Below, piece by piece: positions 1 to 64,000 of a stretch of DNA of 64,000 bases (positions are counted from its first letter, which is position 1; every line of letters begins with the position of its first letter). Source of the stretch: Pseudomonadota bacterium (GTDB lineage Bacteria > Pseudomonadota > Gammaproteobacteria > Acidiferrobacterales > UBA6901); the NCBI GenBank assembly GCA_021819085.1, contig JAKASJ010000018.1:1-64000 (forward strand), given 5' to 3'. Both the position numbers and the translations under genes were made by a program. A model generated the notes under the pieces. That model saw only the letters and a list, made by a program, of their open reading frames with translations. It had not been told where the DNA came from and ran no database searches.

Positions 1-52
1 GCGGCAACAGCATGCCCTGATCAAGGTTCCAGTCGCGGAAGGTTTTGGACAT
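1..52 (-). mobile_element. IS1182-type transposase, first 17 codons only
   Basis: Reading leftward from an ATG at 52, the frame gives MSKTFRDWNLDQGMLLP and runs off the window edge. This opening is typical of IS1182-family (IS5-related) transposases, which begin with a K-T-F-R-x-W/D-x-D-Q-x-x-L-L-P-P pattern. The rest of the gene would lie to the left. The bases after the start (55-75) contain a short inverted repeat, CCAGT/ACTGG, that may belong to the end of the element. The family call rests on 17 residues. Confidence 0.6.
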
Positions 53-358
53 GCTCTGCTCCAGTAATAGCGAACTGGGGCTTATTTTACCGTATATTAT
101 TGCGGATTACTCGGACGGGCTCCTAGCATTCTGCGGGCGAATCAACGCCATTCCCCATTCTGTCCGTTTCCGCCGCAGCCACGGGCGGGGATGGCCCCCC
201 GGCGTCCGGGATCCGGCCCGCATTCTGCGGCGTTAGCGTGTCCAAATAGGCAGCGCGGGCCGAATCGGCTATCCTTAACGGCTTTTCCACCCCCCGGAAA
301 CCGCCCCCTGTCATCGGGGGCGCGCACCGGATACCAGTGCCAGGAGATCGGTGAATCG

Positions 359-1624
359 ATGTTTACGAAAGACATGACAATCGCCGGGTTTGACGCGGAT
401 CTGTGGCAGGCCATGCAGGGCGAACTGCGCCGGCAGGAGGATCATATCGAGCTCATCGCGTCGGAGAACTACGCGAGTCCGCGAGTCCTGGCGGCGCAAG
501 GCTCGGTGCTCACCAACAAGTACGCAGAAGGTTACCCGGGGAAGCGTTACTACGGCGGATGCGAGTACGTCGATGTCGCCGAACGCCTCGCCATCGAACG
601 CGTCAGGGAGCTTTTCGGGGCGGCCTACGCAAACGTGCAGCCGCATTCGGGATCGCAGGCGAATGCCGCGGTCTACATGGCGCTGCTGCAGCCGGGCGAC
701 ACGATACTCGGCATGAGCCTTGCCCACGGCGGCCATCTCACTCACGGCGCCAAAGTAAATTTTTCCGGCAAGATCTATAACGCAGTGCAGTACGGACTGG
801 ACACCGGGACCGGTGAGATCGATTACGACGAGGTGGAGCGGCTGGCGCGGGAGCACCGGCCAAAGATGGTGGTGGCCGGCTTCAGCGCCTATTCCCGCGT
901 GGTCGATTGGCAGCGCTTCCGCGTCATCGCCGACGCAGTCGGCGCGTATCTGTTTGTCGACATGGCGCATCCCGCCGGCCTGATCGCCGCCGGTCTGTAC
1001 CCCAACCCGGTGCCGATTGCCGACGTGACCACGTCGACCACCCACAAGACGCTGCGCGGGCCGCGCGGCGGTCTGATCCTGGCCAAGGCCAATCCGGATA
1101 TCGAGAAGAAACTCAACTCGGTGGTGTTCCCGGGAACCCAGGGCGGACCGCTGATGCACGTGATTGCGGCCAAGGCGGTTGCCTTCAAGGAAGCGCTGGC
1201 GCCCGAGTTCAAGCAGTATCAGAAGCAGGTTCTGGACAATGCACGTACTATGGCGCGCGTCATGTTGGGGCGCGGCTACCGGATCGTCTCCGGCGGCACC
1301 GACGATCATCTGTTCCTCGTTGATCTTGTCGACAAGGGCATTACCGGGAAGGATGCGGAGGCGGCGCTGGGGGAGGCGCACATCACGGTGAACAAGAACG
1401 CGGTACCGAACGATCCCCAGTCGCCGTTTGTCACCAGCGGCATCCGCATCGGTACTCCGGCGGCGACCACCCGCGGATTCCAGGGTCCCGAGGTGGCGGC
1501 GGTGGCCGGGTGGATATGCGATATCCTCGACGATCTTTCGAATCCGGGGGTGCGTGCACGGGTGCGCGCCGAGGCCGAAAAATTGTGCGCACGGTTTCCG
1601 GTGTATGAATCTGTCTGCTGCTAG
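359..1624 (+). CDS. glyA: Serine hydroxymethyltransferase
   Basis: A 421-residue cytoplasmic PLP enzyme that interconverts serine and glycine while charging tetrahydrofolate with a one-carbon unit. The PLP lysine lies in the [15 protein letters not shown] segment, and the N-terminal [12 protein letters not shown] and [15 protein letters not shown] blocks are full length and unbroken. ATG 359 is preferred because it gives the standard family N-terminus ([16 protein letters not shown]); an upstream in-frame ATG at 191 would add residues with no family similarity. The next gene is nrdR, 74 bp downstream on the same strand. TAG is the stop here, which matters for the amber-interrupted genes later in the window. 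Confidence 0.97.
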
Positions 1625-1698
1625 CCGGGCGTGCGCTGCCACCGCCTGCGGCGATTCCGCCGCGGGCGCGTCTGGTCGCGCGCAGCGCTGATTTCGAC

Positions 1699-2262
1699 AT
1701 GCGCTGCCCCTTCTGCTTCGCCGACGAGACCCGCGTGATCGATTCGCGTCTCGCGGATGACGGGGACTCGGTGCGTCGACGGCGCGAATGCGAGGTCTGC
1801 TCCGAGCGTTTCACGACTTTCGAGCGCGCGGAGCTGCGCCTGCCGCAGGTGATCAAGTCCGACAACCGGCGCGAGTCCTTCAGCGAGGCCAAACTGCGTG
1901 GCGGCATGACGCGTGCGCTGGAAAAGCGCCCCGTGGACGCCGAGGCCGTGGAAAAGGCGATCGGGCGGATACGGCACAAGCTGCTTGCGGGCGGCGATCG
2001 AGAAGTTCGGTCGCGCGATATCGGCGAGTGGGTGATGGAGGAACTCAAGGATCTCGACGCGGTTGCCTACGTGCGGTTTGCATCGGTGTACCGCAGCTTC
2101 CAGGATCTGGATGCCTTTCGCGACGAGGTGCAGCGGCTGCAGAGCGAGCCGACGGCGGAGAGCCGCCGCAAGCAGCTGAAACTCATTCCCGATGGCGACG
2201 CCCCCGACGGGAGCGCCGGGAGCGAACGCAAGCAGGATGGCGCGGGCGGTGCCAAGACATGA
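1699..2262 (+). CDS. nrdR: Transcriptional repressor NrdR
   Basis: This is the nucleotide-sensing repressor of ribonucleotide reductase operons. The N-terminal zinc ribbon is visible as MRCPFC and CEVC (Cys 3, 6 and a second CxxC near residue 31), followed by the conserved RFTTFERAE segment. An ATP-cone domain fills roughly residues 49-139. At 187 residues it is longer than the usual 150-160; the extra part is a polar, low-complexity tail. Its TGA overlaps the ATG of ribD (ATGA, 2259-2262), so the two are probably translationally coupled. The glyA-nrdR-ribD order is common in proteobacteria. Confidence 0.96.
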
Positions 2263-3383
2263 CCGGTGCGGTGGACGACGCGCGCGCGATGGCGCTTGCG
2301 CTGCAGCTCGCCGAGCGCGGAATGTACAGCACGGATCCCAATCCCCGTGTCGGCTGCGTGATCGTGAAAGACGGCCAGTACGTCGGCACGGGCTGGCATG
2401 AACGGGCGGGAGAAGCGCATGCCGAAGTGCACGCACTGCGCGAGGCGGGAGCCGCCGCGCGGGGCGCGACGGCATACGTCACGCTCGAGCCCTGCTGCCA
2501 TTACGGGCGGACACCGCCCTGCACGGATGCCCTGATCGGTGCCGGGATAGCGCGTGTGGTTGCAGCCATGCCGGATCCCAATCCGCTGGTATCGGGGCAG
2601 GGCCTGGAAGTCCTGCGGCGTGCCGGAATCGTGGCTGAAGCCGGGCTGATGCGTGAACAGGCAGAGGCGCTCAATCCCGGCTTCATAACGCGAATGCGCG
2701 ACGGACGGCCGTTCGTGCGGATGAAACTTGCCGCCAGCCTGGACGGGCGTACCGCCATGGCGTCGGGAGAGAGCAAGTGGATCACGGGCGACCCGGCGCG
2801 TGCCGATGTGCAGCGGCTGCGGGCGCGAAGCTCCGCGATCCTGACCGGTATCGGCACGGTTCAGGCCGATGACCCGGCTTTGACGGTGCGCACAATCGAC
2901 ACCGGGCGCCAGCCGCTGCGGGTGGTGGTTGACTCCCGGTTGCGTCTGTCACCTGTGGCGCGGGTGCTCGCCCCGCCCGGTCCGGTGCTGATTGCCACCG
3001 CAAGCGAGGACGCCGGGCGGACACGGCCGTTGCGTCAGGCGGGGGCGGAGATCCTGTGTCTTCCGCATGCCCGCGGGCAGGTGGATCTGGCGGAACTCAT
3101 GCGTCGGCTGGCAGCGCGTGGAATGAACGAGGTCCTCGTGGAGGCCGGGGCGACCCTTTGCGGTGCCATGCTGGCTGCCGGTCTGGTGGATGAACTGGTG
3201 ATCTATCTCGCGCCGCATCTGATGGGGGCGCAGGCGCGCGGCATGTTTGCCGTCCCGGGCCTCGAACGGATGCAGGATCGCGTGGCACTAAAGGTGCGTG
3301 ACATGCGCGCAGTCGGTGACGACTGGCGGGTGGTGGCCAGCGTGCGCCCCGTCAGTGCGCCGGTGGTGGATGGGGGCGGTTGA
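2259..3383 (+). CDS. ribD: Bifunctional diaminohydroxyphosphoribosylaminopyrimidine deaminase / 5-amino-6-(5-phosphoribosylamino)uracil reductase
   Basis: Catalyses the second and third steps of riboflavin synthesis. The N-terminal deaminase domain has the zinc motifs HAEVHAL (near residue 52) and [11 protein letters not shown] (near residue 77). The C-terminal reductase domain, from about residue 150, contains [15 protein letters not shown] and later [11 protein letters not shown]. At 374 residues it is normal length. ATG 2259 overlaps the nrdR stop; a longer upstream extension in this frame exists but only overlaps nrdR. It is followed 16 bp later by riboflavin synthase. Confidence 0.96.
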
Positions 3384-3399
3384 CGGAGGATTTGGAGAA

Positions 3400-4065
3400 A
3401 TGTTTACCGGCATAGTGGAAGCGGTAGGCGGCATTGGGCGCGTGGAACCAAAGGGCGCGGACCTGAGGGTGCGCATCGACACCGGCGCGCTCGACATGTC
3501 CGACGTGCGGCCCGGCGACAGCATTGCGGTGAGTGGCGTATGCCTGACGGCCGTGGACTGCGCTGCGGACGGATTCTGGGCGGACGTATCGCGCGAGACG
3601 CTGGAGCATACGACATTGCGCACGGCGCGCGTCGGAACGCGCGTTAATCTGGAGAAGGCGCTGGCCGCCGGTTCACGCCTCGGCGGCCATCTGGTGAGCG
3701 GGCATGTGGACGGTGTCGGTGTGCTGCGGGAGCGTCAACCCGACGGGCAGTCGGTGCGCCTGCGCATCGAGGCACCGGCGGCGCTGGCGCGCTATATTGC
3801 GCAGAAGGGGTCGATATGCGTCGATGGCGTGAGCCTCACCGTCAATGCCGTCGATGGCGCACGTTTCGACCTCAACATCGTGCCGCACACGGCGCATCAG
3901 ACGACGCTGGCGGCGCTCAGTGCGGGACAGCGGGTAAACCTCGAGGTGGATCTGATCGCCCGCTATCTGGAAAGGCTGCTCAACGCACGCGGACCGGATC
4001 CGAACGCAGGTCTGGATGAGGATTTCCTTGCGGCACACGGCTTCCGGTCAGAACCTGGATCGTGA
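3400..4065 (+). CDS. ribE: Riboflavin synthase, alpha subunit
   Basis: Dismutates two 6,7-dimethyl-8-ribityllumazines to riboflavin and aminouracil. The protein starts with the signature MFTGIVEAVG and shows two successive lumazine-binding barrel repeats, each with a GDSIAVSGVCLT or GSICVDGVSLTVN type motif. At 221 residues it is normal length. ATG 3400 follows a purine-rich GGAGG/GGAGAAA region. The rib genes then break off: two kinase genes on the other strand separate this gene from ribBA-ribH about 3.8 kb downstream. The gene is called ribC in some species. Confidence 0.96.
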   Translation: MFTGIVEAVGGIGRVEPKGADLRVRIDTGALDMSDVRPGDSIAVSGVCLTAVDCAADGFWADVSRETLEHTTLRTARVGTRVNLEKALAAGSRLGGHLVSGHVDGVGVLRERQPDGQSVRLRIEAPAALARYIAQKGSICVDGVSLTVNAVDGARFDLNIVPHTAHQTTLAALSAGQRVNLEVDLIARYLERLLNARGPDPNAGLDEDFLAAHGFRSEPGS

Positions 4066-4090
4066 ATCGCAATGCCGTCGGGCCGGGCGC

Positions 4091-5602
4091 TTACTGCCCC
4101 CACGCCCGCGTCAGCACTTCGTACTTCCTGACATCGGGTTTGGCCGGGGACGCAACCGCCGGGCGCTGTGCGGTTCTTGCCAGCGGATGTTCCGGTCGTC
4201 TGCGCGCGGTTGCGCGCCGCACGCGGTTGCGCACTTGCGGGATGCCCCGCAGGGCCACCACCGAGGGGCTGGCGGCCGGCGGCGAGGGCCGCGACCGTGC
4301 CTGCAGCGCCGGCGCGGCGGCCGGGTAGGGTATCGGGGCCGCGGTCGGCACCCGGTGCACGGGCGCCGGGTGCAGCGGTACCACGCTCTGAGCGCGGCTG
4401 CCCGGTCTGACCACGTAGTAGAAGCCGACAACCAATGCGATCGCCGTGACCGGCAGCACGCTCGCCATCATCAGCGTGCCGAGGCGTCGCAGATGCGAAG
4501 AAATCCGCGCATGCAGCGATGGTGCAGCGAACGGGCCGGAACGGTCCGACGGGCGCTTCTCGGGTGAACGGTGGCTCGATTCCACGTAGTGCGCCAGCAC
4601 TGCGCGGTCCTTGTCCTTTCTGATCGCCTTGAGGCGCCGGTATGCGCGCACGTGAATCATGCCGAGCTTGATCAGCGCGCTACGGAATTCATGTGCGCTC
4701 TGGAAGCGCCTGTCGGGATCCTTGGCGATCGCCTTGAGGATGACGGACTCGAGTTCCTGGGGGATGTCGGGCTGCAGCGTCGACGGGCGCGGCGGCTGTT
4801 CGTGCAGATGCGCATCCATGTACTCGTAATCGCTCTGTTTGACGAAAGGCAGCCGTCCGGTGACCGCCTCGAACAGCGTGATGCCCAGGGTATATATGTC
4901 CGACCGGAAATCCGCATCCTTGCCCGTGATCTGCTCGGGCGATATGTACATCAGCGTTCCGATCATGGAGCCGCCCTGCGTCATCTCCTTGTTGTCGAGT
5001 ATCTTGGCGACGCCGAAGTCCATGAGCTTGATTTCGTGGCTTTCGGTGATGAAGATGTTGCTGGGCTTCAGGTCGCGATGCACGATGCCCAGACGGTGGG
5101 CGCGTTCGACGCCGAGCAGTGCCTGCTCGAATACCCATACCGTGGTTGCAACCGACAGGCGGCCTTCGTTGTGCAGGCGCTGCGCGAGCGTCTGGCCCTC
5201 GATGTACTCCATGACGAGCACGAGGCTGCCGGACAGATCGAACAGCGAGTGGAGCGTAACGATGTTGGGTCCGTTCAGGCGCGCCTGCGCCTGCGCCTCG
5301 ATGCGGAATCTCTGCAGGAATTCCTTGTTGCGGAACAGGTGCGGTGACAGCACCTTGAGGGCGACCGTGCGATCGAGCGTGGTGTCGTGGGCTTTGTATA
5401 CGACGCCCATGCCACCCTCGCCGAGCTTGCTGATGATGAGGTAGTTGCCCAGCGTGCTGCCAGGCTCGATGCTGTCGAGCAGGGTCTCTCCGGGACGGGT
5501 GCGCACGGATTCTCCGCCGAGAACCGCGGTCTTTGCGAAACCCACGGCACTTTGCGGCGTCTTGGCTCCCTGCCAGCCACGAACCAAGCGCAAATCGGAC
5601 AT
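4091..5602 (-). CDS. Membrane-anchored Ser/Thr protein kinase (PknB-like), copy 1
   Basis: A Hanks-type kinase of 503 residues. Visible motifs: glycine loop GEGGMGVVYK (61-70), catalytic Lys in VALKVL (about 83), HRDLKPSN (175-182), DFG in LMDFGVAK (195-197), and the SPEQ activation segment. A single membrane helix (VLPVTAIALVVGFYYVV, about 380) separates the cytoplasmic kinase from a Pro/Ala/Arg-rich tail of about 100 residues that should lie outside the membrane. No PASTA or other known sensor repeat is seen. It is a paralogue of the kinase at 6404-7801: both start with a disordered leader and end with similar KYxVLxRAWG sequences. Substrates are unknown. Confidence 0.93.
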   Translation of the reverse strand: MSDLRLVRGWQGAKTPQSAVGFAKTAVLGGESVRTRPGETLLDSIEPGSTLGNYLIISKLGEGGMGVVYKAHDTTLDRTVALKVLSPHLFRNKEFLQRFRIEAQAQARLNGPNIVTLHSLFDLSGSLVLVMEYIEGQTLAQRLHNEGRLSVATTVWVFEQALLGVERAHRLGIVHRDLKPSNIFITESHEIKLMDFGVAKILDNKEMTQGGSMIGTLMYISPEQITGKDADFRSDIYTLGITLFEAVTGRLPFVKQSDYEYMDAHLHEQPPRPSTLQPDIPQELESVILKAIAKDPDRRFQSAHEFRSALIKLGMIHVRAYRRLKAIRKDKDRAVLAHYVESSHRSPEKRPSDRSGPFAAPSLHARISSHLRRLGTLMMASVLPVTAIALVVGFYYVVRPGSRAQSVVPLHPAPVHRVPTAAPIPYPAAAPALQARSRPSPPAASPSVVALRGIPQVRNRVRRATARRRPEHPLARTAQRPAVASPAKPDVRKYEVLTRAWGQ

Positions 5603-5748
5603 ACCTGACGCACCCCTTGATCAGCCACGCATTTACTTCTTATATGGCCTGATCTTACTCCAGATCCGGTGTACCGGCCGGTGCGGGCAAGACGGAAGGA
5701 CAGGCCGGGCGGACAAACGGATATATTGCGCGATCAAAGACTTGGCGC

Positions 5749-6360
5749 TCACCGCCAGGGGAACTTCGTCGACGTCGTGCCCGGCTCGCGCGGCACGATG
5801 GTGAAGCTCGCCTCGGCGCGGGCGAGCGGGATGCTGAAGCGTTCACCGCGGCGGCGGAAGGCGAGCTTGCTCACGATCAGGTAGTTGCCGGCCGGCGCCG
5901 TGCGCGGAATGGGCAGGAGCGTGGTCGCTTCATAGGATCCGCTCGCGTGAAGCTGGCCGGTTAGTTCCTCGGTATGGGAGGCGACCAGGGTTCCGTCCTG
6001 GGCAAAGAACTCGCGCGTCTCCGTGAACGTCAGGTTGGCGTGCGCGTTGCGCCGCAGATACAGTTCCTTGCGGATTTTCAGGTACTCGCAGGGACGGATC
6101 CGGTCCCGGTTGACGCCGATCCGGTAAAGTGCGGCCTGCGCCAGTACGCCGCGCGGCAACGGACCGAAGGCCAGAGTGCGGACAGCGCTGTGATAATGGG
6201 TTGCAAGATCCACCTTTCCGGCTTCGGCTGCCTCGATCCGGCATTCGTGCTGCGGAGCCGTGGCACATCCGGATAGCAGTGCAAGAATCAGACTGACGAG
6301 CACAACCGGGGCCGGAAATGGCAGGGTCATATGCGCGCGGGCGGTCATTCCAGTCTCCAT
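5749..6360 (-). CDS. Putative lipoprotein between two kinase genes
   Basis: A 203-residue protein with a typical lipoprotein signal: basic N-terminus, hydrophobic core PVVLVSLILALL, then lipobox LLSGC (about residues 28-32). The mature part is predicted beta-rich and has no recognised domain. It lies between two paralogous Ser/Thr kinase genes on the same strand with gaps of 146 and 43 bp, which suggests one transcription unit and a possible role as sensor partner or target of the kinases; that is inference. Start at ATG 6360. Confidence 0.75.
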   Translation of the reverse strand: METGMTARAHMTLPFPAPVVLVSLILALLSGCATAPQHECRIEAAEAGKVDLATHYHSAVRTLAFGPLPRGVLAQAALYRIGVNRDRIRPCEYLKIRKELYLRRNAHANLTFTETREFFAQDGTLVASHTEELTGQLHASGSYEATTLLPIPRTAPAGNYLIVSKLAFRRRGERFSIPLARAEASFTIVPREPGTTSTKFPWR

Positions 6361-6403
6361 GTCTAGGTGGCGCCCGGTACTCTACATGCGGCGCGGATCG
6401 ATG

Positions 6404-7801
6404 TCAGCTTCCTCCCCAGGCGCGGCGCAGCACGTCGTATTTCAGGGGCAGTTGCTGGCGGGCCGGTGCGAGGGGTATCGCCGCGGAGGTGGCATGACCG
6501 GGATTCGAACGTGTCTTAAATGCTGCACTGCCCTGGGTACGTGTCGCGGCCGGCGGGCCAAGACGGCGTGGTGCGATGCGCGCCGCCCGGTTGGGCGGCG
6601 GCACGAACCCGAGCCAGAAGGCGAGCACCGCGACGGCCGCGAGCAGGACCATGTCGAGCCAGATTGCACCCAGGATCTGGAGTGCCGGATAACAGCGTGC
6701 GAGCAGCGCACGCGCGGTCCGGCCTGATGGCGGTACGGTCGTGGGGCCGGCGGGTCGCTGCAGGAGCGGATTGAGGCCGGATGCGTTGCGTCTGGCCGGG
6801 TTCCGGGCAGGGTTGGGCAGCGCCTCGCGGAACGCGGCGGCGGTCTGGAATCGTCTGCCAGGATCCTTTTCGATGGCCTTCAGGATCACCGCCTCGAGCT
6901 GCGGCGGCAAATCGCGCTTGAATTTTCGCGGACTCGGCGGACATTCCAGGACATGCGCATGCATGAGGCGGTAGTCGGTCTTGTGCTCGAAGGGCAGACG
7001 TCCAGTGACGGCCTCGAACAGGCTGATCCCGAGCGTATACACATCGGAGCGGAAATCGGCTTCGCGCCCGTTGATCTGTTCCGGCGCGATGTAGAGCAGT
7101 GTGCCGAGCACAGCGCCACCCGGTCCCGGCTCGCCGCGGTCAAGGATGCGGGCGACGCCGAAGTCCATCAGTTTCACCTCGCCGCTGTTTGTGATGAATA
7201 TATTGTTCGGCTTGAGGTCCCGATGGATGATGCCCATCGCGTGCGCGCTCTCCACTCCGCGCAGCGCCTGGTCGAATACCCATGCAGCCTCGTCGGCCGT
7301 GAGCGGCCCGCGATTGCGGATGCGCTGATCGAGGGTCTCGCCTTCCACGTATTCCATGACGAGGACCAGGCCCGCGGGTACTTCGATCAGCTGGAACAGC
7401 GTGACGACGTTGGGCGAGTTCAGGCGCGCCTGAGCCTGCGCCTCGGTGCGGAAGCGCTGCATGAACGCCAGATTGTGGAACAGGTGCGGGGGCAGGAATT
7501 TGAGGGCCACGATGCGTTCGAGGCTGGTATCCTGGGCCTTGTAGACGACGCCCATGCCGCCTTCGCCCAGCTTATCGAGGATGGTATAGCAGCCGACTCG
7601 CACGCCCGGCTCGAACGATGCGGACGTAAGCACGTTGACTGGCGCCGCCGGCTCGGTCTGCCGGATTGCAGCAGGCCGGGTACCGACCGCCGGCTTTTCC
7701 ACCTTCTTGGTTGAGTCCACAGGCTCGTCTCTCTTGCGGCTGCCGCCGGCTCCGTTTCCGGCTATGCGCCGGTGCCGCGCGCATTCCTTCCCGATATCCA
7801 T
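6404..7801 (-). CDS. Membrane-anchored Ser/Thr protein kinase (PknB-like), copy 2
   Basis: A paralogue of the kinase at 4091-5602. The N-terminal leader is polar, then the kinase domain shows GEGGMGVVYKA, VALKFL, HRDLKPNNIF and LMDFGVARI, the same SPEQ-like segment (APEQINGREADFRSDVYTLG), one membrane helix (WLDMVLLAAVAVLAFWLGFV) and an Ala/Pro/Arg-rich tail ending RRAWGGS. The start is uncertain. ATG 7801 is used here; GTG 7849 would add 16 residues, and a GTG after a GAGAGA stretch (near 7720) would remove about 27. No good ribosome site precedes ATG 7801. The gene is divergent from ribBA, with about 100 bp between them. Confidence 0.92.
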   Translation of the reverse strand: MDIGKECARHRRIAGNGAGGSRKRDEPVDSTKKVEKPAVGTRPAAIRQTEPAAPVNVLTSASFEPGVRVGCYTILDKLGEGGMGVVYKAQDTSLERIVALKFLPPHLFHNLAFMQRFRTEAQAQARLNSPNVVTLFQLIEVPAGLVLVMEYVEGETLDQRIRNRGPLTADEAAWVFDQALRGVESAHAMGIIHRDLKPNNIFITNSGEVKLMDFGVARILDRGEPGPGGAVLGTLLYIAPEQINGREADFRSDVYTLGISLFEAVTGRLPFEHKTDYRLMHAHVLECPPSPRKFKRDLPPQLEAVILKAIEKDPGRRFQTAAAFREALPNPARNPARRNASGLNPLLQRPAGPTTVPPSGRTARALLARCYPALQILGAIWLDMVLLAAVAVLAFWLGFVPPPNRAARIAPRRLGPPAATRTQGSAAFKTRSNPGHATSAAIPLAPARQQLPLKYDVLRRAWGGS

Positions 7802-7903
7802 ATATAATAGTTGATCCGACCGGGCGGGTAGACCGTCGTGGCCGGTCACGGCGGCATTCTGGATGGAAATAGGCGATAATCGTGGTTTTCAGGCAGGCGA
7901 ACT

Positions 7904-9070
7904 ATGCCAATCAGTCCCATAGTTGAGATCATCGATGAGCTGCGTCGCGGACGCATGGTCATCATCATGGACGACGAGGATCGCGAGAACGAAGGCGACG
8001 TGATCATCGCGGCCGAGCACGTGCGTGCCGAGCACATCAATTTCATGGCACGCTTCGCGCGCGGCCTGATTTGCCTCACGCTCACCCAGGAGCGCTGTCG
8101 CCAGCTGCAGCTGCCGCTGATGGTGAGCGATAACGGCTCGCGCATGTCGACCAATTTCACCGTATCCATAGAGGCGGCCGAGGGCGTGACCACCGGCATC
8201 TCGGCGGGCGACCGCGCCACCACGGTGCGCGCGGCGATCAGAGCCGATGCTGGCCCGCGCGATATCGTTCAGCCCGGACACGTCTTCCCGCTCATGGCCA
8301 GGCGCGGCGGAGTGCTGGCGCGCGCCGGGCACACCGAGGCCGGCATCGATCTGCCGCGGCTGGCAGGGCTCTTCCCGGCGAGCGTCATCTGCGAGATCCT
8401 GAACGAGGATGGCAGCATGGCACGGTTGCCGCAGCTCGAGGTGTTCGCGCGCACGCACGGACTGAAGATCGGCACCATCGCCGACCTCATCCGCTACCGC
8501 ATGGAGAACGAGTCGACGGTAGAGCGCGCCGCCGAGTGCCACATTGCGACCGAGTTCGGTGAGTTCCGGGCAGTGGCCTATCACGATGAGATCGACGATA
8601 CCGCACATCTCGCGCTGATCAAGGGCGAGATTGATCGCGACACGCCGACCCTGGTCCGCGTCCATGTGCAGTCGAGTCTGCTCGATCTGCTCACGGCGGC
8701 GCACCGTGGTTTGTCGTGGAGCCTGCGGGCGGCACTTGAGCGCGTTGCCAAGGAGGGGTCGGGCGTGGTCGTTGTGCTGAATCAGGAGGAACCATCCGCC
8801 GACCTGATCCGGCAGATTCAGCATTTTCATCGCCAGGAACAGGGCATAGAATTGCCGCTCAGACGCCCGCATCAGGCACTGCGCTCCTATGGTCTCGGCA
8901 GCCAGATCCTCTCCGATCTGGGGGTGAGCAAGATGCGGGTGCTCAGCAATCCGGTCAAGGCTCCGGGGTTGTCGGGGTTCGGACTGGAAATCGTGGAATA
9001 CATCAGTCCGACGGAATACGGGGAGGCGGCGACAATGCCGCCGGCGGAAAGCATCAGCACACGCGCATAA
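7904..9070 (+). CDS. ribBA: 3,4-dihydroxy-2-butanone-4-phosphate synthase with a degenerate GTP cyclohydrolase II-like domain
   Basis: Makes the four-carbon precursor of riboflavin from ribulose 5-phosphate. The N-terminal 200 residues hold the DHBP synthase signatures [25 protein letters not shown] and HTEAGIDL. The C-terminal part is alignable to GTP cyclohydrolase II ([40 protein letters not shown]), but the three zinc cysteines of the SE-C-LTGDVFGSLR-C-D-C motif are absent. GTP cyclohydrolase activity is therefore not expected. This split state is common in proteobacteria. The gene is 7 bp upstream of ribH. No FMN riboswitch fits in the short 5' region. Confidence 0.94.
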
Positions 9071-9077
9071 CGAGAAA

Positions 9078-9560
9078 ATGACCATGGCGGAAGTGAAATG
9101 CATCGACGGCGAGTTGACTGCGCGTGGTGCGCGCTTCGGCATCATTCTGGGGCGGTTCAACAGCTTCATCGGGGAGCGGCTGCTCGAGGGTGCGCTGGAT
9201 ACGCTCGTGCGTCATGGCGCGGATCGTTCGCAGATAGAGGTCGTGCGGGTTCCGGGAGCCTACGAAATGCCGCTCGCCGCCAAGGCGATGGCGGCGAGCA
9301 GAAAGTACGACGCACTGATTGCCCTCGGTGCCGTGATCCGGGGTGCGACCCCGCATTTCGAGTATGTGGCCGGCGAGTCGTCCAAAGGGCTTGCCCAGGT
9401 CATGATGCAGTTCGACTTGCCGGTCGCGTTCGGGGTGCTTACCGTCGACAGCATCGAACAGGCGGTGGAACGCGCCGGCACCAAGTCCGGCAACAAGGGT
9501 GTGGATGCGGCGATGTCGGCGATTGAAATGGCGAATCTGCTGAAACGGCTGCGCACGTGA
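9078..9560 (+). CDS. ribH: 6,7-dimethyl-8-ribityllumazine synthase
   Basis: Condenses the products of RibA/D and RibB to lumazine, the last step before riboflavin synthase. At 160 residues it has the expected length. Family features include [27 protein letters not shown], the substrate-site segment [17 protein letters not shown], and [28 protein letters not shown] second ATG at 9084 is possible. Its stop overlaps the GTG of nusB (GTGA, 9557-9560). Confidence 0.97.
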
Positions 9561-10003
9561 TTGCACATCCGGAAAAGGGAGGTCGCAACAAGGCGCGTCA
9601 GGCGGCTGTCCAGGCGATTTATCAGTGGCAGATGACCGAGCAGCCACCCGACCAGATTGAAAGCCACTTCATCAGCGATCACGAGCTTAGCGGAGTCGAC
9701 CTGGATTATTTCCATCATCTGGTGCGCGAGGTGCCGCTGCATTGGCATCAGATTGATGATCATCTTGCGCCGCATCTGGATCGAACTATCGACGAGGTGG
9801 ATCCGGTGGAGCGTGCGATCCTGCGGATCAGCACCTTCGAGTTCGAGTTTCATCCGGAAATTCCCTATAAGGTTGTGCTGAACGAGGCGGTCGAGCTGGC
9901 CAAGGTCTTCGGGGCCGAACATGGCCACAAGTTTGTCAACGCCGTGCTGGACAAGGTGGCGGCAAAGCTGCGCTCGCACGAGATCAGCCGCCGGGCATCA
10001 TAA
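9557..10003 (+). CDS. nusB: Transcription antitermination factor NusB
   Basis: A 148-residue all-helical protein that binds boxA RNA with NusE in rRNA antitermination. Typical sequences are [16 protein letters not shown] at the start, and [48 protein letters not shown] at the end. It starts with GTG overlapping the ribH stop, which suggests coupling. ribH-nusB-thiL is a widespread gammaproteobacterial order. Confidence 0.97.
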
Positions 10004-10010
10004 AAAGTAC

Positions 10011-10976
10011 TTGAACGAATTCGAGCTGATCCGGGACTATTTCGCGCGTCAGCCGGTGCGGCGCGCGGATGTGGTGGTCGGAATCGGCGACGATGCCGCC
10101 GTCCTCGACCCCCCGGCTGGCTGCCAGCTGGTCGTATCCACCGACATGCTCGTCTCCGGGGTGCATTTTCCGGAGGGTACGGCGCCGGCCGCGGTCGGTT
10201 ACAAGGCGCTTGCGGTCAATCTCAGCGACCTGGCGGCGATGGGCGCGAGCCCAGCCTGGTTTACGCTGAACCTCAGCCTGCCGTCCGCCGATTCCGGCTG
10301 GCTCGAGGGTTTTTGCGCAGGGCTTTTTGGTCTGGCCGGCCCGTTCGGGCTGCAACTGGTGGGCGGCGACACCACCCGCGGACCCCTCACGGTGGGCATC
10401 CAGATCGCCGGCTTCGTGCCCCGCGGACAGGCGCTGCTGCGCAGCGGTGCGCAGCCCGGCGATAGCATCTATGTCACGGGATGGCTGGGGGACGCCGCCC
10501 TCGGGCTGATGTGTTTGCGGCAGGAGCTGCGGCTGCCCGAGGCGGAGTGGGACCGGGTGCTTCAGCGCCTGGAGCGGCCGGTCCCGCGCGTGCATGAAGG
10601 CGAGATGCTGCGCGGCCTGGCCTCGGCCTGCATCGACATTTCCGACGGACTCGTGGCCGATCTCGGTCATGTGCTGGAGGCAAGCGGAGCCGGGGCGAGC
10701 ATTGAGCTTGCGGCATTGCCCCTGTCCCCGGTCTATCAGGCGGTCCGTGACCAGGTCGGGTGGAATCCGGCCGTGGCACGCGGCGATGATTACGAGCTTT
10801 GCTTCACTTTGCCGGCGCAGCGGCAGTCGGTGCTCGAAGCGCAGGCAGCGCGGTTCGGTTGCGGACTGCGGCGCATCGGAGTGATCGAAGCGCAGCCCGG
10901 TCTGCGCCTGGTTGAGCCATCCGGTTCGGTTTATCGGCCGGATAGGCAGGGCTACGACCATTTTCGCGGCGTTTGA
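10011..10976 (+). CDS. thiL: Thiamine-monophosphate kinase
   Basis: Phosphorylates thiamine monophosphate to the active diphosphate cofactor. At 321 residues it is normal length. Conserved motifs are GIGDDAAVLDPP near the start, STDMLVSGVHF, VGGDTTRG and DISDGLVADLGH. The start is TTG 10011, 7 bp after the nusB stop; it gives the family N-terminus LNEFELIRDYFARQ, and no ATG fits. pgpA, often next in this cluster, is absent here. Confidence 0.95.
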   Translation: MNEFELIRDYFARQPVRRADVVVGIGDDAAVLDPPAGCQLVVSTDMLVSGVHFPEGTAPAAVGYKALAVNLSDLAAMGASPAWFTLNLSLPSADSGWLEGFCAGLFGLAGPFGLQLVGGDTTRGPLTVGIQIAGFVPRGQALLRSGAQPGDSIYVTGWLGDAALGLMCLRQELRLPEAEWDRVLQRLERPVPRVHEGEMLRGLASACIDISDGLVADLGHVLEASGAGASIELAALPLSPVYQAVRDQVGWNPAVARGDDYELCFTLPAQRQSVLEAQAARFGCGLRRIGVIEAQPGLRLVEPSGSVYRPDRQGYDHFRGV

Positions 10977-11124
10977 GCGGACCGTGGGCGGTTTTCGGCC
11001 CGTCCGGCAGGACGTGGGCGATGCGCATGATCGCCGCACCGGAACGTGGTGGAGGGGGCCATGATTAGGGTACAGAATGACAGCCGGCATGGGGGCCGGC
11101 CGGAAATCCGAATGCGGACCGGCC

Positions 11125-11616
11125 ATGGATGACGGACTGACCGCCCTGGCGAGGCAGCTCGGACATGACCTTCGGATTGCCGGTCATTCCCTGGCCACCG
11201 CCGAGTCTTGTACCGGAGGCTGGGTGGCGCAGGTTCTAACGTCGATTCCTGGGAGCTCGCGCTGGTTCGAGCGCGGCTTCGTGACCTACAGCAACCTGTC
11301 GAAGCGCGAGTTGCTGGGGGTCAGGACCGAGACCCTGGCGCGTTTCGGAGCCGTAAGCGAACAGACCGCCCGGGCCATGGCCGAGGGGGCGCTCGCCCAC
11401 AGCCATGCCGATTATGCGCTGGCGATCACCGGAATAGCCGGTCCGGAAGGGGGTACGCCGGAAAAACCCGTAGGAACTGTGTGCTTTGCATGGGCGCAGC
11501 GACAACGCCCCAGCCACAGTGCCACGCGGCTCTTTTCGGGAGACCGGGAAGAGATCCGCCGGCAGTCGGTGGCGGCTGCCCTCGAGGGGCTGCGCGATTA
11601 TGCCGCGCAGGGATAA
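11125..11616 (+). CDS. pncC: Nicotinamide-nucleotide amidohydrolase (CinA C-terminal domain protein)
   Basis: Deamidates nicotinamide mononucleotide in NAD recycling. The protein is a stand-alone CinA C-terminal domain of about 163 residues with LATAESCTGGWVAQVLT, FVTYSNLSKRELLGV and ALAITGIAGPEGGTPEKPVGTVC. ATG 11125 matches the usual start (MDDGLTALARQLG); ATG 11077 would add 16 residues and has a slightly better purine tract. It lies upstream of recA, a common position in proteobacteria. Confidence 0.93.
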   Translation: MDDGLTALARQLGHDLRIAGHSLATAESCTGGWVAQVLTSIPGSSRWFERGFVTYSNLSKRELLGVRTETLARFGAVSEQTARAMAEGALAHSHADYALAITGIAGPEGGTPEKPVGTVCFAWAQRQRPSHSATRLFSGDREEIRRQSVAAALEGLRDYAAQG

Positions 11617-11791
11617 AGGTGCTGCGGCCGCAATCGGTCGCTGTCTTCAACGATGCTGCGCGAATGGGGCTAGGACTGGCCAGCCCAGTTATGAAATAAT
11701 CGTCCGGATACATCTTTTCTGTCGAAGTCACCGGGCGCGACCGGATGCGCGCCTCCACCACACTCGGCAAGATTAATCGAGAGGGCAGGCA

Positions 11792-12844
<1,053 letters not shown>

Positions 12845-12909
12845 TAACGGCCCGGCGGAGCGCGGGCGAATCGCCGGACCTGACGCAGGCGCGGCAAGCC
12901 GCGCTGGAC

Positions 12910-13323
12910 ATGCTTGCGCGACGTGAGCACAGCGCCCAGGAACTAGAGGCGAAGCTCCGTGCCAAGGGGTATCCGGAAGGGGTGACCGGGGAGGTGGTCG
13001 CAGCGCTCACGCGTGAAGGGCTGGCCTCCGACGCACGTTTCACCGAAGCGTTGCTGAACGTCCGCCGCGCGCGCGGTTACGGGCCATTGCGCATCCGTCA
13101 TGAGCTGGAGCAGAAAGGTGTTTCCGGGGAGATGATCGACCGGTGGCTGGATGTGTCCGGCGCCGACTGGATCGAACAGGTTCGACATGTACGCGAAAAA
13201 AAATATGGAAAGCAGCTGCCGGGAGATTTTGCGGAACGGGTGCGCCAGATGCGCTTTCTGCAGCAGCGTGGTTACACGCACGATCAGATCACACGGGCAT
13301 TGAACACCGACGACCTCGACTGA
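12910..13323 (+). CDS. recX: Regulatory protein RecX
   Basis: Inhibits RecA filament extension. Three tandem RecX helical repeats are visible, with MLARREHSAQELEAKLRAKGYPEG at the start and RGYGPLRIRHELEQKGVSGEMI in the middle. ATG 12910 gives 137 residues, but the reading frame stays open upstream to the recA stop and encodes TQARQAALD, which resembles the helix that normally precedes LARREHS. The true start may be a rare codon, CTG 12841 (overlapping the recA stop), ATA 12844 or CTG 12880. The recA-recX order supports the identity. Confidence 0.93.
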   Translation: MLARREHSAQELEAKLRAKGYPEGVTGEVVAALTREGLASDARFTEALLNVRRARGYGPLRIRHELEQKGVSGEMIDRWLDVSGADWIEQVRHVREKKYGKQLPGDFAERVRQMRFLQQRGYTHDQITRALNTDDLD

Positions 13324-13350
13324 ATTAGGCAGATTCTCTTTCTCCATCCT

Positions 13351-15939
13351 ATGAAAAGTACCGAAATCCGTGACCGCTTTCTGCGCTTCTTCGAGCGCCG
13401 TGGGCATACGATCGTGCCTTCGAGCCCGCTCGTCCCGGCCAATGATCCGACGCTTCTGTTCACCAATGCCGGCATGGTGCAGTTCAAGGATGTCTTTCTC
13501 GGCGTGGAAAAGCGCCCGTATGTGCGGGCGGTGAGCTCGCAGCGTTGCGTGCGCGCCGGCGGGAAGCACAATGATCTCGAAAACGTCGGGTACACCGCGC
13601 GCCACCATACCTTTTTCGAGATGCTGGGCAACTTCAGTTTCGGGGATTACTTCAAGCGCGAGGCGATCCGGTACGCGTGGGATTTCCTGACCGGGGAACT
13701 GCAACTTCCTCCAGAACGCCTGTGGGTGACGGTGTATGTGGACGACGCCGAGGCGGCGGACATATGGCTCAATGAGATGAAGGTGGACCCGGCGCGTTTT
13801 GCGCGCATCAGCGGCACGGATAATTTCTGGTCAATGGGCGACACCGGGCCGTGCGGACCCTGTTCCGAGATCTTCTATGATCATGGCCCAGGGGTGGCAG
13901 GCGGACCGCCCGGCACGGCGGATGCAGACGGCGACCGCTACATCGAAATCTGGAACCTGGTGTTCATGCAGTACAACCGCGATGCGCACGGTACTCTGCA
14001 CCCCCTGCCCAAGCCATCAGTCGATACGGGCATGGGGCTGGAGCGCATCAGCGCCGTCATCCAGGGCGTGCACAGCAATTACGAAATAGACCTGTTCCAA
14101 GGCCTGATCCGGAATGCCGCCGAGATCGTCGGCACGCGCGACCTCAAAGACAAGTCGCTCAATGTCATCGCCGACCATATTCGTTCCTGCGCCTTCCTAG
14201 TCACGGACGGGGTGGTGCCGTCGAACGAAGGGCGCGGCTATGTGCTGCGCCGCATCATCCGCCGCGCGGTACGCCATGGTCACCGGCTCGGGGCGGAAGG
14301 CCCATTCTTCTACAGGCTGGTCGAGCCGCTGATTCGCGAGATGGGTCAGGCCTATCCCGAACTCGGTTCCGCCCGTGCGCAGGTCGAGCGCGTCTTGCGG
14401 GTCGAGGAGGAACGCTTTGCCGAGACCCTTACGCAGGGACTACGCATCCTTGAGGAAGACCTCGGAAGACTGCAGGCGAAAACTATCCCCGGGGAAACCA
14501 TTTTCAAGCTGTACGATACCTATGGATTTCCGGTGGACCTGACGGGGGACATCGCGCGCGAGCGCGGGCTCGCGCTCGATCTTGCCGGTTTCGAAGAGCA
14601 GATGGACGCGCAGCGGCGGCGCGCGCGCGAGGCATCCACATTCAAGACGGCTGGTATTGTCCCCGAGGAAATCGGAGTGGACCTTGCCGAATTTTCCGGC
14701 TATGAGACGATGCATACCGAATCCGTGGTGACGGCGATCCGTCACGGCGAGGCGATGGTCCAGGCGCTGGGCGCCGGCGAGGAGGGTGTGGTATTCCTCG
14801 ACCGCACGCCGTTCTATGCCGAAAGCGGTGGCCAGGTCGGTGACCGCGGGGTGCTGGTTGGGGATGCCCGCTTCCTGGTACAGGATACGCAGAAGGGGTA
14901 TGGTCATATCGGCCGTCTTGAAAGCGGGGTGCTGCGGGTGGGCGCCCGGGTGTCCTGCGAGGTGGACGGCGCGCGGCGCCAGGCGACCGCCTTCAACCAT
15001 TCGGCGACGCACCTGCTGCACGCTGCCCTCAGAAAGGTGCTGGGACCACATGTGACGCAGAAAGGCTCACTTGTCGAACCGGAGCGGCTGCGCTTTGATT
15101 TCAGTCATCATGAGCCGCTGACACGCGCCCAGATCGAGGAGATCGAGCGTCTGGTCAACGGCGAGATCCGTGCGAACGACGTTGTCGAGACGCGAGTCAT
15201 GCCGATTGCCCGCGCGATGGAGTCCGGCGCGGTTGCGCTGTTCGGCGAAAAGTACGGCGACGAGGTGCGTGTGGTCGGCATGGGCGGCTTTTCCACCGAA
15301 CTCTGCGGCGGCACCCATGTGCGCCGGACGGGGGATATCGGCCTGTTCAAAGTCGTCGCGGAAGGCGGGGTGGCGGCGGGCGTGCGGCGCGTCGAGGCAG
15401 TCACGGGCGAGGTGGCGCTTGACTACGTGCGCGACACCGAGCAGCGGCTGGCGCGGGTGGCGAACCTGGTGCGCGGTAGCCGCGATGACGTTGAACGCAA
15501 AATCGAGCAGATCAATAACCGCCTGCGCCAGGCGGAGAAGGAGCTCGATGCCTACCGCGGCCATCTGGCTGCCAGCCAGGGCGACGCCCTGGCTGACGCG
15601 ATGCGCGAGGTCAAGGGCGTGAAAGTCGTCGCCACACGCATGGACGGGGCCGATGGCAAGGCGCTGCGCGAAGCCGTGGATCGCCTCAAGGACAAGCTCG
15701 GCAGCGCTGCGATCGTTTTGGCCTCGGTGCAGGACAACAAGGTCACCCTGATCTCGGGGGTCACCAAGGACCTTGTCGGCCGGTTGCATGCCGGGGAGCT
15801 CGTGAACGAGGTGGCGAGCCATGTGGGTGGCAAGGGTGGCGGCCGGCCGGATATGGCGCAGGCGGGCGGCAACGACCCTGCGGCGCTGGACGGAGCCCTG
15901 GCTCAGGTTCACGACTGGATCGCGCGCAAGATTCCGTAA
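13351..15939 (+). CDS. alaS: Alanyl-tRNA synthetase
   Basis: Charges tRNA-Ala and edits misacylated Ser/Gly. At 862 residues it is full length: class II catalytic core at the N-terminus ([41 protein letters not shown]), then the tRNA-recognition helices, the editing domain with [12 protein letters not shown] and the downstream C-x3-H zinc element ([15 protein letters not shown]), and the C-terminal DHHA1-like region ([12 protein letters not shown]). It lies between recX and lysC. Confidence 0.98.
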
Positions 15940-16093
15940 AATCCATCGCCCGGTGGGGAGCAAAATGCCTCCCTGCCTGTGTTTACTCTTTGGGCAAAAC
16001 AGGGTTTAATCTGCGACTTTTTTCCCAAGCCCCAACTTCGGGCGGCCGCCGGCACCATGGAACGGTAATGCAGGGCGCCGCTGTGACGAAAAC

Positions 16094-17326
16094 ATGGCAC
16101 TGATCGTACAGAAATATGGTGGCACCTCGGTAGGAAGTCCCGAGCGCATCCTGGCTGTCGCCGAGAAGGTTGCGCGCCGGCGCGCATCCGGGGACGACAT
16201 GGTCGTGGTAGTTTCGGCAATGAGCGGAGAAACCGATCGCCTGATCAGTCTCGCCAAGAGTGTCAATCCGCAGGCTCCGGCGCGCGAGCTGGACGTGCTG
16301 ATCTCGACCGGCGAGCAGGTAACCATAGCCCTTCTGAGCATGGCGCTCGAGCGTCGCGGGTGTGCTGCACGCTCCTACACCGGCAGCCAGGTTCATATCC
16401 GCACCGACAATTCCCACGGAAAGGCCCGGATCATCGACATTGACGATGCCCGTGTGCGCGACGATCTCGGTAAGGGCCGGGTCGTAGTGATTGCAGGGTT
16501 CCAGGGTGTGGATGAGGATGGCAATATCACCACGCTGGGCCGTGGCGGGTCGGATACAACGGCCGTGGCCATGGCGGCGGCGCTCAAGGCTGATGAATGC
16601 CAGATCTACACCGATGTCGACGGGGTTTACACAACAGATCCGCGCATCGTGCCCAACGCGCGCAGGCTGGATCGCATTACCGCCGAAGAGATGCTGGAGA
16701 TGGCAAGCCTCGGGGCTAAGGTTCTTCAGATCCGTTCGGTCGAGTTTGCCGGCAAGTACCGGGTTCCCTTGCGGGTGTTGTCGTCATTCGAAGAGGGTCC
16801 GGGCACGCTGATTACGTACGAGGAGAACGAGATGGAAGCGCCGCTCATTTCAGGCATCGCCTTCAGCCGTGACGAGGCCAAGGTAACGGTTCGGGGGGTG
16901 CCGGACAAACCCGGCATAGCCGCCCGCATCCTGGGCGACATCGGCAGCGCCAACATCAATGTCGACATGATCGTCCAGAACGTCGGTGCGGACGGAACTA
17001 CGGATTTCACGTTTACCGTCCATCGCGGTGACTATCGTCAGGCTCTGGAAATACTCAAGAAGACCGCTGGACAATTAGCGGCACGCGAAGTGACGGGGGA
17101 CGACAAGATTGCCAAGATTTCGGTGGTCGGGGTCGGGATGCGTTCGCATGCGGGCATTGCCAGCACCATGTTCAAGGCCCTGGCGGACGAGAGCATCAAT
17201 ATTCAGATGATTTCCACGTCAGAAATAAAGATCTCGGTAATCGTGGATGAAAAATACATGGAGTTGGGTGTTCGGACGTTGCATGCTGCCTTCGGGCTGG
17301 ACAAGCAGCCTGCCCCAGGCCGCTAA
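16094..17326 (+). CDS. lysC: Aspartate kinase
   Basis: Phosphorylates aspartate, the first step to lysine, threonine and methionine. At 410 residues it is of the monofunctional class with tandem ACT domains. The kinase starts MALIVQKYGGTSVGSPERI and includes DVLISTGEQVTIALL and GRGGSDTTAVAMAAALKA. Two regulatory ACT domains follow after about residue 260 (FSRDEAKVTVRGVPDKPGIAARIL and KISVVGVGMRSHAGIASTMF), suggesting feedback inhibition. alaS-lysC-csrA is a typical gammaproteobacterial order. Confidence 0.97.
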   Translation: MALIVQKYGGTSVGSPERILAVAEKVARRRASGDDMVVVVSAMSGETDRLISLAKSVNPQAPARELDVLISTGEQVTIALLSMALERRGCAARSYTGSQVHIRTDNSHGKARIIDIDDARVRDDLGKGRVVVIAGFQGVDEDGNITTLGRGGSDTTAVAMAAALKADECQIYTDVDGVYTTDPRIVPNARRLDRITAEEMLEMASLGAKVLQIRSVEFAGKYRVPLRVLSSFEEGPGTLITYEENEMEAPLISGIAFSRDEAKVTVRGVPDKPGIAARILGDIGSANINVDMIVQNVGADGTTDFTFTVHRGDYRQALEILKKTAGQLAAREVTGDDKIAKISVVGVGMRSHAGIASTMFKALADESINIQMISTSEIKISVIVDEKYMELGVRTLHAAFGLDKQPAPGR

Positions 17327-17635
17327 TCGCCGATGATTGGCATGGAAGCTGCATGGTACTCTGGTGAGCAGGAATGGCCATTGCCGGGTACGCTAATGGG
17401 CAGGTAATCGCCTAGGCCTGAAGTCGGTTGTTGAACAGCTGGAATCGTTCCAGAGAGTTGGCGCTTCACGTGTTATCTCGGCCGCTGGTCATGGAAGGTT
17501 ACTGCGGCGGCATCAAGCAAGTTTTAAATAACAACAGGGATGGAAGCAGGCGGTCGATCCGGATCGATGGGCCGCGCAGCACTTTTGCGGGTTGGGTATT
17601 GGATAGCTACTGATGATTGAAAGGAGCACAGCGCA
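17327..17635. other. Intergenic region lysC-csrA (about 310 bp)
   Basis: No convincing gene. The largest frame (17428-17613) has no family resemblance. It should contain the csrA promoter and leader; the AT-rich TTTAAATAA stretch at 17523 is the only promoter-like element noticed. No terminator was identified with confidence. Confidence 0.4.
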
Positions 17636-17848
17636 ATGCTGATTCTAACCAGAAGGATAGGCGAAACCCTGAACATCGGAGACGATGTGCAGGTCACGGT
17701 TCTCGGGATCAAGGGAAACCAGGTACGGCTTGGGGTGAACGCACCGAAGGAAATTCCGGTTCACCGTGAGGAAATCTACGAGCGGATCAAGAAGGAAAAA
17801 GAGGCCGGTGTCGCTGTTCCGGATGCTGACAAGCAGCAAATGGGCTGA
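17636..17848 (+). CDS. csrA: Carbon storage regulator CsrA
   Basis: A small RNA-binding regulator that binds GGA motifs in mRNA leaders. The 70-residue sequence is canonical: [27 protein letters not shown] and the RNA-contact segment [19 protein letters not shown]. An AAAGGAG ribosome site precedes ATG 17636. A terminator-like hairpin follows directly. Confidence 0.98.
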
Positions 17849-17856
17849 AAACAAAA

Positions 17857-17880
17857 ATGCCCTTTGCGGGGCGTTTCTTT
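17857..17880 (+). terminator. Rho-independent terminator after csrA
   Basis: GCCC and GGGC arms around TTTGC, followed by a T-rich GTTTCTTT tract, 8 bp after the csrA stop. Confidence 0.7.
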
Positions 17881-17921
17881 ACCCGGCCGCTGCGTCCATG
17901 TATCCTTGCGCCCGAAACCAA

Positions 17922-18015
17922 GGAGAGATGGCCGAGTTGGTCGAAGGCGCTCCCCTGCTAAGGGAGTATGGGGTCAAAAGCCCCATCGAGGGTTCGAATC
18001 CCTCTCTCTCCGCCA
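17922..18015 (+). tRNA. tRNA-Ser (anticodon GCT)
   Basis: A 94-nt class II tRNA with encoded CCA. Acceptor stem GGAGAGA pairs with TCTCTCC (18005-18011). The anticodon arm is CCCCT-GCT-AAGGG, a long variable arm follows (GGGGTC...), and the T arm contains GGTTCGAATCC. GCT reads AGC/AGU serine codons. Confidence 0.96.
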
Positions 18016-18084
18016 ACTTCGGCGTCTTTTGTTGACACATCCGCAAGGTCTCCGGATAATGCGGCGCCCTGTGAGCTTGATACT

Positions 18085-18161
18085 GCGCCCGTAGCTCAGC
18101 TGGATAGAGTACCTGGCTACGAACCAGGTGGTCGGGAGTTCGAATCTCTCCGGGCGCGCCA
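18085..18161 (+). tRNA. tRNA-Arg (anticodon ACG)
   Basis: A 77-nt tRNA with encoded CCA. Acceptor stem GCGCCCG pairs with CGGGCGC (18151-18157). The anticodon arm is CCTGG-CT-ACG-AA-CCAGG, and the T arm contains GAGTTCGAATCTC. ACG (deaminated to ICG) reads CGU/CGC/CGA. The 3' 45 bp are the integration site of all the elements to the right, and the tRNA itself remains intact. Confidence 0.97.
18117..18161 (+). repeat. att repeat 1 (tRNA-Arg 3' end)
   Basis: A 45-bp sequence from the anticodon loop to the CCA of tRNA-Arg. It is repeated without mismatch at 29474-29518 and 58336-58380, with flanks that diverge. This is the left boundary of element A. Confidence 0.93.
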
Positions 18162-18207
18162 TTTAATCAAGCACTTAGCGTATTACCAAGATTGCCTCAG
18201 CGCCTCT

Positions 18208-18227
18208 TTGCTGTAACCTTGCTGTAA
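18208..18227 (+). promoter_or_regulatory. Putative integrase arm-type sites, left end of element A
   Basis: Two direct copies of TTGCTGTAA start 11 bp apart (18208-18216 and 18219-18227). A matching pair with the same 11-bp period lies inside the right end (29350-29357 and 29360-29368). Helically phased pairs at both ends fit arm-binding sites of a tyrosine integrase. The role is inferred from position. Confidence 0.55.
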
Positions 18228-18276
18228 AGCGAACCCAAAACGGGTTAAATTGACCCCTCAAAAATAAGGGGGGCAC

Positions 18277-19323
18277 ATGGCATCGTTTATTCCCAGAAAG
18301 GGTCCCGGCGGCAAGCGCGTCTGGCAGGCCCATGTTCGGCGGCGTGGGTGGCCCACGCAGGTCCGCACGTTCGATAGCAAAGCCAAGGCCCAAGCCTGGG
18401 CTCGGGACATCGAGTCCGAGATGGACCGCGGGGTGTTCGTCAGCCGGGCCGAAGCCGAGGCGACGACCCTGGGCGAGGCGTTGGAACGATACCTGTCAAA
18501 AGTTTCCGCTCAAAAGAAAGGTAAGGGGGATGCCAGCATCATCCGGTGGTGGTGTGCCCTGCCGCTTGCCACCCGCCCGCTCGCAGCCATCCGGGGAAAA
18601 GACATCGCCGACGCGATCCGCATCAAGGAGCAGGAGGGCGTCGGGAACAAGACCATCGTGATCTATCTTGGCCTGCTCTCCCATCTGTTCAACCTCGCCC
18701 GCACGGTCTGGGGTATGGAATCATTGCGTAATCCTGTGGAGATGGTCCGCCGGCCGAGATTGCCCCAGGGCCGCACGCGGCGTCTTAGGGACAGTGAGGA
18801 AGCCCGGCTGATCGAAGCGGCCAAAACCTACGGCGGCGAGATTCAGTGGATCATCCCCTGGGCGATCGAAACCGCCATGCGCCGCGGAGAGATTGCCGCC
18901 ATGCGCTGGGCGCACCTGGACAAGAAAAACCGGGCGCTGCTCATCCCCGAGACCAAGACCGACACGCCCCGGCGCGTGCCGCTGTCCAGCAGGGCTCTGG
19001 CGGTCCTGGACAGCTTACCTCGCCGGCTGGACGGAGCGGTGTGGTCAATGCGCCCGGATTCCATCAGTCAGGCCTTCGAGCGGGTCGTAGTCGCGGTACG
19101 TGCGGCCTACGAGCAGGAATGCAAGAAGGCCGGGGTCGATCCGGACGAGATCCTGCTCAAGGATCTCCGCTTCCATGATCTGCGGCATGAGGCGACCTCG
19201 CGACTCTTCGAGCGCGGCCTGAACCCTATGGAGGTTGCCGCGGTCACCGGCCACAAGACGCTGCAGATGCTGAAACGCTACACGCATCTGCGGGCGGAGG
19301 ACTTAGTGAAACGACTGGGGTAA
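18277..19323 (+). CDS. int: Tyrosine-type site-specific integrase of element A
   Basis: A 348-residue phage-type integrase. The N-terminal arm-binding part contains KRVWQAHVRRRGWPTQVRTF. The catalytic domain, from about residue 170, shows the Arg box ETAMRRGEIAAMRW, the HxxR box FHDLRHEATS, GH in VTGHKTLQMLK, and the nucleophile Tyr in RYTHLRAEDL. A GGGGGG tract precedes ATG 18277. It lies 116 bp from the attL repeat in the tRNA gene. It is unlike the integrase remnants of elements B and C, which end in LLAHADS and YRRxPxRxKP. Confidence 0.95.
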   Translation: MASFIPRKGPGGKRVWQAHVRRRGWPTQVRTFDSKAKAQAWARDIESEMDRGVFVSRAEAEATTLGEALERYLSKVSAQKKGKGDASIIRWWCALPLATRPLAAIRGKDIADAIRIKEQEGVGNKTIVIYLGLLSHLFNLARTVWGMESLRNPVEMVRRPRLPQGRTRRLRDSEEARLIEAAKTYGGEIQWIIPWAIETAMRRGEIAAMRWAHLDKKNRALLIPETKTDTPRRVPLSSRALAVLDSLPRRLDGAVWSMRPDSISQAFERVVVAVRAAYEQECKKAGVDPDEILLKDLRFHDLRHEATSRLFERGLNPMEVAAVTGHKTLQMLKRYTHLRAEDLVKRLG

Positions 19324-19413
19324 ACCGGAAAATCAGAAAATCAGTGGGACGCGCTCCGCGAGGTATGATAGCGTTTCCGTAATCGTCACATAAAAAACAG
19401 AAGGGGGGCTACG

Positions 19414-20460
19414 ATGAGTGGCGCGCGCACCTTTATAAGGGTTCTGCTATTCGGGTTAGCTTTCTTCATCAGCGCCAATGCCTCAGCGGCCATGACGCTT
19501 GCCCAAGTCAACGCACTACAAGCCCAGGCTGTTAAAGGAAATGTCCAGGCGTTGCGGCAACTTCAGTCGGCAGCGCAGGCGGGAGTTGCCGACGCGCAGT
19601 TCAACCTGGGGGTCATGTACGACAAAGGCCAGGGGGTGCGGCAGAATTACGCCGAGGCAACCGAGTGGTTCCGCAAGTCCGCCGAGCAGGGAGTTGCCGA
19701 CGCGCAGTCCAACCTGGGAGTCATGTACGCCAAAGGCCTAGGGGTGCCGCAGAGCTACGTCGTAGCGGCGAAATGGTACCGTAAGGCCGCCGAGCAGGGA
19801 GATGCCACCGCCCAGGCCAACCTCGGATTTATGTACGCCAAAGGCCAAAGCGTACCGCAGAATTACGCCGAGGCGGTCCAGTGGTTCCGAAAGGCCGCCG
19901 AGCAGGGATATGCCGACGCGCAGTACAACCTGGGATTCATGTACGACTACGGCGAAGGCGTCCCGCAGAATTACGCCGAGGCAGCTAAGTGGTATCGCAG
20001 ATCCGCCGAACAGGGCCTTGCCGCAGCGCAGTACAACCTAGGAGTGATGTACGACAAAGGCCAAGGCGTACCGCAGAATTACGCCGAGGCGGTCCAGTGG
20101 TTCCGAAAGGCCGCCGAGCAGGGATATGCCGACGCGCAGTTCGGCCTTGGAGTCATGTACGAACAGAACCAAGGCGTGCCGCAGAATTACACCGCTGCAG
20201 TGAAGTGGTATGGAAAGTCTGCCGACCAAGGGGACGCCGCGGCGCAGGGTAACTTGGCGGTGATGTATTGGCTCGGTCGGGGCGTCCCGCAGGATTACAC
20301 GCAGGCGCTAAAGTGGTTTATCGTGGCTAAGGCCAGCGGGGATTCAAAAAGAGTCGCCAAGGGTATGCAGCAACTGGAACGTCTCGCCACCCCCGCGCAG
20401 ATCGCTCAAGCCCAGGCACTCGCGCGCGCGTGGTGGGCGGCGCATCACGGATCCCGTTGA
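19414..20460 (+). CDS. Secreted Sel1-repeat (SLR) protein
   Basis: 348 residues with an N-terminal signal peptide (VLLFGLAFFISANASA, cut after about residue 26) and about seven 36-residue Sel1-like repeats of the form ADAQFNLGVMYDKGQGVPQNYAEAxxWFRKAAEQG. Sel1 repeats form alpha solenoids for protein-protein contacts, here probably in the periplasm. The repeats are so similar in DNA that recent internal duplication or gene conversion is likely. Substrate and role are unknown. Confidence 0.9.
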   Translation: MSGARTFIRVLLFGLAFFISANASAAMTLAQVNALQAQAVKGNVQALRQLQSAAQAGVADAQFNLGVMYDKGQGVRQNYAEATEWFRKSAEQGVADAQSNLGVMYAKGLGVPQSYVVAAKWYRKAAEQGDATAQANLGFMYAKGQSVPQNYAEAVQWFRKAAEQGYADAQYNLGFMYDYGEGVPQNYAEAAKWYRRSAEQGLAAAQYNLGVMYDKGQGVPQNYAEAVQWFRKAAEQGYADAQFGLGVMYEQNQGVPQNYTAAVKWYGKSADQGDAAAQGNLAVMYWLGRGVPQDYTQALKWFIVAKASGDSKRVAKGMQQLERLATPAQIAQAQALARAWWAAHHGSR

Positions 20461-20461
20461 A

Positions 20462-21019
20462 ATGACCAGGCCGGACGACTGTCGCCTTCTCCGTGTGCGG
20501 ACGCGCATCATTCCTTACCATCTGACCACTATCGAAGCGGGTCGGCGCGCAATGAAATGGGAGCGACAACACGGCCCCTGTGCGGGGATCTCTCTCCGAG
20601 TTGGCGGTTACAAAGACGCTCTGCTTGAGGGGAGCCTGTTGGAAGTCACGCAGCCGATTATCTTTCAGGCCAACGTATCCTGTCGTTTACTGCTCGCCTT
20701 CCTCGGCATCGGCATCACGGGGAAACCTCCCCCGATGTTGCGATCAATCAGAAAGCAGCGTGAAACCGACATTTGGATCGAGCACTACTGTAAGCACGAT
20801 GACAGCCCTCTGGAGAAGTTGGATTTACCCAGGCTGTCGGAAAAATACGGCGATAACGTCCTGTCGTCGTGGGCATCAGTCATCGCCATCGTCAATAAAC
20901 GCCTGTCCCATCTTACGGACGATAGCTCCGCGCGTGAGGAAGAAGCGGACAAGGCAATGGCAACCACTTTCTCCACGGTTCCAGATCTGGTGCGCCAGGA
21001 ATTCTTGGAGAAACTGTGA
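20462..21019 (+). CDS. Hypothetical protein of element A
   Basis: 185 residues (or about 155 if translation begins at the internal MKWERQHG). No domain is recognised. The sequence has mixed hydrophobic and charged character, a conserved-looking GGYKDALLEGSLLEVTQP segment and a helical C-terminus (REEEADKAMATTFSTVPDLVRQEFLEKL). It starts one base after the Sel1 gene stop, so the two are probably cotranscribed and may act together. Confidence 0.6.
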   Translation: MTRPDDCRLLRVRTRIIPYHLTTIEAGRRAMKWERQHGPCAGISLRVGGYKDALLEGSLLEVTQPIIFQANVSCRLLLAFLGIGITGKPPPMLRSIRKQRETDIWIEHYCKHDDSPLEKLDLPRLSEKYGDNVLSSWASVIAIVNKRLSHLTDDSSAREEEADKAMATTFSTVPDLVRQEFLEKL

Positions 21020-21268
21020 ATTTCTTTCTTCCCGGACTACCGGGCGAGACCTATGGAGATTGCCAGGACCTCCGAGCACCGGACGCTATCACTCCTGTCA
21101 CATTATAAACACCTTCGGGCACGCAAGTTCTCTGATTGCACGGACGGGATGCTGCGCGGGCAGGGGTTCCGCTGGCGTGCGTCGCGTCGCGGCGCGTGGC
21201 AGGCGGCGAGGGGTGATTGGGGAAGGCACGGCAATACCTGCCCGGAGAGATACAGGGCAGGCGTTACA

Positions 21269-21283
21269 GGTTACGGCGTAACC
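21269..21283. repeat. Palindrome copy 1, GGTTACGGCGTAACC
   Basis: A 15-bp perfect palindrome around a central base, just beyond the stop of the small basic protein gene (21287-21535). It is one of five copies confined to element A. Confidence 0.8.
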
Positions 21284-21286
21284 GGC

Positions 21287-21535
21287 CTATTTACGCGGGG
21301 AGGATTCTTCGAGCGCGAGCTTGATGCCTCGCTCGACGCATTCCCGGACAGTCCAGCCAGTGCGCTTGCGCAGGCGCTGGAGGTTTTTCCCGGCATGAGC
21401 GCTTACGAGCGCAGAGACCTTCACGAGCAGCAGCCCGTCTGGGTCGTGCAACGCACGATACCGGTAGCGAGCTTGTTTCTCTGCGTTCGCTTTCCGCCGG
21501 TCGCGGGCCTGCTTTTCTTCACGAGTCAATGGCAT
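21287..21535 (-). CDS. Small basic protein, candidate DNA-binding regulator
   Basis: An 82-residue protein from ATG 21535 (MPLTREEKQARDRRKANAEKQ). The N-terminal half is a highly charged helix; the C-terminal half (VKVSALVSAHAGKNLQRLRKRTGWTVRECVERGIKLAL) resembles a small helix-rich DNA-binding domain, but no family is certain. The gene is bracketed by GGTTACG/CGTAACC palindromes: one 3 bp beyond its stop and two upstream of its start, the nearer 15 bp away. That arrangement suggests an autoregulated DNA-binding protein acting at these sites; this is inference. Confidence 0.65.
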   Translation of the reverse strand: MPLTREEKQARDRRKANAEKQARYRYRALHDPDGLLLVKVSALVSAHAGKNLQRLRKRTGWTVRECVERGIKLALEESSPRK

Positions 21536-21550
21536 GGTGTGTTCCTGAGT

Positions 21551-21565
21551 GGTTACGCCGTAACC
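21551..21565. repeat. Palindrome copy 2, GGTTACGCCGTAACC
   Basis: The arms extend to GTGGTTACG/CGTAACCAC (21549-21567). It lies 15 bp upstream of the start of the small basic protein gene, where an operator would overlap the leader or promoter. Confidence 0.8.
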
Positions 21566-21610
21566 ACATGATAGACACCAGGCCACAACATGGCAATCCG
21601 CCCTTATGCG

Positions 21611-21625
21611 GGTTACTCCGTAACC
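21611..21625. repeat. Palindrome copy 3, GGTTACTCCGTAACC
   Basis: Same element with shorter perfect arms (GGTTAC/GTAACC), 45 bp from copy 2 and upstream of the small basic protein gene. Confidence 0.75.
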
Positions 21626-21775
21626 TGTCAAGTCGAGGCGGTCAGTGAGACAAAAGAAAGTCTAGGGACAGGGGTGCCGTGGGGCATGGCACCAAGGAAG
21701 GAAAGAACAGGAAGTAGGCGAGACGGGGTTAGGGGCAAACCCGAAAATCGAAGAGATGCGCTCCATGCTGACCGG

Positions 21776-22066
21776 TCAATGCTGACCGCTTCGCTGTGTC
21801 GCGTATCTCCCCAGGGACGCCGCGCGATTGTAGGCGTCTTCGGCAGCCTCTTCGCGGCGCCCAAAATAGCGGGCCAGTAGAAAGAAAGCGGCAACGCCGA
21901 CAACAACAGCTAGCCACCAACGGTGGCTGTAGACTTTAACCAGCCAGCCCGTCTCAATCGCGATTATCCAGGCCAGCCGCCCCTCCTCGGCTGCCCACCT
22001 TGCACCCCGCTCGAAATCGTAACGTTCTTTCAGATCGGTGATCTGCGAGAACTCTTCGGTGACCAT
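21776..22066 (-). CDS. Small single-pass membrane protein
   Basis: 96 residues from ATG 22066, with GGGGGTG ahead of the start. The N-terminal part is soluble and acidic (MVTEEFSQITDLKERYDFERGARWAAEE), then there is one strong membrane helix (WWLAVVVGVAAFFLLARYF, about residues 50-68) and a short charged tail. No family recognised. Confidence 0.6.
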   Translation of the reverse strand: MVTEEFSQITDLKERYDFERGARWAAEEGRLAWIIAIETGWLVKVYSHRWWLAVVVGVAAFFLLARYFGRREEAAEDAYNRAASLGRYATQRSGQH

Positions 22067-22202
22067 AATTCACCCCCGTCGCTATGTTGTTAGTGTAGTT
22101 TCCCACGAATAGGCATTGGGATGAAGGTCGGGGTATGGCGGCGGGGCACGGCGGTCAAGCAACGATGGAAAACGCGGCACTGTCCTGACTCGAATTTGAC
22201 CA

Positions 22203-22622
22203 CTAGCCGGACTCAGAATCTTCTTCGACAGCAGGAACGTGCGAAAACCCGGAGGCCACTGCGCAGTAAAACCGATGCGCACCCTGAGTCAACCGAAACC
22301 GGTACTTGCCCTCCCCACCAGTCCGAGAAACGCACACAGGCTCAACCGGGGAGTCCGCCTGAAACCACTTAAGTACGCGAAGCACTCGTTCCCGAGCGGT
22401 ACCCTCGCGCCTTCCAGCCCCAGCGTCATTGAAAACGCCGTGCGAACCCTTGCGATCCAGCGGCTGCACATCTGTGATTGCCACCTCGAATAGGCGCAAC
22501 CCAGAATACGGTGAAGGGCAACTTCGATATGACCGCCTCTTCGGTTTGAACGTCTTCATTCTCGCATCGTCCCACCACTCGTCCGGAATGGTGTATTCGA
22601 CATCGTTATGCAGGAAGCGCAT
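22203..22622 (-). CDS. ParB-like domain protein
   Basis: About 139 residues from ATG 22622 (MRFLHNDVEYTIPDEWWDDA). The C-terminal segment GKYRFRLTQGAHRFYCAVASGFSHVPAV resembles the ParB/Srx-like fold signature in which a parameter list is followed by G-x-HR-x-x-A-x-x-x-G. The region before it lists variables and values (VFEVAITDVQPLD-type pattern). Function may be partition-related or an unrelated nuclease-like role. It is not next to the ParA-like gene at 23834, so pairing is unproven. Confidence 0.5.
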   Translation of the reverse strand: MRFLHNDVEYTIPDEWWDDARMKTFKPKRRSYRSCPSPYSGLRLFEVAITDVQPLDRKGSHGVFNDAGAGRREGTARERVLRVLKWFQADSPVEPVCVSRTGGEGKYRFRLTQGAHRFYCAVASGFSHVPAVEEDSESG

Positions 22623-22689
22623 CGTTATTGGGTCCAACGTAAAGTAGCCGACATTTTGCGCACGACGGAGGCGTGTGTTCAATCTCAGC

Positions 22690-23335
22690 TTCCCTGCGAA
22701 AGATTCACTGCCCCAAAACGGTCCCGATCCAGCCCCAAAAACAGACCTAAAGTAGACTTCAACCCCGTCCTAGTGAGCCGCCTACGGCGTCTTCAGAGGA
22801 CCACCCAGGCCCCGGGGTGGTCTGCGCCCCTGCGGGGCTACGTCCCGGACGTTTCGTCCTCTTGCCATTCACCGGGGCGGACTCCTCGAGGTCGGACGGG
22901 ACGGAGACGGCACAAGGAAAGCCCGCGAGGGAGGGACAGAAAAAAACCGGATCAGAGAAAGTCCGGCAGGCGGCAAAAAGCGGGATCCGCAATGTGTTAC
23001 GTGGGACACATCGGCGCGATCAGACGGAGGGAAAACGGCGGATCAGAGAGCGAGCAACGCACGATCGAGCGCCGCAGACACACAGCCCACCGCCAGGGTG
23101 CGATTGTGTGGTACAGCCTACCGAACAGGTAGGCGTCGAAATCGGTTGGAAGTTGCGGGAGTTAGTGGAAAGTCGTTGATTGCGGCAGACAGAGTGAGAC
23201 AAAACAAACTATGTCGCGACACGATCGACACAAGAAGCCACTTCCGACACATCTAAAAAAACTCCTGTCAAAACCTGCTAATAATTATTAATCCTCGCCG
23301 CGGCGAGCAATCAACATTGAAGGAGGCAAGGACCT
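22690..23335. other. Gene-poor region upstream of the mobilisation-like operon; candidate oriT zone
   Basis: No convincing coding sequence in about 645 bp. It contains several inverted repeats: ATGTGT/ACACAT around an 8-nt loop (22992-23011), GCCTACC/GGTAGGC around GAACA (23116-23134), and the 14-bp palindrome CTCGCCGCGGCGAG (23294-23307), 28 bp before the TraK-like gene. In IncP and IncQ plasmids the transfer origin lies next to traK-type genes, so an oriT here is plausible, but no known nic consensus was matched. Confidence 0.4.
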
Positions 23336-23683
23336 ATGACTCTCGACACAGTAACCCCGGTCCGGCTTGCGGGGCGACTCCGGACGCTGGTTCCGGAGAT
23401 CGCCGCAGCCCGGGCAAGAGGGGTCGAGTGGAAACAGATCGCCGAGGCGATCGGACCGCAGGTCGGGGTAACACCCGATCCGGCAGACGGCGGACGGGGC
23501 GCTGCGCTGAAGATCAGACAGGGGTATTACCAGTCCGTGAGACTGATCGAGAACGGCAAGCTCGCGCAGCCGGAAATTCAAGCGACTCCGGCAGGCAAGC
23601 CGACCACGACCGCCCGTGACCCGTCAGGGTTTGGGCGGGAGAAACCACGCAACCCGATATTCGACGACGACTCGCCGAGGTGA
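23336..23683 (+). CDS. TraK-like oriT-binding protein (tentative)
   Basis: 115 residues. A helical N-terminal half with RGVEWKQIAEAIGPQ and ALKIRQGYYQSVRLI resembles the layout of TraK/MobC-type accessory proteins. It is followed by a Pro/Thr-rich linker and a C-terminal GFGREKPRNPIFDD motif comparable to the GFTFNPTPDKKD end of IncP TraK. A GAAGGAGG ribosome site precedes ATG 23336. The next genes encode a ParA-family protein and a membrane protein, the same order as traK-traL-traM. Confidence 0.55.
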   Translation: MTLDTVTPVRLAGRLRTLVPEIAAARARGVEWKQIAEAIGPQVGVTPDPADGGRGAALKIRQGYYQSVRLIENGKLAQPEIQATPAGKPTTTARDPSGFGREKPRNPIFDDDSPR

Positions 23684-23686
23684 TTT

Positions 23687-23830
23687 ATGACGACGAACCA
23701 ATTCACGCTGTTCAGCCAGATCAATGACAAGGGCGGCATCGGCAAATCCAATGCGGTGTGGGCGCTGATCGTATGGATGCGCAAGCAACCGTCCAGCCAA
23801 CAACGCAGCACTCAAACGAAGGCAAGGTGA
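23687..23830 (+). CDS. 47-residue ParA-like N-terminal fragment
   Basis: ATG 23687 to TGA 23828-23830. It contains a deviant Walker A motif (INDKGGIGKSNAVWALI) like that of ParA/TraL proteins but stops after 47 codons, 3 bp before the start of the full-length ParA-like gene. It may be the remnant of a duplicated traL-like gene or a small peptide in its own right. It has no switch or Walker B region. Confidence 0.55.
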   Translation: MTTNQFTLFSQINDKGGIGKSNAVWALIVWMRKQPSSQQRSTQTKAR

Positions 23831-23833
23831 ATT

Positions 23834-24553
23834 ATGACGATTTTCATTTCTCATGGTGAAAAAGGCGGTCTCGGCAAGTCCCGGCTCGCGATGGTGATCA
23901 CGGACCTGCTGATCAAGCGCGGACGCGACGTGGTGGTAGTCGAGGGAGACAAGAGCGGGGCCGATGTCGGCAAGCGGTTCACGGGCCTGGTGGATGTGGG
24001 CTTCATCAACCTAAACCGTCCGGACGCCATGGAAGAGGCGTTCAGTTCGCTTGGCGGCTGGCTGCAGGACCACGCAGCCGGCAAGGACGTGGTGGTGAAC
24101 CTGCCCGGGCAGGCCTCCGACACGCTCGACCAGTTCGCCGGGCTGCTGTCCGACACCGCCGGCATGCTGGGTCACGACATGACGGTGTTCTACTCGGTCG
24201 GCAACCTCGACCTGCACACCGCGAACCTGGTCCGTTCGATGCGCGAAGGGCTGATGAGCGTGGTGCCGATTGACCGGCAGATCGTGGTCATGCCGGAGCT
24301 CTTTGGGCTTCCGGCGGGCTACCACTGGCGCGGGTCCACCGAGCGGCAGAAGTTCCTCGCCGCCGGCGGCAAGGAGGGCGTCATGCCGAAGCTGAAACCG
24401 GATCCACTGGAACAGATGATCCGGGAAATGCCCGGCAGCTACAGCGCAATGCTGGCGGCGGACAGTCCGATCCGGATTGCGGACCGGGCACTGCTGTTCA
24501 GATGGTTAACCGCCGCGCACCAAGTTGCGGCACTGGGAGTATCGAATGGGTAA
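23834..24553 (+). CDS. ParA-superfamily ATPase, TraL/StbB-like
   Basis: 239 residues. Deviant Walker A GEKGGLGKSRLAMV (about residues 8-21), VVVVEGDKSGADVG for the switch I region and KDVVVNLPGQASDTLDQFA for Walker B. Length and position in a traK-traL-traM-like order fit plasmid TraL/StbB proteins involved in partition or transfer rather than chromosomal ParA. Its last codons overlap the start of the next gene (24546). Confidence 0.75.
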   Translation: MTIFISHGEKGGLGKSRLAMVITDLLIKRGRDVVVVEGDKSGADVGKRFTGLVDVGFINLNRPDAMEEAFSSLGGWLQDHAAGKDVVVNLPGQASDTLDQFAGLLSDTAGMLGHDMTVFYSVGNLDLHTANLVRSMREGLMSVVPIDRQIVVMPELFGLPAGYHWRGSTERQKFLAAGGKEGVMPKLKPDPLEQMIREMPGSYSAMLAADSPIRIADRALLFRWLTAAHQVAALGVSNG

Positions 24554-25322
24554 CGAAACCATGTCGCTGCGCGAGCAAATCCTTGACGCGGTGCCGCAGG
24601 CTAGCCATACCGGCATACTGAAAATGGCGCTCGATCAGAACATCAATGATCCCAATGATCCGCATTGGGGGATGGTGGCGCTCGCCTGGGCATCCACTGA
24701 GTCGGCCAGCATCGCACGGGCAGCGCTGGAAAGCGTGCGGAAAGAAACCGGCAAAATTCCCGATGCGATTTACCAGGGAACGGTGAAGGCGGGATCGGAC
24801 CTGAAAGGTCAAGTCGAGGCCGCAGGGCAGGCGGTGCTCACAGCCGCCCAGGCCAAAGGTGCGGAACTCGAAAGGAAGGTGAGTGACGCGATCACCAGGG
24901 CGACGACCGCTGGCAGCGCTGAACTGAAGAAGGCGGTCACATCACTCGGCCCGGCTGCGGCACGGAAGCGCGACGATCTGGTGCAGGCAATGCAGGTGGC
25001 GGCAGCGGAGGCCGCCAGGGATGTGGCCCGCGCGGGATTGGCGGGAAAGATTGCAAAAAGCTGGGCAACGGTCGCACTGTCGCTTTTGGTTGCTGCCGGG
25101 CTTGGTGCTACAACGGGCGCTGTGATAACGGATACGGAAATCAATTCGCCGGGACAGGTGATAGAGTCGAATCCGGGCCTTCGCATCTACCCGAACGTGA
25201 CGGGAGGTTACACGGAAGTCCTGGGGCCGGATGTTCGTGTGCAAAACACCACCGGCACGGCGGGCTGTCCCGCGTACCGGATTTGCCTGAAAGTAAGCAG
25301 CACGACAGCGATAAAGCGGTAG
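24546..25322 (+). CDS. Membrane-anchored protein, TraM-like position
   Basis: 258 residues from ATG 24546, overlapping the end of the ParA-like gene by 8 bp. A long Ala-rich helical region (about 65-175, probable coiled coil) is followed by one membrane helix (WATVALSLLVAAGLGATTGAVIT, about 180-202) and an approximately 55-residue exported tail with two cysteines. It sits where traM lies in IncP plasmids, but sequence similarity is not clear. It is the last gene before a strong terminator. Confidence 0.6.
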   Translation: MGNETMSLREQILDAVPQASHTGILKMALDQNINDPNDPHWGMVALAWASTESASIARAALESVRKETGKIPDAIYQGTVKAGSDLKGQVEAAGQAVLTAAQAKGAELERKVSDAITRATTAGSAELKKAVTSLGPAAARKRDDLVQAMQVAAAEAARDVARAGLAGKIAKSWATVALSLLVAAGLGATTGAVITDTEINSPGQVIESNPGLRIYPNVTGGYTEVLGPDVRVQNTTGTAGCPAYRICLKVSSTTAIKR

Positions 25323-25333
25323 GGTCGAGCAAG

Positions 25334-25362
25334 AAGAAGGGGGCTGCAAGGCCCCCTTCTTT
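25334..25362 (+). terminator. Rho-independent terminator of the TraKLM-like operon
   Basis: GAAGGGGGC and GCCCCCTTC arms around TGCAAG, followed by TTTG, 12 bp after the stop of the membrane protein gene. Confidence 0.85.
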
Positions 25363-25398
25363 GTGGGGGCAGGGTAGCCCACTTTTTTTTGCGATGGC

Positions 25399-25413
25399 GG
25401 TTACGCCATAACC
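25399..25413. repeat. Palindrome copy 4, GGTTACGCCATAACC
   Basis: A one-mismatch copy of the element A palindrome, in the gap between the converging TraM-like and primase genes. Confidence 0.7.
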
Positions 25414-25590
25414 CGTGACTGGACGACAAATAGCCTCCGATGCTTCCCGGCCGAAGTCCGGCCCTAGACCGACCCGGAACACGCCACCCTTGCGCGTGCC
25501 TTTGACTCAGCGGTATCTCTACCCGTCGCCCCATGCCTGTCACCGCGACCGCCGGGGCGCGAGACTCTATGTCTTCCAGTCGGCATCAGT

Positions 25591-25605
25591 GGTTACGGCG
25601 TAACC
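25591..25605. repeat. Palindrome copy 5, GGTTACGGCGTAACC
   Basis: Identical to copy 1, located 5 bp beyond the stop of the primase gene. GTG precedes and CGGTAA follows. Confidence 0.8.
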
Positions 25606-25610
25606 GGTAA

Positions 25611-26462
25611 TCAGAGCAACCCGAGCAACCCGAGCTTGCGTGCGGCGGCATCAACAGTGCGTGCGGCGTACTTTTGCGCGCCAGACTCATCGCGACGCTT
25701 GCCGCGCTCCAGCGCCTGGCGAGCCAGTTTTGATATCATCAATGCCCGTTCGCGCGAGAGGTCACGTCCAGCGCCGGATGCCCAATGCAGGCGTCCAATG
25801 CACCAGCCGAAATCACGGTGGGACTCAGTGCCCGACGACGGCTGGAGCACCGGCCCCCCCACTTCGCGGCTGCGCCGCTGGGGAAGGGCGATCGTGGTGG
25901 CAGACGGCAGCAGATACTGACCCACCGCCAGCGGGCGTCCTCCGGTCGCCGCAACAACCCGCGCACAGAAATCATTGCGGCCTGGCTTCCGGTTTTTGTA
26001 TCCCGGCGCCCGTCCAAAATGTTCTCCGGACACAGACCCACCATCGCACCCGATCAATGATGCGAGGTCGCGTTGTACACGCAGTCGTTCAGGCTCGGAC
26101 AGAGAACGGTCAGCCCGGATCCAGATTTGGCAGTTGTCGAGGGACGTTTCAATAACCAGCGTGGAGTATTTGCGCGCGATGGCCAGTCCGCGGCGGACTG
26201 ACAGGTCGTCCAAAAAAACTACCGGACAGTCGAGGCCTCGGGCAGGACGCAGGTAGACATTCCGCCCGTTCCGGTTCTCAGCCCAGCCCCACCTCGCCGA
26301 TTTCATAACCTCGTTTCTGTCCCGGTCGCGGCTCTGTCCCAGCATGCCCTGTCCGTCCAACACGCAAAAATTCCACCGACTAACCCCGGCGGACTCGAAC
26401 CAGTCCACAGCCGCCGCCAGCGCGGACTGATACGGCAGATGACCACTGCCACCTACTGTCAT
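25611..26462 (-). CDS. RepB-type replication primase
   Basis: About 283 residues. ATG 26462 is chosen because GGAGG lies 6 nt ahead; a longer open frame would translate the iterons as AQTPGPV repeats. Motifs of the RepB/archaeo-eukaryotic-type plasmid primases: VVFLDDLS (catalytic acidic pair), LVIETSLDNCQIWIRAD, and EHFGRAPGYKNRKPGR. It would prime replication from single-stranded sites, as RepB does in IncQ plasmids. It is read away from the iterons, and repC/repA lie on the other side in the same direction. Confidence 0.85.
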   Translation of the reverse strand: MTVGGSGHLPYQSALAAAVDWFESAGVSRWNFCVLDGQGMLGQSRDRDRNEVMKSARWGWAENRNGRNVYLRPARGLDCPVVFLDDLSVRRGLAIARKYSTLVIETSLDNCQIWIRADRSLSEPERLRVQRDLASLIGCDGGSVSGEHFGRAPGYKNRKPGRNDFCARVVAATGGRPLAVGQYLLPSATTIALPQRRSREVGGPVLQPSSGTESHRDFGWCIGRLHWASGAGRDLSRERALMISKLARQALERGKRRDESGAQKYAARTVDAAARKLGLLGLL

Positions 26463-26601
26463 AATCGCCTCCGATGCCCTTCCCAGCGCGTAGCGCGCAG
26501 TGGGGGGCCAGTGTTCCAGTTGTGGGTGTTCGGTTGGGCCGGCACCCATGTTTCCCGGAGGGGAGGGGCGGGGGCAGTTAGACCCCGCTCCTCCCCGACT
26601 G

Positions 26602-26632
26602 ACTATAGAATCTATAGATTCTATAAAACCTA
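26602..26632. other. AT-rich palindrome beside iterons (putative oriV unwinding element)
   Basis: Contains a perfect 20-bp palindrome (ATAGAATCTA/TAGATTCTAT, about 26604-26623) followed by TAAAACCTATAG in otherwise GC-rich DNA. It is directly next to the tandem 21-bp repeats, the usual layout of an iteron origin. Confidence 0.6.
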
Positions 26633-26633
26633 T

Positions 26634-26781
26634 AGGGCCGGGCGTCTGTGCCACGGGGCCGGGCGTCTGTGCCACGGGGCCGGGCGTCTGTGCCACGGGG
26701 CCGGGCGTCTGTGCCACGGGGCCGGGCGTCTGTGCCACGCTGTTAGCCCTTTTTCCCTACGCCGCCGGGCGCCTGTGCCAC
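26634..26781. repeat. Iterons: five tandem 21-bp repeats plus one degenerate copy
   Basis: Copies at 26634-26654 (one mismatch at the first base), 26655-26675, 26676-26696, 26697-26717 and 26718-26738 share GGCCGGGCGTCTGTGCCAC. A degenerate sixth copy (26761-26781) lies one unit further on, after 22 bp, and is inside the 3' end of repC. Unit length and tandem contiguity match RepC-binding iterons of IncQ-type origins. Confidence 0.85.
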
Positions 26782-27597
26782 GCTTGCCCGGACGTGACTG
26801 CCCTCGATAATCAACCCACTTGCTGCCAGATCGGCGGCTGATTCGGCTAAGCGTCGGCGTGCATCACGCCGCTGCTGCCCCGCAGCCGGCACGCCGAGCC
26901 AGTCCAGCACTGTTTCGATCCGCAGCCCATGCTTGGGCCACTTCGACGCATCGTGCGTCAGCAGCACTCTGGCCGCTGCCTGTCCGATCCCGTGCCGTAT
27001 GTGCGCGATCGGATGGGGGTCGTACCATGCCCCTTTCTCGTCGAGCAGCGCTGCCCATTCCATCCCGAGCGTGATCCTCCACAGGCGCCTTTCGCGCCCA
27101 GGGTTGAGCGGGTCGTGCGCCGAGATTTTTGACCACTCCCGTTTTTCAATAATTTTTGCATCGCCTCCACGCGACCCGTCCGCGCTTTCATACTCGAATG
27201 TTGCCGCCATGATCTCCCTGACCAGTTCAATCAACTGCGAGTACGAGTAGGCTGGGGTGGCGTCTCGCTCCCGTTTTTTTGAGCGGCGAGCCCGCCGCTT
27301 TCCGGAAGCCATTCCCCGCCGCAGAAGGTACGGGTCAATCAAGAGGCGTAGCCTCCCGCTTCGCGTCCGCTCGGAGTCCAGCCGCGTGAACATCATCAAA
27401 TCCAACACATCGGCGTGCCGTTGCCCGAGCGCGCCGATCACGCGACACCGTCCGCCACTTTTCCCCCACTTCGTGTCGATCCATTCGCCGGATAGCTCTA
27501 CCGGTTGCCGTGTGGGCTGGAACACGCGCAGTCTCGCCGCCAGCGCCGGTGCAGTTGGCAGGCTCTCTTGATCGAGATCGGAATCAGAAGCGCCCAT
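26743..27597 (-). CDS. repC: RepC-type replication initiator
   Basis: 284 residues from ATG 27597, which has AGGAGG 7 nt ahead and overlaps the end of repA by 14 bp. The layout (basic N-terminus, SGRLRLLIDPYLLRRGM, SYSQLIELVREIMAATFEY and later winged-helix-like segments SKWPKHGLRIETVLDWLGV and RRDARRRLAESAADLAASGLI) matches IncQ RepC proteins, which bind iterons. Its last codons (VAQAPGG) are encoded by the degenerate sixth iteron. Confidence 0.8.
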   Translation of the reverse strand: MGASDSDLDQESLPTAPALAARLRVFQPTRQPVELSGEWIDTKWGKSGGRCRVIGALGQRHADVLDLMMFTRLDSERTRSGRLRLLIDPYLLRRGMASGKRRARRSKKRERDATPAYSYSQLIELVREIMAATFEYESADGSRGGDAKIIEKREWSKISAHDPLNPGRERRLWRITLGMEWAALLDEKGAWYDPHPIAHIRHGIGQAAARVLLTHDASKWPKHGLRIETVLDWLGVPAAGQQRRDARRRLAESAADLAASGLIIEGSHVRASVAQAPGGVGKKG

Positions 27598-28735
27598 CGT
27601 CGTCCTCCTGCGCCTGCGGGTTCGATCTCGTCGCAGACTCATCGTATTCGTCTCCGAACACGTCCGGCGCCTCCAGCACTGCGCGCCTGCCGGCTTCGTG
27701 CGTGTCCTCCGCACTCGACGTCGGTTTCCTCGGCTTCGACCAGCGGCTTTTCTTCTTCTGCCTGCCCTCCGAGCGCTTCGCGGCCTTTCGTTCCGCCACG
27801 GTCTGCGCGTCGATTTCCAACGTCGCAGCGCTCGTGTACCCGAGACTCATCAGCGACCCGTCTTCCATCATCTCCAGAATGAGCGGCTGGTGGTTCGACC
27901 AGCCGTTCTTCGGGCGAGGCATCTCGTTGTGTTTTGCCACGCTCACAGCGACCAGGCTCCTCATCTCGTGCGCCTCCATGGCGGCATCGTCTTCCACCTC
28001 GACCCCGCGCCAGATCGCCGACTCCTCAGGTCTCACCGGCGTCATCGCGAGCAGCCACCTCAAGTGCCCCGGGAGCCCGTTGCCACCGGCCCGAGATTCG
28101 TACCGCAGCCGGTTTCTTAACGTGTCTTTCCCTGACGCCTGGTTGGTATGACTGATTGTCAGCACGGTCCCGCCAACTCGCTCTCTGAATTTTTCGAGAA
28201 GATTGGCAAGCATTTGCTGTTGCGGAATATCGATTGGGTCTTGCCCGAGCGCTCCCCTCCCGATCGTGTCGATGATCGTGAGCGTAGGCCCAAATTTTTT
28301 CGCCTCCTCGACCGCGTAGTCGAATCCAGGTCCTGTCTGCCAGCCGTCGCGCATCCATTGCCAGATCGACCCGACGCTTCCGTCGGGCGCGATGATCCTC
28401 TGCGCCTCGATCTCGATGTTCATGCCTGCCGCGCAGCGATTCAGGTCAGTGACCCAGATCTTGCGCGCCGATTTCTCTCCGCCTAAAATCATCACCCGGC
28501 CCCCGGCAACCTTTTTTCCGAACCATGTGCCACCGCCGGCTGCGACGGTCAGCGCGAGGCTTAGGATCACACTTGATTTGCCGGTCCCCGGTCCGCCGAA
28601 TACGTCCCCGACCGTGCCGCTAGGCAGGACTCCATCGATCAGCCAGTCGATCGGCTCCACCTTCTCTTTCAGCAGCAGTCCGAGATCGAGCCAGCGGGAT
28701 GTGGCGGGTGTTGGGGTAGGGGTTGGCGCGGTCAT
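27584..28735 (-). CDS. repA: RepA-type hexameric replication helicase
   Basis: 383 residues from ATG 28735, which overlaps the stop of the upstream gene (ATGA). RecA-like ATPase of the AAA_25/RepA class: Walker A FGGPGTGKSSVILSLAL (about residues 46-62), Walker B TLTIIDTIGRGA, and the VLTISHTNQASGKDTLRNR sensor segment. IncQ RepA is a ring helicase that opens the plasmid origin with RepC. The C-terminus is a charged low-complexity tail. Confidence 0.85.
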   Translation of the reverse strand: MTAPTPTPTPATSRWLDLGLLLKEKVEPIDWLIDGVLPSGTVGDVFGGPGTGKSSVILSLALTVAAGGGTWFGKKVAGGRVMILGGEKSARKIWVTDLNRCAAGMNIEIEAQRIIAPDGSVGSIWQWMRDGWQTGPGFDYAVEEAKKFGPTLTIIDTIGRGALGQDPIDIPQQQMLANLLEKFRERVGGTVLTISHTNQASGKDTLRNRLRYESRAGGNGLPGHLRWLLAMTPVRPEESAIWRGVEVEDDAAMEAHEMRSLVAVSVAKHNEMPRPKNGWSNHQPLILEMMEDGSLMSLGYTSAATLEIDAQTVAERKAAKRSEGRQKKKSRWSKPRKPTSSAEDTHEAGRRAVLEAPDVFGDEYDESATRSNPQAQEDDDGRF

Positions 28736-28995
28736 ACCGCACCCCCTTTCGTCTTTTCCGGATTGATTGAGCCGTGGTGCGCGGTGCGTCCGGTGCTTAG
28801 CCACGCATACACATCATGCGCGCGCCATAACCACCGTCGGCCCCCAGGCGACTTAAACGCTCCCGGTGGAACGCGTTTCCGGCGTGTAGGGTCGCTCGAT
28901 GTGATGTATGCCCGCAGTGTCGATGGGTTTCGCCGCGTGATTTCCGCGACCTGCTCAAGCGTAAGGTGTACTGGATAGACTGGGAGTTGTTGCAT
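28732..28995 (-). CDS. Small helix-turn-helix protein (AlpA/excisionase-like or Rep regulator)
   Basis: 87 residues. The N-terminal half is a MerR/AlpA-type helix-turn-helix (LTLEQVAEITRRNPSTLRAYI), followed by a wing with basic residues and WRAHDVYAWLST. It is first in a likely operon with repA and repC, overlapping repA by 4 bp. By position it may be an autoregulator analogous to the small repressor of IncQ rep operons, or an excisionase. Confidence 0.7.
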   Translation of the reverse strand: MQQLPVYPVHLTLEQVAEITRRNPSTLRAYITSSDPTRRKRVPPGAFKSPGGRRWLWRAHDVYAWLSTGRTAHHGSINPEKTKGGAV

Positions 28996-29473
28996 ACCCG
29001 ATCCTCGGGTGAGGATCGGGTCGGTGTGTGCGGTTCGTGCGCGATTGCCGTCCCGACCTCACCTCATATTGTGGTGTTGTCGGATCGGGCGCTTGGCACG
29101 CAGCCGGCACGCAGCCGGGTAGCGTCGCGAGGGTTTGGGGCTTGGACGGGACCCCCCGCCTGGGTTCCTTTAGCAAGGATTACGCAGGTCGGACTCCCAT
29201 CTCTATCCCCCCATGTCGTCTCTTGCTGCAAGGTCGGAGCGGTGCTACCCGCACGGACCTGACGCTGGGTATGTCTCACGATATTGGAGTAAATAATAGC
29301 GGGCATGCTTACCAAGTCAACCCGACGCGACTGTTGTTCCGTCGATCCGTGCTGTAATTTTGCTGTAATCGTATTGCGAGGGGGCGCTCTGCGTCGCTAA
29401 ACGGCGTGCGGCAACTGACTGATTTTCCGCAAAACCGTCGCGCGCGAGAGACGTGGCTACGTGTTTTTATTGT
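28996..29473. other. Right end of element A, no gene
   Basis: No supported coding sequence. It should contain the promoter of the rep operon (reading left) and, near the right boundary, the paired TGCTGTAA direct repeats (29350-29357, 29360-29368) that mirror those at the left end. Confidence 0.5.
29350..29368 (+). promoter_or_regulatory. Putative integrase arm-type sites, right end of element A
   Basis: TGCTGTAA at 29350-29357 and TTGCTGTAA at 29360-29368, with the same 11-bp period (measured between the TGCTGTAA cores) as at 18208-18227. They lie about 105 bp inside the right att repeat. Confidence 0.55.
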
Positions 29474-29518
29474 CTACGAACCAGGTGGTCGGGAGTTCGA
29501 ATCTCTCCGGGCGCGCCA
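29474..29518 (+). repeat. att repeat 2 (boundary of elements A and B)
   Basis: 45 bp identical to the 3' end of tRNA-Arg (18117-18161). The upstream half of the tRNA is absent, so this is not a gene. Confidence 0.93.
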
Positions 29519-29556
29519 GTTCTTTCAAGCACTTACGCTGCCCAATAAATAGGCAC

Positions 29557-29585
29557 TGTCCGATATATTCGCGGTTGTCCGATAT
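29557..29585 (+). promoter_or_regulatory. Paired direct repeats, left end of element B
   Basis: TGTCCGATAT at 29557-29566 and 29576-29585, period 19 bp. The left end of element C has TGTCTAAT twice with the same 19-bp period at the same distance from its att repeat, so these are probably binding sites of the related integrases. Confidence 0.5.
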
Positions 29586-29600
29586 CGACGCCAGTCTTGC

Positions 29601-29723
29601 TCACCTGAGGGGCTTTACGCGCTCTGGCTTCCGTCGATAAATCCGGTTTGTGGTCGTGCTGTCGGCATGCGCAAGCAGTTGCTGAGCATGCGCCAGACTT
29701 TCAGTCTCCCTTCTTGAGCACAT
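29601..29723 (-). pseudogene. Tyrosine integrase remnant of element B (last 40 codons)
   Basis: In the minus strand the frame ETESLAHAQQLLAHADSTTT followed by NRIYRRKPERVKP matches the extreme C-terminus of a tyrosine integrase: the LLAHAD histidine box and the Tyr of IYRRKP. It is close to the element C integrase remnant (ERARQLLAHADSRITQRVYRRRP). All upstream catalytic residues are missing. Confidence 0.8.
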
Positions 29724-30281
29724 CGGGTCCTCCCGTCGCTTGGTCGCATGGGAGCGTACCGGTCGCTCAGGTTGGGGGACAAATTAATCCGGCGATCAGG
29801 GGACATTTATCACCGGCGCTGACACGGCAACAGGCGTGGCGCGTTTGGATTGGGCCACCGTTCCTAGTCGGAGGTGGCGGTAGGGTTGCCGACTCGTGCA
29901 TTTGCCTGCTACTGTTTTGTGTCGATCGATTTGCGGGGCGCCGGGTGCGGGATTTCGTACATCGCGGGCGGTTGTCTTTGAGGTAGAATTGCCAGGCGGC
30001 TCAATATATAGCTCGTGTCGAAATATAGCTCGTGTCGAACGTCACCTGGATGTGACGGGGAGGGGTGAACCCAGCTAGTTTCCGTGATGATGGTCCGGAA
30101 CCTCGGGCCACACTACCATGGCTGCCACGGGAAGCCGCTCGTGACTACTCTGGAAGCGATCCGTAACTGTTAGTCAGGCCGATCGTCGGCCTATGTAAAG
30201 CTACCCGTCGAGTACGGTGTCTTGAACGATCCCGCAGGACAATCCGGTAAAAGTTGACGGCGGACCGCCTACACCGGCGGC
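29724..30281. other. Gene-free left arm of element B
   Basis: No supported gene. It contains a perfect 17-bp tandem duplication (30006-30022 and 30023-30039, ATATAGCTCGTGTCGAA). Confidence 0.5.
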
Positions 30282-30309
30282 TTGCCTTGGCTCTGCGCCG
30301 TGTTATAGT
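30282..30309 (+). promoter_or_regulatory. Promoter of riboswitch 1
   Basis: -35 TTGCCT (30282-30287), 16-bp spacer, -10 TATAGT (30304-30309), with the aptamer starting 12 bp later. The other two riboswitches have similar promoters. Confidence 0.6.
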
Positions 30310-30320
30310 TGTTATCAACA

Positions 30321-30375
30321 GTGGGAGATGGCATTCCTCCCCGAACCGCCCTCGCGGCTGATGATGCCTACGGAT
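30321..30375 (+). ncRNA. Fluoride riboswitch (crcB motif), copy 1
   Basis: The conserved aptamer is readable: P1 arms GGGAG/CTCCC around ATGGCATT, then AACCGCC, a loop, and GGCTGATGATGCCTAC. This matches the crcB motif, which binds fluoride as a magnesium-fluoride cluster. A TCCCCG/CGGGGA hairpin (30376-30390) follows without a U tract, so control may be through leader folding rather than a simple terminator. It should control the antiporter fragment and the Hyf-like operon from 30534. Confidence 0.92.
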
Positions 30376-30533
30376 TCCCCGGATCGGGGATGATGTGGGT
30401 GCGCAGCAAAACTTCCGCCTCATTCCATCCTTTGCTGTCCGGACCGGTGCATCCACCGTGTCGAGCGGGCACACCCTAATGATTTGTGCCGCGTGCGGCG
30501 CCGCCTAACCGCAACAAGAATAAGGAGGTTGCC

Positions 30534-30863
30534 ATGACCGAAACCTGGGTGCTGTCCGAGATCGTGGTCGACACCATCGTGCAATTGATTATCGGCGCGG
30601 CGCTGGGCACCGCGTTGCTGCAAACGGATGCCTCGTGGATCCGGTTCCTGTCCGGCACCGGTGCGATCATGCTGTCCTTCCTTGCCGGCGCGGAACTCGA
30701 TCCGGCCGTATTCAAAACCCGGTGGAAGGAAGCCAGTGCCGTGGACTTGGTGGGATTTTTTGCTCCCTTCCTCGGCTGCCCGGTGATTGCGTACTATGGG
30801 CTGCACGGACCACACGTTAAATTGATTGCCGTTCGTGAAGGGATGGAAAATGGCGGCGCGTGA
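30534..30863 (+). CDS. N-terminal fragment of a CPA2-type cation:proton antiporter
   Basis: 109 residues from ATG 30534 with AAGGAGG ahead. Three hydrophobic segments, with FLSGTGAIMLSFLAGAELDPAVFKTRW resembling the second and third helices of monovalent cation/proton antiporters of the Kef/Nha superfamily. A full protein would have about 380-400 residues; here it ends after about a quarter and its tail runs over the start of the next gene by 14 bp. Cation/proton antiporters are among the genes found behind fluoride riboswitches. It may be nonfunctional but could still couple translation to the downstream genes. Confidence 0.65.
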   Translation: MTETWVLSEIVVDTIVQLIIGAALGTALLQTDASWIRFLSGTGAIMLSFLAGAELDPAVFKTRWKEASAVDLVGFFAPFLGCPVIAYYGLHGPHVKLIAVREGMENGGA

Positions 30864-31797
30864 TGTTGCGCTGCAGGTCGCCCAGGTCCTTGCCGTCGTC
30901 GTCCTCGCGCCCCTGTTGCAGGGCATCATTGTGCAGTTTGAGGAGCGCATCCAGCGCGCTCAGGGACCCGGAATTTTCCAGCCGTACCGCGATCTGTGGA
31001 AACTCTTCCACAAACAACTGGTAGTTCCGGAAACCGCATCCGGTCTCTATTGGGCGGCACCCATCGTGGCGTATACCGCCATGCTCACCGTTCCGATCCT
31101 GATCCCGGTGCTCACCGATTATCCCCTGCCGCTGTCCGACATGGGAGACATCCTGGGCGGCGGCCTGATCCTGACTCTGGGCTCGTTCATGATTATGCTG
31201 GCAGGACTGGACTCCGGAAGCGCCTACGGCGGCATCGGCTCGAGTCGCGCGGTGATGCTGGGCATCCTGGCGGAGCCGACGCTGATCCTCGTGTTCGTGG
31301 GCATCACCCTGCTGGCCAAGGCGATGCTGCCGTTCGTGGTCAACCACCTTCTGGTCAAAGACAGTGCCGTCTACTTGAGTCCAGCCCACCTGTTCCTGGT
31401 GTTCGCATTCTTTATCCTGCTGCTCGTGGAAACCGACCGCCTGCCCATCCATTCAAGCACCCACATCGAGGTATATATGATCGAGGAGGCGCGCATCCTC
31501 GAGTATTCCGGTCCGCTGCTCGCCCTCCTCAAGTGGGCTTCGATGATGAAGCAGTTCATCCTGTATACGATTTTCTGCAACGTGCTGACTCTGCCCTGGG
31601 GACTGTCGCGCGCGGGCACGGCGCTCGGCGCGGCGGGCGCGGCCGCGGCGCTGATGCTCAAGTTCACCCTCGTGGCGTCGGTGGTCGTAACGGTGGAAAC
31701 AGCACAATCGCGCCTGCGCTTCTACCGCTACCAGGAGCCGCTGGCCGCCTCCTTTATGCTTGCAGTGCTCGCCATCGTCGCCAACCAGCTGAGGTAA
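30850..31797 (+). CDS. hyfC: Hyf/Hyc-type membrane subunit (HyfC, NuoH-like)
   Basis: 315 residues with about eight membrane helices. Homologous to HyfC/HycD and NuoH, the membrane anchor that links the quinone-site-like module to the redox arm. Family features: GPGIFQPYRDLWKLF near the start and the loop LVETDRLPIHSSTHIEVYMIEEARILEYSGP. ATG 30850 overlaps the antiporter fragment. It is first in a six-gene cluster, C-E-F-G-HI-B, the subunit set of a membrane hydrogenase-type complex. Confidence 0.88.
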   Translation: MAARDVALQVAQVLAVVVLAPLLQGIIVQFEERIQRAQGPGIFQPYRDLWKLFHKQLVVPETASGLYWAAPIVAYTAMLTVPILIPVLTDYPLPLSDMGDILGGGLILTLGSFMIMLAGLDSGSAYGGIGSSRAVMLGILAEPTLILVFVGITLLAKAMLPFVVNHLLVKDSAVYLSPAHLFLVFAFFILLLVETDRLPIHSSTHIEVYMIEEARILEYSGPLLALLKWASMMKQFILYTIFCNVLTLPWGLSRAGTALGAAGAAAALMLKFTLVASVVVTVETAQSRLRFYRYQEPLAASFMLAVLAIVANQLR

Positions 31798-31800
31798 GCC

Positions 31801-32481
31801 ATGCTGATCACCCACCTGAGCCCCCTCGCCGCCTCGCTGTTCAGCCTGCTCGCCATCGCCAGTTTGCTGCTGGCCTTCGTGATGCTGGGTTCGCGCTGGC
31901 TCCTCGATTACCTGCTGGCGTTCACCGTGGAATCCTGGGTGATCGCCGCCCTGTCCGTAGCGGTCGCCTACTACGGCGGCTATCCCGAACTCTATTTGAT
32001 CGCGATCCTGACTATCCTATTCCGCGGCATGCTGCTGCCTTACCTGATCCTGCGCATTATCCGCCGCCTGAACGTGGATCGCGAGCTGCACATGACGCTG
32101 CAGCCAAGCTCAAGCCTGGTGGTGGGCGCGCTGCTCGTGATTTTCGCATTTGTGGTGGCGAGTCATCTCGGCGGGCAGCTCGGGCTGGCAGGCACCATCG
32201 CCGTGCTGGCACTGACGGTGATGCTTTCGATGAAGCTCATCGGCTTTCTTATGCTCTCGGTGCGCTCCGAAGCGATCAGCCAGATTCTCGGACTGCTGGT
32301 CCTGGAAAACGGCATCTTTCTCGGTTCGCAGATCCTGGTGCCAGGCATGCCGCTGCTGATCGAACTCGTGATCCTCTTCGACCTGCTCGTGGTCGTGGTG
32401 AGCTTCGGTATCCTGGTGCGCTATCTCCTGGCGCATGTAGGCAGCACCAGCAGCCGCGATCTGCAACGGTTGGTCGGCTGA
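31801..32481 (+). CDS. hyfE: Hyf-type membrane subunit (HyfE)
   Basis: 226 residues, about seven membrane helices, homologous to hydrogenase-4 component E, which combines NuoK-like elements. It starts 3 bp after hyfC; hyfF follows 1 bp after. No catalytic residues are expected. Confidence 0.85.
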   Translation: MLITHLSPLAASLFSLLAIASLLLAFVMLGSRWLLDYLLAFTVESWVIAALSVAVAYYGGYPELYLIAILTILFRGMLLPYLILRIIRRLNVDRELHMTLQPSSSLVVGALLVIFAFVVASHLGGQLGLAGTIAVLALTVMLSMKLIGFLMLSVRSEAISQILGLLVLENGIFLGSQILVPGMPLLIELVILFDLLVVVVSFGILVRYLLAHVGSTSSRDLQRLVG

Positions 32482-32482
32482 T

Positions 32483-33946
32483 ATGACAGCCCTGTTGCTG
32501 CTGATCATGATGCTTGCGCCGGCGGCGGCAATGCTCGGCTGCCTGCTATCGCGCCGTGCGCGATTTTCCGCCTATATCAATCTGGTGGCTGCAGCAGTGG
32601 CGTTCGCCGCGGCCGTGCCGCTGCCGCTGTTGAGCCTGCGCGGTCCGCGATTCTACTTGAACCAGTACATTATTCTCGACTCCGCCGGAGCATGGGTGCT
32701 GCTGTGCACCGCAGTCGTCTACCTGCTCGCATCGATCTATGCAGTCGGCTACATGCGACTGCTGAATGAGGATGAACGGCTGCATCGCTTCTACGCGCTG
32801 TTCGCAGGCTTCGCGCTCACCATGCTGGCCGGCCCATTGATGAACAACATTGGAGTCTATTGGATCGCCATTGAACTCACGACGCTGGTGAGCACCTTTC
32901 TCGTCGGTTTCGAACTCGGCAAGGAAAGCGTCGAGGCAGCCTGGAAATACATCATCGTGGTGTCTGCCGGGATCAGTTTGGCACTTCTCGGCACCGTCTT
33001 GTTCTACTGGGGCGGCAGCCTGGTTCTTGGTCCAACCTATGACTTCACATGGTCGGTGCTGCGTGAGGTTGCACCACGCATCAATTCCACCCTTCTCGTC
33101 ATGGCGTTCCTGTTGGTGCTGGTGGGATACGGCACCAAGGCCGGGCTGGCCCCCATGCATACATGGCTACCGGACGCCCACAGCGAAGGTCCGGCACCGG
33201 TATCGGCGATGCTCTCCGGCGCCCTGCTCAACACCGCCATGCTCGGCATCGTGCGTTTCCTGTCGGTGACGGATGCTGCCCATCATATGGTGTTGCCACG
33301 GACTGTGCTGGTGGCATTCGGGGCGTTCTCCCTCCTGGTCGCTGCACTGTTCATCGTGCGTCAGGAAGGGGTGAAGCGCCTGATGGCCTACTCAAGCGTC
33401 GAACATATGGGGGTGCTGGCACTCGGCTTCGGCTTCGGCGGAACCCTTGGCGTGGCAGGTGCGCTCTATCACATGTTCAATCATTCACTCAATAAGTCGC
33501 TTATGTTCTTCGGCGCTGGCAACGCCATGCGCAGCTTCGGCACCAAGGAGATCGGTGCGATCCGCGGTGTTTTGCGGCATCTGCCCGTCACCGGCGCCCT
33601 ATGGCTCGCCGGCGCCATCGCCATCACTGGAGCACCGCCGTTCGGATTATTCCTGAGCGAGCTGAGCATCCTGCGCGCCGGAGTGGCGGGAAACAATGCC
33701 TGGGCGGCATGGCTGATGGTGCTGTTGCTGATTGTCATCTTCATCGGCTTTCTCAACCATTTCCGCCGTATGTATTTCGGCGATGGCCCGGGGACGCGGG
33801 AGCTGCGGGCGCGTTGCGGCGGCTGGTGCGTGGCACCGATGTGGCTGGCGCTGATCCCGCTCCTGCTGCTGGGGCTGTGGTGGCCTCAATGGCTGCTGCA
33901 CTACTTCGAGCACGTTTCCGTTCAGCTGGGAGAGAATACGTTATGA
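32483..33946 (+). CDS. hyfF: Hyf-type antiporter-like subunit (HyfF, NuoL/M/N family)
   Basis: 487 residues with about 14 membrane helices. Contains the conserved proton-channel segments of NuoL/M/Mrp proteins: YWIAIELTTLVSTFLVGFE (helix 5 Glu), YGTKAGLAPMHTWLPDAHSEGPAPVSAMLSG (Lys and His of helices 7-8) and FNHSLNKSLMFFGAGN. It would translocate protons or sodium ions. The stop overlaps the start of hyfG (ATGA). Confidence 0.9.
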   Translation: MTALLLLIMMLAPAAAMLGCLLSRRARFSAYINLVAAAVAFAAAVPLPLLSLRGPRFYLNQYIILDSAGAWVLLCTAVVYLLASIYAVGYMRLLNEDERLHRFYALFAGFALTMLAGPLMNNIGVYWIAIELTTLVSTFLVGFELGKESVEAAWKYIIVVSAGISLALLGTVLFYWGGSLVLGPTYDFTWSVLREVAPRINSTLLVMAFLLVLVGYGTKAGLAPMHTWLPDAHSEGPAPVSAMLSGALLNTAMLGIVRFLSVTDAAHHMVLPRTVLVAFGAFSLLVAALFIVRQEGVKRLMAYSSVEHMGVLALGFGFGGTLGVAGALYHMFNHSLNKSLMFFGAGNAMRSFGTKEIGAIRGVLRHLPVTGALWLAGAIAITGAPPFGLFLSELSILRAGVAGNNAWAAWLMVLLLIVIFIGFLNHFRRMYFGDGPGTRELRARCGGWCVAPMWLALIPLLLLGLWWPQWLLHYFEHVSVQLGENTL

Positions 33947-35433
33947 ACGGCACTGAAGCGCGGACCATTGCAGCCCCCGATCTCCTGGAAATGTGTGCAG
34001 CGCATATGCGGGCGGGCGGGCGCATGCAGATGGCCTATGTCTGGTTTCCGCAGGCAGGCGCAACGCCCGAAATCCGCTATCTCGCGAGCCAGGGCGCAAA
34101 TCAGCCGTTTGCCCTATGGTGCTGCCGGCCGCAGCCGGGCGAGGCGCTGCCGAGCCTGGCAAAGATCTCGCCGCTGCTTGGCTGGTATGAGCGCGAGATC
34201 ACCGAGCTCGGTGGCGTTCATTTCGATGGCCATCCGGAGCCTTTCCCTCTAGTGCTGCACGAGGGTGCGCGCTCCACGCTCCCGCCGCTCGACCCGCGTT
34301 ACCCCGCAGACCAGCCGGTGGAGTTCGAGGCCGCTCCATGGCGGATTCCGGAGCTCGGCGGAAAGGACGTGCAGCTCCTGCCGTTCGGCCCGGTGCGCGC
34401 CGACGTGCTGGAGTCGGCCCAGTTCCTGTTCTTCTACATCGGCGAGGGCATTATTCACTATTATCCGCGGCTGTTCTTCAAGCACCGCGGCATGGAGCGG
34501 CGGTTCCAAGGACTCTGCCCGAAACTCGGGACGGTATTGGCTGAACGCGTGTCAGGCGTGGGCAGCGTCGCGCATGCGCTTGCCTACTGCCAAGCGCTGG
34601 AGGCGGCAGCTTCCTGTCAGATTCCAGAGCGCGCCCGCTGGCTGCGCGTGCTACTGGCCGAGCTCGAGCGGCTGTACAACCACCTGCACTACCTGGGCTA
34701 TCTCTGCCATACGACCACCCTGAAAGTCGGCGAGGCCGAGGGCAGGCTCCTCGAGGAGCGCGCCAAGCAGCTTAATGCCAAGCTCACCGGCAGCCGCCTT
34801 TTGCGTGGAATCATCGAGCCAGGCGGGCTGCGGCGCGATCTTGACTCGGCAGGCCTGAGCGATGCCCTGGAGGCCCTGAGGCGCGAATTTGCCGACTACA
34901 CTGCACGCCTGGAGCGCACCGACAGCCACCTCGACCGGCTCATCTCCACCGGCGTGCTTACTCGGAAAGTTGCCGTCGACCAGGGGGCGACCGGACCGAT
35001 AGAACGCGCTTCCGGTCTTGACCGCGACCTGCGCCGCGATCATCCCTACGCGGCCTACGCCGAGCTGCCGATGACGGTGGCGCTGCGCGAAGCCGGGGAT
35101 GCCTGCGCGCGCATGCAGGTTCGCATCGCAGAAATCGAGACCAGCTTCGCGCTGATGCAGCGCGTACTGTTGCTGCTGCCGGCGGGTCCGGTACGCACGG
35201 ACTGCCACCCGATCGCGGCCAGCGAGGGCCTGGGCTGGAGCGAATCCCCGCGCGGTTCGCTCTACTACGCGGTACACCTGGACCAAAACGGCAAGCTCGC
35301 ACGTGTGAAAATCAAGTCACCGTCGTTTTCAAACTGGCGTGCATTCCCGTTCACAGTGCATGACAGCAACATGATGGATTACGCCATCAACGAAGCCAGC
35401 TTCGGCCTCACTACCGCCGGCTGCGACCGCTAG
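33943..35433 (+). CDS. hyfG: Hyf/NuoCD-like large subunit lacking nickel ligands
   Basis: 496 residues: an N-terminal NuoC-like domain (about 1-120) fused to a NuoD/hydrogenase large-subunit-like domain (HYYPRLFFKHRGMERRF; LERLYNHLHYLGYLCH). In Ni-Fe enzymes two CxxC pairs hold nickel. Here the first is ERVSGVGSVAHALAYC (Ser 204 and Gly 207 in place of Cys), and the C-terminus ends FGLTTAGCDR instead of DPCxxC. Hydrogenase activity is therefore not expected. The protein belongs to energy-converting hydrogenase-related (Ehr-like) complexes. The stop is TAG. Confidence 0.88.
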   Translation: MNGTEARTIAAPDLLEMCAAHMRAGGRMQMAYVWFPQAGATPEIRYLASQGANQPFALWCCRPQPGEALPSLAKISPLLGWYEREITELGGVHFDGHPEPFPLVLHEGARSTLPPLDPRYPADQPVEFEAAPWRIPELGGKDVQLLPFGPVRADVLESAQFLFFYIGEGIIHYYPRLFFKHRGMERRFQGLCPKLGTVLAERVSGVGSVAHALAYCQALEAAASCQIPERARWLRVLLAELERLYNHLHYLGYLCHTTTLKVGEAEGRLLEERAKQLNAKLTGSRLLRGIIEPGGLRRDLDSAGLSDALEALRREFADYTARLERTDSHLDRLISTGVLTRKVAVDQGATGPIERASGLDRDLRRDHPYAAYAELPMTVALREAGDACARMQVRIAEIETSFALMQRVLLLLPAGPVRTDCHPIAASEGLGWSESPRGSLYYAVHLDQNGKLARVKIKSPSFSNWRAFPFTVHDSNMMDYAINEASFGLTTAGCDR

Positions 35434-35444
35434 GAACGCACCCC

Positions 35445-36254
35445 ATGCCGCTTTGGACATTTTTCGGACTGACCCGCGGTACAGCGACCACCGCTTGGCC
35501 TGCGAGCGGCGCGGATAATGGTCAAACAGGCGTGCTCGGCATGCCGCGCCACTATCCAGACCGATGCCAGGACGATTGCGACGCGTGCGCCGCCGCCTGC
35601 CTACCCGGAGCGATCCGCGTGCACACCGAGGCCTCGGCCGGCGCGCGTCTCGATGTGGACTATGGTCGCTGCGTCGCCTGCCAGCTATGCACCGAGGTCT
35701 GTCCCGCGGGGGCGTTCGCACCGTCCACAGACTGGGCCTTCGGCGTCCGTGCGCGCACCGATCTGGTCTGGGCCGCAGCCACGCAAACCGCTCCGGCGCG
35801 CGCGCTCTCAGGCATGATCCGCTCCACCTTTGGGCGCAGTCTGCACGTGCGCCACGTGGACAGCGGCTCTTGCAATGGCTGCGAATCCGAGCTTCAGGCA
35901 CTCAACAATCCGTTTTACAACCTGCATCGTCTCGGAATCTTCTTCACGCCATCGCCGCGCTTCGCCGATCTGCTGTTGGTCACGGGACCAGTGACCTACG
36001 CGATGCGCGCAGCATTGGTCGAGACCTATCAGGCTATGCCCGAACCGCGTTGGGTAATGGCTAGCGGCACCTGCGCGGTGTCGGGTGGCGTAGCAGAAGG
36101 GGGCTATGCCTGCGCCGCCGGGCTCGAAGGCATTCTGCCGGTGGATGTCTACCTGCCCGGCTGCCCTCCCAATCCCGCAGCCCTCATCGAGGCCCTGCTC
36201 CTGTTGCTGGGGCGCGCCCCGCAGCGGATCGAAGGAGGACGCCTTGCCGATTGA
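35445..36254 (+). CDS. hyfI: Fused ferredoxin (HyfH-like) and NuoB-like small subunit (HyfI)
   Basis: 269 residues. The first 95 hold two 4Fe-4S ferredoxin motifs (Cys 41, 45, 48, 52 and 76, 79, 82, 86). Residues 120-265 are NuoB/hydrogenase small-subunit-like with SGSCNGCESEL (Cys 143, 146), SGTCAVSGG (Cys 210) and LPGCPPNP (Cys 240), so the proximal cluster N2-like site is complete. A ferredoxin fused to a small subunit replaces the separate HyfH and HyfI genes. Electron transfer is thus possible although the large subunit has no Ni site. Confidence 0.88.
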   Translation: MPLWTFFGLTRGTATTAWPASGADNGQTGVLGMPRHYPDRCQDDCDACAAACLPGAIRVHTEASAGARLDVDYGRCVACQLCTEVCPAGAFAPSTDWAFGVRARTDLVWAAATQTAPARALSGMIRSTFGRSLHVRHVDSGSCNGCESELQALNNPFYNLHRLGIFFTPSPRFADLLLVTGPVTYAMRAALVETYQAMPEPRWVMASGTCAVSGGVAEGGYACAAGLEGILPVDVYLPGCPPNPAALIEALLLLLGRAPQRIEGGRLAD

Positions 36255-38238
36255 TTTCATCGTCGCTGCATTCTGGCTGTGGCTGGCCGGTGCCGGCCTG
36301 GCCCTTGTACGTCGCCTAGTGCCGCTAGTGCGCGTCCTGCTCGGCGCCGGCGGTATTAGCGCCATCATCGCGGCGCTGACGACCCTTCCAGGCAACACGG
36401 CCTCGCTGGTGCTGCCCATGCATTTGGCCGGACAAGGCGTAACGCTGCACTTCTCGCCTGCGGCGCTTTGGCTGATGGGTTTCGGTCTCGTGCCTGCCGT
36501 GCTCGCTTGTTGGCTGGGCTCACCCAGAGCGGAAGGCCGACGTGCCTGGCTGCTGGGTGCGGGTATCAGCCTCATCGGTGTACTCGGGGTGTTCGGCCTG
36601 CAGGACGGCATGGCATTTCTCATCGCCTGGGAACTCATGAGTCTGGGGAGCGCGACAATGATTCTCGGCGAAGGGTTGCATCTGCACGCCGGCCGTCCCA
36701 CGCTATTCATGCTGGGTCTACTCGAAGTGGGGACGATGGCGCTGGTCGCGGCGCTGCTGCTGCTTGATCATGCGAGCTCCGGCATGTCATTTGCGGGCTT
36801 TGTTGCGGCGGCACCGAACCTGTCCGGAGGACTGCAGCTATCGGTCGGACTGCTGCTGGTTCTGGGCTTCGGCGCCAAACTCGGCCTGCTGCCATTCTAT
36901 GAATGGTTCCCAGGAGCCTACGGCAGCGCGAGCGGCGCCACTGGGGCGCTGCTCTCCGGTGTCATTCTGAATGCGGCGTTCTTCGGCCTCAGCCGCGGTC
37001 TGCTCGGATGGCTGCCTGCCGCGGGCACGCCCTGGACCTCCACCCTCGCGGTCATCATCGTGGCACTCGCCGTGGTGTCCTCCATCCTTGCCGCGCTCTA
37101 CGCCTTCCAGCAGGAGGATTGGCGCACACTCCTGAGCCTTTCAACGGCCGAAAATGCGGCCATCGCCGTGGCCATGCTCGGTGTGTCGCTGCTGTTCCGG
37201 CAGGACGGGTTGGGCAGTCTTGCGGGCCTCGCCTGGACGGTCGCGATGCTGCACCTGGCCGGCCATGCCCTGGCCAAAGGCGGCTTGTTTCTCACAGCAG
37301 ACGGAATATCGCGCGTAAACGGAAGCTATGCGATTGCCCAGTCCGGTCTACTGCGGCGTAGCACCTGGCCGTTCGGGCTGGGCGCACTGTTCGCCGCGAT
37401 GAGCCTCGCGGCGATGCCGCCGCAGGCAGGATTCGTCAGCGAGTGGTATGTGTTCCAAACGGTGTTTCAGGGTTTTCACCTGAGCGCGTTGCTGGGTCGC
37501 CTGGTGCTTGCTCTGGCTGGAGCTGGCCTGGCACTCACCGCCGCTATTGCACTCGCCACGTTCATAAAAGTCTTCGGAATCGGTCTGCTGGGTGACGGGC
37601 ATCGCAGCGATAATCCCTGCATGCCGCGCACCATCAGCGCGGCGGTATTCGTGCTGGGAATAGCCGTTTTCGTGCTGGCCGTAGGAATGCCGGTTTGGCT
37701 CGGCGCCCTGGATTGGGCGGTTTGGGCTCAGTTCGGCGCGCACAGCGCTCAGCAGATGCGCAGTGGCTGGTTGCTCGTACCCCTGACCGCCAAGTTTGAG
37801 TTCATTTCCCCGTCGCTGCTGGCCATCAGCATGCCCCTGCTCGCCCTTGTGCCCCTGGGGCTGCTGATCGCTGCACGTCGGCGCTTCGTCGTACGCAAGG
37901 CACCCGTGTGGTACGGCGGGCTGCGCCAGGACACGCGCCAAGTGTCGACCACGGCACTGTCCTTTGCCAATGCGCTGCGCACTTTTTACAGCTTCATCTA
38001 TCGCCCCACCGCGGATACGGCCCGCGAACATCATCAGGACAATGCCTATTTCGTAAAACGCCTGGCATTCACCCACGAAGTCGCGCCGATTTTCGGCCCT
38101 TATCTGTTCTCGCCGGTCATCCGCGGGATGTGGCTGCTTGCCGGGAAACTGCGCAAACTGCAGTCCGGCAACCTAAACTTCTACATTGCGCTGATCGGCG
38201 GTCTGCTTATTATTATCCTGGCCATTACGTTAATCTAG
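36244..38238 (+). CDS. hyfB: Hyf-type antiporter-like subunit (HyfB, NuoL family)
   Basis: About 664 residues from TTG 36244, which has GAAGGAGG ahead and overlaps the previous gene by 11 bp. Roughly 16 membrane helices, with the conserved LLVLGFGAKLGLLPFYEWFPGAYGSASGATGALLSG block and a long C-terminal part typical of HyfB/HycC. This gives the complex two antiporter-like modules with HyfF. The stop is TAG. Confidence 0.88.
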   Translation: MPIDFIVAAFWLWLAGAGLALVRRLVPLVRVLLGAGGISAIIAALTTLPGNTASLVLPMHLAGQGVTLHFSPAALWLMGFGLVPAVLACWLGSPRAEGRRAWLLGAGISLIGVLGVFGLQDGMAFLIAWELMSLGSATMILGEGLHLHAGRPTLFMLGLLEVGTMALVAALLLLDHASSGMSFAGFVAAAPNLSGGLQLSVGLLLVLGFGAKLGLLPFYEWFPGAYGSASGATGALLSGVILNAAFFGLSRGLLGWLPAAGTPWTSTLAVIIVALAVVSSILAALYAFQQEDWRTLLSLSTAENAAIAVAMLGVSLLFRQDGLGSLAGLAWTVAMLHLAGHALAKGGLFLTADGISRVNGSYAIAQSGLLRRSTWPFGLGALFAAMSLAAMPPQAGFVSEWYVFQTVFQGFHLSALLGRLVLALAGAGLALTAAIALATFIKVFGIGLLGDGHRSDNPCMPRTISAAVFVLGIAVFVLAVGMPVWLGALDWAVWAQFGAHSAQQMRSGWLLVPLTAKFEFISPSLLAISMPLLALVPLGLLIAARRRFVVRKAPVWYGGLRQDTRQVSTTALSFANALRTFYSFIYRPTADTAREHHQDNAYFVKRLAFTHEVAPIFGPYLFSPVIRGMWLLAGKLRKLQSGNLNFYIALIGGLLIIILAITLI

Positions 38239-38258
38239 AAAAAAAGAGGAAACAGAGA

Positions 38259-38633
38259 ATATGGACATACATCGCTATCGCTGTGGGCGGCACCTTGGGC
38301 TGTTGGGCCCGCTACGGCATGACCAGCCTGCTGCAGACGCTGTTCGGTCGCAGCTTTCCGATAGCCACATTGGGTATCAACGTTCTCGGCTCGTTCCTGA
38401 TGGGATTCCTGTTCATCGTAACCCTGGATCGGATAACGATCTCCCCGTCGCTGCGCACCGGCATCCTGACCGGTGGACTGGGCGGGTTCACCACCTTTTC
38501 CACCTTTTCCATGGAAACGCTGCTGCTCGCCGAGGAGGGCGAAGTACTCAAAGCAGCCACCTATGTGGCATTGTCGATTGCGCTGGGGCTTCTGGCAGTA
38601 TTCAGCGGCGCTTACCTGGCGCGCACCTATTAA
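38259..38633 (+). CDS. crcB: CrcB/Fluc fluoride channel (unusual start)
   Basis: About 124 residues, four membrane helices, the small dual-topology fluoride exporter. Family signatures: GGTLGCWARYGM (helix 1), INVLGSFLMGF (conserved Asn), and TGGLGGFTTFSTFSMETL (the phenylalanine/threonine pore region). The start is odd. Homology and an AGAGGA site 8 nt upstream point to position 38259, where the codon is ATA; an ATG two bases on (38261) is in another frame, and the first in-frame standard codon, GTG 38283, would cut into helix 1. Either ATA is used or the start has been damaged. Confidence 0.85.
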   Translation: MWTYIAIAVGGTLGCWARYGMTSLLQTLFGRSFPIATLGINVLGSFLMGFLFIVTLDRITISPSLRTGILTGGLGGFTTFSTFSMETLLLAEEGEVLKAATYVALSIALGLLAVFSGAYLARTY

Positions 38634-38650
38634 CCTGAGGGGACAACAGC

Positions 38651-38977
38651 ATGATCAAAGACATACTGCTCGTACGAGTTTATATCAGTGAAGCTGATCA
38701 CGGGCGTCACAAATCGCTGCTCGACGAGATATTTGCGCTGTTGCACGATCAACACCGTGTTCACGGCGTTACGGTATTTCGCGGTATCGCCGGATTCGGC
38801 ACAAAAGGCGAAGTGCACTCGGCCGACCTCCTGCGCCTCACTGTCCGCTTGCCGCTTGTGATCGAATTCTTTGACGAACCGGCAGTCGCGGAAGCCGCGA
38901 TCAAGATGGTGAAAGACCTCGTGCCACCCGGCCATGTGGTGTTCTGGCATGCGCAGTGCGAGTGCGCGGACAACTAA
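38651..38977 (+). CDS. DUF190 PII-like protein
   Basis: 108 residues with a GGGGACAAC site ahead of ATG 38651. DUF190 proteins are small PII-like, trimer-forming proteins that are often next to or fused with CrcB. Typical segments: LLVRVYISEADHGRHKSLLDEIF, VHGVTVFRGIAGFG, and LRLTVRLPLVIEFFDEPAVAEAAI. It may sense a ligand and adjust the channel; the ligand is not known. It starts 17 bp after crcB and is likely cotranscribed. Confidence 0.88.
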   Translation: MIKDILLVRVYISEADHGRHKSLLDEIFALLHDQHRVHGVTVFRGIAGFGTKGEVHSADLLRLTVRLPLVIEFFDEPAVAEAAIKMVKDLVPPGHVVFWHAQCECADN

Positions 38978-39128
38978 GGAATCACCGTCGGCATCGTTCG
39001 GTTGACGACCCGGACGCGCCGATAGGCGTGGCGTACGCGCTGCTGACCTGCTGTTGTTCCACCTCTGTGCGCAATTCGGCGCAACGATGCGTGAACCAAC
39101 GGCTGTATCGGAAGGAGGCGATGGGGCC

Positions 39129-39452
39129 GTGACGCGAGAGGGTTACTGTCCGGAGTGTTTCGCGAGAATCCCGATCGAAGCGGGCAACTGCCCCGTTTGT
39201 GGGGCTGACATTGCAGCGCTGAACACGCGTGATTGCCGTGACAAATTATTGTCCATGGTGGATCACCCGCTCGCCGATATACGTCTACGCGCCATCATCG
39301 CCTTGGGCTTGCGCGCCGATGAGCAGGCCACTGATGCCCTGGCGGCATGCGCCCTGAGTCACCAGACGCATGTCATCGCGGGTTTGGCGATTGTCGACAG
39401 CCTGCGGCGCATGCCGCGCGCGGCAGCGCAACAGGCGCTGGCCCGGAGATAG
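39129..39452 (+). CDS. Zinc-ribbon/HEAT-like protein, copy 1
   Basis: About 107 residues from GTG 39129 (GGAGG 10 nt ahead); ATG 39087 would add 14 residues. The N-terminal zinc ribbon is YCPECFARI and CPVCGADI (two CxxC). The rest is helical and HEAT-like (HPLADIRLRAIIALGLR, ATDALAACALSHQTHVIAGLAIVDSLRRM). It is a paralogue of the gene at 40263-40700. Function unknown; HEAT repeats with a zinc ribbon suggest an adaptor. Confidence 0.75.
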   Translation: MTREGYCPECFARIPIEAGNCPVCGADIAALNTRDCRDKLLSMVDHPLADIRLRAIIALGLRADEQATDALAACALSHQTHVIAGLAIVDSLRRMPRAAAQQALARR

Positions 39453-39471
39453 CGAACGCGTGGCAAACTGC

Positions 39472-39888
39472 ATGAACGAACTTCCGGACCACCACGGCGA
39501 CGAGACACCCTGCGGTACCGCAGCCGCGATGTCGCTACTGCCGGCGCTTGCCCGTTGCCTTGACCATATGGCATCGCTCGCGGATGTTCCCACCGAACCC
39601 TGTCTCCGGTTGCGTGAGCGCATCGACGCGAACGCGTTCAACCTCGGGGTGCTCGGCGAGTTCAAGCGCGGCAAGACCACGCTCGTGAACGCGCTCATTG
39701 GCGCCGACCTGCTGCCCGTGGGCGTGATCCCGCTTACCTCCACCGTCACCCGGCTGGAGCACGGCGATGCCCCGGCGGCGCAGGTTATTTACCGTCGCGG
39801 TGCCGAAGAGGACATCGCGCTTGAGCGTTTATAGGAGTACCTCACGGAGAGGGGCAACCCGGCAAACGCCAAGGATGTCCTTGAAGTA
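39472..39888 (+). pseudogene. Dynamin-like GTPase, N-terminal fragment with amber codon
   Basis: Starts at ATG 39472 and includes the P-loop GVLGEFKRGKTTLVNALIG and the switch region VIPLTSTVTR. An in-frame TAG (39832-39834) interrupts it, after which the same frame continues to match the family (EYLTERGNPANAKDVLEV, compare EYVTEKDNPRNAKAV at 49741-49790) until about 39888. There the sequence joins the promoter of riboswitch 2. The remaining 400-odd residues of a dynamin are missing. Confidence 0.85.
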
Positions 39889-39916
39889 TTGCAGCCACCC
39901 GACGCTTTGCTATACT
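39889..39916 (+). promoter_or_regulatory. Promoter of riboswitch 2
   Basis: -35 TTGCAG (39889-39894), 16-bp spacer, -10 TATACT (39911-39916), 14 bp before the aptamer. Confidence 0.65.
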
Positions 39917-39928
39917 GGTCACACAGTT

Positions 39929-39984
39929 ACGGGAGATGGCATTCCTCCCTGAACCGCCCTTACCGGCTGATGATGCCTGCGGAC
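39929..39984 (+). ncRNA. Fluoride riboswitch (crcB motif), copy 2
   Basis: P1 arms GGGAG/CTCCC around ATGGCATT, AACCGCC, then GGCTGATGATGCCTGC. Very similar to copy 1. A TCCCTC/GAGGGA hairpin (39985-40000) follows. Downstream, in order, are a 37-codon reading frame, a zinc-ribbon/HEAT protein, the toroid protein, cfa, the MFS gene, the HAD gene, enolase, the MutS-like pair and the dynamin pair, all on the same strand. Confidence 0.92.
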
Positions 39985-40152
39985 TCCCTCGTGCGAGGGA
40001 TGATGTAGGCATGCAAAGGCCAACTTTCCCGCCTCCTCATCCTGTCGTGGCGAGTACTCATCTCTCGCTCTGGCGTGGGTCCGTTGACTGTCGGCACGCC
40101 GGCTGCGTGCGGCGTGCCGCCGTAATAAGGAAAAAAGGAATGGAGGCATGTC

Positions 40153-40266
40153 ATGACCGAAACCTGGATGCTCTTCGCGCTGGGGCGTACAGACGTCGCC
40201 AGCTGGTTCTCCTTCCGGCAGCGCGATAGCCGGTACGCACGCCGCACGGTTACGGAGGCGCGGTGA
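40153..40266 (+). CDS. 37-residue leader reading frame behind riboswitch 2
   Basis: ATG 40153 (GGAGG ahead) to TGA 40264-40266. It begins MTETW, exactly as the antiporter fragment behind riboswitch 1 (30534) does, then diverges after about 7 codons. Its stop overlaps the GTG start of the next gene (GTGA). It is probably the fused stub of a duplicated antiporter start, now serving to couple translation. Confidence 0.6.
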   Translation: MTETWMLFALGRTDVASWFSFRQRDSRYARRTVTEAR

Positions 40267-40700
40267 AGTCGCGTCACACTCACCGGTACTATCGTCCACC
40301 CTCCATTGCATTGGGGCACGCGGCTTATTGCCCGGCTTGCTTCGCGCTGATCGATGCCGATACCCCGGTTTGCCCGTTCTGCGACCATGATCTCGTGTGG
40401 TTGAGCGGGCGGGGGTACCGCGACAAGCTGTTGACCGCGCTGAACCATCCCCTCGCCGACGTGCGTCTGCGCGCCATCATCGCGCTCGGTTGGCGCGGGG
40501 AAGGTGAGGCGGCACAAGCACTTGCGCGGTGCGCCTTGCATCACCCAGTCGACATCGTGGAAGGCTTGCAGGTCGTGGAGAGCGTGCGAGGCATTCACGA
40601 CAAAGTGGTGCGCCGGAATGCCCTGCGGATGTTGGCGCAACGGCACCCAGCGAGGGCGGTCCGGCTTCGGGCCGCCGAGCTGTCGGCGGACGATTCCTGA
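40263..40700 (+). CDS. Zinc-ribbon/HEAT-like protein, copy 2
   Basis: 145 residues from GTG 40263, overlapping the leader frame. The zinc ribbon YCPACFALI and CPFCDHDL is followed by HEAT-like helices (HPLADVRLRAIIALGW, AQALARCALHHPVDIVEGLQVVESVRGI) and a C-terminal extension. It is paralogous to 39129-39452. Unknown function; two copies flank riboswitch 2. Confidence 0.8.
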   Translation: MKSRHTHRYYRPPSIALGHAAYCPACFALIDADTPVCPFCDHDLVWLSGRGYRDKLLTALNHPLADVRLRAIIALGWRGEGEAAQALARCALHHPVDIVEGLQVVESVRGIHDKVVRRNALRMLAQRHPARAVRLRAAELSADDS

Positions 40701-40712
40701 GACGCGAAGGTC

Positions 40713-41582
40713 ATGTCACTGCAGCCAGACGTGCAACGCTCATCGACGATATCGAAGGAAACGAGCGCGGTATTTGTCCGCGCTGCGCATTATTTGCGCG
40801 GCCGCCAGTCTCCCCAGGGCGGGTTTTGCTTTTATCGCACCACCGATGTTGACGAGCCGAATCTGTTCGACACGTATCATGCTGTGGCGGCGTTGACACT
40901 TATGGGAGACACCGTGGCCGAGCAGGGCGCGTTGTTGCGGTTCGTTCGATCGTTTTCGCCAAGTGGCCAGCTTCCCGCGCTTTATTATCGCGTCTTTATC
41001 TTGCATCATCTCGCTCGTTCCGATCTCTTCGAACGGAACGAGATTCGCCGACTGCCGCTGGCGCCGCCGTCTCCTGGACGAACACCGCTGTCATCGGTTT
41101 TGCGCGGCATGTTTGAGACGGTGCGGCTCAAGCGGCTTTTGGGCGGCGATCTCGCCGCGCCGGCGATTATAAAATGGATCGCCAGCTTGCAGCGCGAGGG
41201 CGGCTTCGGCGAGAAGCCCAACCTCCTGGATACACGGTATGCCTTGTATTCCCTGGCGGCACTCGGTGGATTAAAGGAAACGATGGTGTCCGCAGCGCGC
41301 GATTTTGTCGATGCGCTTCAGGTCCGGACGTTCGGATTTACCATTGCCAGGGATTCGCTGTCCTCGAGCCTGGAAATAATCCGTGCCGGTATTCAGTGCT
41401 GCCGCCTGCTCGGGTTGCCTGTCAACTATCCGCGGGAAATCCGCGCCTTCGTACTGAATTGCCAGACCTCCCGCGGCGGCCTGTCGCGCGTGCCCGGCGC
41501 GATCCCGGAAATTGAATCCACGCACTATGGAATCGCCATATTGCAGAACCTGGTCGGCCCTGACGACGCGGTAACCGCCTAG
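40713..41582 (+). CDS. Prenyltransferase/terpene-cyclase-like alpha-toroid protein
   Basis: 289 residues with at least three toroid repeats of the prenyltransferase/squalene-hopene type: SPQGGFCFYRTTDVDEPNLF, REGGFGEKPNLLDTRYALYSLAALG and TSRGGLSRVPGAIPEIESTHYGIAIL. It is short for a cyclase and lacks a visible DxDD or zinc triad, so catalysis is doubtful. Just upstream of the cyclopropane synthase gene, it may act on membrane lipids; that is inference. Confidence 0.75.
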   Translation: MSLQPDVQRSSTISKETSAVFVRAAHYLRGRQSPQGGFCFYRTTDVDEPNLFDTYHAVAALTLMGDTVAEQGALLRFVRSFSPSGQLPALYYRVFILHHLARSDLFERNEIRRLPLAPPSPGRTPLSSVLRGMFETVRLKRLLGGDLAAPAIIKWIASLQREGGFGEKPNLLDTRYALYSLAALGGLKETMVSAARDFVDALQVRTFGFTIARDSLSSSLEIIRAGIQCCRLLGLPVNYPREIRAFVLNCQTSRGGLSRVPGAIPEIESTHYGIAILQNLVGPDDAVTA

Positions 41583-41640
41583 CCGTGTCGGCAACGAAAA
41601 CGCAAACCATCAAAAAGAATCGCCGGAAGAGGCACATCGA

Positions 41641-41745
41641 ATGAAGCAGCGAAACGTTCGAGGGAATCTTGGTTTTTCCGATGCGACTCAGCAGGGCGCC
41701 GGTCACGAAGGTGGCTGACGCGAAACATTGCGAACTTACGGGAGA
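41641..41745 (+). pseudogene. Duplicated N-terminal stub of the MFS gene
   Basis: ATG 41641 gives MKQRNVRGNLGFSDATQQGAG, matching the start of the MFS gene at 43043 (MSQRKKGENPGFSEAAPAG). The DNA similarity spans about 80 bp (41666-41742 against 43068-43130) and then ends. A copy of the transporter gene was probably lost upstream of cfa. Confidence 0.65.
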
Positions 41746-41750
41746 CCATC

Positions 41751-42953
41751 ATGTTCTGGCAAAAACGTCTGGATAACTTTCTGGCCCATCTGAAATCCCG
41801 CGGCATCCCCTTGAGGATTCGCCTTTGGAACGGGACGAACTTCGATCTCGATGCCTCGCCCTCGGTGACGGTGGTCGTGCCCTCGATGTCCGGCTTGCGC
41901 CATCTTCTCAAGCCCACCCTGGACGGCCTCGGTGGTGCCTACGTGGAAGGAGAGATCTACGTGGAAGGCAAGGTGGCGGATGTGGTGGACGTCGCCGCCC
42001 AGCTCGCGGTCCATTCGGGAGGGGCAGGCCATCGCCGCCGCGGTCCCCGGATGGTACGGCATGACAGGAAAATGGATGCCGGCGCCATCGCCTACCATTA
42101 CGACGTTTCCAACGAATTCTACAGTCTGTGGCTGGACCGGGACATGGTCTATTCCTGCGGCTATTTCCGCGACGAGAACGACAGACTGGAGATCGCCCAG
42201 CAGCAGAAAATCGATCACATCCTGCGGAAACTCAGGGTGCGCCCCGGCGACCGCTTGCTTGACGTCGGTTGCGGCTGGGGCGCGCTCATCCTACGTGCGG
42301 CGGAAAAATACGGCGTCAAGGCGCTGGGCGTCACCTTGTCGAAAAACCAGTATGAATTTGCCCGGGAGCGTATCGCGCAAGCGGGACTGCAAGACCGCTG
42401 CGAGGTGCGTCTTGAGGATTACCGAGACGTTACCGGAAAATTCGACCGTATCGCCGGCGTCGGCATATTCGAGCATATGGGCCTCAAGAACCTGCGCAGC
42501 TATTTCGCCAAAATTCACGAACTACTGAACGATGACGGGGTGGCGATGCACCACGGCATCACCTCCACTGATCCCGATTCAGGCGAAACCCCCTCCGGTG
42601 GCGGCGACTTCATCGAGCGTTATGTTTTTCCTCACGGCGAATTGCCCCATATCAGTTTGTTGCTGAGAGAAATGAGCGCCGCGGGGTTTGAGGCGACGGA
42701 CGTGGAGAACCTGCGCCGACACTACGCCCTTACCCTCAACCATTGGACGGAGCGCTTCGAGGCGGCGGACAAGTTGCGGCACATTGCCGGCGAGAAGCGT
42801 TGGCGCATCTGGCGGGTGTACCTTGCCGGTTGTGCTTACGGTTTCACCCACGGTTGGATCGCCATTCATCAGGTGCTGTCGGTGAAAGCGGGCGGCCCCG
42901 GCACGAACCCGCTCCCGTTCACCCGCGATTACATGTATGGCGATCAAGGGTGA
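41751..42953 (+). CDS. cfa: Cyclopropane-fatty-acyl-phospholipid synthase
   Basis: Methylates the double bond of unsaturated phospholipid acyl chains with SAM, at the membrane surface. 400 residues. The SAM-binding domain shows LLDVGCGWGALILRAAEKYGVKALGVTLSKNQ, and the family signature residues appear in MVYSCGYF, IAGVGIFEHMGLKN and MHHGITSTD. The N-terminal lipid-binding part is normal. Membrane modification could lower leakage of HF; this link to fluoride is inference. Confidence 0.92.
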   Translation: MFWQKRLDNFLAHLKSRGIPLRIRLWNGTNFDLDASPSVTVVVPSMSGLRHLLKPTLDGLGGAYVEGEIYVEGKVADVVDVAAQLAVHSGGAGHRRRGPRMVRHDRKMDAGAIAYHYDVSNEFYSLWLDRDMVYSCGYFRDENDRLEIAQQQKIDHILRKLRVRPGDRLLDVGCGWGALILRAAEKYGVKALGVTLSKNQYEFARERIAQAGLQDRCEVRLEDYRDVTGKFDRIAGVGIFEHMGLKNLRSYFAKIHELLNDDGVAMHHGITSTDPDSGETPSGGGDFIERYVFPHGELPHISLLLREMSAAGFEATDVENLRRHYALTLNHWTERFEAADKLRHIAGEKRWRIWRVYLAGCAYGFTHGWIAIHQVLSVKAGGPGTNPLPFTRDYMYGDQG

Positions 42954-43042
42954 CATCATGGCGTCCTGGACAATGGTCCCTATGCGTGCCGGATCCGAGC
43001 GCGCCGCGCGTCCGCGGAGGCCCGTGTGAGCGGGTGCGCCGA

Positions 43043-44311
43043 ATGAGTCAACGAAAGAAGGGGGAGAATCCTGGTTTTTCCGAGGCGGCCCCGGCGGGGC
43101 GCCGTCCGCGAAGATGGCTGACGCGAAACATCGTCGCAATCGCGCTGCTCAGCCTGTTTTCCGACATGAGTCACGAGATGATTACGGCGGTGCTGCCCTT
43201 CTTCGTGGTGACGATCGGCGGCAGCGCGGCGGCGGTCGGATTGATCGAGGGGGCGAGCGATTTCGCCGCGAGCGCGGCGAAGCTCTGGGCATCGCATTAC
43301 AGCGACCGGATCGGACGGCGTAAGCCAATCCTGGTGCTGGGTTACACCCTAACCGCGGTCAAGGGGATCATGGCGGTAGCGTTCAGCTGGCCCATCGTCC
43401 TCGCCATTCGCGCGGTAGCCTGGATCGGGCGCGGGATGCGCAGTCCGGTGCGCGATGCGCTGCTCGCGGAGAGTGTGGTGCCGTGCTATATCGGACGCGC
43501 CTTTGGCATGCACCGCGCGGCCGATACCGTGGGCGCCGTCCTCGGACCGGCCATCGCCCTCGGGCTGTTGTCGGTTTCGTTCAGTTACCGCGAGATCTTT
43601 CTGGTATCACTTGTTCCGGGTGCGATCACGATATTCATCGTACTGTTCGTGCTCAAGGATAAGCTGTCTGCCGGGCACAGCAAGACTTTCGCAGAAAGTC
43701 TGCGCGCGCTCCCGGCGGATTTCCGACGCTTTCTTCTGGCCGTGAGCGTGTTCGGCCTGGGCAACTTCGGGCACACGCTGCTCATTCTGCGCGCTCAGGA
43801 GTTGCTCACCGCGAAGTGGGGCGCGGTCCAGGCGGCCAGCTGGGCGGTCGGGCTCTACACCTTGTTCAACGTGACCTATGCGGCCGGCTCCTATCCCGCC
43901 GGGATTTGGAGCGAGCGCGTGGGCAAGCGTTTCGTTTTGGGCGTGGGTTACCTATTGTTCGCGCTGATGTGCCTGGGGTTTCTGTGGGTGGACGGCAGCC
44001 TGCCGGGACTGGCGGGGCTGTTTGCGCTTGGCGGCCTGTACATCGCGGTCGTCGATACCATGGAGGGCGCGTTCGCGGCTGACCTACTGCCGGCCGAAGT
44101 GCGCGCAACTGGTTACGGTGCCCTGGGCACCGTCAATGGCGTCGGCGATTTGTTGAGCAGCCTGATAGTGGGATTACTGTGGACGCACGTCTCGGCCGCG
44201 AGCGGTTTTATCTATGCGCTGATACTCACCGCCGCGGGTGCGCTCTTGCTGACGCGTGTCCCGCGCGGCCAGACTGCCGCCGCCGGCGCGGCGGTCGATC
44301 CCGCACGGTAA
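43043..44311 (+). CDS. MFS transporter
   Basis: 422 residues, 12 predicted membrane helices after a polar N-terminal tail. Start ATG 43043. Contains the MFS loop motif in SHYSDRIGRRKPILVLGY (between helices 2 and 3), and helix 4-5 GRGMRSPVRDALLAESV, which is typical of a subgroup of bacterial multidrug-like MFS proteins. The substrate is unknown; its position in a fluoride island suggests a role in tolerance, but this is inference. Confidence 0.85.
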   Translation: MSQRKKGENPGFSEAAPAGRRPRRWLTRNIVAIALLSLFSDMSHEMITAVLPFFVVTIGGSAAAVGLIEGASDFAASAAKLWASHYSDRIGRRKPILVLGYTLTAVKGIMAVAFSWPIVLAIRAVAWIGRGMRSPVRDALLAESVVPCYIGRAFGMHRAADTVGAVLGPAIALGLLSVSFSYREIFLVSLVPGAITIFIVLFVLKDKLSAGHSKTFAESLRALPADFRRFLLAVSVFGLGNFGHTLLILRAQELLTAKWGAVQAASWAVGLYTLFNVTYAAGSYPAGIWSERVGKRFVLGVGYLLFALMCLGFLWVDGSLPGLAGLFALGGLYIAVVDTMEGAFAADLLPAEVRATGYGALGTVNGVGDLLSSLIVGLLWTHVSAASGFIYALILTAAGALLLTRVPRGQTAAAGAAVDPAR

Positions 44312-44358
44312 GGTGTGGCGGAATTTACGTTCTTTAAAGAATGGCACGGAGTCAGGTT

Positions 44359-44829
44359 ATGATCGAAATCAGTATTCCCGGTTACGCCAAGCTGGCGTTT
44401 CAGCACCTGGTGCTGGATTACAACGGCACCTTGGCCTGCGACGGCGCGTTGCGAACAGGTGTTGCGGACGCCTTGCGTGTTCTGGTGGGGTCGTTGCGCC
44501 TCCATATCGTGACGGGCGATACCTTTGGCAAGGCGTGCTCGGCGCTCGCCGGTCTAGCTTGCATGGCCTCGACCTTTCCGGTGGAGAATCAGTCGCGGCG
44601 CAAGCAAGATTATGTCGAAAAGCTCGGTGCCGCGCGGACCGCCTGTATCGGCAATGGACGCAGCGACCGGCTCATGTTCGAGGCGGCGGCGCTCGCGGTT
44701 GCCGTAGTGCACGAGTAGGGTGCTGCGGTCGATGCTCTGCAAGCGGCGGATGTGGTTTGCCCGGATATTCTCTCTGCGCTCGACCTGTTCCGGAAACCGC
44801 GCCGGCTGGTGGCGACATTGCGTTTGTAG
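44359..44829 (+). pseudogene. HAD-family protein with in-frame amber codon
   Basis: A 157-codon frame from ATG 44359 with a TAG at 44716-44718 and a normal TAG at 44827-44829. Motif I is LDYNGTLA (Asp-x-Asn-Gly-Thr, the second Asp replaced by Asn), then IVTGDT and IGNGRSDRLMFEAA. After the amber codon the frame still encodes expected C-terminal residues (GAAVDALQAADVVCPDILSAL). HAD proteins resembling P-type ATPase soluble domains are the nearest relatives. Translation would stop at 119 residues unless TAG is read through. Confidence 0.75.
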
Positions 44830-44903
44830 TGGAACGCTTATGCCTGTCGTTTGAGTTTTGGGTGAAGCAAGATGAACGGGTTCGATCCTGGAGAAATTAA
44901 AAC

Positions 44904-46163
44904 ATGCTTATTCGTTCGGTGAAGGCAATGGAGATTCTCGACTCGCGTGGGCTGCCGACTTTGCGCACGCGTGCCGTGCTCGACGATGGCACGGTCGGCG
45001 TAGCGTCGATCCCCTCCGGCGCCTCGACCGGCGAGAATGAAGTCGTCGAGCTGCGTGACGGCGACCCCAAACGCTACGGCGGCAAGGGCGTGCGCCGGGC
45101 CGTGACCAACGTCAACGATACCATCGCCGCGGCGATTAGCGGGCGCGATCCGCGCGATCAGGCCGGGTTGGACCGGTTTCTTATCGAGCTCGACGGCACG
45201 CCCAATAAGGCGCGGCTCGGCGCCAACGCGATCCTCGGCGTTTCCCAGGCGGTGGCGTGCGCCGCGGCCGCCGCAAGGAAGCTGCCGCTCTATGCGTATC
45301 TGGGCGGGAGCGCTGCCAACCGTCTTCCGGTGCCGATGATGAACGTCATCAACGGCGGCAAGCATGCCGACAGCAGCCTGGATTTCCAGGAATTCATGAT
45401 CGTGCCGCACGGTGCGCCGACCTTTGCCGAAGCGCTGCGTTATGGCGCGGAGACCTTCCAGGTCCTGAGGCGGTTGCTGCACGAATCCGGTCACAGCACG
45501 GCGGTCGGCGACGAGGGCGGATTCGCGCCGAAGCTCCGCGGGCATGAGGAGGCGCTGGAGTTCATCGTGGCGGCGATAGAGAGCGCGGGATTCCGGCCGG
45601 GCGAGGATGTTGCCATCGCGCTCGATCCGGCTGCAAGCTCGTTTTACCGGGACGGCAAATATCACCTCACCCGCAGCGGTCTGGGCGACAAGACGAGCGA
45701 CGAGATAACCGCCATATATAAGGGATGGCTGGACAAATACCCGATCATCTCGATCGAGGACGGGCTGGCGGAAAACGACTGGGAAGGCTTTCGCGCCCAC
45801 ACGGTGGCGCTCGGCGACAAGATCCAGATCGTCGGCGACGACATCCTGGCCACCAACACTCGTTTTATCGCCCGTGCCATCGAGGAGAAAACCTGCAATG
45901 CCGCGTTGATCAAGCTCAACCAGATCGGCACGGTCACAGAAACTGTCGAAGCCGTCGAGCTTTGCCGCAAGGCAGGTTGGGGCTACGTTATCTCGCACCG
46001 TTCGGGCGAAACCGAGGACACGTTCTTGGCCGATTTTGCAGTGGCCATGAGCGGTGGCCAGATCAAGACCGGCTCGGTGTGCCGCGGCGAGCGCATTGCG
46101 AAATACAACCGCCTGCTGGAGATCGAGCAGGAGCTGGGAGAACAGGCGCTTTTCGGGTGCTGA
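44904..46163 (+). CDS. eno: Enolase
   Basis: 419 residues. Interconverts 2-phosphoglycerate and phosphoenolpyruvate with Mg2+. Catalytic blocks are present: [56 protein letters not shown] and [16 protein letters not shown]. Enolase is a classic target of fluoride, which forms a fluoride-phosphate-Mg complex in its site; enolase genes are often found under fluoride riboswitches. A second, island-borne copy would fit an excess or more tolerant enzyme. The chromosomal copy is not in this window. Confidence 0.95.
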
Positions 46164-46259
46164 TGCGGAGGCAATGCATGTTGCCAGAAAGCCTCTTCCA
46201 CACATGCCCTCGGCTATCCGCCGCCGCGCAACCACTTTTCCCAGGGAAGCACCGATCCC

Positions 46260-47795
46260 ATGCGCTTCCATAGCATTCTATTTACAGCACGCGATGATCC
46301 CGCGAGGCGGGAAACGCGCGATGCGCCCGTCTACTTTCGCGACTTGAATCTGGATCAGATCGTGGAAGCCATCACAGCCGGCGGGCGGGAGTACGATCTC
46401 GCGCCTTTTTTCCATACCCCCCTACGCGATCTCGACGATATCGCTTATCGCCAGGAGATCATGCAGGATCTCGAGGACAGGACCCTGATTCAGGTCGTCA
46501 GGTCGTTTTCCCAAAGGATGCGCACGATGCGCGGGTATCTCCCACAGGAAAAGGAGCGCTATTACAAATATGAAAAAGAGCGCCGGTTCCTCGGCGCGGT
46601 CGAAATCTATTGCCAAGCTGTCGACCGGCTCGCGCGGGAGCTGCGTCGGCCCGCTCTGACATCGCGCGGCCTGTGCACCCTCCGTGAGTATCTGACGGAG
46701 TATGCCGACTCGGCGCCTTTCCAAATGCTCGCGACGGAAGCAGCCACGCTGATGTCAGATCTGTCCGCCATCCGGTATGGCCTGCTCATCGAGGACGGCG
46801 CCATCACGGTGCGCCGCTACGACGCCGAGATCGACTACAGCACCGTCGTCGAGCAGACCTTCGAGAAATTCACGCGGGGCACGGTGAACGACTACCGGGT
46901 CAAGTTCCCGCACGCGGGAGGCATGAACCATATCGATGCGCAGGTTCTGGAACGGGTCGCGCTGTTGCATCCGGACGTGTTTCGCGCCCTCGAGGGTTAT
47001 TACGCGGAGCACGCGGAGTATCTGGACGAAAGAATAGCACGGTTCGACCGCGAGATTCAGTTCTACACCTCCTATCTCGCTTACATCGAAAAATTCCGGC
47101 GCGCCGGCCTGAGCTTCTGCTATCCGCAGCTTTCGCGCACGTCCAAGGAGCTCTGCAGCCGCGAAACCTTCGGTCTCGCTCTGGCGGCCAAGCTCATCGA
47201 CGAAAAGACGGACATTGTTCGCAACGATTTCGTTCTGACAGGCTCGGAGCGCGTCTTCGTCGTCTCCGGTCCGAACCACGGCGGAAAGACGACGTTCGCC
47301 CGCACGTTCGGCCAGCTACATTATCTGGCCGTTCTCGGCTGCCCGGTGCCGGGCACGGAAGCGCGGCTTTTTCTGTTCGACCGCCTGTTCACGCATTTCG
47401 AAAGGGAAGAGGACATCGAGACGCTGCGTGGCAAGCTGCAGGACGACCTGGTCCGGATCCGCCGGATACTCGAGCAGGCGACGCCAGCCAGCATTATCGT
47501 CATGAACGAGATCTTCTCGTCGACCACGCTCAAGGATGCGGTCTATCTTGGTAAAAAGATCATGGAAAGAATTTCTGCCTTGGACCTGCTCGGCGTCTGC
47601 GTCACTTTTCTGGATGAGTTGGCGCCATTCAACGAGAAAACGGTCAGCATCGTCAGCGTGGTCGACCCGCATAATTCGGCGGTTCGATCCTATAAATTGG
47701 AGCGCCGCCCGGCTGACGGACTGGCATACGCTCTCGCGGTCGCGGAAAAATACCACGTGACCTACGACCGATTGAAGGAACGGATCAAGGCATGA
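46260..47795 (+). CDS. MutS-like ATPase, copy 1
   Basis: 511 residues. The MutS lever and clamp helices fill about residues 40-300 ([32 protein letters not shown]), then the ABC-type ATPase domain has Walker [13 protein letters not shown] (about 337) and Walker [13 protein letters not shown] (about 411). The mismatch-binding domain I of MutS1 and the Smr domain of MutS2 are absent. Its stop overlaps the start of the next MutS-like gene by 4 bp. The partner genes suggest a heterodimer. MutS-family genes are a reported association of the crcB riboswitch motif. Confidence 0.88.
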
Positions 47796-49297
47796 AGGCG
47801 CTCTTGATGCATCGGCATCGGGATTTTGACCAGCTGCCAGAATTGCCAGGCAACGAATCCGCGCTGACGCAGGACCTGGAGCTGGACACGCTGCTACACG
47901 CAATGGCGGGCGACGATGAGTTCCTGTTCGCCGTGGCGCGCCAGGCGCTTCTCTCGGGCCTACGGAACGATGTGGATACGATTCTGTATCGGCAGGAGGT
48001 CTTGAAGGACTGCCTGAAGAACCCGGCGGTCGTCAGGAAACTCTACCACCTCGCGGTGGAAGCCATCAAAAGAAAAAAGCGGCACTGGTTCGGCGTTTCT
48101 AGGACTCCAGGCGGGGTCCTGCACAGCGCCATCGATTTGCTGCAGATGTTCATGGAATTGCTCAGGAAGTTGAGGGACATCGCGAACGCGCAGGCGGGGC
48201 GATTCGAGTCCGAGGGCTTCCGCAACCTGTTTGCGATGATCGAGCGGGAATTGAGTGACGATTATTTCGCAAGCATCCAGAATCATCTGACAGAATTGAA
48301 GTTCCGCCACGGCGTCTTGCTGAGCGCCGAACTGGGCGGGGGCAACGAGGGCACGAACTACGTCCTGCGTGAGCCACGCGGCGAAAGGCGGAACTGGTGG
48401 CAGCGATTCCTCGACAAGGGTCCGCCCGCTTATACCTTTCGCCTACAGGAGCGCGATGAGGCCGGCGCGAGGATCCTGTCGGACATGCGGGATCGCGGGA
48501 TCAATCGGGTGGTGAATGCGCTCGCCCAGTCCGCCGATCACGTCGTGAGCTTCTTCGATATGCTGCGGACGGAGTTGGCCTTCTATGTCGGGTGTCTGAA
48601 TCTGCACGAGCAGCTGGTGTCCAAAAGAGAGCCAGTGTGTTTTCCTCACCCTGCCCCCGCGGGCGAACGCCGGCTCTGTTTCCACGGACTTTACGACGCG
48701 TGCCTTTCGCTGCACATGGACCGCAGAGTGGTAGGCAACGAAGCTGATGCCGATCGCAAGAGCCTCGTTATCATCACGGGCGCCAACCAGGGCGGAAAAT
48801 CGAGCTTCCTGCGCGGCATTGGTCTGGCGCAGCTGATGATGCAAGGCGGCATGTTCGTCGCGGCCGAGTCTTTTGCCGCGGAGCTTTGCGCCGGTCTGTT
48901 CACCCATTATAAGCGGGAAGAAGACGCGACGATGGAGCAGGGGAAGCTCGACGAGGAGCTGGCGAGAATGAGCGAAATCGTCGAGCGCCTTTCACCAAAT
49001 TCGATGCTGCTCTGCAACGAATCATTCGCCGCCACCAACGATCGCGAAGGGTCGGAAATCGCGAGACAGATCGTTCGCGCCTTGCTGGAAAGCCGCGTCA
49101 AGATCTTCTTTGTGACGCATCTTTATGAATTCGCGCACGACCTGTTTGACACGAAAACGCCGGACGCCCTTTTCTTGCGCGCCGAAAGACGGGCCGACGG
49201 GGCGCGAACCTTCAGGCTCGTCGAGGGCGAACCATTGGAGACTAGTTATGGCGAAGACTTGTACCGGGAGATATTCCCGATCGAAACAGAGAGTTGA
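47792..49297 (+). CDS. MutS-like ATPase, copy 2
   Basis: 501 residues with the same layout as copy 1: helical lever region, then Walker [18 protein letters not shown] (about 329) and Walker B region [17 protein letters not shown] (about 407). No mismatch-recognition domain. It starts inside the end of copy 1 (ATGA). The two are only weakly similar outside the ATPase domain, as expected for partners. DNA binding has not been shown for this group. Confidence 0.88.
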
Positions 49298-49304
49298 GCT
49301 CGGG

Positions 49305-49409
49305 ATGACTTTCAAACCGATCGGCACCATGGCCGAGGCTATCGAAACCGATCGCGATGCTACCGCCGCGGCATTCGGCGCGCCCGCGCGGGTTCGGACG
49401 GCGCCATGA
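49305..49409 (+). CDS. Possible 34-residue peptide upstream of the dynamin gene
   Basis: ATG 49305 to TGA 49407-49409, overlapping the ATG of the dynamin gene (ATGA, 49406-49409). It has a weak CGGG upstream and no similarity. It could couple translation between the MutS-like and GTPase genes; otherwise spurious. Confidence 0.25.
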   Translation: MTFKPIGTMAEAIETDRDATAAAFGAPARVRTAP

Positions 49410-51229
49410 CGACGGTCGAGACGGCGCCCAGCCCGCAGGCCTTGCTGGGCGAGCTGGCGCTGTGTCTGGCGGCTGTAAACGGGCAACCGGGACTGGTGGA
49501 GCAACCATGGCGCGAGGTGCAGGAGAAGATCGCCGCGCAGACCTTCAATCTGGTGGTGGCGGGCCAGTTCAAGCGCGGCAAGAGCAGCGTCATCAATGCG
49601 CTCCTCGGCGGTGAGTTGTTGCCCGTGGGCGTGGTGCCGCTGACCTCGGTGGTCACGATCCTGTCCGCGGGTGACGCGACGCGGGTCGAGGTGGTGTTCG
49701 AAGATGGCCACGCTGAAACGGTGGCGGCGGAGCGTCTGGGAGAGTACGTGACGGAGAAGGACAATCCGAGGAACGCCAAGGCGGTGCGCGAGGTGCATAT
49801 CTACCATCCGTCGCCGTGGCTCCACGGCGGCGTGCGGCTCATCGACACGCCGGGCATCGGCTCGGTATACCGGCACAACACCGACGTGGCGTACGGTTTC
49901 GTGCCCAAGGCCGACGCCGTGTTGCTAGTGCTCTCAGTGGATCAGCCGCTTAGTCAGGCCGAGCACGATTTCCTGAAGGAGATCGCCGGTTACGCCGCGC
50001 GCGTCTTCGTGCTGCTCAACAAGACCGATCTGCTGTCGAGCGACGAGCGGCAGGAATCGCTACAGTTTACCGTCGGCGTGCTCGCCGAACTGCTGGACGG
50101 AACGGTCCGGCTGTTTCCGGTGTCCGCACGCGAGGCGCTGTTGGGCGCGACTTCCGGCGCGGCCGAACGGTTCCAGCACAGCGGTTTTCCGGAATTCACG
50201 CATGCACTCGAAAAGTTCCTGATGGAGGAGAAGGGCACGGCGCTCGCCGGCTCGGTAGCGCGCAATCTCGCGCGTCTGGTGGCGCAGGCGCGGTTCAACG
50301 TCGAGCTTGAGTGTGAGTCGCTGGCGACACCGCTCGGTGAGCTGCGGCGCAAGCTGGAACGCTTCGAGGACAAGAAGCAGGAGGCGCTGCGCGCGCGGCA
50401 GGACTATGTCGTCTTGGTCGAGAGTGAGGGCCGGCGGCTGCTGCGCGAAACCGTGGAACCGGATCTCGAGGCATTCCAACAGCAACTCGCGCGGCAGGTC
50501 GGCGACAAGCTCGAGCGTCACCTCCCGGAACAGCGTGGCCTGTCGACCCGGCGGCTGCACGAGACGCTCGAACAGCTGGTGGTCGAGGAGATCAAGGTGG
50601 GTTACGAGGACTGGCACGCCACGGAGGACGACAAGATCGCCCATGCCTTCGATGCGCTGTGTCGGCGGTTCACGAACGGGATCAACGCGACGGTCGATGA
50701 GCTCCTGCGCTTTGCGGCCGACCTCTTTGCGGTTCCCTTCAATCCGGTTCCGGCGGAATCGCTGTGGCGATCCAAATCTGGTTTTTATTATAAGTTCTGG
50801 ACCGAGCCGCCGAGTATCGAAATCCTGGTGTCGTCGGCGGTGCTATCGCTGCCACGGTTTCTTGGCGAACGCCTGGTGTGCCGCCGGATCGAACGTCGCG
50901 TCGCCGAACTCATCGAGATCCACGCCGGCCGGTTGCGGTACGACTATTCCCGGCGGCTCGAGCGCGGCGCACGGGAGTTTCAGGCGCTGATCGTCGAGAA
51001 AATCGATGCCGCGATCGTCGGCATCGAGGCCGCCGTGCGCAAGGGCCTGGACGTCGGACGCGACACGGAGCGCGAAGCCAAGGCGCGCCGCGAACAACTG
51101 TTCGCTGCCCAGCGGACGCTCGACGAAGTAGGATCCAGGGTCGCGCGCGTCCTGGCCGCGGTGTCGGGGGCGTCCGGCCTTGCGAAATCTGGGGGTGTCG
51201 GAAGTGATCCGGCCCGACCGGGGTCATGA
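49406..51229 (+). CDS. Bacterial dynamin-like GTPase, intact
   Basis: 607 residues. GTPase domain: P-loop VVAGQFKRGKSSVINALLG (about 50-68), switch Thr in VVPLTSVVT, DxxG in LIDTPGIGS, and NKTD in LLNKTDLL. A long helical stalk follows (about 270-500) with two hydrophobic paddle-like stretches near SSAVLSLPRFLG, and a coiled C-terminus. Bacterial dynamins bind and remodel or repair membranes, often as hetero-pairs, and the next gene is a second dynamin. A role in membrane integrity under HF stress is inference. Confidence 0.87.
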   Translation: MTTVETAPSPQALLGELALCLAAVNGQPGLVEQPWREVQEKIAAQTFNLVVAGQFKRGKSSVINALLGGELLPVGVVPLTSVVTILSAGDATRVEVVFEDGHAETVAAERLGEYVTEKDNPRNAKAVREVHIYHPSPWLHGGVRLIDTPGIGSVYRHNTDVAYGFVPKADAVLLVLSVDQPLSQAEHDFLKEIAGYAARVFVLLNKTDLLSSDERQESLQFTVGVLAELLDGTVRLFPVSAREALLGATSGAAERFQHSGFPEFTHALEKFLMEEKGTALAGSVARNLARLVAQARFNVELECESLATPLGELRRKLERFEDKKQEALRARQDYVVLVESEGRRLLRETVEPDLEAFQQQLARQVGDKLERHLPEQRGLSTRRLHETLEQLVVEEIKVGYEDWHATEDDKIAHAFDALCRRFTNGINATVDELLRFAADLFAVPFNPVPAESLWRSKSGFYYKFWTEPPSIEILVSSAVLSLPRFLGERLVCRRIERRVAELIEIHAGRLRYDYSRRLERGAREFQALIVEKIDAAIVGIEAAVRKGLDVGRDTEREAKARREQLFAAQRTLDEVGSRVARVLAAVSGASGLAKSGGVGSDPARPGS

Positions 51230-51238
51230 GGGGCATCG

Positions 51239-53266
51239 ATGAGCGGGCTCGGTGAACTCCACAAGCGCAAACTGCTTTTGACCTTCGCGCATATCGACAG
51301 CCTGTTGGCGGAGGCGCTGCGTGACCTCGATCCGGGCCCGGTGCAATCGCCGTTTTCCCGGATCGTCCCTGATGCCGAGCCGGTGCAGCAGCAGGTGATC
51401 ATGGACTATGCGGCGCGCTTGCGCAGCCGCATGCGCACAATGCTCGAACGCCTTCAGATTGCGCCGCAGGAACGTCAAGTGAGCGCCATCTGGTCGGCGC
51501 GCACCGCCGTTACGATGGCGGAAGTGGCGCTGGATGAGCTGAGGCCGCAAGGCCTGCGCGGGTACGGCGAACTGTCCGTGGAGGGCGCGGACCAGGTGAA
51601 CGGCATGATCGCCGAACTTTATGAACTCCTCAGTAGCATGAATGCGTACCTCGCCGCGGGGACGTCGCACGACCTGCGCGCGCGTTTGGAGCGTATCGAT
51701 CAATCTGCTCCCGACATACGGTTGCTGCGGGAGCTTGAACGCGTCATTACCACGCGTGGTCTGGTGCCGTTGCGGCCAACCCTGGACATACTGGTCAAGC
51801 GGTTGGAGTCGCGCGTCCTGGAGGTCGTCCTGTTCGGCCGGGTCAACAGTGGGTAGTCCTCCCTGTTGAATTACTTGTTGGGGACCGAGGTATTGCCGGT
51901 GGGCGTCACGCCAATTACCGCCGTGCCGACGCGCATCCGTGCCGGTTCGGGACCGATAGCGCGGATTTGGTTTGCCGAGGCGGCGCCGGAGACGGTCGAG
52001 CCGGCGCGGCTAGCCGAATTCGTCACCGAACAGGAGAATCCGTCGAACGCGAAGCGCGTGACTCGCATTGAAATGGAACTCGTCTCACCGGTGCTGGACG
52101 AGGGCGTCGTTTTTGTGGATACGCCCGGGTTCGGGTCGCTCGCCGCCGCTTGCGCCGCCGCGTCCCTAGCGTACCTGCCGCGTTGCGATCTGGGTCTCGT
52201 GCTGGTGGATGCCGCCTCCGCCCTTGCTCCGGATGATGTCGCGTTAGTTGACGCCCTGCATCGTGCCGGCGCGGGCGTCATGGCGCTGCTCACCAAGGCC
52301 AACTTGCTGCTTCCGCCGGACCGCGAACGAACCATGCAGTACATCTGGCAACAACTCGCTGCCACGCTCGGCATGGAGGTCTCCGTCCACGTCGTCAGCG
52401 TCCGGGGCACCGAGGCCGCGCTGTGCGATCGCTGGGCCGCGGACGCGCTGCGACCGGCGTTGCGCGATCGGCAACACCTTGCCGACCTGTCGCGCGGCCG
52501 CAAGATCGAGACGCTGCGCCGGACCGCAGTCGCGGTACTCGAGCGGCGGTTATCGGTGACATTGAAACCGTCACCGGATGGCGAAGCCCGGAAATGGCGC
52601 AAGGCCGATCACCGGCTGGACGCGGCGCTGGTACGGCTCGGCCTGGCCGAAGGCGCGGGACTGGACGATTCGAATCGGGTCAAGGGCGGAATCAAGGACG
52701 TGCTCGATGAGGTGGCTAACCATGCGGCGGCGCAATGGTACGATCGCCGTACGCCGACGCTGGATGTCAGTGAATGGTTGCGCGCCGCCGTCGACCAGAG
52801 CGCCGTGCGGAGCGCCTCCCTATTGTTTCAGAACCTGCTGTGGCTTCGGACCGAACTGATCGTGGCGCTGAACGAGGCCTGTGCGCGGGTCCATTTGAGC
52901 CCGATGGAGGCGGATGCCATCCGACCGCCAGCCGGGTTACCGGTATTGAGCAGCCAGACCCTGGCGCCGCCGGTCCTCTTGAACCGCCCCGTGCTCAGAA
53001 TTCCGGGACTGAAGATATGGAATAGAAACGCCCGCCGGCAATTGGAGGCGCAGGCGGGGGCGCAGATCGGTTCGATTTTCGGACAATACGCGCGCCAGTT
53101 GACCGAGTGGCGCCGGCAGATGCTCACCGACATGCGGCGCGATTTCATCGCCGGCAGCGAATCCATCCGCGCACATGTTGGAACGATGGGCAGCCCGGTA
53201 GCCGATGTCGAGGACTGGAGGCGCGATATCGAGGCACTGTCGCGTTATGACCGATCGGAAGGATAA
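51239..53266 (+). pseudogene. Second dynamin-like GTPase, amber codon at the P-loop lysine
   Basis: A single 676-codon frame broken only by TAG at 51854-51856 (codon 206). The surrounding residues read GRVNSG-stop-SSLLNYLLGTEVLPVGVTP, so the amber falls where the P-loop has Lys (AAG). Downstream, 470 codons remain open: VFVDTPGFGSL (G3), LLTKANLL (G4) and a long helical stalk. The N-terminal 200 residues form a helical domain not seen in the partner at 49406. Unless TAG is read as an amino acid, the product is a 205-residue stub without a GTPase. Confidence 0.85.
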
Positions 53267-53422
53267 CGGCCTCCCGCCAAGGGGCGCGGATTGAGTCTGG
53301 CGACGTCACCGATGGGACGGGGGATTCCATAAAATATAGGTATTGCGCTGCTCGCTGGACCGCACACGTAGGGACGGCCCTATTTAAAGTGGCGCTGTGA
53401 CAAACACGCACTGAAGGCAGAC
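53267..53422. other. Intergenic, no gene
   Basis: No coding sequence or terminator with a clear U tract was identified after the second dynamin gene. Confidence 0.4.
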
Positions 53423-53702
53423 ATGACAATTCAGGATGACTGGCGGCGGGTATCGTTCGTCGAGGTGCGACGTGACAAACCGCCGGCGCCGGACTTCTGT
53501 CTGACAAACTTGCCGGCCGGCAGCGTTGGCGTCGTGGCCGCTCCCGCGGGCATCGGCAAGACGTCGTTGCTGATGCAGCTTGGCGCCGCGGTGGGGCTGG
53601 CATGCCGGTGGACGGTAATCTGCCGCCGGCGCCGGCGACCATGGGGCGGGTGGTGTTCCTCGCGACCGAGGATCCACCGGCGATTATGCGTAACCTAAGG
53701 AG
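53423..53702 (+). pseudogene. RepA-type helicase N-terminal remnant
   Basis: From ATG 53423: FVEVRRDKPPAPDFCLTNLP then Walker A VVAAPAGIGKTSLLMQLGAAVGLA, like RepA/AAA_25 helicases. After about 53600 the family match moves to another frame (MPVDGNLPPAPATMGRVVF, then LATEDPPAIM), so there is a frameshift. The rest of the gene is missing. It is the only trace of a replication module in element B. Confidence 0.7.
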
Positions 53703-54003
53703 ACGAAGCGCGCCGCCTGAGGCGGGGCGCCTGTCTTCATGAACTCGGAGAGCACGCAAGCGGTCAGTGGCTGGGGCGGCACACGGCAAAGGAGAATCCT
53801 CGTGACCCCCTATGCGACACGCCTTCCCGGCTCGGTCCGCGACGTTAGTCCGAGGCAGCTCCCGACGAATCACGACCCTGATGGCGGGTGTTCGCACTCG
53901 ATCCACGAATATCAGAGTGATCAACCGTGGCGACTCGCTGCCCCGGCTACTGACTGCTTGAGCCTAGCGGAGCAGGAAACGTGAGACAAGACCGAAAACA
54001 CGA
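53703..54003. other. No supported gene
   Basis: About 300 bp between the helicase remnant and the end of the AAA-type ATPase gene on the other strand. Nothing recognisable. Confidence 0.4.
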
Positions 54004-54732
54004 TCACTTGACAGGTTGTTCCATATCAGGGGGAAGAAGATTAAGATGTCCTTGCCGGAGCGTGATTTCGGTGTCGACGCAAAGCAGTGACGCTTGGAGT
54101 ATCAAGTCACGCCAATATCGTCTTTGAGACATCAGGCGGGTGCATTCCACGATCCAGCCCAGCCGGCCGCGCGCGGCGCGTATGATCTGGCGCTCCTGAT
54201 TCGGAGGGATGGGCGGTATCCGGTAGTCCGCGCAATAATCCCGGAACAGCTCTTGCAGCCGTCGCGTCGAGGCCGACGGCATCGGCAATGAGAACGTACC
54301 CAAATTCCTATGCCGCAGGCGTTGCCCGTCGATCTCCTTGTCGACATCGACGGCCAGCAGCACGCCAGCGATGCCGCCCCGCAGTCGGCGCAGAAATCCG
54401 ATCATCGCTGTGCTGACATCGGTCACGTGGTCTAGGAGCAGGACGCCCTCGTTGGCGTCGGCGGCCATTCTCAGCCGCGCCCGTGCTTTCCGTCTCGGCA
54501 TATTGGCCGTATCCACGTAAGGATACGCGCGGGCGAACACGCGCGTAATGTCATCGAGATGTGCGGTGGCGGTCGACAGCGCGCACGGAATTCCGGCGCG
54601 CGCGAAGCGCGTATGCAGTTTGCCGAGCAATGTGGATTTACCGCTGCCGCGTGGCCCGTACAGAACGAGATGTTCGCCGCGTTGCAGGCGCGTCATCATC
54701 TCGGTCTCGAAATGTTTCCCGGACAATGGCAT
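54004..54732 (-). CDS. AAA-type ATPase of unknown function
   Basis: 242 residues. Walker A LVLYGPRGSGKSTLLGKL (about 22-39) and Walker B EGVLLLDHVTD (about 94-104), then the sensor-like region LLAVDVDKEID. A TniB/ORC-like P-loop protein is possible, but no closer family is recognised. It is the first intact gene downstream of riboswitch 3 (about 320 nt), so it may be fluoride-regulated. Confidence 0.7.
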   Translation of the reverse strand: MPLSGKHFETEMMTRLQRGEHLVLYGPRGSGKSTLLGKLHTRFARAGIPCALSTATAHLDDITRVFARAYPYVDTANMPRRKARARLRMAADANEGVLLLDHVTDVSTAMIGFLRRLRGGIAGVLLAVDVDKEIDGQRLRHRNLGTFSLPMPSASTRRLQELFRDYCADYRIPPIPPNQERQIIRAARGRLGWIVECTRLMSQRRYWRDLILQASLLCVDTEITLRQGHLNLLPPDMEQPVK

Positions 54733-55052
54733 CGTCCGCTCAGCTGAGTGTCATGGCCGGCAGCACGGGCGTAATGACCAAGTTCGGTTATCTGGCATGG
54801 TGCCTTGCCTTTGCCGGCAAAAACATGTGCGCCGTGTCCGACGGGGAGACCACGAAAGGGTTTTGCCCCCGGTGATACCCCGGGCAAACAAAGCCGCTAC
54901 GTGCTGAACGGCGAGCTGGGCGTGGCATGTCTGCATTCTCATAGCGCAGACTCCTGGCCGGAATGTGTTCGACTATCCGGGCGGGAACGGTGGCGAGCGA
55001 TGCGCGGGGAGGGTGACAACCGGATCGATGCCGCCGCGTCCGTGACCGGGAC
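54733..55052. other. Leader region between riboswitch 3 and the ATPase gene
   Basis: About 320 bp. Short frames exist on both strands, including MAGSTGVMTKFGYLAWCLAF from 54752 on the plus strand, but none is a recognisable gene. The original gene behind riboswitch 3 may have been lost here. Confidence 0.4.
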
Positions 55053-55108
55053 GAGCAGGCATCATCAGCCTTGGCGGCGGTTATTTGGAGGAATGCCATC
55101 TCCAACAG
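55053..55108 (-). ncRNA. Fluoride riboswitch (crcB motif), copy 3
   Basis: On the minus strand: P1 arms TTGGAG/CTCCAA around ATGGCATTC, then AATAACCGCC and GGCTGATGATGCCTG. All conserved aptamer segments are present. It reads toward the AAA-type ATPase gene, opposite to the rest of the island. Confidence 0.9.
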
Positions 55109-55116
55109 CGTCCCTA

Positions 55117-55145
55117 ATGTTAATCCTGGCGATCGCAGCAGGCAA
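55117..55145 (-). promoter_or_regulatory. Promoter of riboswitch 3
   Basis: On the minus strand: -35 TTGCCT (55140-55145), 17-bp spacer, -10 TAACAT (55117-55122), just ahead of the aptamer. Confidence 0.55.
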
Positions 55146-55480
55146 CTTTCCTTGGAAGGCGCGGTGGGTGTCCATCGTGGAAATACAAGTCATGCTACCT
55201 GACATATAAAACCCATGGTGACTCTGTTGTCATCGGATGCCGGACTCGGGCCAGACCCAGGCGAGTCCACCCCAAAGGGGTCATCCCGCGAATCGGGCAG
55301 GCTCTACAGACGGCGCATTGAGCACAATGAGAACGCGGTGCGCGTTTGGGCCCACGCGGTGCCCTTGTCCGATATTTTAGTCATCATGGAACGACCGGCC
55401 CCCGATTCGCAGACCGTGGGTTATGCTGCGGATCGGGGAACGAACCGTGGCACAGAGCCACATACGAATGGAGGCCGGCG

Positions 55481-56070
55481 CTGAACAACGTACGATTTAT
55501 CGGATTGGATGTCCATGCGGAAACAATCGCGGTAGCGGTGGCGGAGACGGGAGGCGAAGTGCGCGCCCTCGGCGTGATCCCCAACCGCCCGGAGTCGGTG
55601 AATAGGCTCGTGAAGAAGCTGGGGCAACCCGAGCAGTTGCGGGTCTGCTACGAGGCCGGCCCCCACGGGCTATGTGCTGTACTGGCAGCTCATGAAGCTC
55701 GGCGTGCACTGCGCGGTGGTCGCACCCACCTTGGTGCCGGTCAAGAGCGGGGACCGAGTCAAGACCGATCGGCGCGATGCCGAGAAACTCGCGCGATGCT
55801 ACCGGGGCGGGGATCTCACGCCCGTGTGGGTGCCCGATGCCGCCCACGAGGCCTTGCGGGATCTCGTGCGCGCGCGGTTGGCGGCGAAGCGCGATGAGTT
55901 GCGCGCGCGGCATCGGCTGTCGAAGTTCCTGCTGCGCCAGGGGAGGCGGTGCTCCGAGGGCATAACCGCCTGGACGGGCAAGTACATGGCTTGGGTCAAG
56001 CAGCAGCACTTCACGCATCCCGCTCAAGAGGCGACCTTCCTCGACTACCTGCACGAGGTCGAGCACATGG
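55481..56070 (+). pseudogene. IS110-family transposase remnant
   Basis: Begins VRFIGLDVHAETIAVAVAE (DEDD-type N-terminal domain) and, after a frameshift near 55665, continues VLYWQLMKLGVHCAVVAPTL and KTDRRDAEKLARCYRGG. The C-terminal transposase_20 domain is missing. Frameshifted and truncated, so inactive. Confidence 0.8.
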
Positions 56071-56269
56071 CCGATTGGGACCAGGACGACCCGAGCCATA
56101 TGTTCAAGTGGACTTTCGCGCTTGGGGTGCCTGCTGCTCCTGCAATTGTTTTCCGTCTCGGTCCCCGCCTTGTTCATTGGCTCATTGCTCTAGGCCTTAC
56201 GCGGAGGGTTTAGTCGTAAAAAAATGAAAACACGCGAGTCCATCTCAATGCCGGGTGCGGGTCGATTGT

Positions 56270-56597
56270 TCGCGTCGGTCGAATCGGAGAGCAGCCGCTC
56301 AGCGCAATATCGGCGGCGGCATCGGCTATTTCGATTACTGGGGCGACGCCGATATATTGAAGTACGGCATGGGCGGCATGCCGAGCGCCATGGGCAATAC
56401 CAGCGGCAGCCCGGATACGCGAGGGTGGATCGTCGAAGGGGATTGGCTGCCGCTTCCAAAACCAGCAGAACTTGAAGTTCGGATTGCGCTACACCGCGTA
56501 CACCAAGTTCAACGGTGCCGCCGACAACTACAATGGCTTCGGACGAAACGCATCCGACCATAACGAATGGTTCGCCTACCCGTGGCTGCTGTATTGA
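56270..56597 (+). pseudogene. Outer-membrane/cytochrome-type beta-barrel C-terminal remnant
   Basis: One frame gives QRNIGGGIGYFDYWGDADIL and another NLKFGLRYTAYTKFNGAADN then YNGFGRNASDHNEWFAY, ending in an aromatic residue at 56595. The second resembles the last strands of a putative outer-membrane protein that ends NYDGFGRNASDNNTL in some sulfur and iron oxidisers. A frameshift near 56450 separates the parts. Confidence 0.5.
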
Positions 56598-56647
56598 GGC
56601 GACCCCGTGGCGCGCGAACCTGACCAATCCAAAGAGGAGTATGCGAC

Positions 56648-56839
56648 ATGAAGTTAACGAGCATGGGTCTCGGGTTCCGTAAATCAACGATGTCGAAGTT
56701 GATCGGTATCGCCCTGGCCGTGGTGCTGGCGGTCGGCACCGCGACAGCCTGGGCCGCAGATGCCGATGAGACGTCGGGCGGATACGGTCCGGGTTACGGC
56801 ATGATGGGTGGATACGGTGGCTATATAGCAGCCTGTTAA
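56648..56839 (+). CDS. Small exported Gly/Tyr-rich protein
   Basis: 63 residues with AAAGAGGAG ahead of ATG 56648. A signal peptide (LIGIALAVVLAVGTATAWA) is followed by about 24 residues rich in Gly, Tyr and Met (GGYGPGYGMMGGYGG). Such peptides are often next to SHOCT or envelope-stress genes and may bind metal. It may be truncated. Confidence 0.6.
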   Translation: MKLTSMGLGFRKSTMSKLIGIALAVVLAVGTATAWAADADETSGGYGPGYGMMGGYGGYIAAC

Positions 56840-56971
56840 GGTTTCGGCCGCTCGCGGGAAATCCCGCCGCGGTGGAGCTTCGCCTCCAAGGACTTGGCGG
56901 CGTCGAAACGCGGGTGTTACGCTGGCAACTCAGATGAAGGACAACTTGAACGATGGCAAAGGGCATTCGAC

Positions 56972-57226
56972 ATGGGCAACTGGGGTTGGAACCACATGGG
57001 TAGCGGCGGGGGGTGGGGCATGGGCTTTGGCGGCGGTCTTTTCATGATTTTGTTCTGGGTCGTGATCATCGCGGCGGTCGTGGTCCTGGCGAGATGGCTG
57101 TTCGGCGGCTCGTCGCGCATCGATCTGCCGCGCGGCAAATCCGCGCTCGATATCCTCAAGGAACGCTACGCGCGCGGCGAGATCGGCAAAGAGGAGTTCG
57201 AGTCGAAGAAGCGCGATCTTGAATAA
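56972..57226 (+). CDS. SHOCT-domain membrane protein
   Basis: About 84 residues from ATG 56972. Gly/Trp-rich start ([22 protein letters not shown]), one membrane helix ([22 protein letters not shown]), then the SHOCT motif [26 protein letters not shown]. Short C-terminal SHOCT domains act as oligomerisation modules. It is often near envelope-stress genes. Confidence 0.75.
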
Positions 57227-57261
57227 GCGCAGGCATTGAAAACGGAAAAGACGTCCGTCAT

Positions 57262-57660
57262 TTTGCAGGACGGTACGGAGGCGGACCTGTGTCATCTGAT
57301 ATTGCTGTTGCCGGTGCTGGGCCTGGCCGTGTTCTGGCTGTGGTCGCGCCGGCGTACGCGGGCATCCTTGCGATATACCTGGCGTTTTATTAGCTCATCA
57401 CTCAGGCCATGCACCGGCCGGCGATGACCGGCGCGGAGGAGATTCGCCGCAAGACGGGCAAGGTGATCGAAGTGCGCGGACGCAAGATGCTCATCCGGGT
57501 ACTGGACGAGATCTGGAATTCCGAATAATCGGACCGCATCGGTGACGACGTCAGGATCACGGATTTGGATGGCCTCGTGTTTCGGGTGCGGCGACTGGAC
57601 GTCGCGACGCCGGCGGATGCCACGTCGGTCGTCTCCAGCTGGCCATATTATTCATGTCTA
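57262..57660 (+). pseudogene. NfeD-like membrane protein, broken
   Basis: A hydrophobic segment (ILLLPVLGLAVFWLW) is followed in another frame by YAGILAIYLAFY and then MTGAEEIRRKTGKVIEVRGR and MLIRVLDEIW, interrupted by an in-frame TAA at 57526-57528; after it the frame reads SDRIGDDVRITDLDGLVFRV. The C-terminal part is the OB-fold of NfeD-like proteins, which partner membrane proteases or SPFH proteins. At least one frameshift and one nonsense codon are present. Confidence 0.65.
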
Positions 57661-57758
57661 TCGGAAACCGTTCGGGCGCTTATACGGGTGTGGTCCCCAA
57701 AGCTCGGTACCTTGTGTCCGGCGTTTCCCAGCCTCTGAACCTTTGCTAGACTCCAACG

Positions 57759-57980
57759 ATGAAATACACGCAGTACTTTCAGAGTATGCGTCAGCGACCG
57801 GACCGGGCGGCGATTCAATTGGAGTGGATCGAGCGGGTTGTGATGCAGCCGATTAAGGAAGCGATACAGCAGGATGGACGCATTCGGCGATGGGCACCCA
57901 TTCCGGAGGCCGGGGACAGAATGTTGCGCGTCATCTTGCTGCCGGATGGAGAAACGATTCATAACCGTTTTTTGATCTAG
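57759..57980 (+). CDS. Small protein paired with DUF2283 (putative DUF4258-like)
   Basis: 73 residues (MKYTQYFQSMRQRPDRAAI; WIERVVMQP; GRIRRWAPIPEAGDRMLRVILLPDGETIHNRF). The layout resembles DUF4258-type proteins, which often precede DUF2283 genes and are suspected toxin-antitoxin pairs. 10 bp separate it from the next gene. Confidence 0.6.
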   Translation: MKYTQYFQSMRQRPDRAAIQLEWIERVVMQPIKEAIQQDGRIRRWAPIPEAGDRMLRVILLPDGETIHNRFLI

Positions 57981-57990
57981 GGTACGTACC

Positions 57991-58188
57991 ATGAAGATCC
58001 GCTACTTTCAAGAAACGGATACGCTCTATATCGAGTTCCGTGTAGCCAGTGTCGTCGAAACGAAGGACCTGGATGAAAATACCATCCTGGATCTGGACGC
58101 CCAGGGCCAGACCTGCGGCCTGACCATTGAGCATGCGAGCGAGCGCGCTGACATCCCCCATTTCTCGTATGAGCAGGTCGCCGCTTAA
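57991..58188 (+). CDS. DUF2283 protein
   Basis: 65 residues. Typical DUF2283 sequence: MKIRYFQETDTLYIEFR, then VVETKDLDENTILDLDAQGQ and GLTIEHASER. Forms a likely two-gene unit with 57759-57980 at the right end of element B, possibly an addiction module. Confidence 0.8.
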   Translation: MKIRYFQETDTLYIEFRVASVVETKDLDENTILDLDAQGQTCGLTIEHASERADIPHFSYEQVAA

Positions 58189-58220
58189 GCGCTCGGCGCC
58201 GATAGCCCACGCTCCGAGCC

Positions 58221-58274
58221 TTGCGGGACTTTTGCGGGGATCAGTCGTGCATCGTCCTGCAAAGTCCCGCAAAA
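58221..58274 (+). promoter_or_regulatory. Putative integrase arm sites, right end of element B
   Basis: TTGCGGGA at 58221-58228 and TTGCGGGG at 58232-58239 (11-bp period), with inverted GTCCCGCAA at 58264-58272. The position and period match the arm sites of element A, though the sequence differs. Confidence 0.5.
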
Positions 58275-58335
58275 TGCGCAATGGGCGTCCCGTATTGGTT
58301 GAATAAAAACAATCGTTTACCAATTCACGGACTAA

Positions 58336-58380
58336 CTACGAACCAGGTGGTCGGGAGTTCGAATCTCTCCGGGCGCGCCA
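58336..58380 (+). repeat. att repeat 3 (boundary of elements B and C)
   Basis: 45 bp identical to 18117-18161 and 29474-29518. Only the 3' part of the tRNA is present. Confidence 0.93.
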
Positions 58381-58416
58381 TTTATCAATGACTTACGTTA
58401 CCCCGCGGCCTACGTC

Positions 58417-58443
58417 TGTCTAATAAACTGCCGAGTGTCTAAT
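58417..58443 (+). promoter_or_regulatory. Paired direct repeats, left end of element C
   Basis: TGTCTAAT at 58417-58424 and 58436-58443, 19-bp period, 36 bp from the att repeat. Mirrors TGTCCGAT at 29557 and 29576 in element B, which lies 38 bp from its att repeat. Confidence 0.5.
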
Positions 58444-58521
58444 TGAGATGCGTGCTGGCACCTCAGAGGGATAACCGCTACGACTGAGTGAGTTGGGGGA
58501 TCGGGGATCTTCGCGGTCCCG

Positions 58522-58869
58522 TTACCTCGTGGGCTTGATTCGGTCCGGACGCCGGCGGTAAACCCTCTGCGTGATCCTGCTGTCCGCATGCGCCAGGAGC
58601 TGCCTGGCGCGCTCGAGGCTCTCTGCATCGCTTGCCACTTTTGCCCGCAAATCGTGCTCCGTGAAGCGCTCCTTGATGGCGGTCTCCTTTAGCAGGCGCG
58701 CCATGAATCGCTGCCACATGCTGGACCATCCCCGCGCATCGCCTGTGTATGGCGAATTCCTAGTCATGCCGCCATCAGCGCGTCTGAAATGTCTCGTGAC
58801 AGTGCGATAGCCGAGCAAACTGATCCAGCGTGGCAGAGGTGATAGGCTCGCTAGCGTATATTTGTTCAA
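58522..58869 (-). pseudogene. Tyrosine integrase C-terminal fragment of element C
   Basis: 115 codons. The HxxR box (EHDLRAKVASD), LLAHADS and the nucleophile Tyr (RVYRRRPDRIKP) are present, but the N-terminal two thirds including the first catalytic Arg are missing or unrecognisable. It is close to the 40-codon remnant at 29601-29723, so elements B and C had related integrases. Confidence 0.8.
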
Positions 58870-58918
58870 GAGAGGTTATGATAAGCGAATATCAATTTAG
58901 CCTTGGACCCCAAAGCGG

Positions 58919-59116
58919 ATGCCGCCTAAGGTAAGAGATCTGGTCGCAGACTTGGAGAAGGTAGGGTTTGTCAATCGTGGCGGGAAAGGAAGCCATCGTA
59001 ACTTTGTTCACCCGAAGGGCCAGAAACCCGTGACAATTTCGGGTAAACTTGGGGATGATGCGAAACACTACCAAGTCCGGGCCGTGCGCCTGGCCTTGGA
59101 GGAGTTAAAGAAATGA
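58919..59116 (+). CDS. hicA: HicA-type mRNA interferase toxin
   Basis: 65 residues. Family features: VRDLVADLEKVGFVNRGGKGSHRNFVHP with the catalytic His in GSHRNF. The stop overlaps the hicB start by 4 bp (59113). HicA cleaves mRNA and HicB blocks it and represses the operon. Confidence 0.92.
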   Translation: MPPKVRDLVADLEKVGFVNRGGKGSHRNFVHPKGQKPVTISGKLGDDAKHYQVRAVRLALEELKK

Positions 59117-59352
59117 AAGACAGCGCGAAATACGCAAAAATTGTGGAATGGTCGGAAGAAGATCAGTGCTATGTCGGAAGTGCGCCCGGACTGGTTCTTG
59201 GCGGGTGTCACGGCAATGACGAGAAACAGGTCTTTGAAGAACTTTGCCAGATTGTCGAGGAAGCGATAGAACTGTATCGACAGGACAACAAGCCTTTGCC
59301 GCCCGCGACCTCGGGCCGAGACTTGGCCAATCGCCTGCAGAATGTCGCGTAA
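59113..59352 (+). CDS. hicB: HicB-type antitoxin
   Basis: 79 residues. AKIVEWSEEDQCYVGSAPGL and GGCHGNDEKQVFEELCQIVEEAIELY are typical of the HicB partial RNase H-like fold; the C-terminal DNA-binding part seems short. Pairs with hicA. Confidence 0.9.
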   Translation: MKDSAKYAKIVEWSEEDQCYVGSAPGLVLGGCHGNDEKQVFEELCQIVEEAIELYRQDNKPLPPATSGRDLANRLQNVA

Positions 59353-59686
59353 CACGTTATACGATCTGATAGCGGGTGCGTTGCTTATGAGCGGCAAGCG
59401 TGTGAATTGCGAATTCATAGTCACGTCGCCAGCGGCATCTGCTCGGGACGGGGCGCCAGCAGACCAGATTACTTTGCCAATTTTTTGCCACATTATTCTC
59501 GGGTAACGTCAATTTCCGTAGGTTTTCGTGGGACTGGCAGACTTAGGGGCGCTGCAAGGCATTGGTTTCCCGGATTATGTTACCGGTAACATAATCCGGC
59601 TTATGTGCCCGACACCGTTATGTGGCCGATGACACCTCATCGCCGATGGTTGTGGGCGGATCGCGAATGCTTGGCCACATAATCAG
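59353..59686. other. Repeat-rich end of a recombinase-type transposon remnant
   Basis: No gene. A perfect 30-bp palindrome occupies 59570-59599 (arms CCGGATTATGTTACC). Direct near-repeats TTATGTGCCCGACACC (59601-59616) and TTATGTGGCCGATGACACC (59618-59636), and the inverted GGCCACATAA (59673-59682), lie beside the recombinase stop. This looks like the terminal region of the recombinase element. Confidence 0.6.
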
Positions 59687-60310
59687 CTAAAGGGTATTCA
59701 GCCAATCGAGCAGCGCCTTATCGTCCTTCCAGACGGCGCGAACGCGGGTAGCCGCAGAAGTCCCGCAATTGACCTCGCATTCGCGCAACGCCTCCGCTTT
59801 GGCGCGCAGCGTCAACTCGGCATAACGGTTGGTGGTGTCCAGACTCACGTGCCCGAGCCAGCCGCGAATCACATTGACCTCGACCCCCGATTCCAGCAGA
59901 TGCACGGCCGCGGTGTGGCGAAAAAGATGCGGGCTGACACGGCGTGGCTCAGTGGTGCTCGTATCCCATGCACTCGCGTGTCGGCGCACGATCTTGTAGA
60001 TCCCAAAGCGCGTGAGCGGGCGATGTCGGTGCGCACAAAACACGGGCTCGCTCGGTGCCAGCGTGACTCCGCGCTCCGCGAGCAGTCGCTCAAGATGTTT
60101 TACCGTCTCGTCCCAGAGCGGACAGATCCGCCATTTATCCCCCTTGCCGTGCAGATGCACCTTGGCCGGCGCTTTGAGATCGAGGTGTTCGATACGCAGA
60201 TCCACGACCTCCTGCGCCCGTGCGCCGGTGTTGTAGAGAAAGAGAAACAACGTTCGATCGCGCAGCGCATGACAACCCTCGCGCGGGAGCGACCGAAAGA
60301 GCGCCGTCAT
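59687..60310 (-). pseudogene. Truncated tyrosine recombinase (RIT/transposon type)
   Basis: 207 codons of a recombinase catalytic domain: Arg box LYNTGARAQEVVDLR, HLFRHTAAVHLLESG, GHVSLDTTNRYAE (nucleophile Tyr). The N-terminal SAM-like domain is missing: the frame joins an IS fragment of the other strand near 60318. Resembles recombinases encoded in trios (RIT elements). Confidence 0.75.
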
Positions 60311-60315
60311 CTCCT

Positions 60316-60807
60316 CAGCAGCTCCTGCGCTACTGCCAGAGCGAGCACATCACCTTCACGCGGGGGCGGGCGTACAAGAAGAACGATGGCTGCTTCATCG
60401 AGCAGAAAAACTACACCGTGGTGCGCCGGGCGGTGGGCTATGCCCGCTACGCGGGAGCCTCCCATCTGGCCCTGCTCAACCGGCTCTACGAGCGGCTGCG
60501 CCTCTACACCAACTACTTCCAGCCGGTGATGAAGCTCATCAAGAAAGAACGCCGCGGGGCCAAAGTGAAAAAGACCTACGATCGTCCGCAAACTCCCTAT
60601 CAGCGGCTGCTGAGAAGCCCCAGTGTTTCACCCAAGGCCAGGCAGCGCCTGAAGGCCGAATATGCCACGCTTAATCCCGCCGCCCTGAAGCGGGAAATCA
60701 GTCAACTGCAACGGGTGCTATACAACCGTGCCAAAAAGGATCGACAATATCCCCCGATGCATCCTTCCAAGGGAAGAGTCTCTGTGCAGCAGGACAGAAG
60801 CGTTTGA
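60316..60807 (+). pseudogene. DDE transposase C-terminal fragment
   Basis: About 160 codons: QQLLRYCQSEHITFTRGRAY, then KKNDGCFIEQKNYTVVRRAV and YFQPVMKLIKKERRGAKVKK. This is the C-terminal part of an integrase-core transposase group in which the last catalytic Glu lies in CFIEQKN. The N-terminal half is replaced by the recombinase gene on the other strand. After the stop, two near-copies of ACTCAGATTT-TTA-GTGAGGCAAC (about 60804-60870) look like its right end. Confidence 0.75.
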
Positions 60808-60871
60808 CTCAGATTTCTTACGTGAGGCAACGAATCGTGTTTCACTCAGATTTTTAGGTGAGGCAACAGGG

Positions 60872-61606
60872 CCCCGTCTCGGAATCGTAGGTCTGCCCCG
60901 GATAGCGCAGCGTCACGTCCACCGGGCTCGGGGGCCCGAGCGGGGTATTCCCGAAGACCCCCTCCCAGCGCCAGAGGATGGTCCCGCTCGGGTTGGTCGC
61001 AAGCCTCGGGGTGTTGTCGTAGTCGGTGTGCAGATACGTGACGGTTTCCGTCCCCGTCGTCGGGTCTTTGGTGATCATCGCAATCGGGGTGTTGTCCGCC
61101 CAGACGTAGTCGCGCACGAGCGTCCCGTCGGCATGGGTTTCCTCGATGAGGTGGCCCTGGGCGTCGTAGTGGTACCAGGTGGAGCCGTTGGCGGAGAACT
61201 TGTTGGCCCGGCGGTTGTGGGCATCGTAGCTGTATTCTCCAAGCACCCCGTAGGCGGAGGTCACCTGAATCAGGCGCCCGGCGGCATCGTAGGCGAAGGA
61301 TTGCCCTTGCGGGTTGGCGGTGATGTCCCCAATCTTGTTGATGTTGACCGCACTGCCCCCGACACCCGTAAGCCGGTTGCTGTCCGGAACATAGGCATAG
61401 GGGATGGTCGTGGTCCCCGTGGTTTTGCTGAGGCGGTTGCCGTTGGCGTCATAGGTATAGGTGATCCCGGGGGTCGACGGCGGGCAGGACGCCCCGAAGG
61501 CGGTGAGGACGGTGTCCTGGGTGAGCCGATCGAGCACATCGTAGCCGAAGCAGTCGACCTGCGGGATGGTCTGCAGGCTCGTCAGGTTGCCGTCGGGGTC
61601 ATACCC
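60872..61606 (-). pseudogene. RHS/YD-repeat protein fragment
   Basis: About 245 codons of YD repeats (GYDPDGNLTS, YTYDANGNRLSKTTG, FAYDAAGRLIQVT, YSYDAHNRRANKFSANGS, YHYDAQGHLIEETHADG). It ends in RYPGQTYDSETG, where an intact RHS core would continue with the conserved LHYNYFR block and a toxin. Both ends are cut, so it is a core fragment with no tip domain. Confidence 0.8.
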
Positions 61607-61768
61607 ACACTTTGTAGGCCTCAGGCAGCGTGTGGCCGAGAAAAAACCACGATTTCCCATCCCACAGGTGCCGGAGGTCGCGCGGAGGCAGGTAATAATA
61701 TGCACCGTGCTGTAACTTCCAGCGTGCCGGCAATCCGCGATTCTCAGGCAGGCGTTTTCGGGGCACGT
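61607..61768. other. Gap between RHS fragment and DUF4224 gene
   Basis: No supported gene. Confidence 0.3.
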
Positions 61769-61993
61769 TCAAGGGCTCCGGGTAAGGGCGTTGAAATCCG
61801 GCTCGGTTTTTCGGAGTGTACCATCTGGGATTGCCTTACCGCCCAGAAGCCGCTCCACATGGGCCCGCAGCACGGCCACAGAGCCATCCGGCCGCACGCG
61901 GTGTTCGATGCCCAGGCAGCGCAGCGCAATCCCCTGCGCTGGGCGTCGTTTTCGGCGCGTGAGTGCCACGATTTCCTCAGGTGTGAGAAACAT
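61769..61993 (-). CDS. DUF4224 protein (phage-integrase-associated)
   Basis: 74 residues: MFLTPEEIVALTRRKRRPAQ, then LRCLGIEHRVRPDGSVAVLRAHVERLL and EPDFNAL. DUF4224 proteins are small predicted DNA-binding proteins usually next to prophage integrases, perhaps excisionases. A GGGAAAAGAG tract precedes the ATG. Confidence 0.8.
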   Translation of the reverse strand: MFLTPEEIVALTRRKRRPAQGIALRCLGIEHRVRPDGSVAVLRAHVERLLGGKAIPDGTLRKTEPDFNALTRSP

Positions 61994-62170
61994 CAGGCTC
62001 TTTTCCCTCCTATCCCATTGGAAGAGGCTACCGCTTGACCTTTATCGTCACGGCACCTATACGTTAAGCGTGTCCTTCCGGTGAGCATGCGTGACCGGAG
62101 ATACCGTACGCCGGTGTGAACCGTACGAGAAGATTGAAGCCACGTACAACAACGGACGAAGGGGATTCAC

Positions 62171-62692
62171 ATGTTCGATTTGTCGCTGATGCGTGCGACT
62201 CGTATTCTTCCATGCGTATCCCTCGCGTTGTTGGTATCGGCATGCGCGACACCTACAGTCGTTGCGCCCGCTGTCGGCGCTACACAGTTGATTCAATCGG
62301 AAAATCTGACCTCTCTGGTTTGTACTGCCCACTCTGCCAATGGGCTCGCCCCCGTGCATCTGCGTTTTCATGTGAACCGAAAGGTGGTTTCCATCAGTCA
62401 ACAATACGATAATCCATCCTGGGGAGCAGATCCTGCTTCAACCGTCAAAGCGACTTACTACTTTGTAGACAGTGGAAACCACGTAAATTGGAACATGCCT
62501 GATCCGCGTACTCAGCGTTCGGAACTTGTCGGGTTCTTTCCCCAGACTATGCAGCTTTGGTTTTCCGAGCACCACCAGCATCTTCTTCTCAAGAATGGTA
62601 CTTGGCGACCCAGCCGCCACGGAATCCGGACCGTGACGCCCAACGATTATGGACCCGGCTGGTCGAATGCACGCTACGACTGCAGTCGTTAA
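62171..62692 (+). CDS. Putative lipoprotein
   Basis: 173 residues from ATG 62171. Lipoprotein signal ILPCVSLALLVSACATPT, with the lipobox Cys near residue 25. The mature part includes NLTSLVCTAHSANG, FHVNRKVVSISQQYDNPSW and a C-terminal Cys, suggesting a disulphide-linked beta-rich domain. No family recognised. Confidence 0.65.
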   Translation: MFDLSLMRATRILPCVSLALLVSACATPTVVAPAVGATQLIQSENLTSLVCTAHSANGLAPVHLRFHVNRKVVSISQQYDNPSWGADPASTVKATYYFVDSGNHVNWNMPDPRTQRSELVGFFPQTMQLWFSEHHQHLLLKNGTWRPSRHGIRTVTPNDYGPGWSNARYDCSR

Positions 62693-62950
62693 CTACTGAA
62701 ACACGTTGTCCGGGCGCCATGAATCGCGCGCGCCCCGACTCGCCCACCGCGTCGGTCGTTCGTCGCAAGCGACGCCCGCTGCCGTGGACAAGTCTGCACC
62801 GTCCCCGCCCGCCCGGAGTCCACTTATAGATCGGGGAATGCTGTTCAAACAACCGGGGCCACTTCTCTCTTCTGTGCCACCGACCTTCTTCCCTTGGATT
62901 GCTAAGTGATGTTTCGGCGGGGGCTGACGCACGCCTACAAAGTTTGCTCA
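62693..62950. other. No supported gene
   Basis: Converging region between the lipoprotein and methyltransferase genes; nothing recognisable. Confidence 0.3.
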
Positions 62951-63814
62951 TCACTTTGTGATAACAACTTCCAAATATTCCCCTGCTACAAGCAGTGAAC
63001 TGGACCCTCCCGTATTCAGGCGCCTCAGTAGGGCGACGATGTCTTCAGTCAGGTGCGCACGGCGCTCGGAATCCAAAACCTCGCATGCCTTATACAAAGG
63101 TCCGTAGTAATTCGTAAACATTTCGATCCAATGTTCCGCAGAGTGATAGCGAAAGTTGAAATGGCGTCGCACGCACTTTATGTCGGTTGATTGGCTACCG
63201 AACAATTCAACGATGCGTGGCTCGCTTCCCCAGAGCAGTGGCGAAGATATGCCAGCGGGCGGCGGCACGTAGCTGGCGATCAGGCCAAGCAGTTCGCCAA
63301 GGAAACCCTCCGGGGTCCAGCTTGCCATGCCAATGCGGCCGCCTTTGCGAACCACGCGCATCAACTCCTGAGCCACGCGGGGCTGATTGGGGGCGAACAT
63401 GGCTCCGAAGGTGGACAGTACCACGTCGAACGACTCATCCTCGAAGCGCAAATCCTCGACATCCTCAGTCTGGAACCGGACATCAAATCCTTCAGCCTTC
63501 GCCCGCACAGCGCCCTTTTCAAGTAGATGGGGCACGTAGTCCGTAGAAGTTACATGGGCAAAGCGCCGGGCAGCCGCCAGGGTGGCATTGCCGTTACCCG
63601 CGGCAACATCCAATACCTGCTCACCAGCCCGAACGTCCGCTGCCTCAGCCAGCATTTCACCGACGATCTGCAGGGTGATGCCGATCGTGGCATAGTCCCC
63701 GCTAGACCAGATGGCCTTTTGGCGTTGCTTTATTGCGGCGTAATCGATATTGGCTGGCGATGGAGCCGCGGGTTTGCTCGGGTCGAGATTCGTACACATA
63801 TTCGTCGAATTCAT
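62951..63814 (-). CDS. Class I SAM-dependent methyltransferase
   Basis: 287 residues from ATG 63814, with AAAGGAGA ahead; a longer frame starting at 63925 is less likely. SAM-binding motif I EQVLDVAAGNGNATLAAARR (about 60-79), then TSTDYVPHLLEKGAVRA, FDVVLSTFGAMFAP (motif IV) and RVVRKGGRIGMASW. UbiE/COQ5-like fold; the substrate is not predictable. Confidence 0.88.
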   Translation of the reverse strand: MNSTNMCTNLDPSKPAAPSPANIDYAAIKQRQKAIWSSGDYATIGITLQIVGEMLAEAADVRAGEQVLDVAAGNGNATLAAARRFAHVTSTDYVPHLLEKGAVRAKAEGFDVRFQTEDVEDLRFEDESFDVVLSTFGAMFAPNQPRVAQELMRVVRKGGRIGMASWTPEGFLGELLGLIASYVPPPAGISSPLLWGSEPRIVELFGSQSTDIKCVRRHFNFRYHSAEHWIEMFTNYYGPLYKACEVLDSERRAHLTEDIVALLRRLNTGGSSSLLVAGEYLEVVITK

Positions 63815-64000
63815 GTCAGATCTCCTTTCATCCGGTATGTATCGGGCTAGCGGTTCACCGGGCAGGGTCATTGTTCCTCTTATGCATCGTTGACACTTCG
63901 CTTGGCGTCCATATAACTTGCTCATTCATCCGGGAATGAAGGGGACGCAATTGATTGGCGGGCACCCTCCAAAGGCGAGGTAACATTGAGCCGGGATACT
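63815..64000. other. Upstream region of the methyltransferase gene
   Basis: Should contain its promoter; no gene or att copy seen to the window end. Confidence 0.3.

Follow-up and report, generated by a model that had tools for sequence, protein, structure and literature searches.

IncQ-type replicons are usually found on free plasmids, and the presence of such a replication module between tRNA repeats in a genomic contig of a gammaproteobacterium raises the question of what kind of element carries it, and how that element might replicate and move once excised. The window analysed here is the whole stretch of 64,000 nucleotides in which the locus lies. We consider it likely that its segment at 18.11-29.52 kb is an oriT-only integrative mobilizable element with its own IncQ-like replicon, mobilised in trans. 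Such an element would probably excise, copy itself like a small plasmid and borrow the machinery of another element in order to move.

The element and its integration site

As first proposed, the module sits in an element that is inserted at a tRNA and has an integrase and att repeats; the annotation confirms this placement. The element measures 11.4 kb, lies between tRNA-Arg repeats and encodes a tyrosine integrase. The features at its borders and its genes outside the replication and transfer regions are:

18085..18161, plus strand: tRNA-Arg(ACG), the integration site (ARAGORN)
18114..18164, plus strand: attL-like repeat at the tRNA 3' end, a direct repeat of 51 nt sharing 96% identity with 29471-29521
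18277..19323, plus strand: tyrosine integrase (PF00589, E 8e-25)
19414..20460, plus strand: Sel1-repeat protein, cargo (PF08238, E 1.7e-80)
22203..22682, minus strand: unassigned protein from the open reading frame list, in the slot held by the relaxase in relatives (by comparison with L004, L030, L031 and L037)
28732..28995, minus strand: small HTH_17 protein, excisionase/AlpA-like (PF12728, E 3.9e-6; phrog_66, E 7.4e-6)
29471..29521, plus strand: attR-like repeat, the 51-nt direct repeat partner of 18114-18164

The integrase is 60% identical to that of a second element in the same genome (locus L004, contig C69) and 53% identical to those on the repC-bearing loci L027 and L031, while the product of 22203..22682 has no Pfam match. 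Excision between the two tRNA repeats would be carried out by the integrase together with the small HTH protein. A third att-like copy at window position 58336 and further copies elsewhere in the genome, including contig C20, point to tandem accretion of elements at the tRNA-Arg site. In an empty-site test with joined flanks, further att copies came after the right flank, and relatives had att-like copies too.

Two further observations concern the surroundings of the element and a repeated palindrome within it. Window positions 29522-58403 form a second block between tRNA-Arg repeats, with an antiporter/complex I-like cluster, two tandem MutS domain V proteins and dynamin-like GTPase genes. 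The palindrome GGTTACNNNGTAACC has five occurrences within the element (window 21269, 21551, 21611, 25399 and 25591), one of which contains a mismatch, and a single one in the rest of the genome, at C38:14192 on a contig with two oriT copies; it may serve the element family as an operator or for partition.

The replication module and its initiator

The module consists of three genes and an origin block (26602-26782) situated between the RepB-type primase on one side and repC-repA on the other, the arrangement that had been predicted:

25611..26468, minus strand: RepB-type primase (3h20, E 2.2e-13; PF16793, E 2.7e-11, above cut-off)
26560-26596, no strand: GC-rich hairpin adjoining the AT repeats (fold z = -3.1), candidate ssi or terminator
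26603-26636, no strand: ~9-bp CTATAG repeat array of four units, palindrome included, candidate duplex-unwinding element
26635-26739, no strand: five exact 21-bp iterons (TRF: period 21, 5.0 copies, 100% matches)
26762-26782, no strand: iteron 6, degenerate, within the 3' end of the repC reading frame
26743..27714, minus strand: RepC-like initiator, 51% identical to RepC of L004 and 33% to the gene following repA in IncQ plasmids
27584..28804, minus strand: RepA-type RecA-like helicase (AAA_25, E 1e-21; 1g8y, E 2.5e-4)

The assignment of all three Rep proteins to IncQ families held only in part when checked by HMM searches. RepB is, by its matches to 3h20 and PF16793, clearly homologous to RSF1010 RepB, and it is 48-49% identical to the primases beside repC in L029 and L037. 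Its likely start is the ATG at 26468, the open frame continuing through the iterons to 26738. Pfam detects no relaxase domain in this frame and no fusion to a MobA relaxase is present, in agreement with the prediction of a stand-alone primase. The RepA helicase appears distantly related to RSF1010 RepA, the similarity being weak (1g8y, AAA_25), and against plasmids it gave one weak match only (E 1e-5).

RepC, with a likely start at ATG 27594 and an 11-bp overlap with the end of repA, has no Pfam match. Since PF06504 recognises the IncQ-1 RepC (4e-145) but not the protein of the element, an identity with the classical IncQ RepC was ruled out, and alignment of the two by hhalign gave a probability of 11% with short local similarity only. 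The initiator of this IncQ-like replicon is therefore, as judged from these profile comparisons, a RepC family separate from the classical one. An AlphaFold (AF2) model of RepC, weak in itself (mean pLDDT 58, four sequences), has domains 2-3 of the replication initiator RctB as its best PDB match (E 4e-3), a likeness that is suggestive only at this low model confidence. No relatives of RepC were found in phages or in viral contigs. The notion of an IncQ-like origin is upheld by the primase, the helicase, the repC-repA order and iterons like those of some small IncQ plasmids, but not by the RepC family.

The repeat structure itself was as predicted, with five contiguous copies of the 21-bp unit GGGCCGGGCGTCTGTGCCACG and a degenerate sixth inside repC. 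The AT palindrome, taken initially to be 20 bp long, is present as a perfect palindrome of 22 bp (TATAGAATCTATAGATTCTATA, 26604-26625) and forms part of an array of four ~9-bp repeats with a CTATAGAAT-like unit (3.7 copies by TRF), the periodicity of which was reached by 0 of 2000 shuffles. Iterons of 20-22 bp adjoining an AT-rich stretch, by which IncQ replicons are recognised, are thereby found here. Elsewhere in the 3.42-Mb genome the iteron sequence occurs in one place, the second element (C69:167445-167535, 88% identity). In a replication cycle of the IncQ kind, RepC would bind the 21-bp iterons and open the adjoining AT-rich repeat array, the hexameric RepA helicase would be loaded at the opened array, and RepB would prime the displaced strands as in strand-displacement replication.

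The module is not a one-off but belongs to a recurrent family. Members of the RepC family came to light at 11 further genomic loci and on a few small plasmids. Among 57 genomes of the order, 7 have RepC with the same origin layout, as do 5 of the 369 sampled in the class, our own genome being included in both counts. Nearly all loci compared have 21-bp iterons located at the 3' end of repC or within it, then a ~9-bp repeat array and a GC-rich hairpin, which follows the array in the relatives too; the rows for the ~9-bp array in L004 and L032 are left uncounted as evidence, and L027 gave no significant period in the array test. The fraction of the iteron array lying inside repC ranges from 0 to 1 across the loci read.

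This overlap with the repC 3' end in most chromosomal relatives is what might be expected if the iterons mainly served to regulate repC-repA or incompatibility, with the excised form replicating from another site, such as oriT in a rolling-circle mode; the relaxases of some other integrative elements may indeed drive replication (PMC5704250). We hold such a role of the iterons to be extremely improbable, as the AT-rich array and hairpin following the iterons across the family, and the AT repeats in two plasmids, have the anatomy of an origin, and a rolling circle from oriT would have to operate in an element without a relaxase.

The helicase and primase that accompany RepC vary between loci. 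RepA occurs together with RepB in the window, L029 and L037, whereas RepA in L030 and L031 has an upstream DnaG-like zinc domain (recognised by eye in the translated sequences), and L004 and L034 have a DnaB-type helicase in the place of RepA beside the same RepC and iterons, with no adjoining RepB. Related integrases share loci with repC in L004, L027 and L031. The second element, L004, lies at a tRNA-Thr. Besides a related integrase (60%) and a RepC 51% identical to that of the window element, it encodes a TrwC relaxase as well as ParA-like and coiled-coil proteins. In L037 the RepA-RepC-iterons-RepB layout of the window is accompanied by stb-like genes and by a TrwC relaxase whose frame is interrupted once. 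One may tentatively speculate, at somewhat less than even likelihood, that RepC and its self-overlapping iterons constitute a portable initiator module distinct from classical IncQ RepC, paired with varied helicases and primases across MobF integrative elements, some of which lack a relaxase and are moved in trans via a shared oriT.

The habitual occurrence of IncQ replicons on free plasmids, and of element-type RepC on a few small ones, could also be read as the accidental integration of an IncQ-type plasmid into an older island, replicon and island then being unrelated parts. A tblastn search with RepC returned eight plasmid records only, from Klebsiella and Enterobacter, one Serratia, one Citrobacter and two Leptospirillum. 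Those read are MOBP or MOBQ and not MobF, and in several relatives the RepC-iteron module is again accompanied by the integrase, the stb-like genes and oriT. This repeated co-occurrence disfavours an accidental origin, which we judge quite improbable.

The oriT-like site and the missing relaxase

Between the cargo and the replication module lies a region with the following features:

23077..23139, minus strand: oriT-like site, stem-loop GCCTACC/GGTAGGC followed by the ACACAATCGCACCC hairpin
23336..23683, plus strand: StbA-like small protein, 34% identical over 74 aa to the gene at the same position in L004 (E 5e-4)
23834..24553, plus strand: ParA/StbB-like ATPase, 39% identical to the counterpart in the second element and 32-36% in relatives
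24525..25322, plus strand: coiled-coil protein with a probable membrane segment in the StbC position, 32% identical to the L004 counterpart (E 4e-13)

ParA-type Pfam matches of the ATPase are weak, and so is the similarity of the StbA-like protein to StbA of R388 (30% over 76 aa, E 0.001). The protein of 24525..25322 is recurrent in relatives, its coiled coil and membrane segment being judged by eye. A truncated second start of a ParA-like gene is located at 23690-23830, just upstream of the intact gene.

The oriT became visible only on comparison of several relatives, the intergenic regions of the window element and the second element sharing no exact words. Five loci (L004, L030, L031, L032 and L037) have stb-like genes oriented divergently from a TrwC gene, with a stem-loop and then ACACA...CGCACC in the space that separates them. 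A hidden Markov model built from these five loci, with the window left out, gave its only significant match in the 64 kb at 23139-23097 (E 4.6e-7); this test is not fully independent, as the site was first recognised with the window among the sequences compared, whereas the matches on contigs C38 and C72 were unseen. Genome-wide, a sequence model from those five loci finds five sites, namely that of L004, two on C38, one on C72 beside stb-like genes, and that of the window. Compensatory changes have occurred at 4 of the 7 pairs of the stem, which is perfect in the window. Of the 57 genomes of the order, 11 contain the site family, at most five times in any one genome. On this comparative evidence 23077-23139 is a conserved MobF-type oriT-like site. 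Second and third helices proposed at the site were not supported.

The original prediction that no relaxase is present holds for coding sequence, as the element encodes no relaxase and tblastn gives no TrwC remnant in it (best E 0.17). It does not extend to mobilization function, represented here by the MobF-type oriT and the stb-like genes. An oriT-like site recognised by both sequence and structure is combined with the absence of a relaxase, as in an oriT-only element. Partitioning and transfer would be under the control of the stb-like proteins. The oriT at ~23.1 kb would be nicked by a MobF relaxase of the TrwC type encoded on another element, and the strand would be exported by conjugation machinery likewise supplied from outside.

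Two TrwC genes (C68 and C69) and one VirB4 gene were found in the genome. The nick core of the window site matches those on C38 and C72 and not that of the C69 element, whose oriT core differs (GGTGCGTATGTGTAT against GGGTGCGATTGTGT). No such oriT was found near the C68 TrwC gene, and no relaxase lies beside an oriT with the identical core of the window type in this genome. At locus L054 (G000:C57) a VirB4-like gene is found on a contig with a DndB gene and neighbours resembling DndC and DndD; these Dnd genes are a DNA phosphorothioation set.

Alternatively, the element might be the decaying relic of one that used to bear a relaxase; having lost it, the element would now be inert at the tRNA, its replicon intact in appearance but unused. 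The lack of any relaxase remnant, the truncated ParA-like start at 23690-23830 and the oriT copies without adjoining relaxase (two on C38, one on C72), which look like debris of the same family, would all fit with decay. However, the genes for the integrase, RepA, RepB, RepC and the stb-like proteins are intact, as are both att repeats, the five iterons are exact and the oriT stem is perfect, and we regard a relic as unlikely.

Comparison with known systems

A review of 2017 described the persistence of excised integrative mobilizable elements as an unexplored world and knew no canonical integrative mobilizable element with a MobF relaxase (PMC5704250). The recurrent family described here joins an IncQ-like origin to MobF mobilization and has both relaxase-bearing and relaxase-less members. 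With two members in one genome, replication and helper dependence are directly comparable.

Among integrative elements, GIsul2 and the IncP islands resemble the window element in being tyrosine-integrase islands with plasmid-type rep genes (RepA/RepC or RepA), and GIsul2 is also without a relaxase (PMC5704250). They differ in their guaA site and IncP-related transfer functions. SGI1 is likewise integrative, needs the conjugation functions of a helper and replicates once excised (PMC7826253, PMC7433901), but it employs a Rep_3-type replicon, an IncC helper and a trmE site.

The transfer region may be compared with that of R388, in which the stb operon lies beside oriT with the relaxase genes divergent on the opposite side (PMC3098194). 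The R388 oriT has a similar hairpin, GCACC..GGTGCGTATTGTCT, the likeness residing in sequence and in the position beside stbA. The stbABC genes match in position and gene order; in sequence, StbA is at the limit of significance (E 0.001), and the similarity of StbB and StbC falls short of it. Unlike the element, R388 is a conjugative plasmid.

The replication region shares with RSF1010 and IncQ-1 a clearly homologous RepB, a distantly related RepA and direct-repeat iterons with an AT-rich stretch, but RepC of RSF1010 belongs to PF06504 and its primase is fused to MobA. In the IncQ-1 plasmid pQ1 the 22-bp repeats lie more than 1.2 kb from repC, unlike in the window element. The small plasmids carrying the RepC family differ in being free, with no integrase annotated, and those read are MOBP or MOBQ; the Klebsiella and Enterobacter plasmids read are typed IncQ2. 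In pPSKoxy4_4 and pSMBC31-5K the RepC homologue (~33%) overlaps the repA end as in the window element; about four 21-bp repeats come directly after it, then 9-bp AT repeats, and the iteron core CGTGGCACA..GCCCG is common to both plasmids and the window element. The plasmids pJF-707 and pUL3AT (L060 and L061) have been described as repC-less (PMC7557826), but the gene after repA in both is a member of the RepC family that bears the annotation ABC transporter ATPase. This suggests that IncQ-3 plasmids described as repC-less do have a RepC, a divergent one to which the label of an ABC transporter ATPase was wrongly given.
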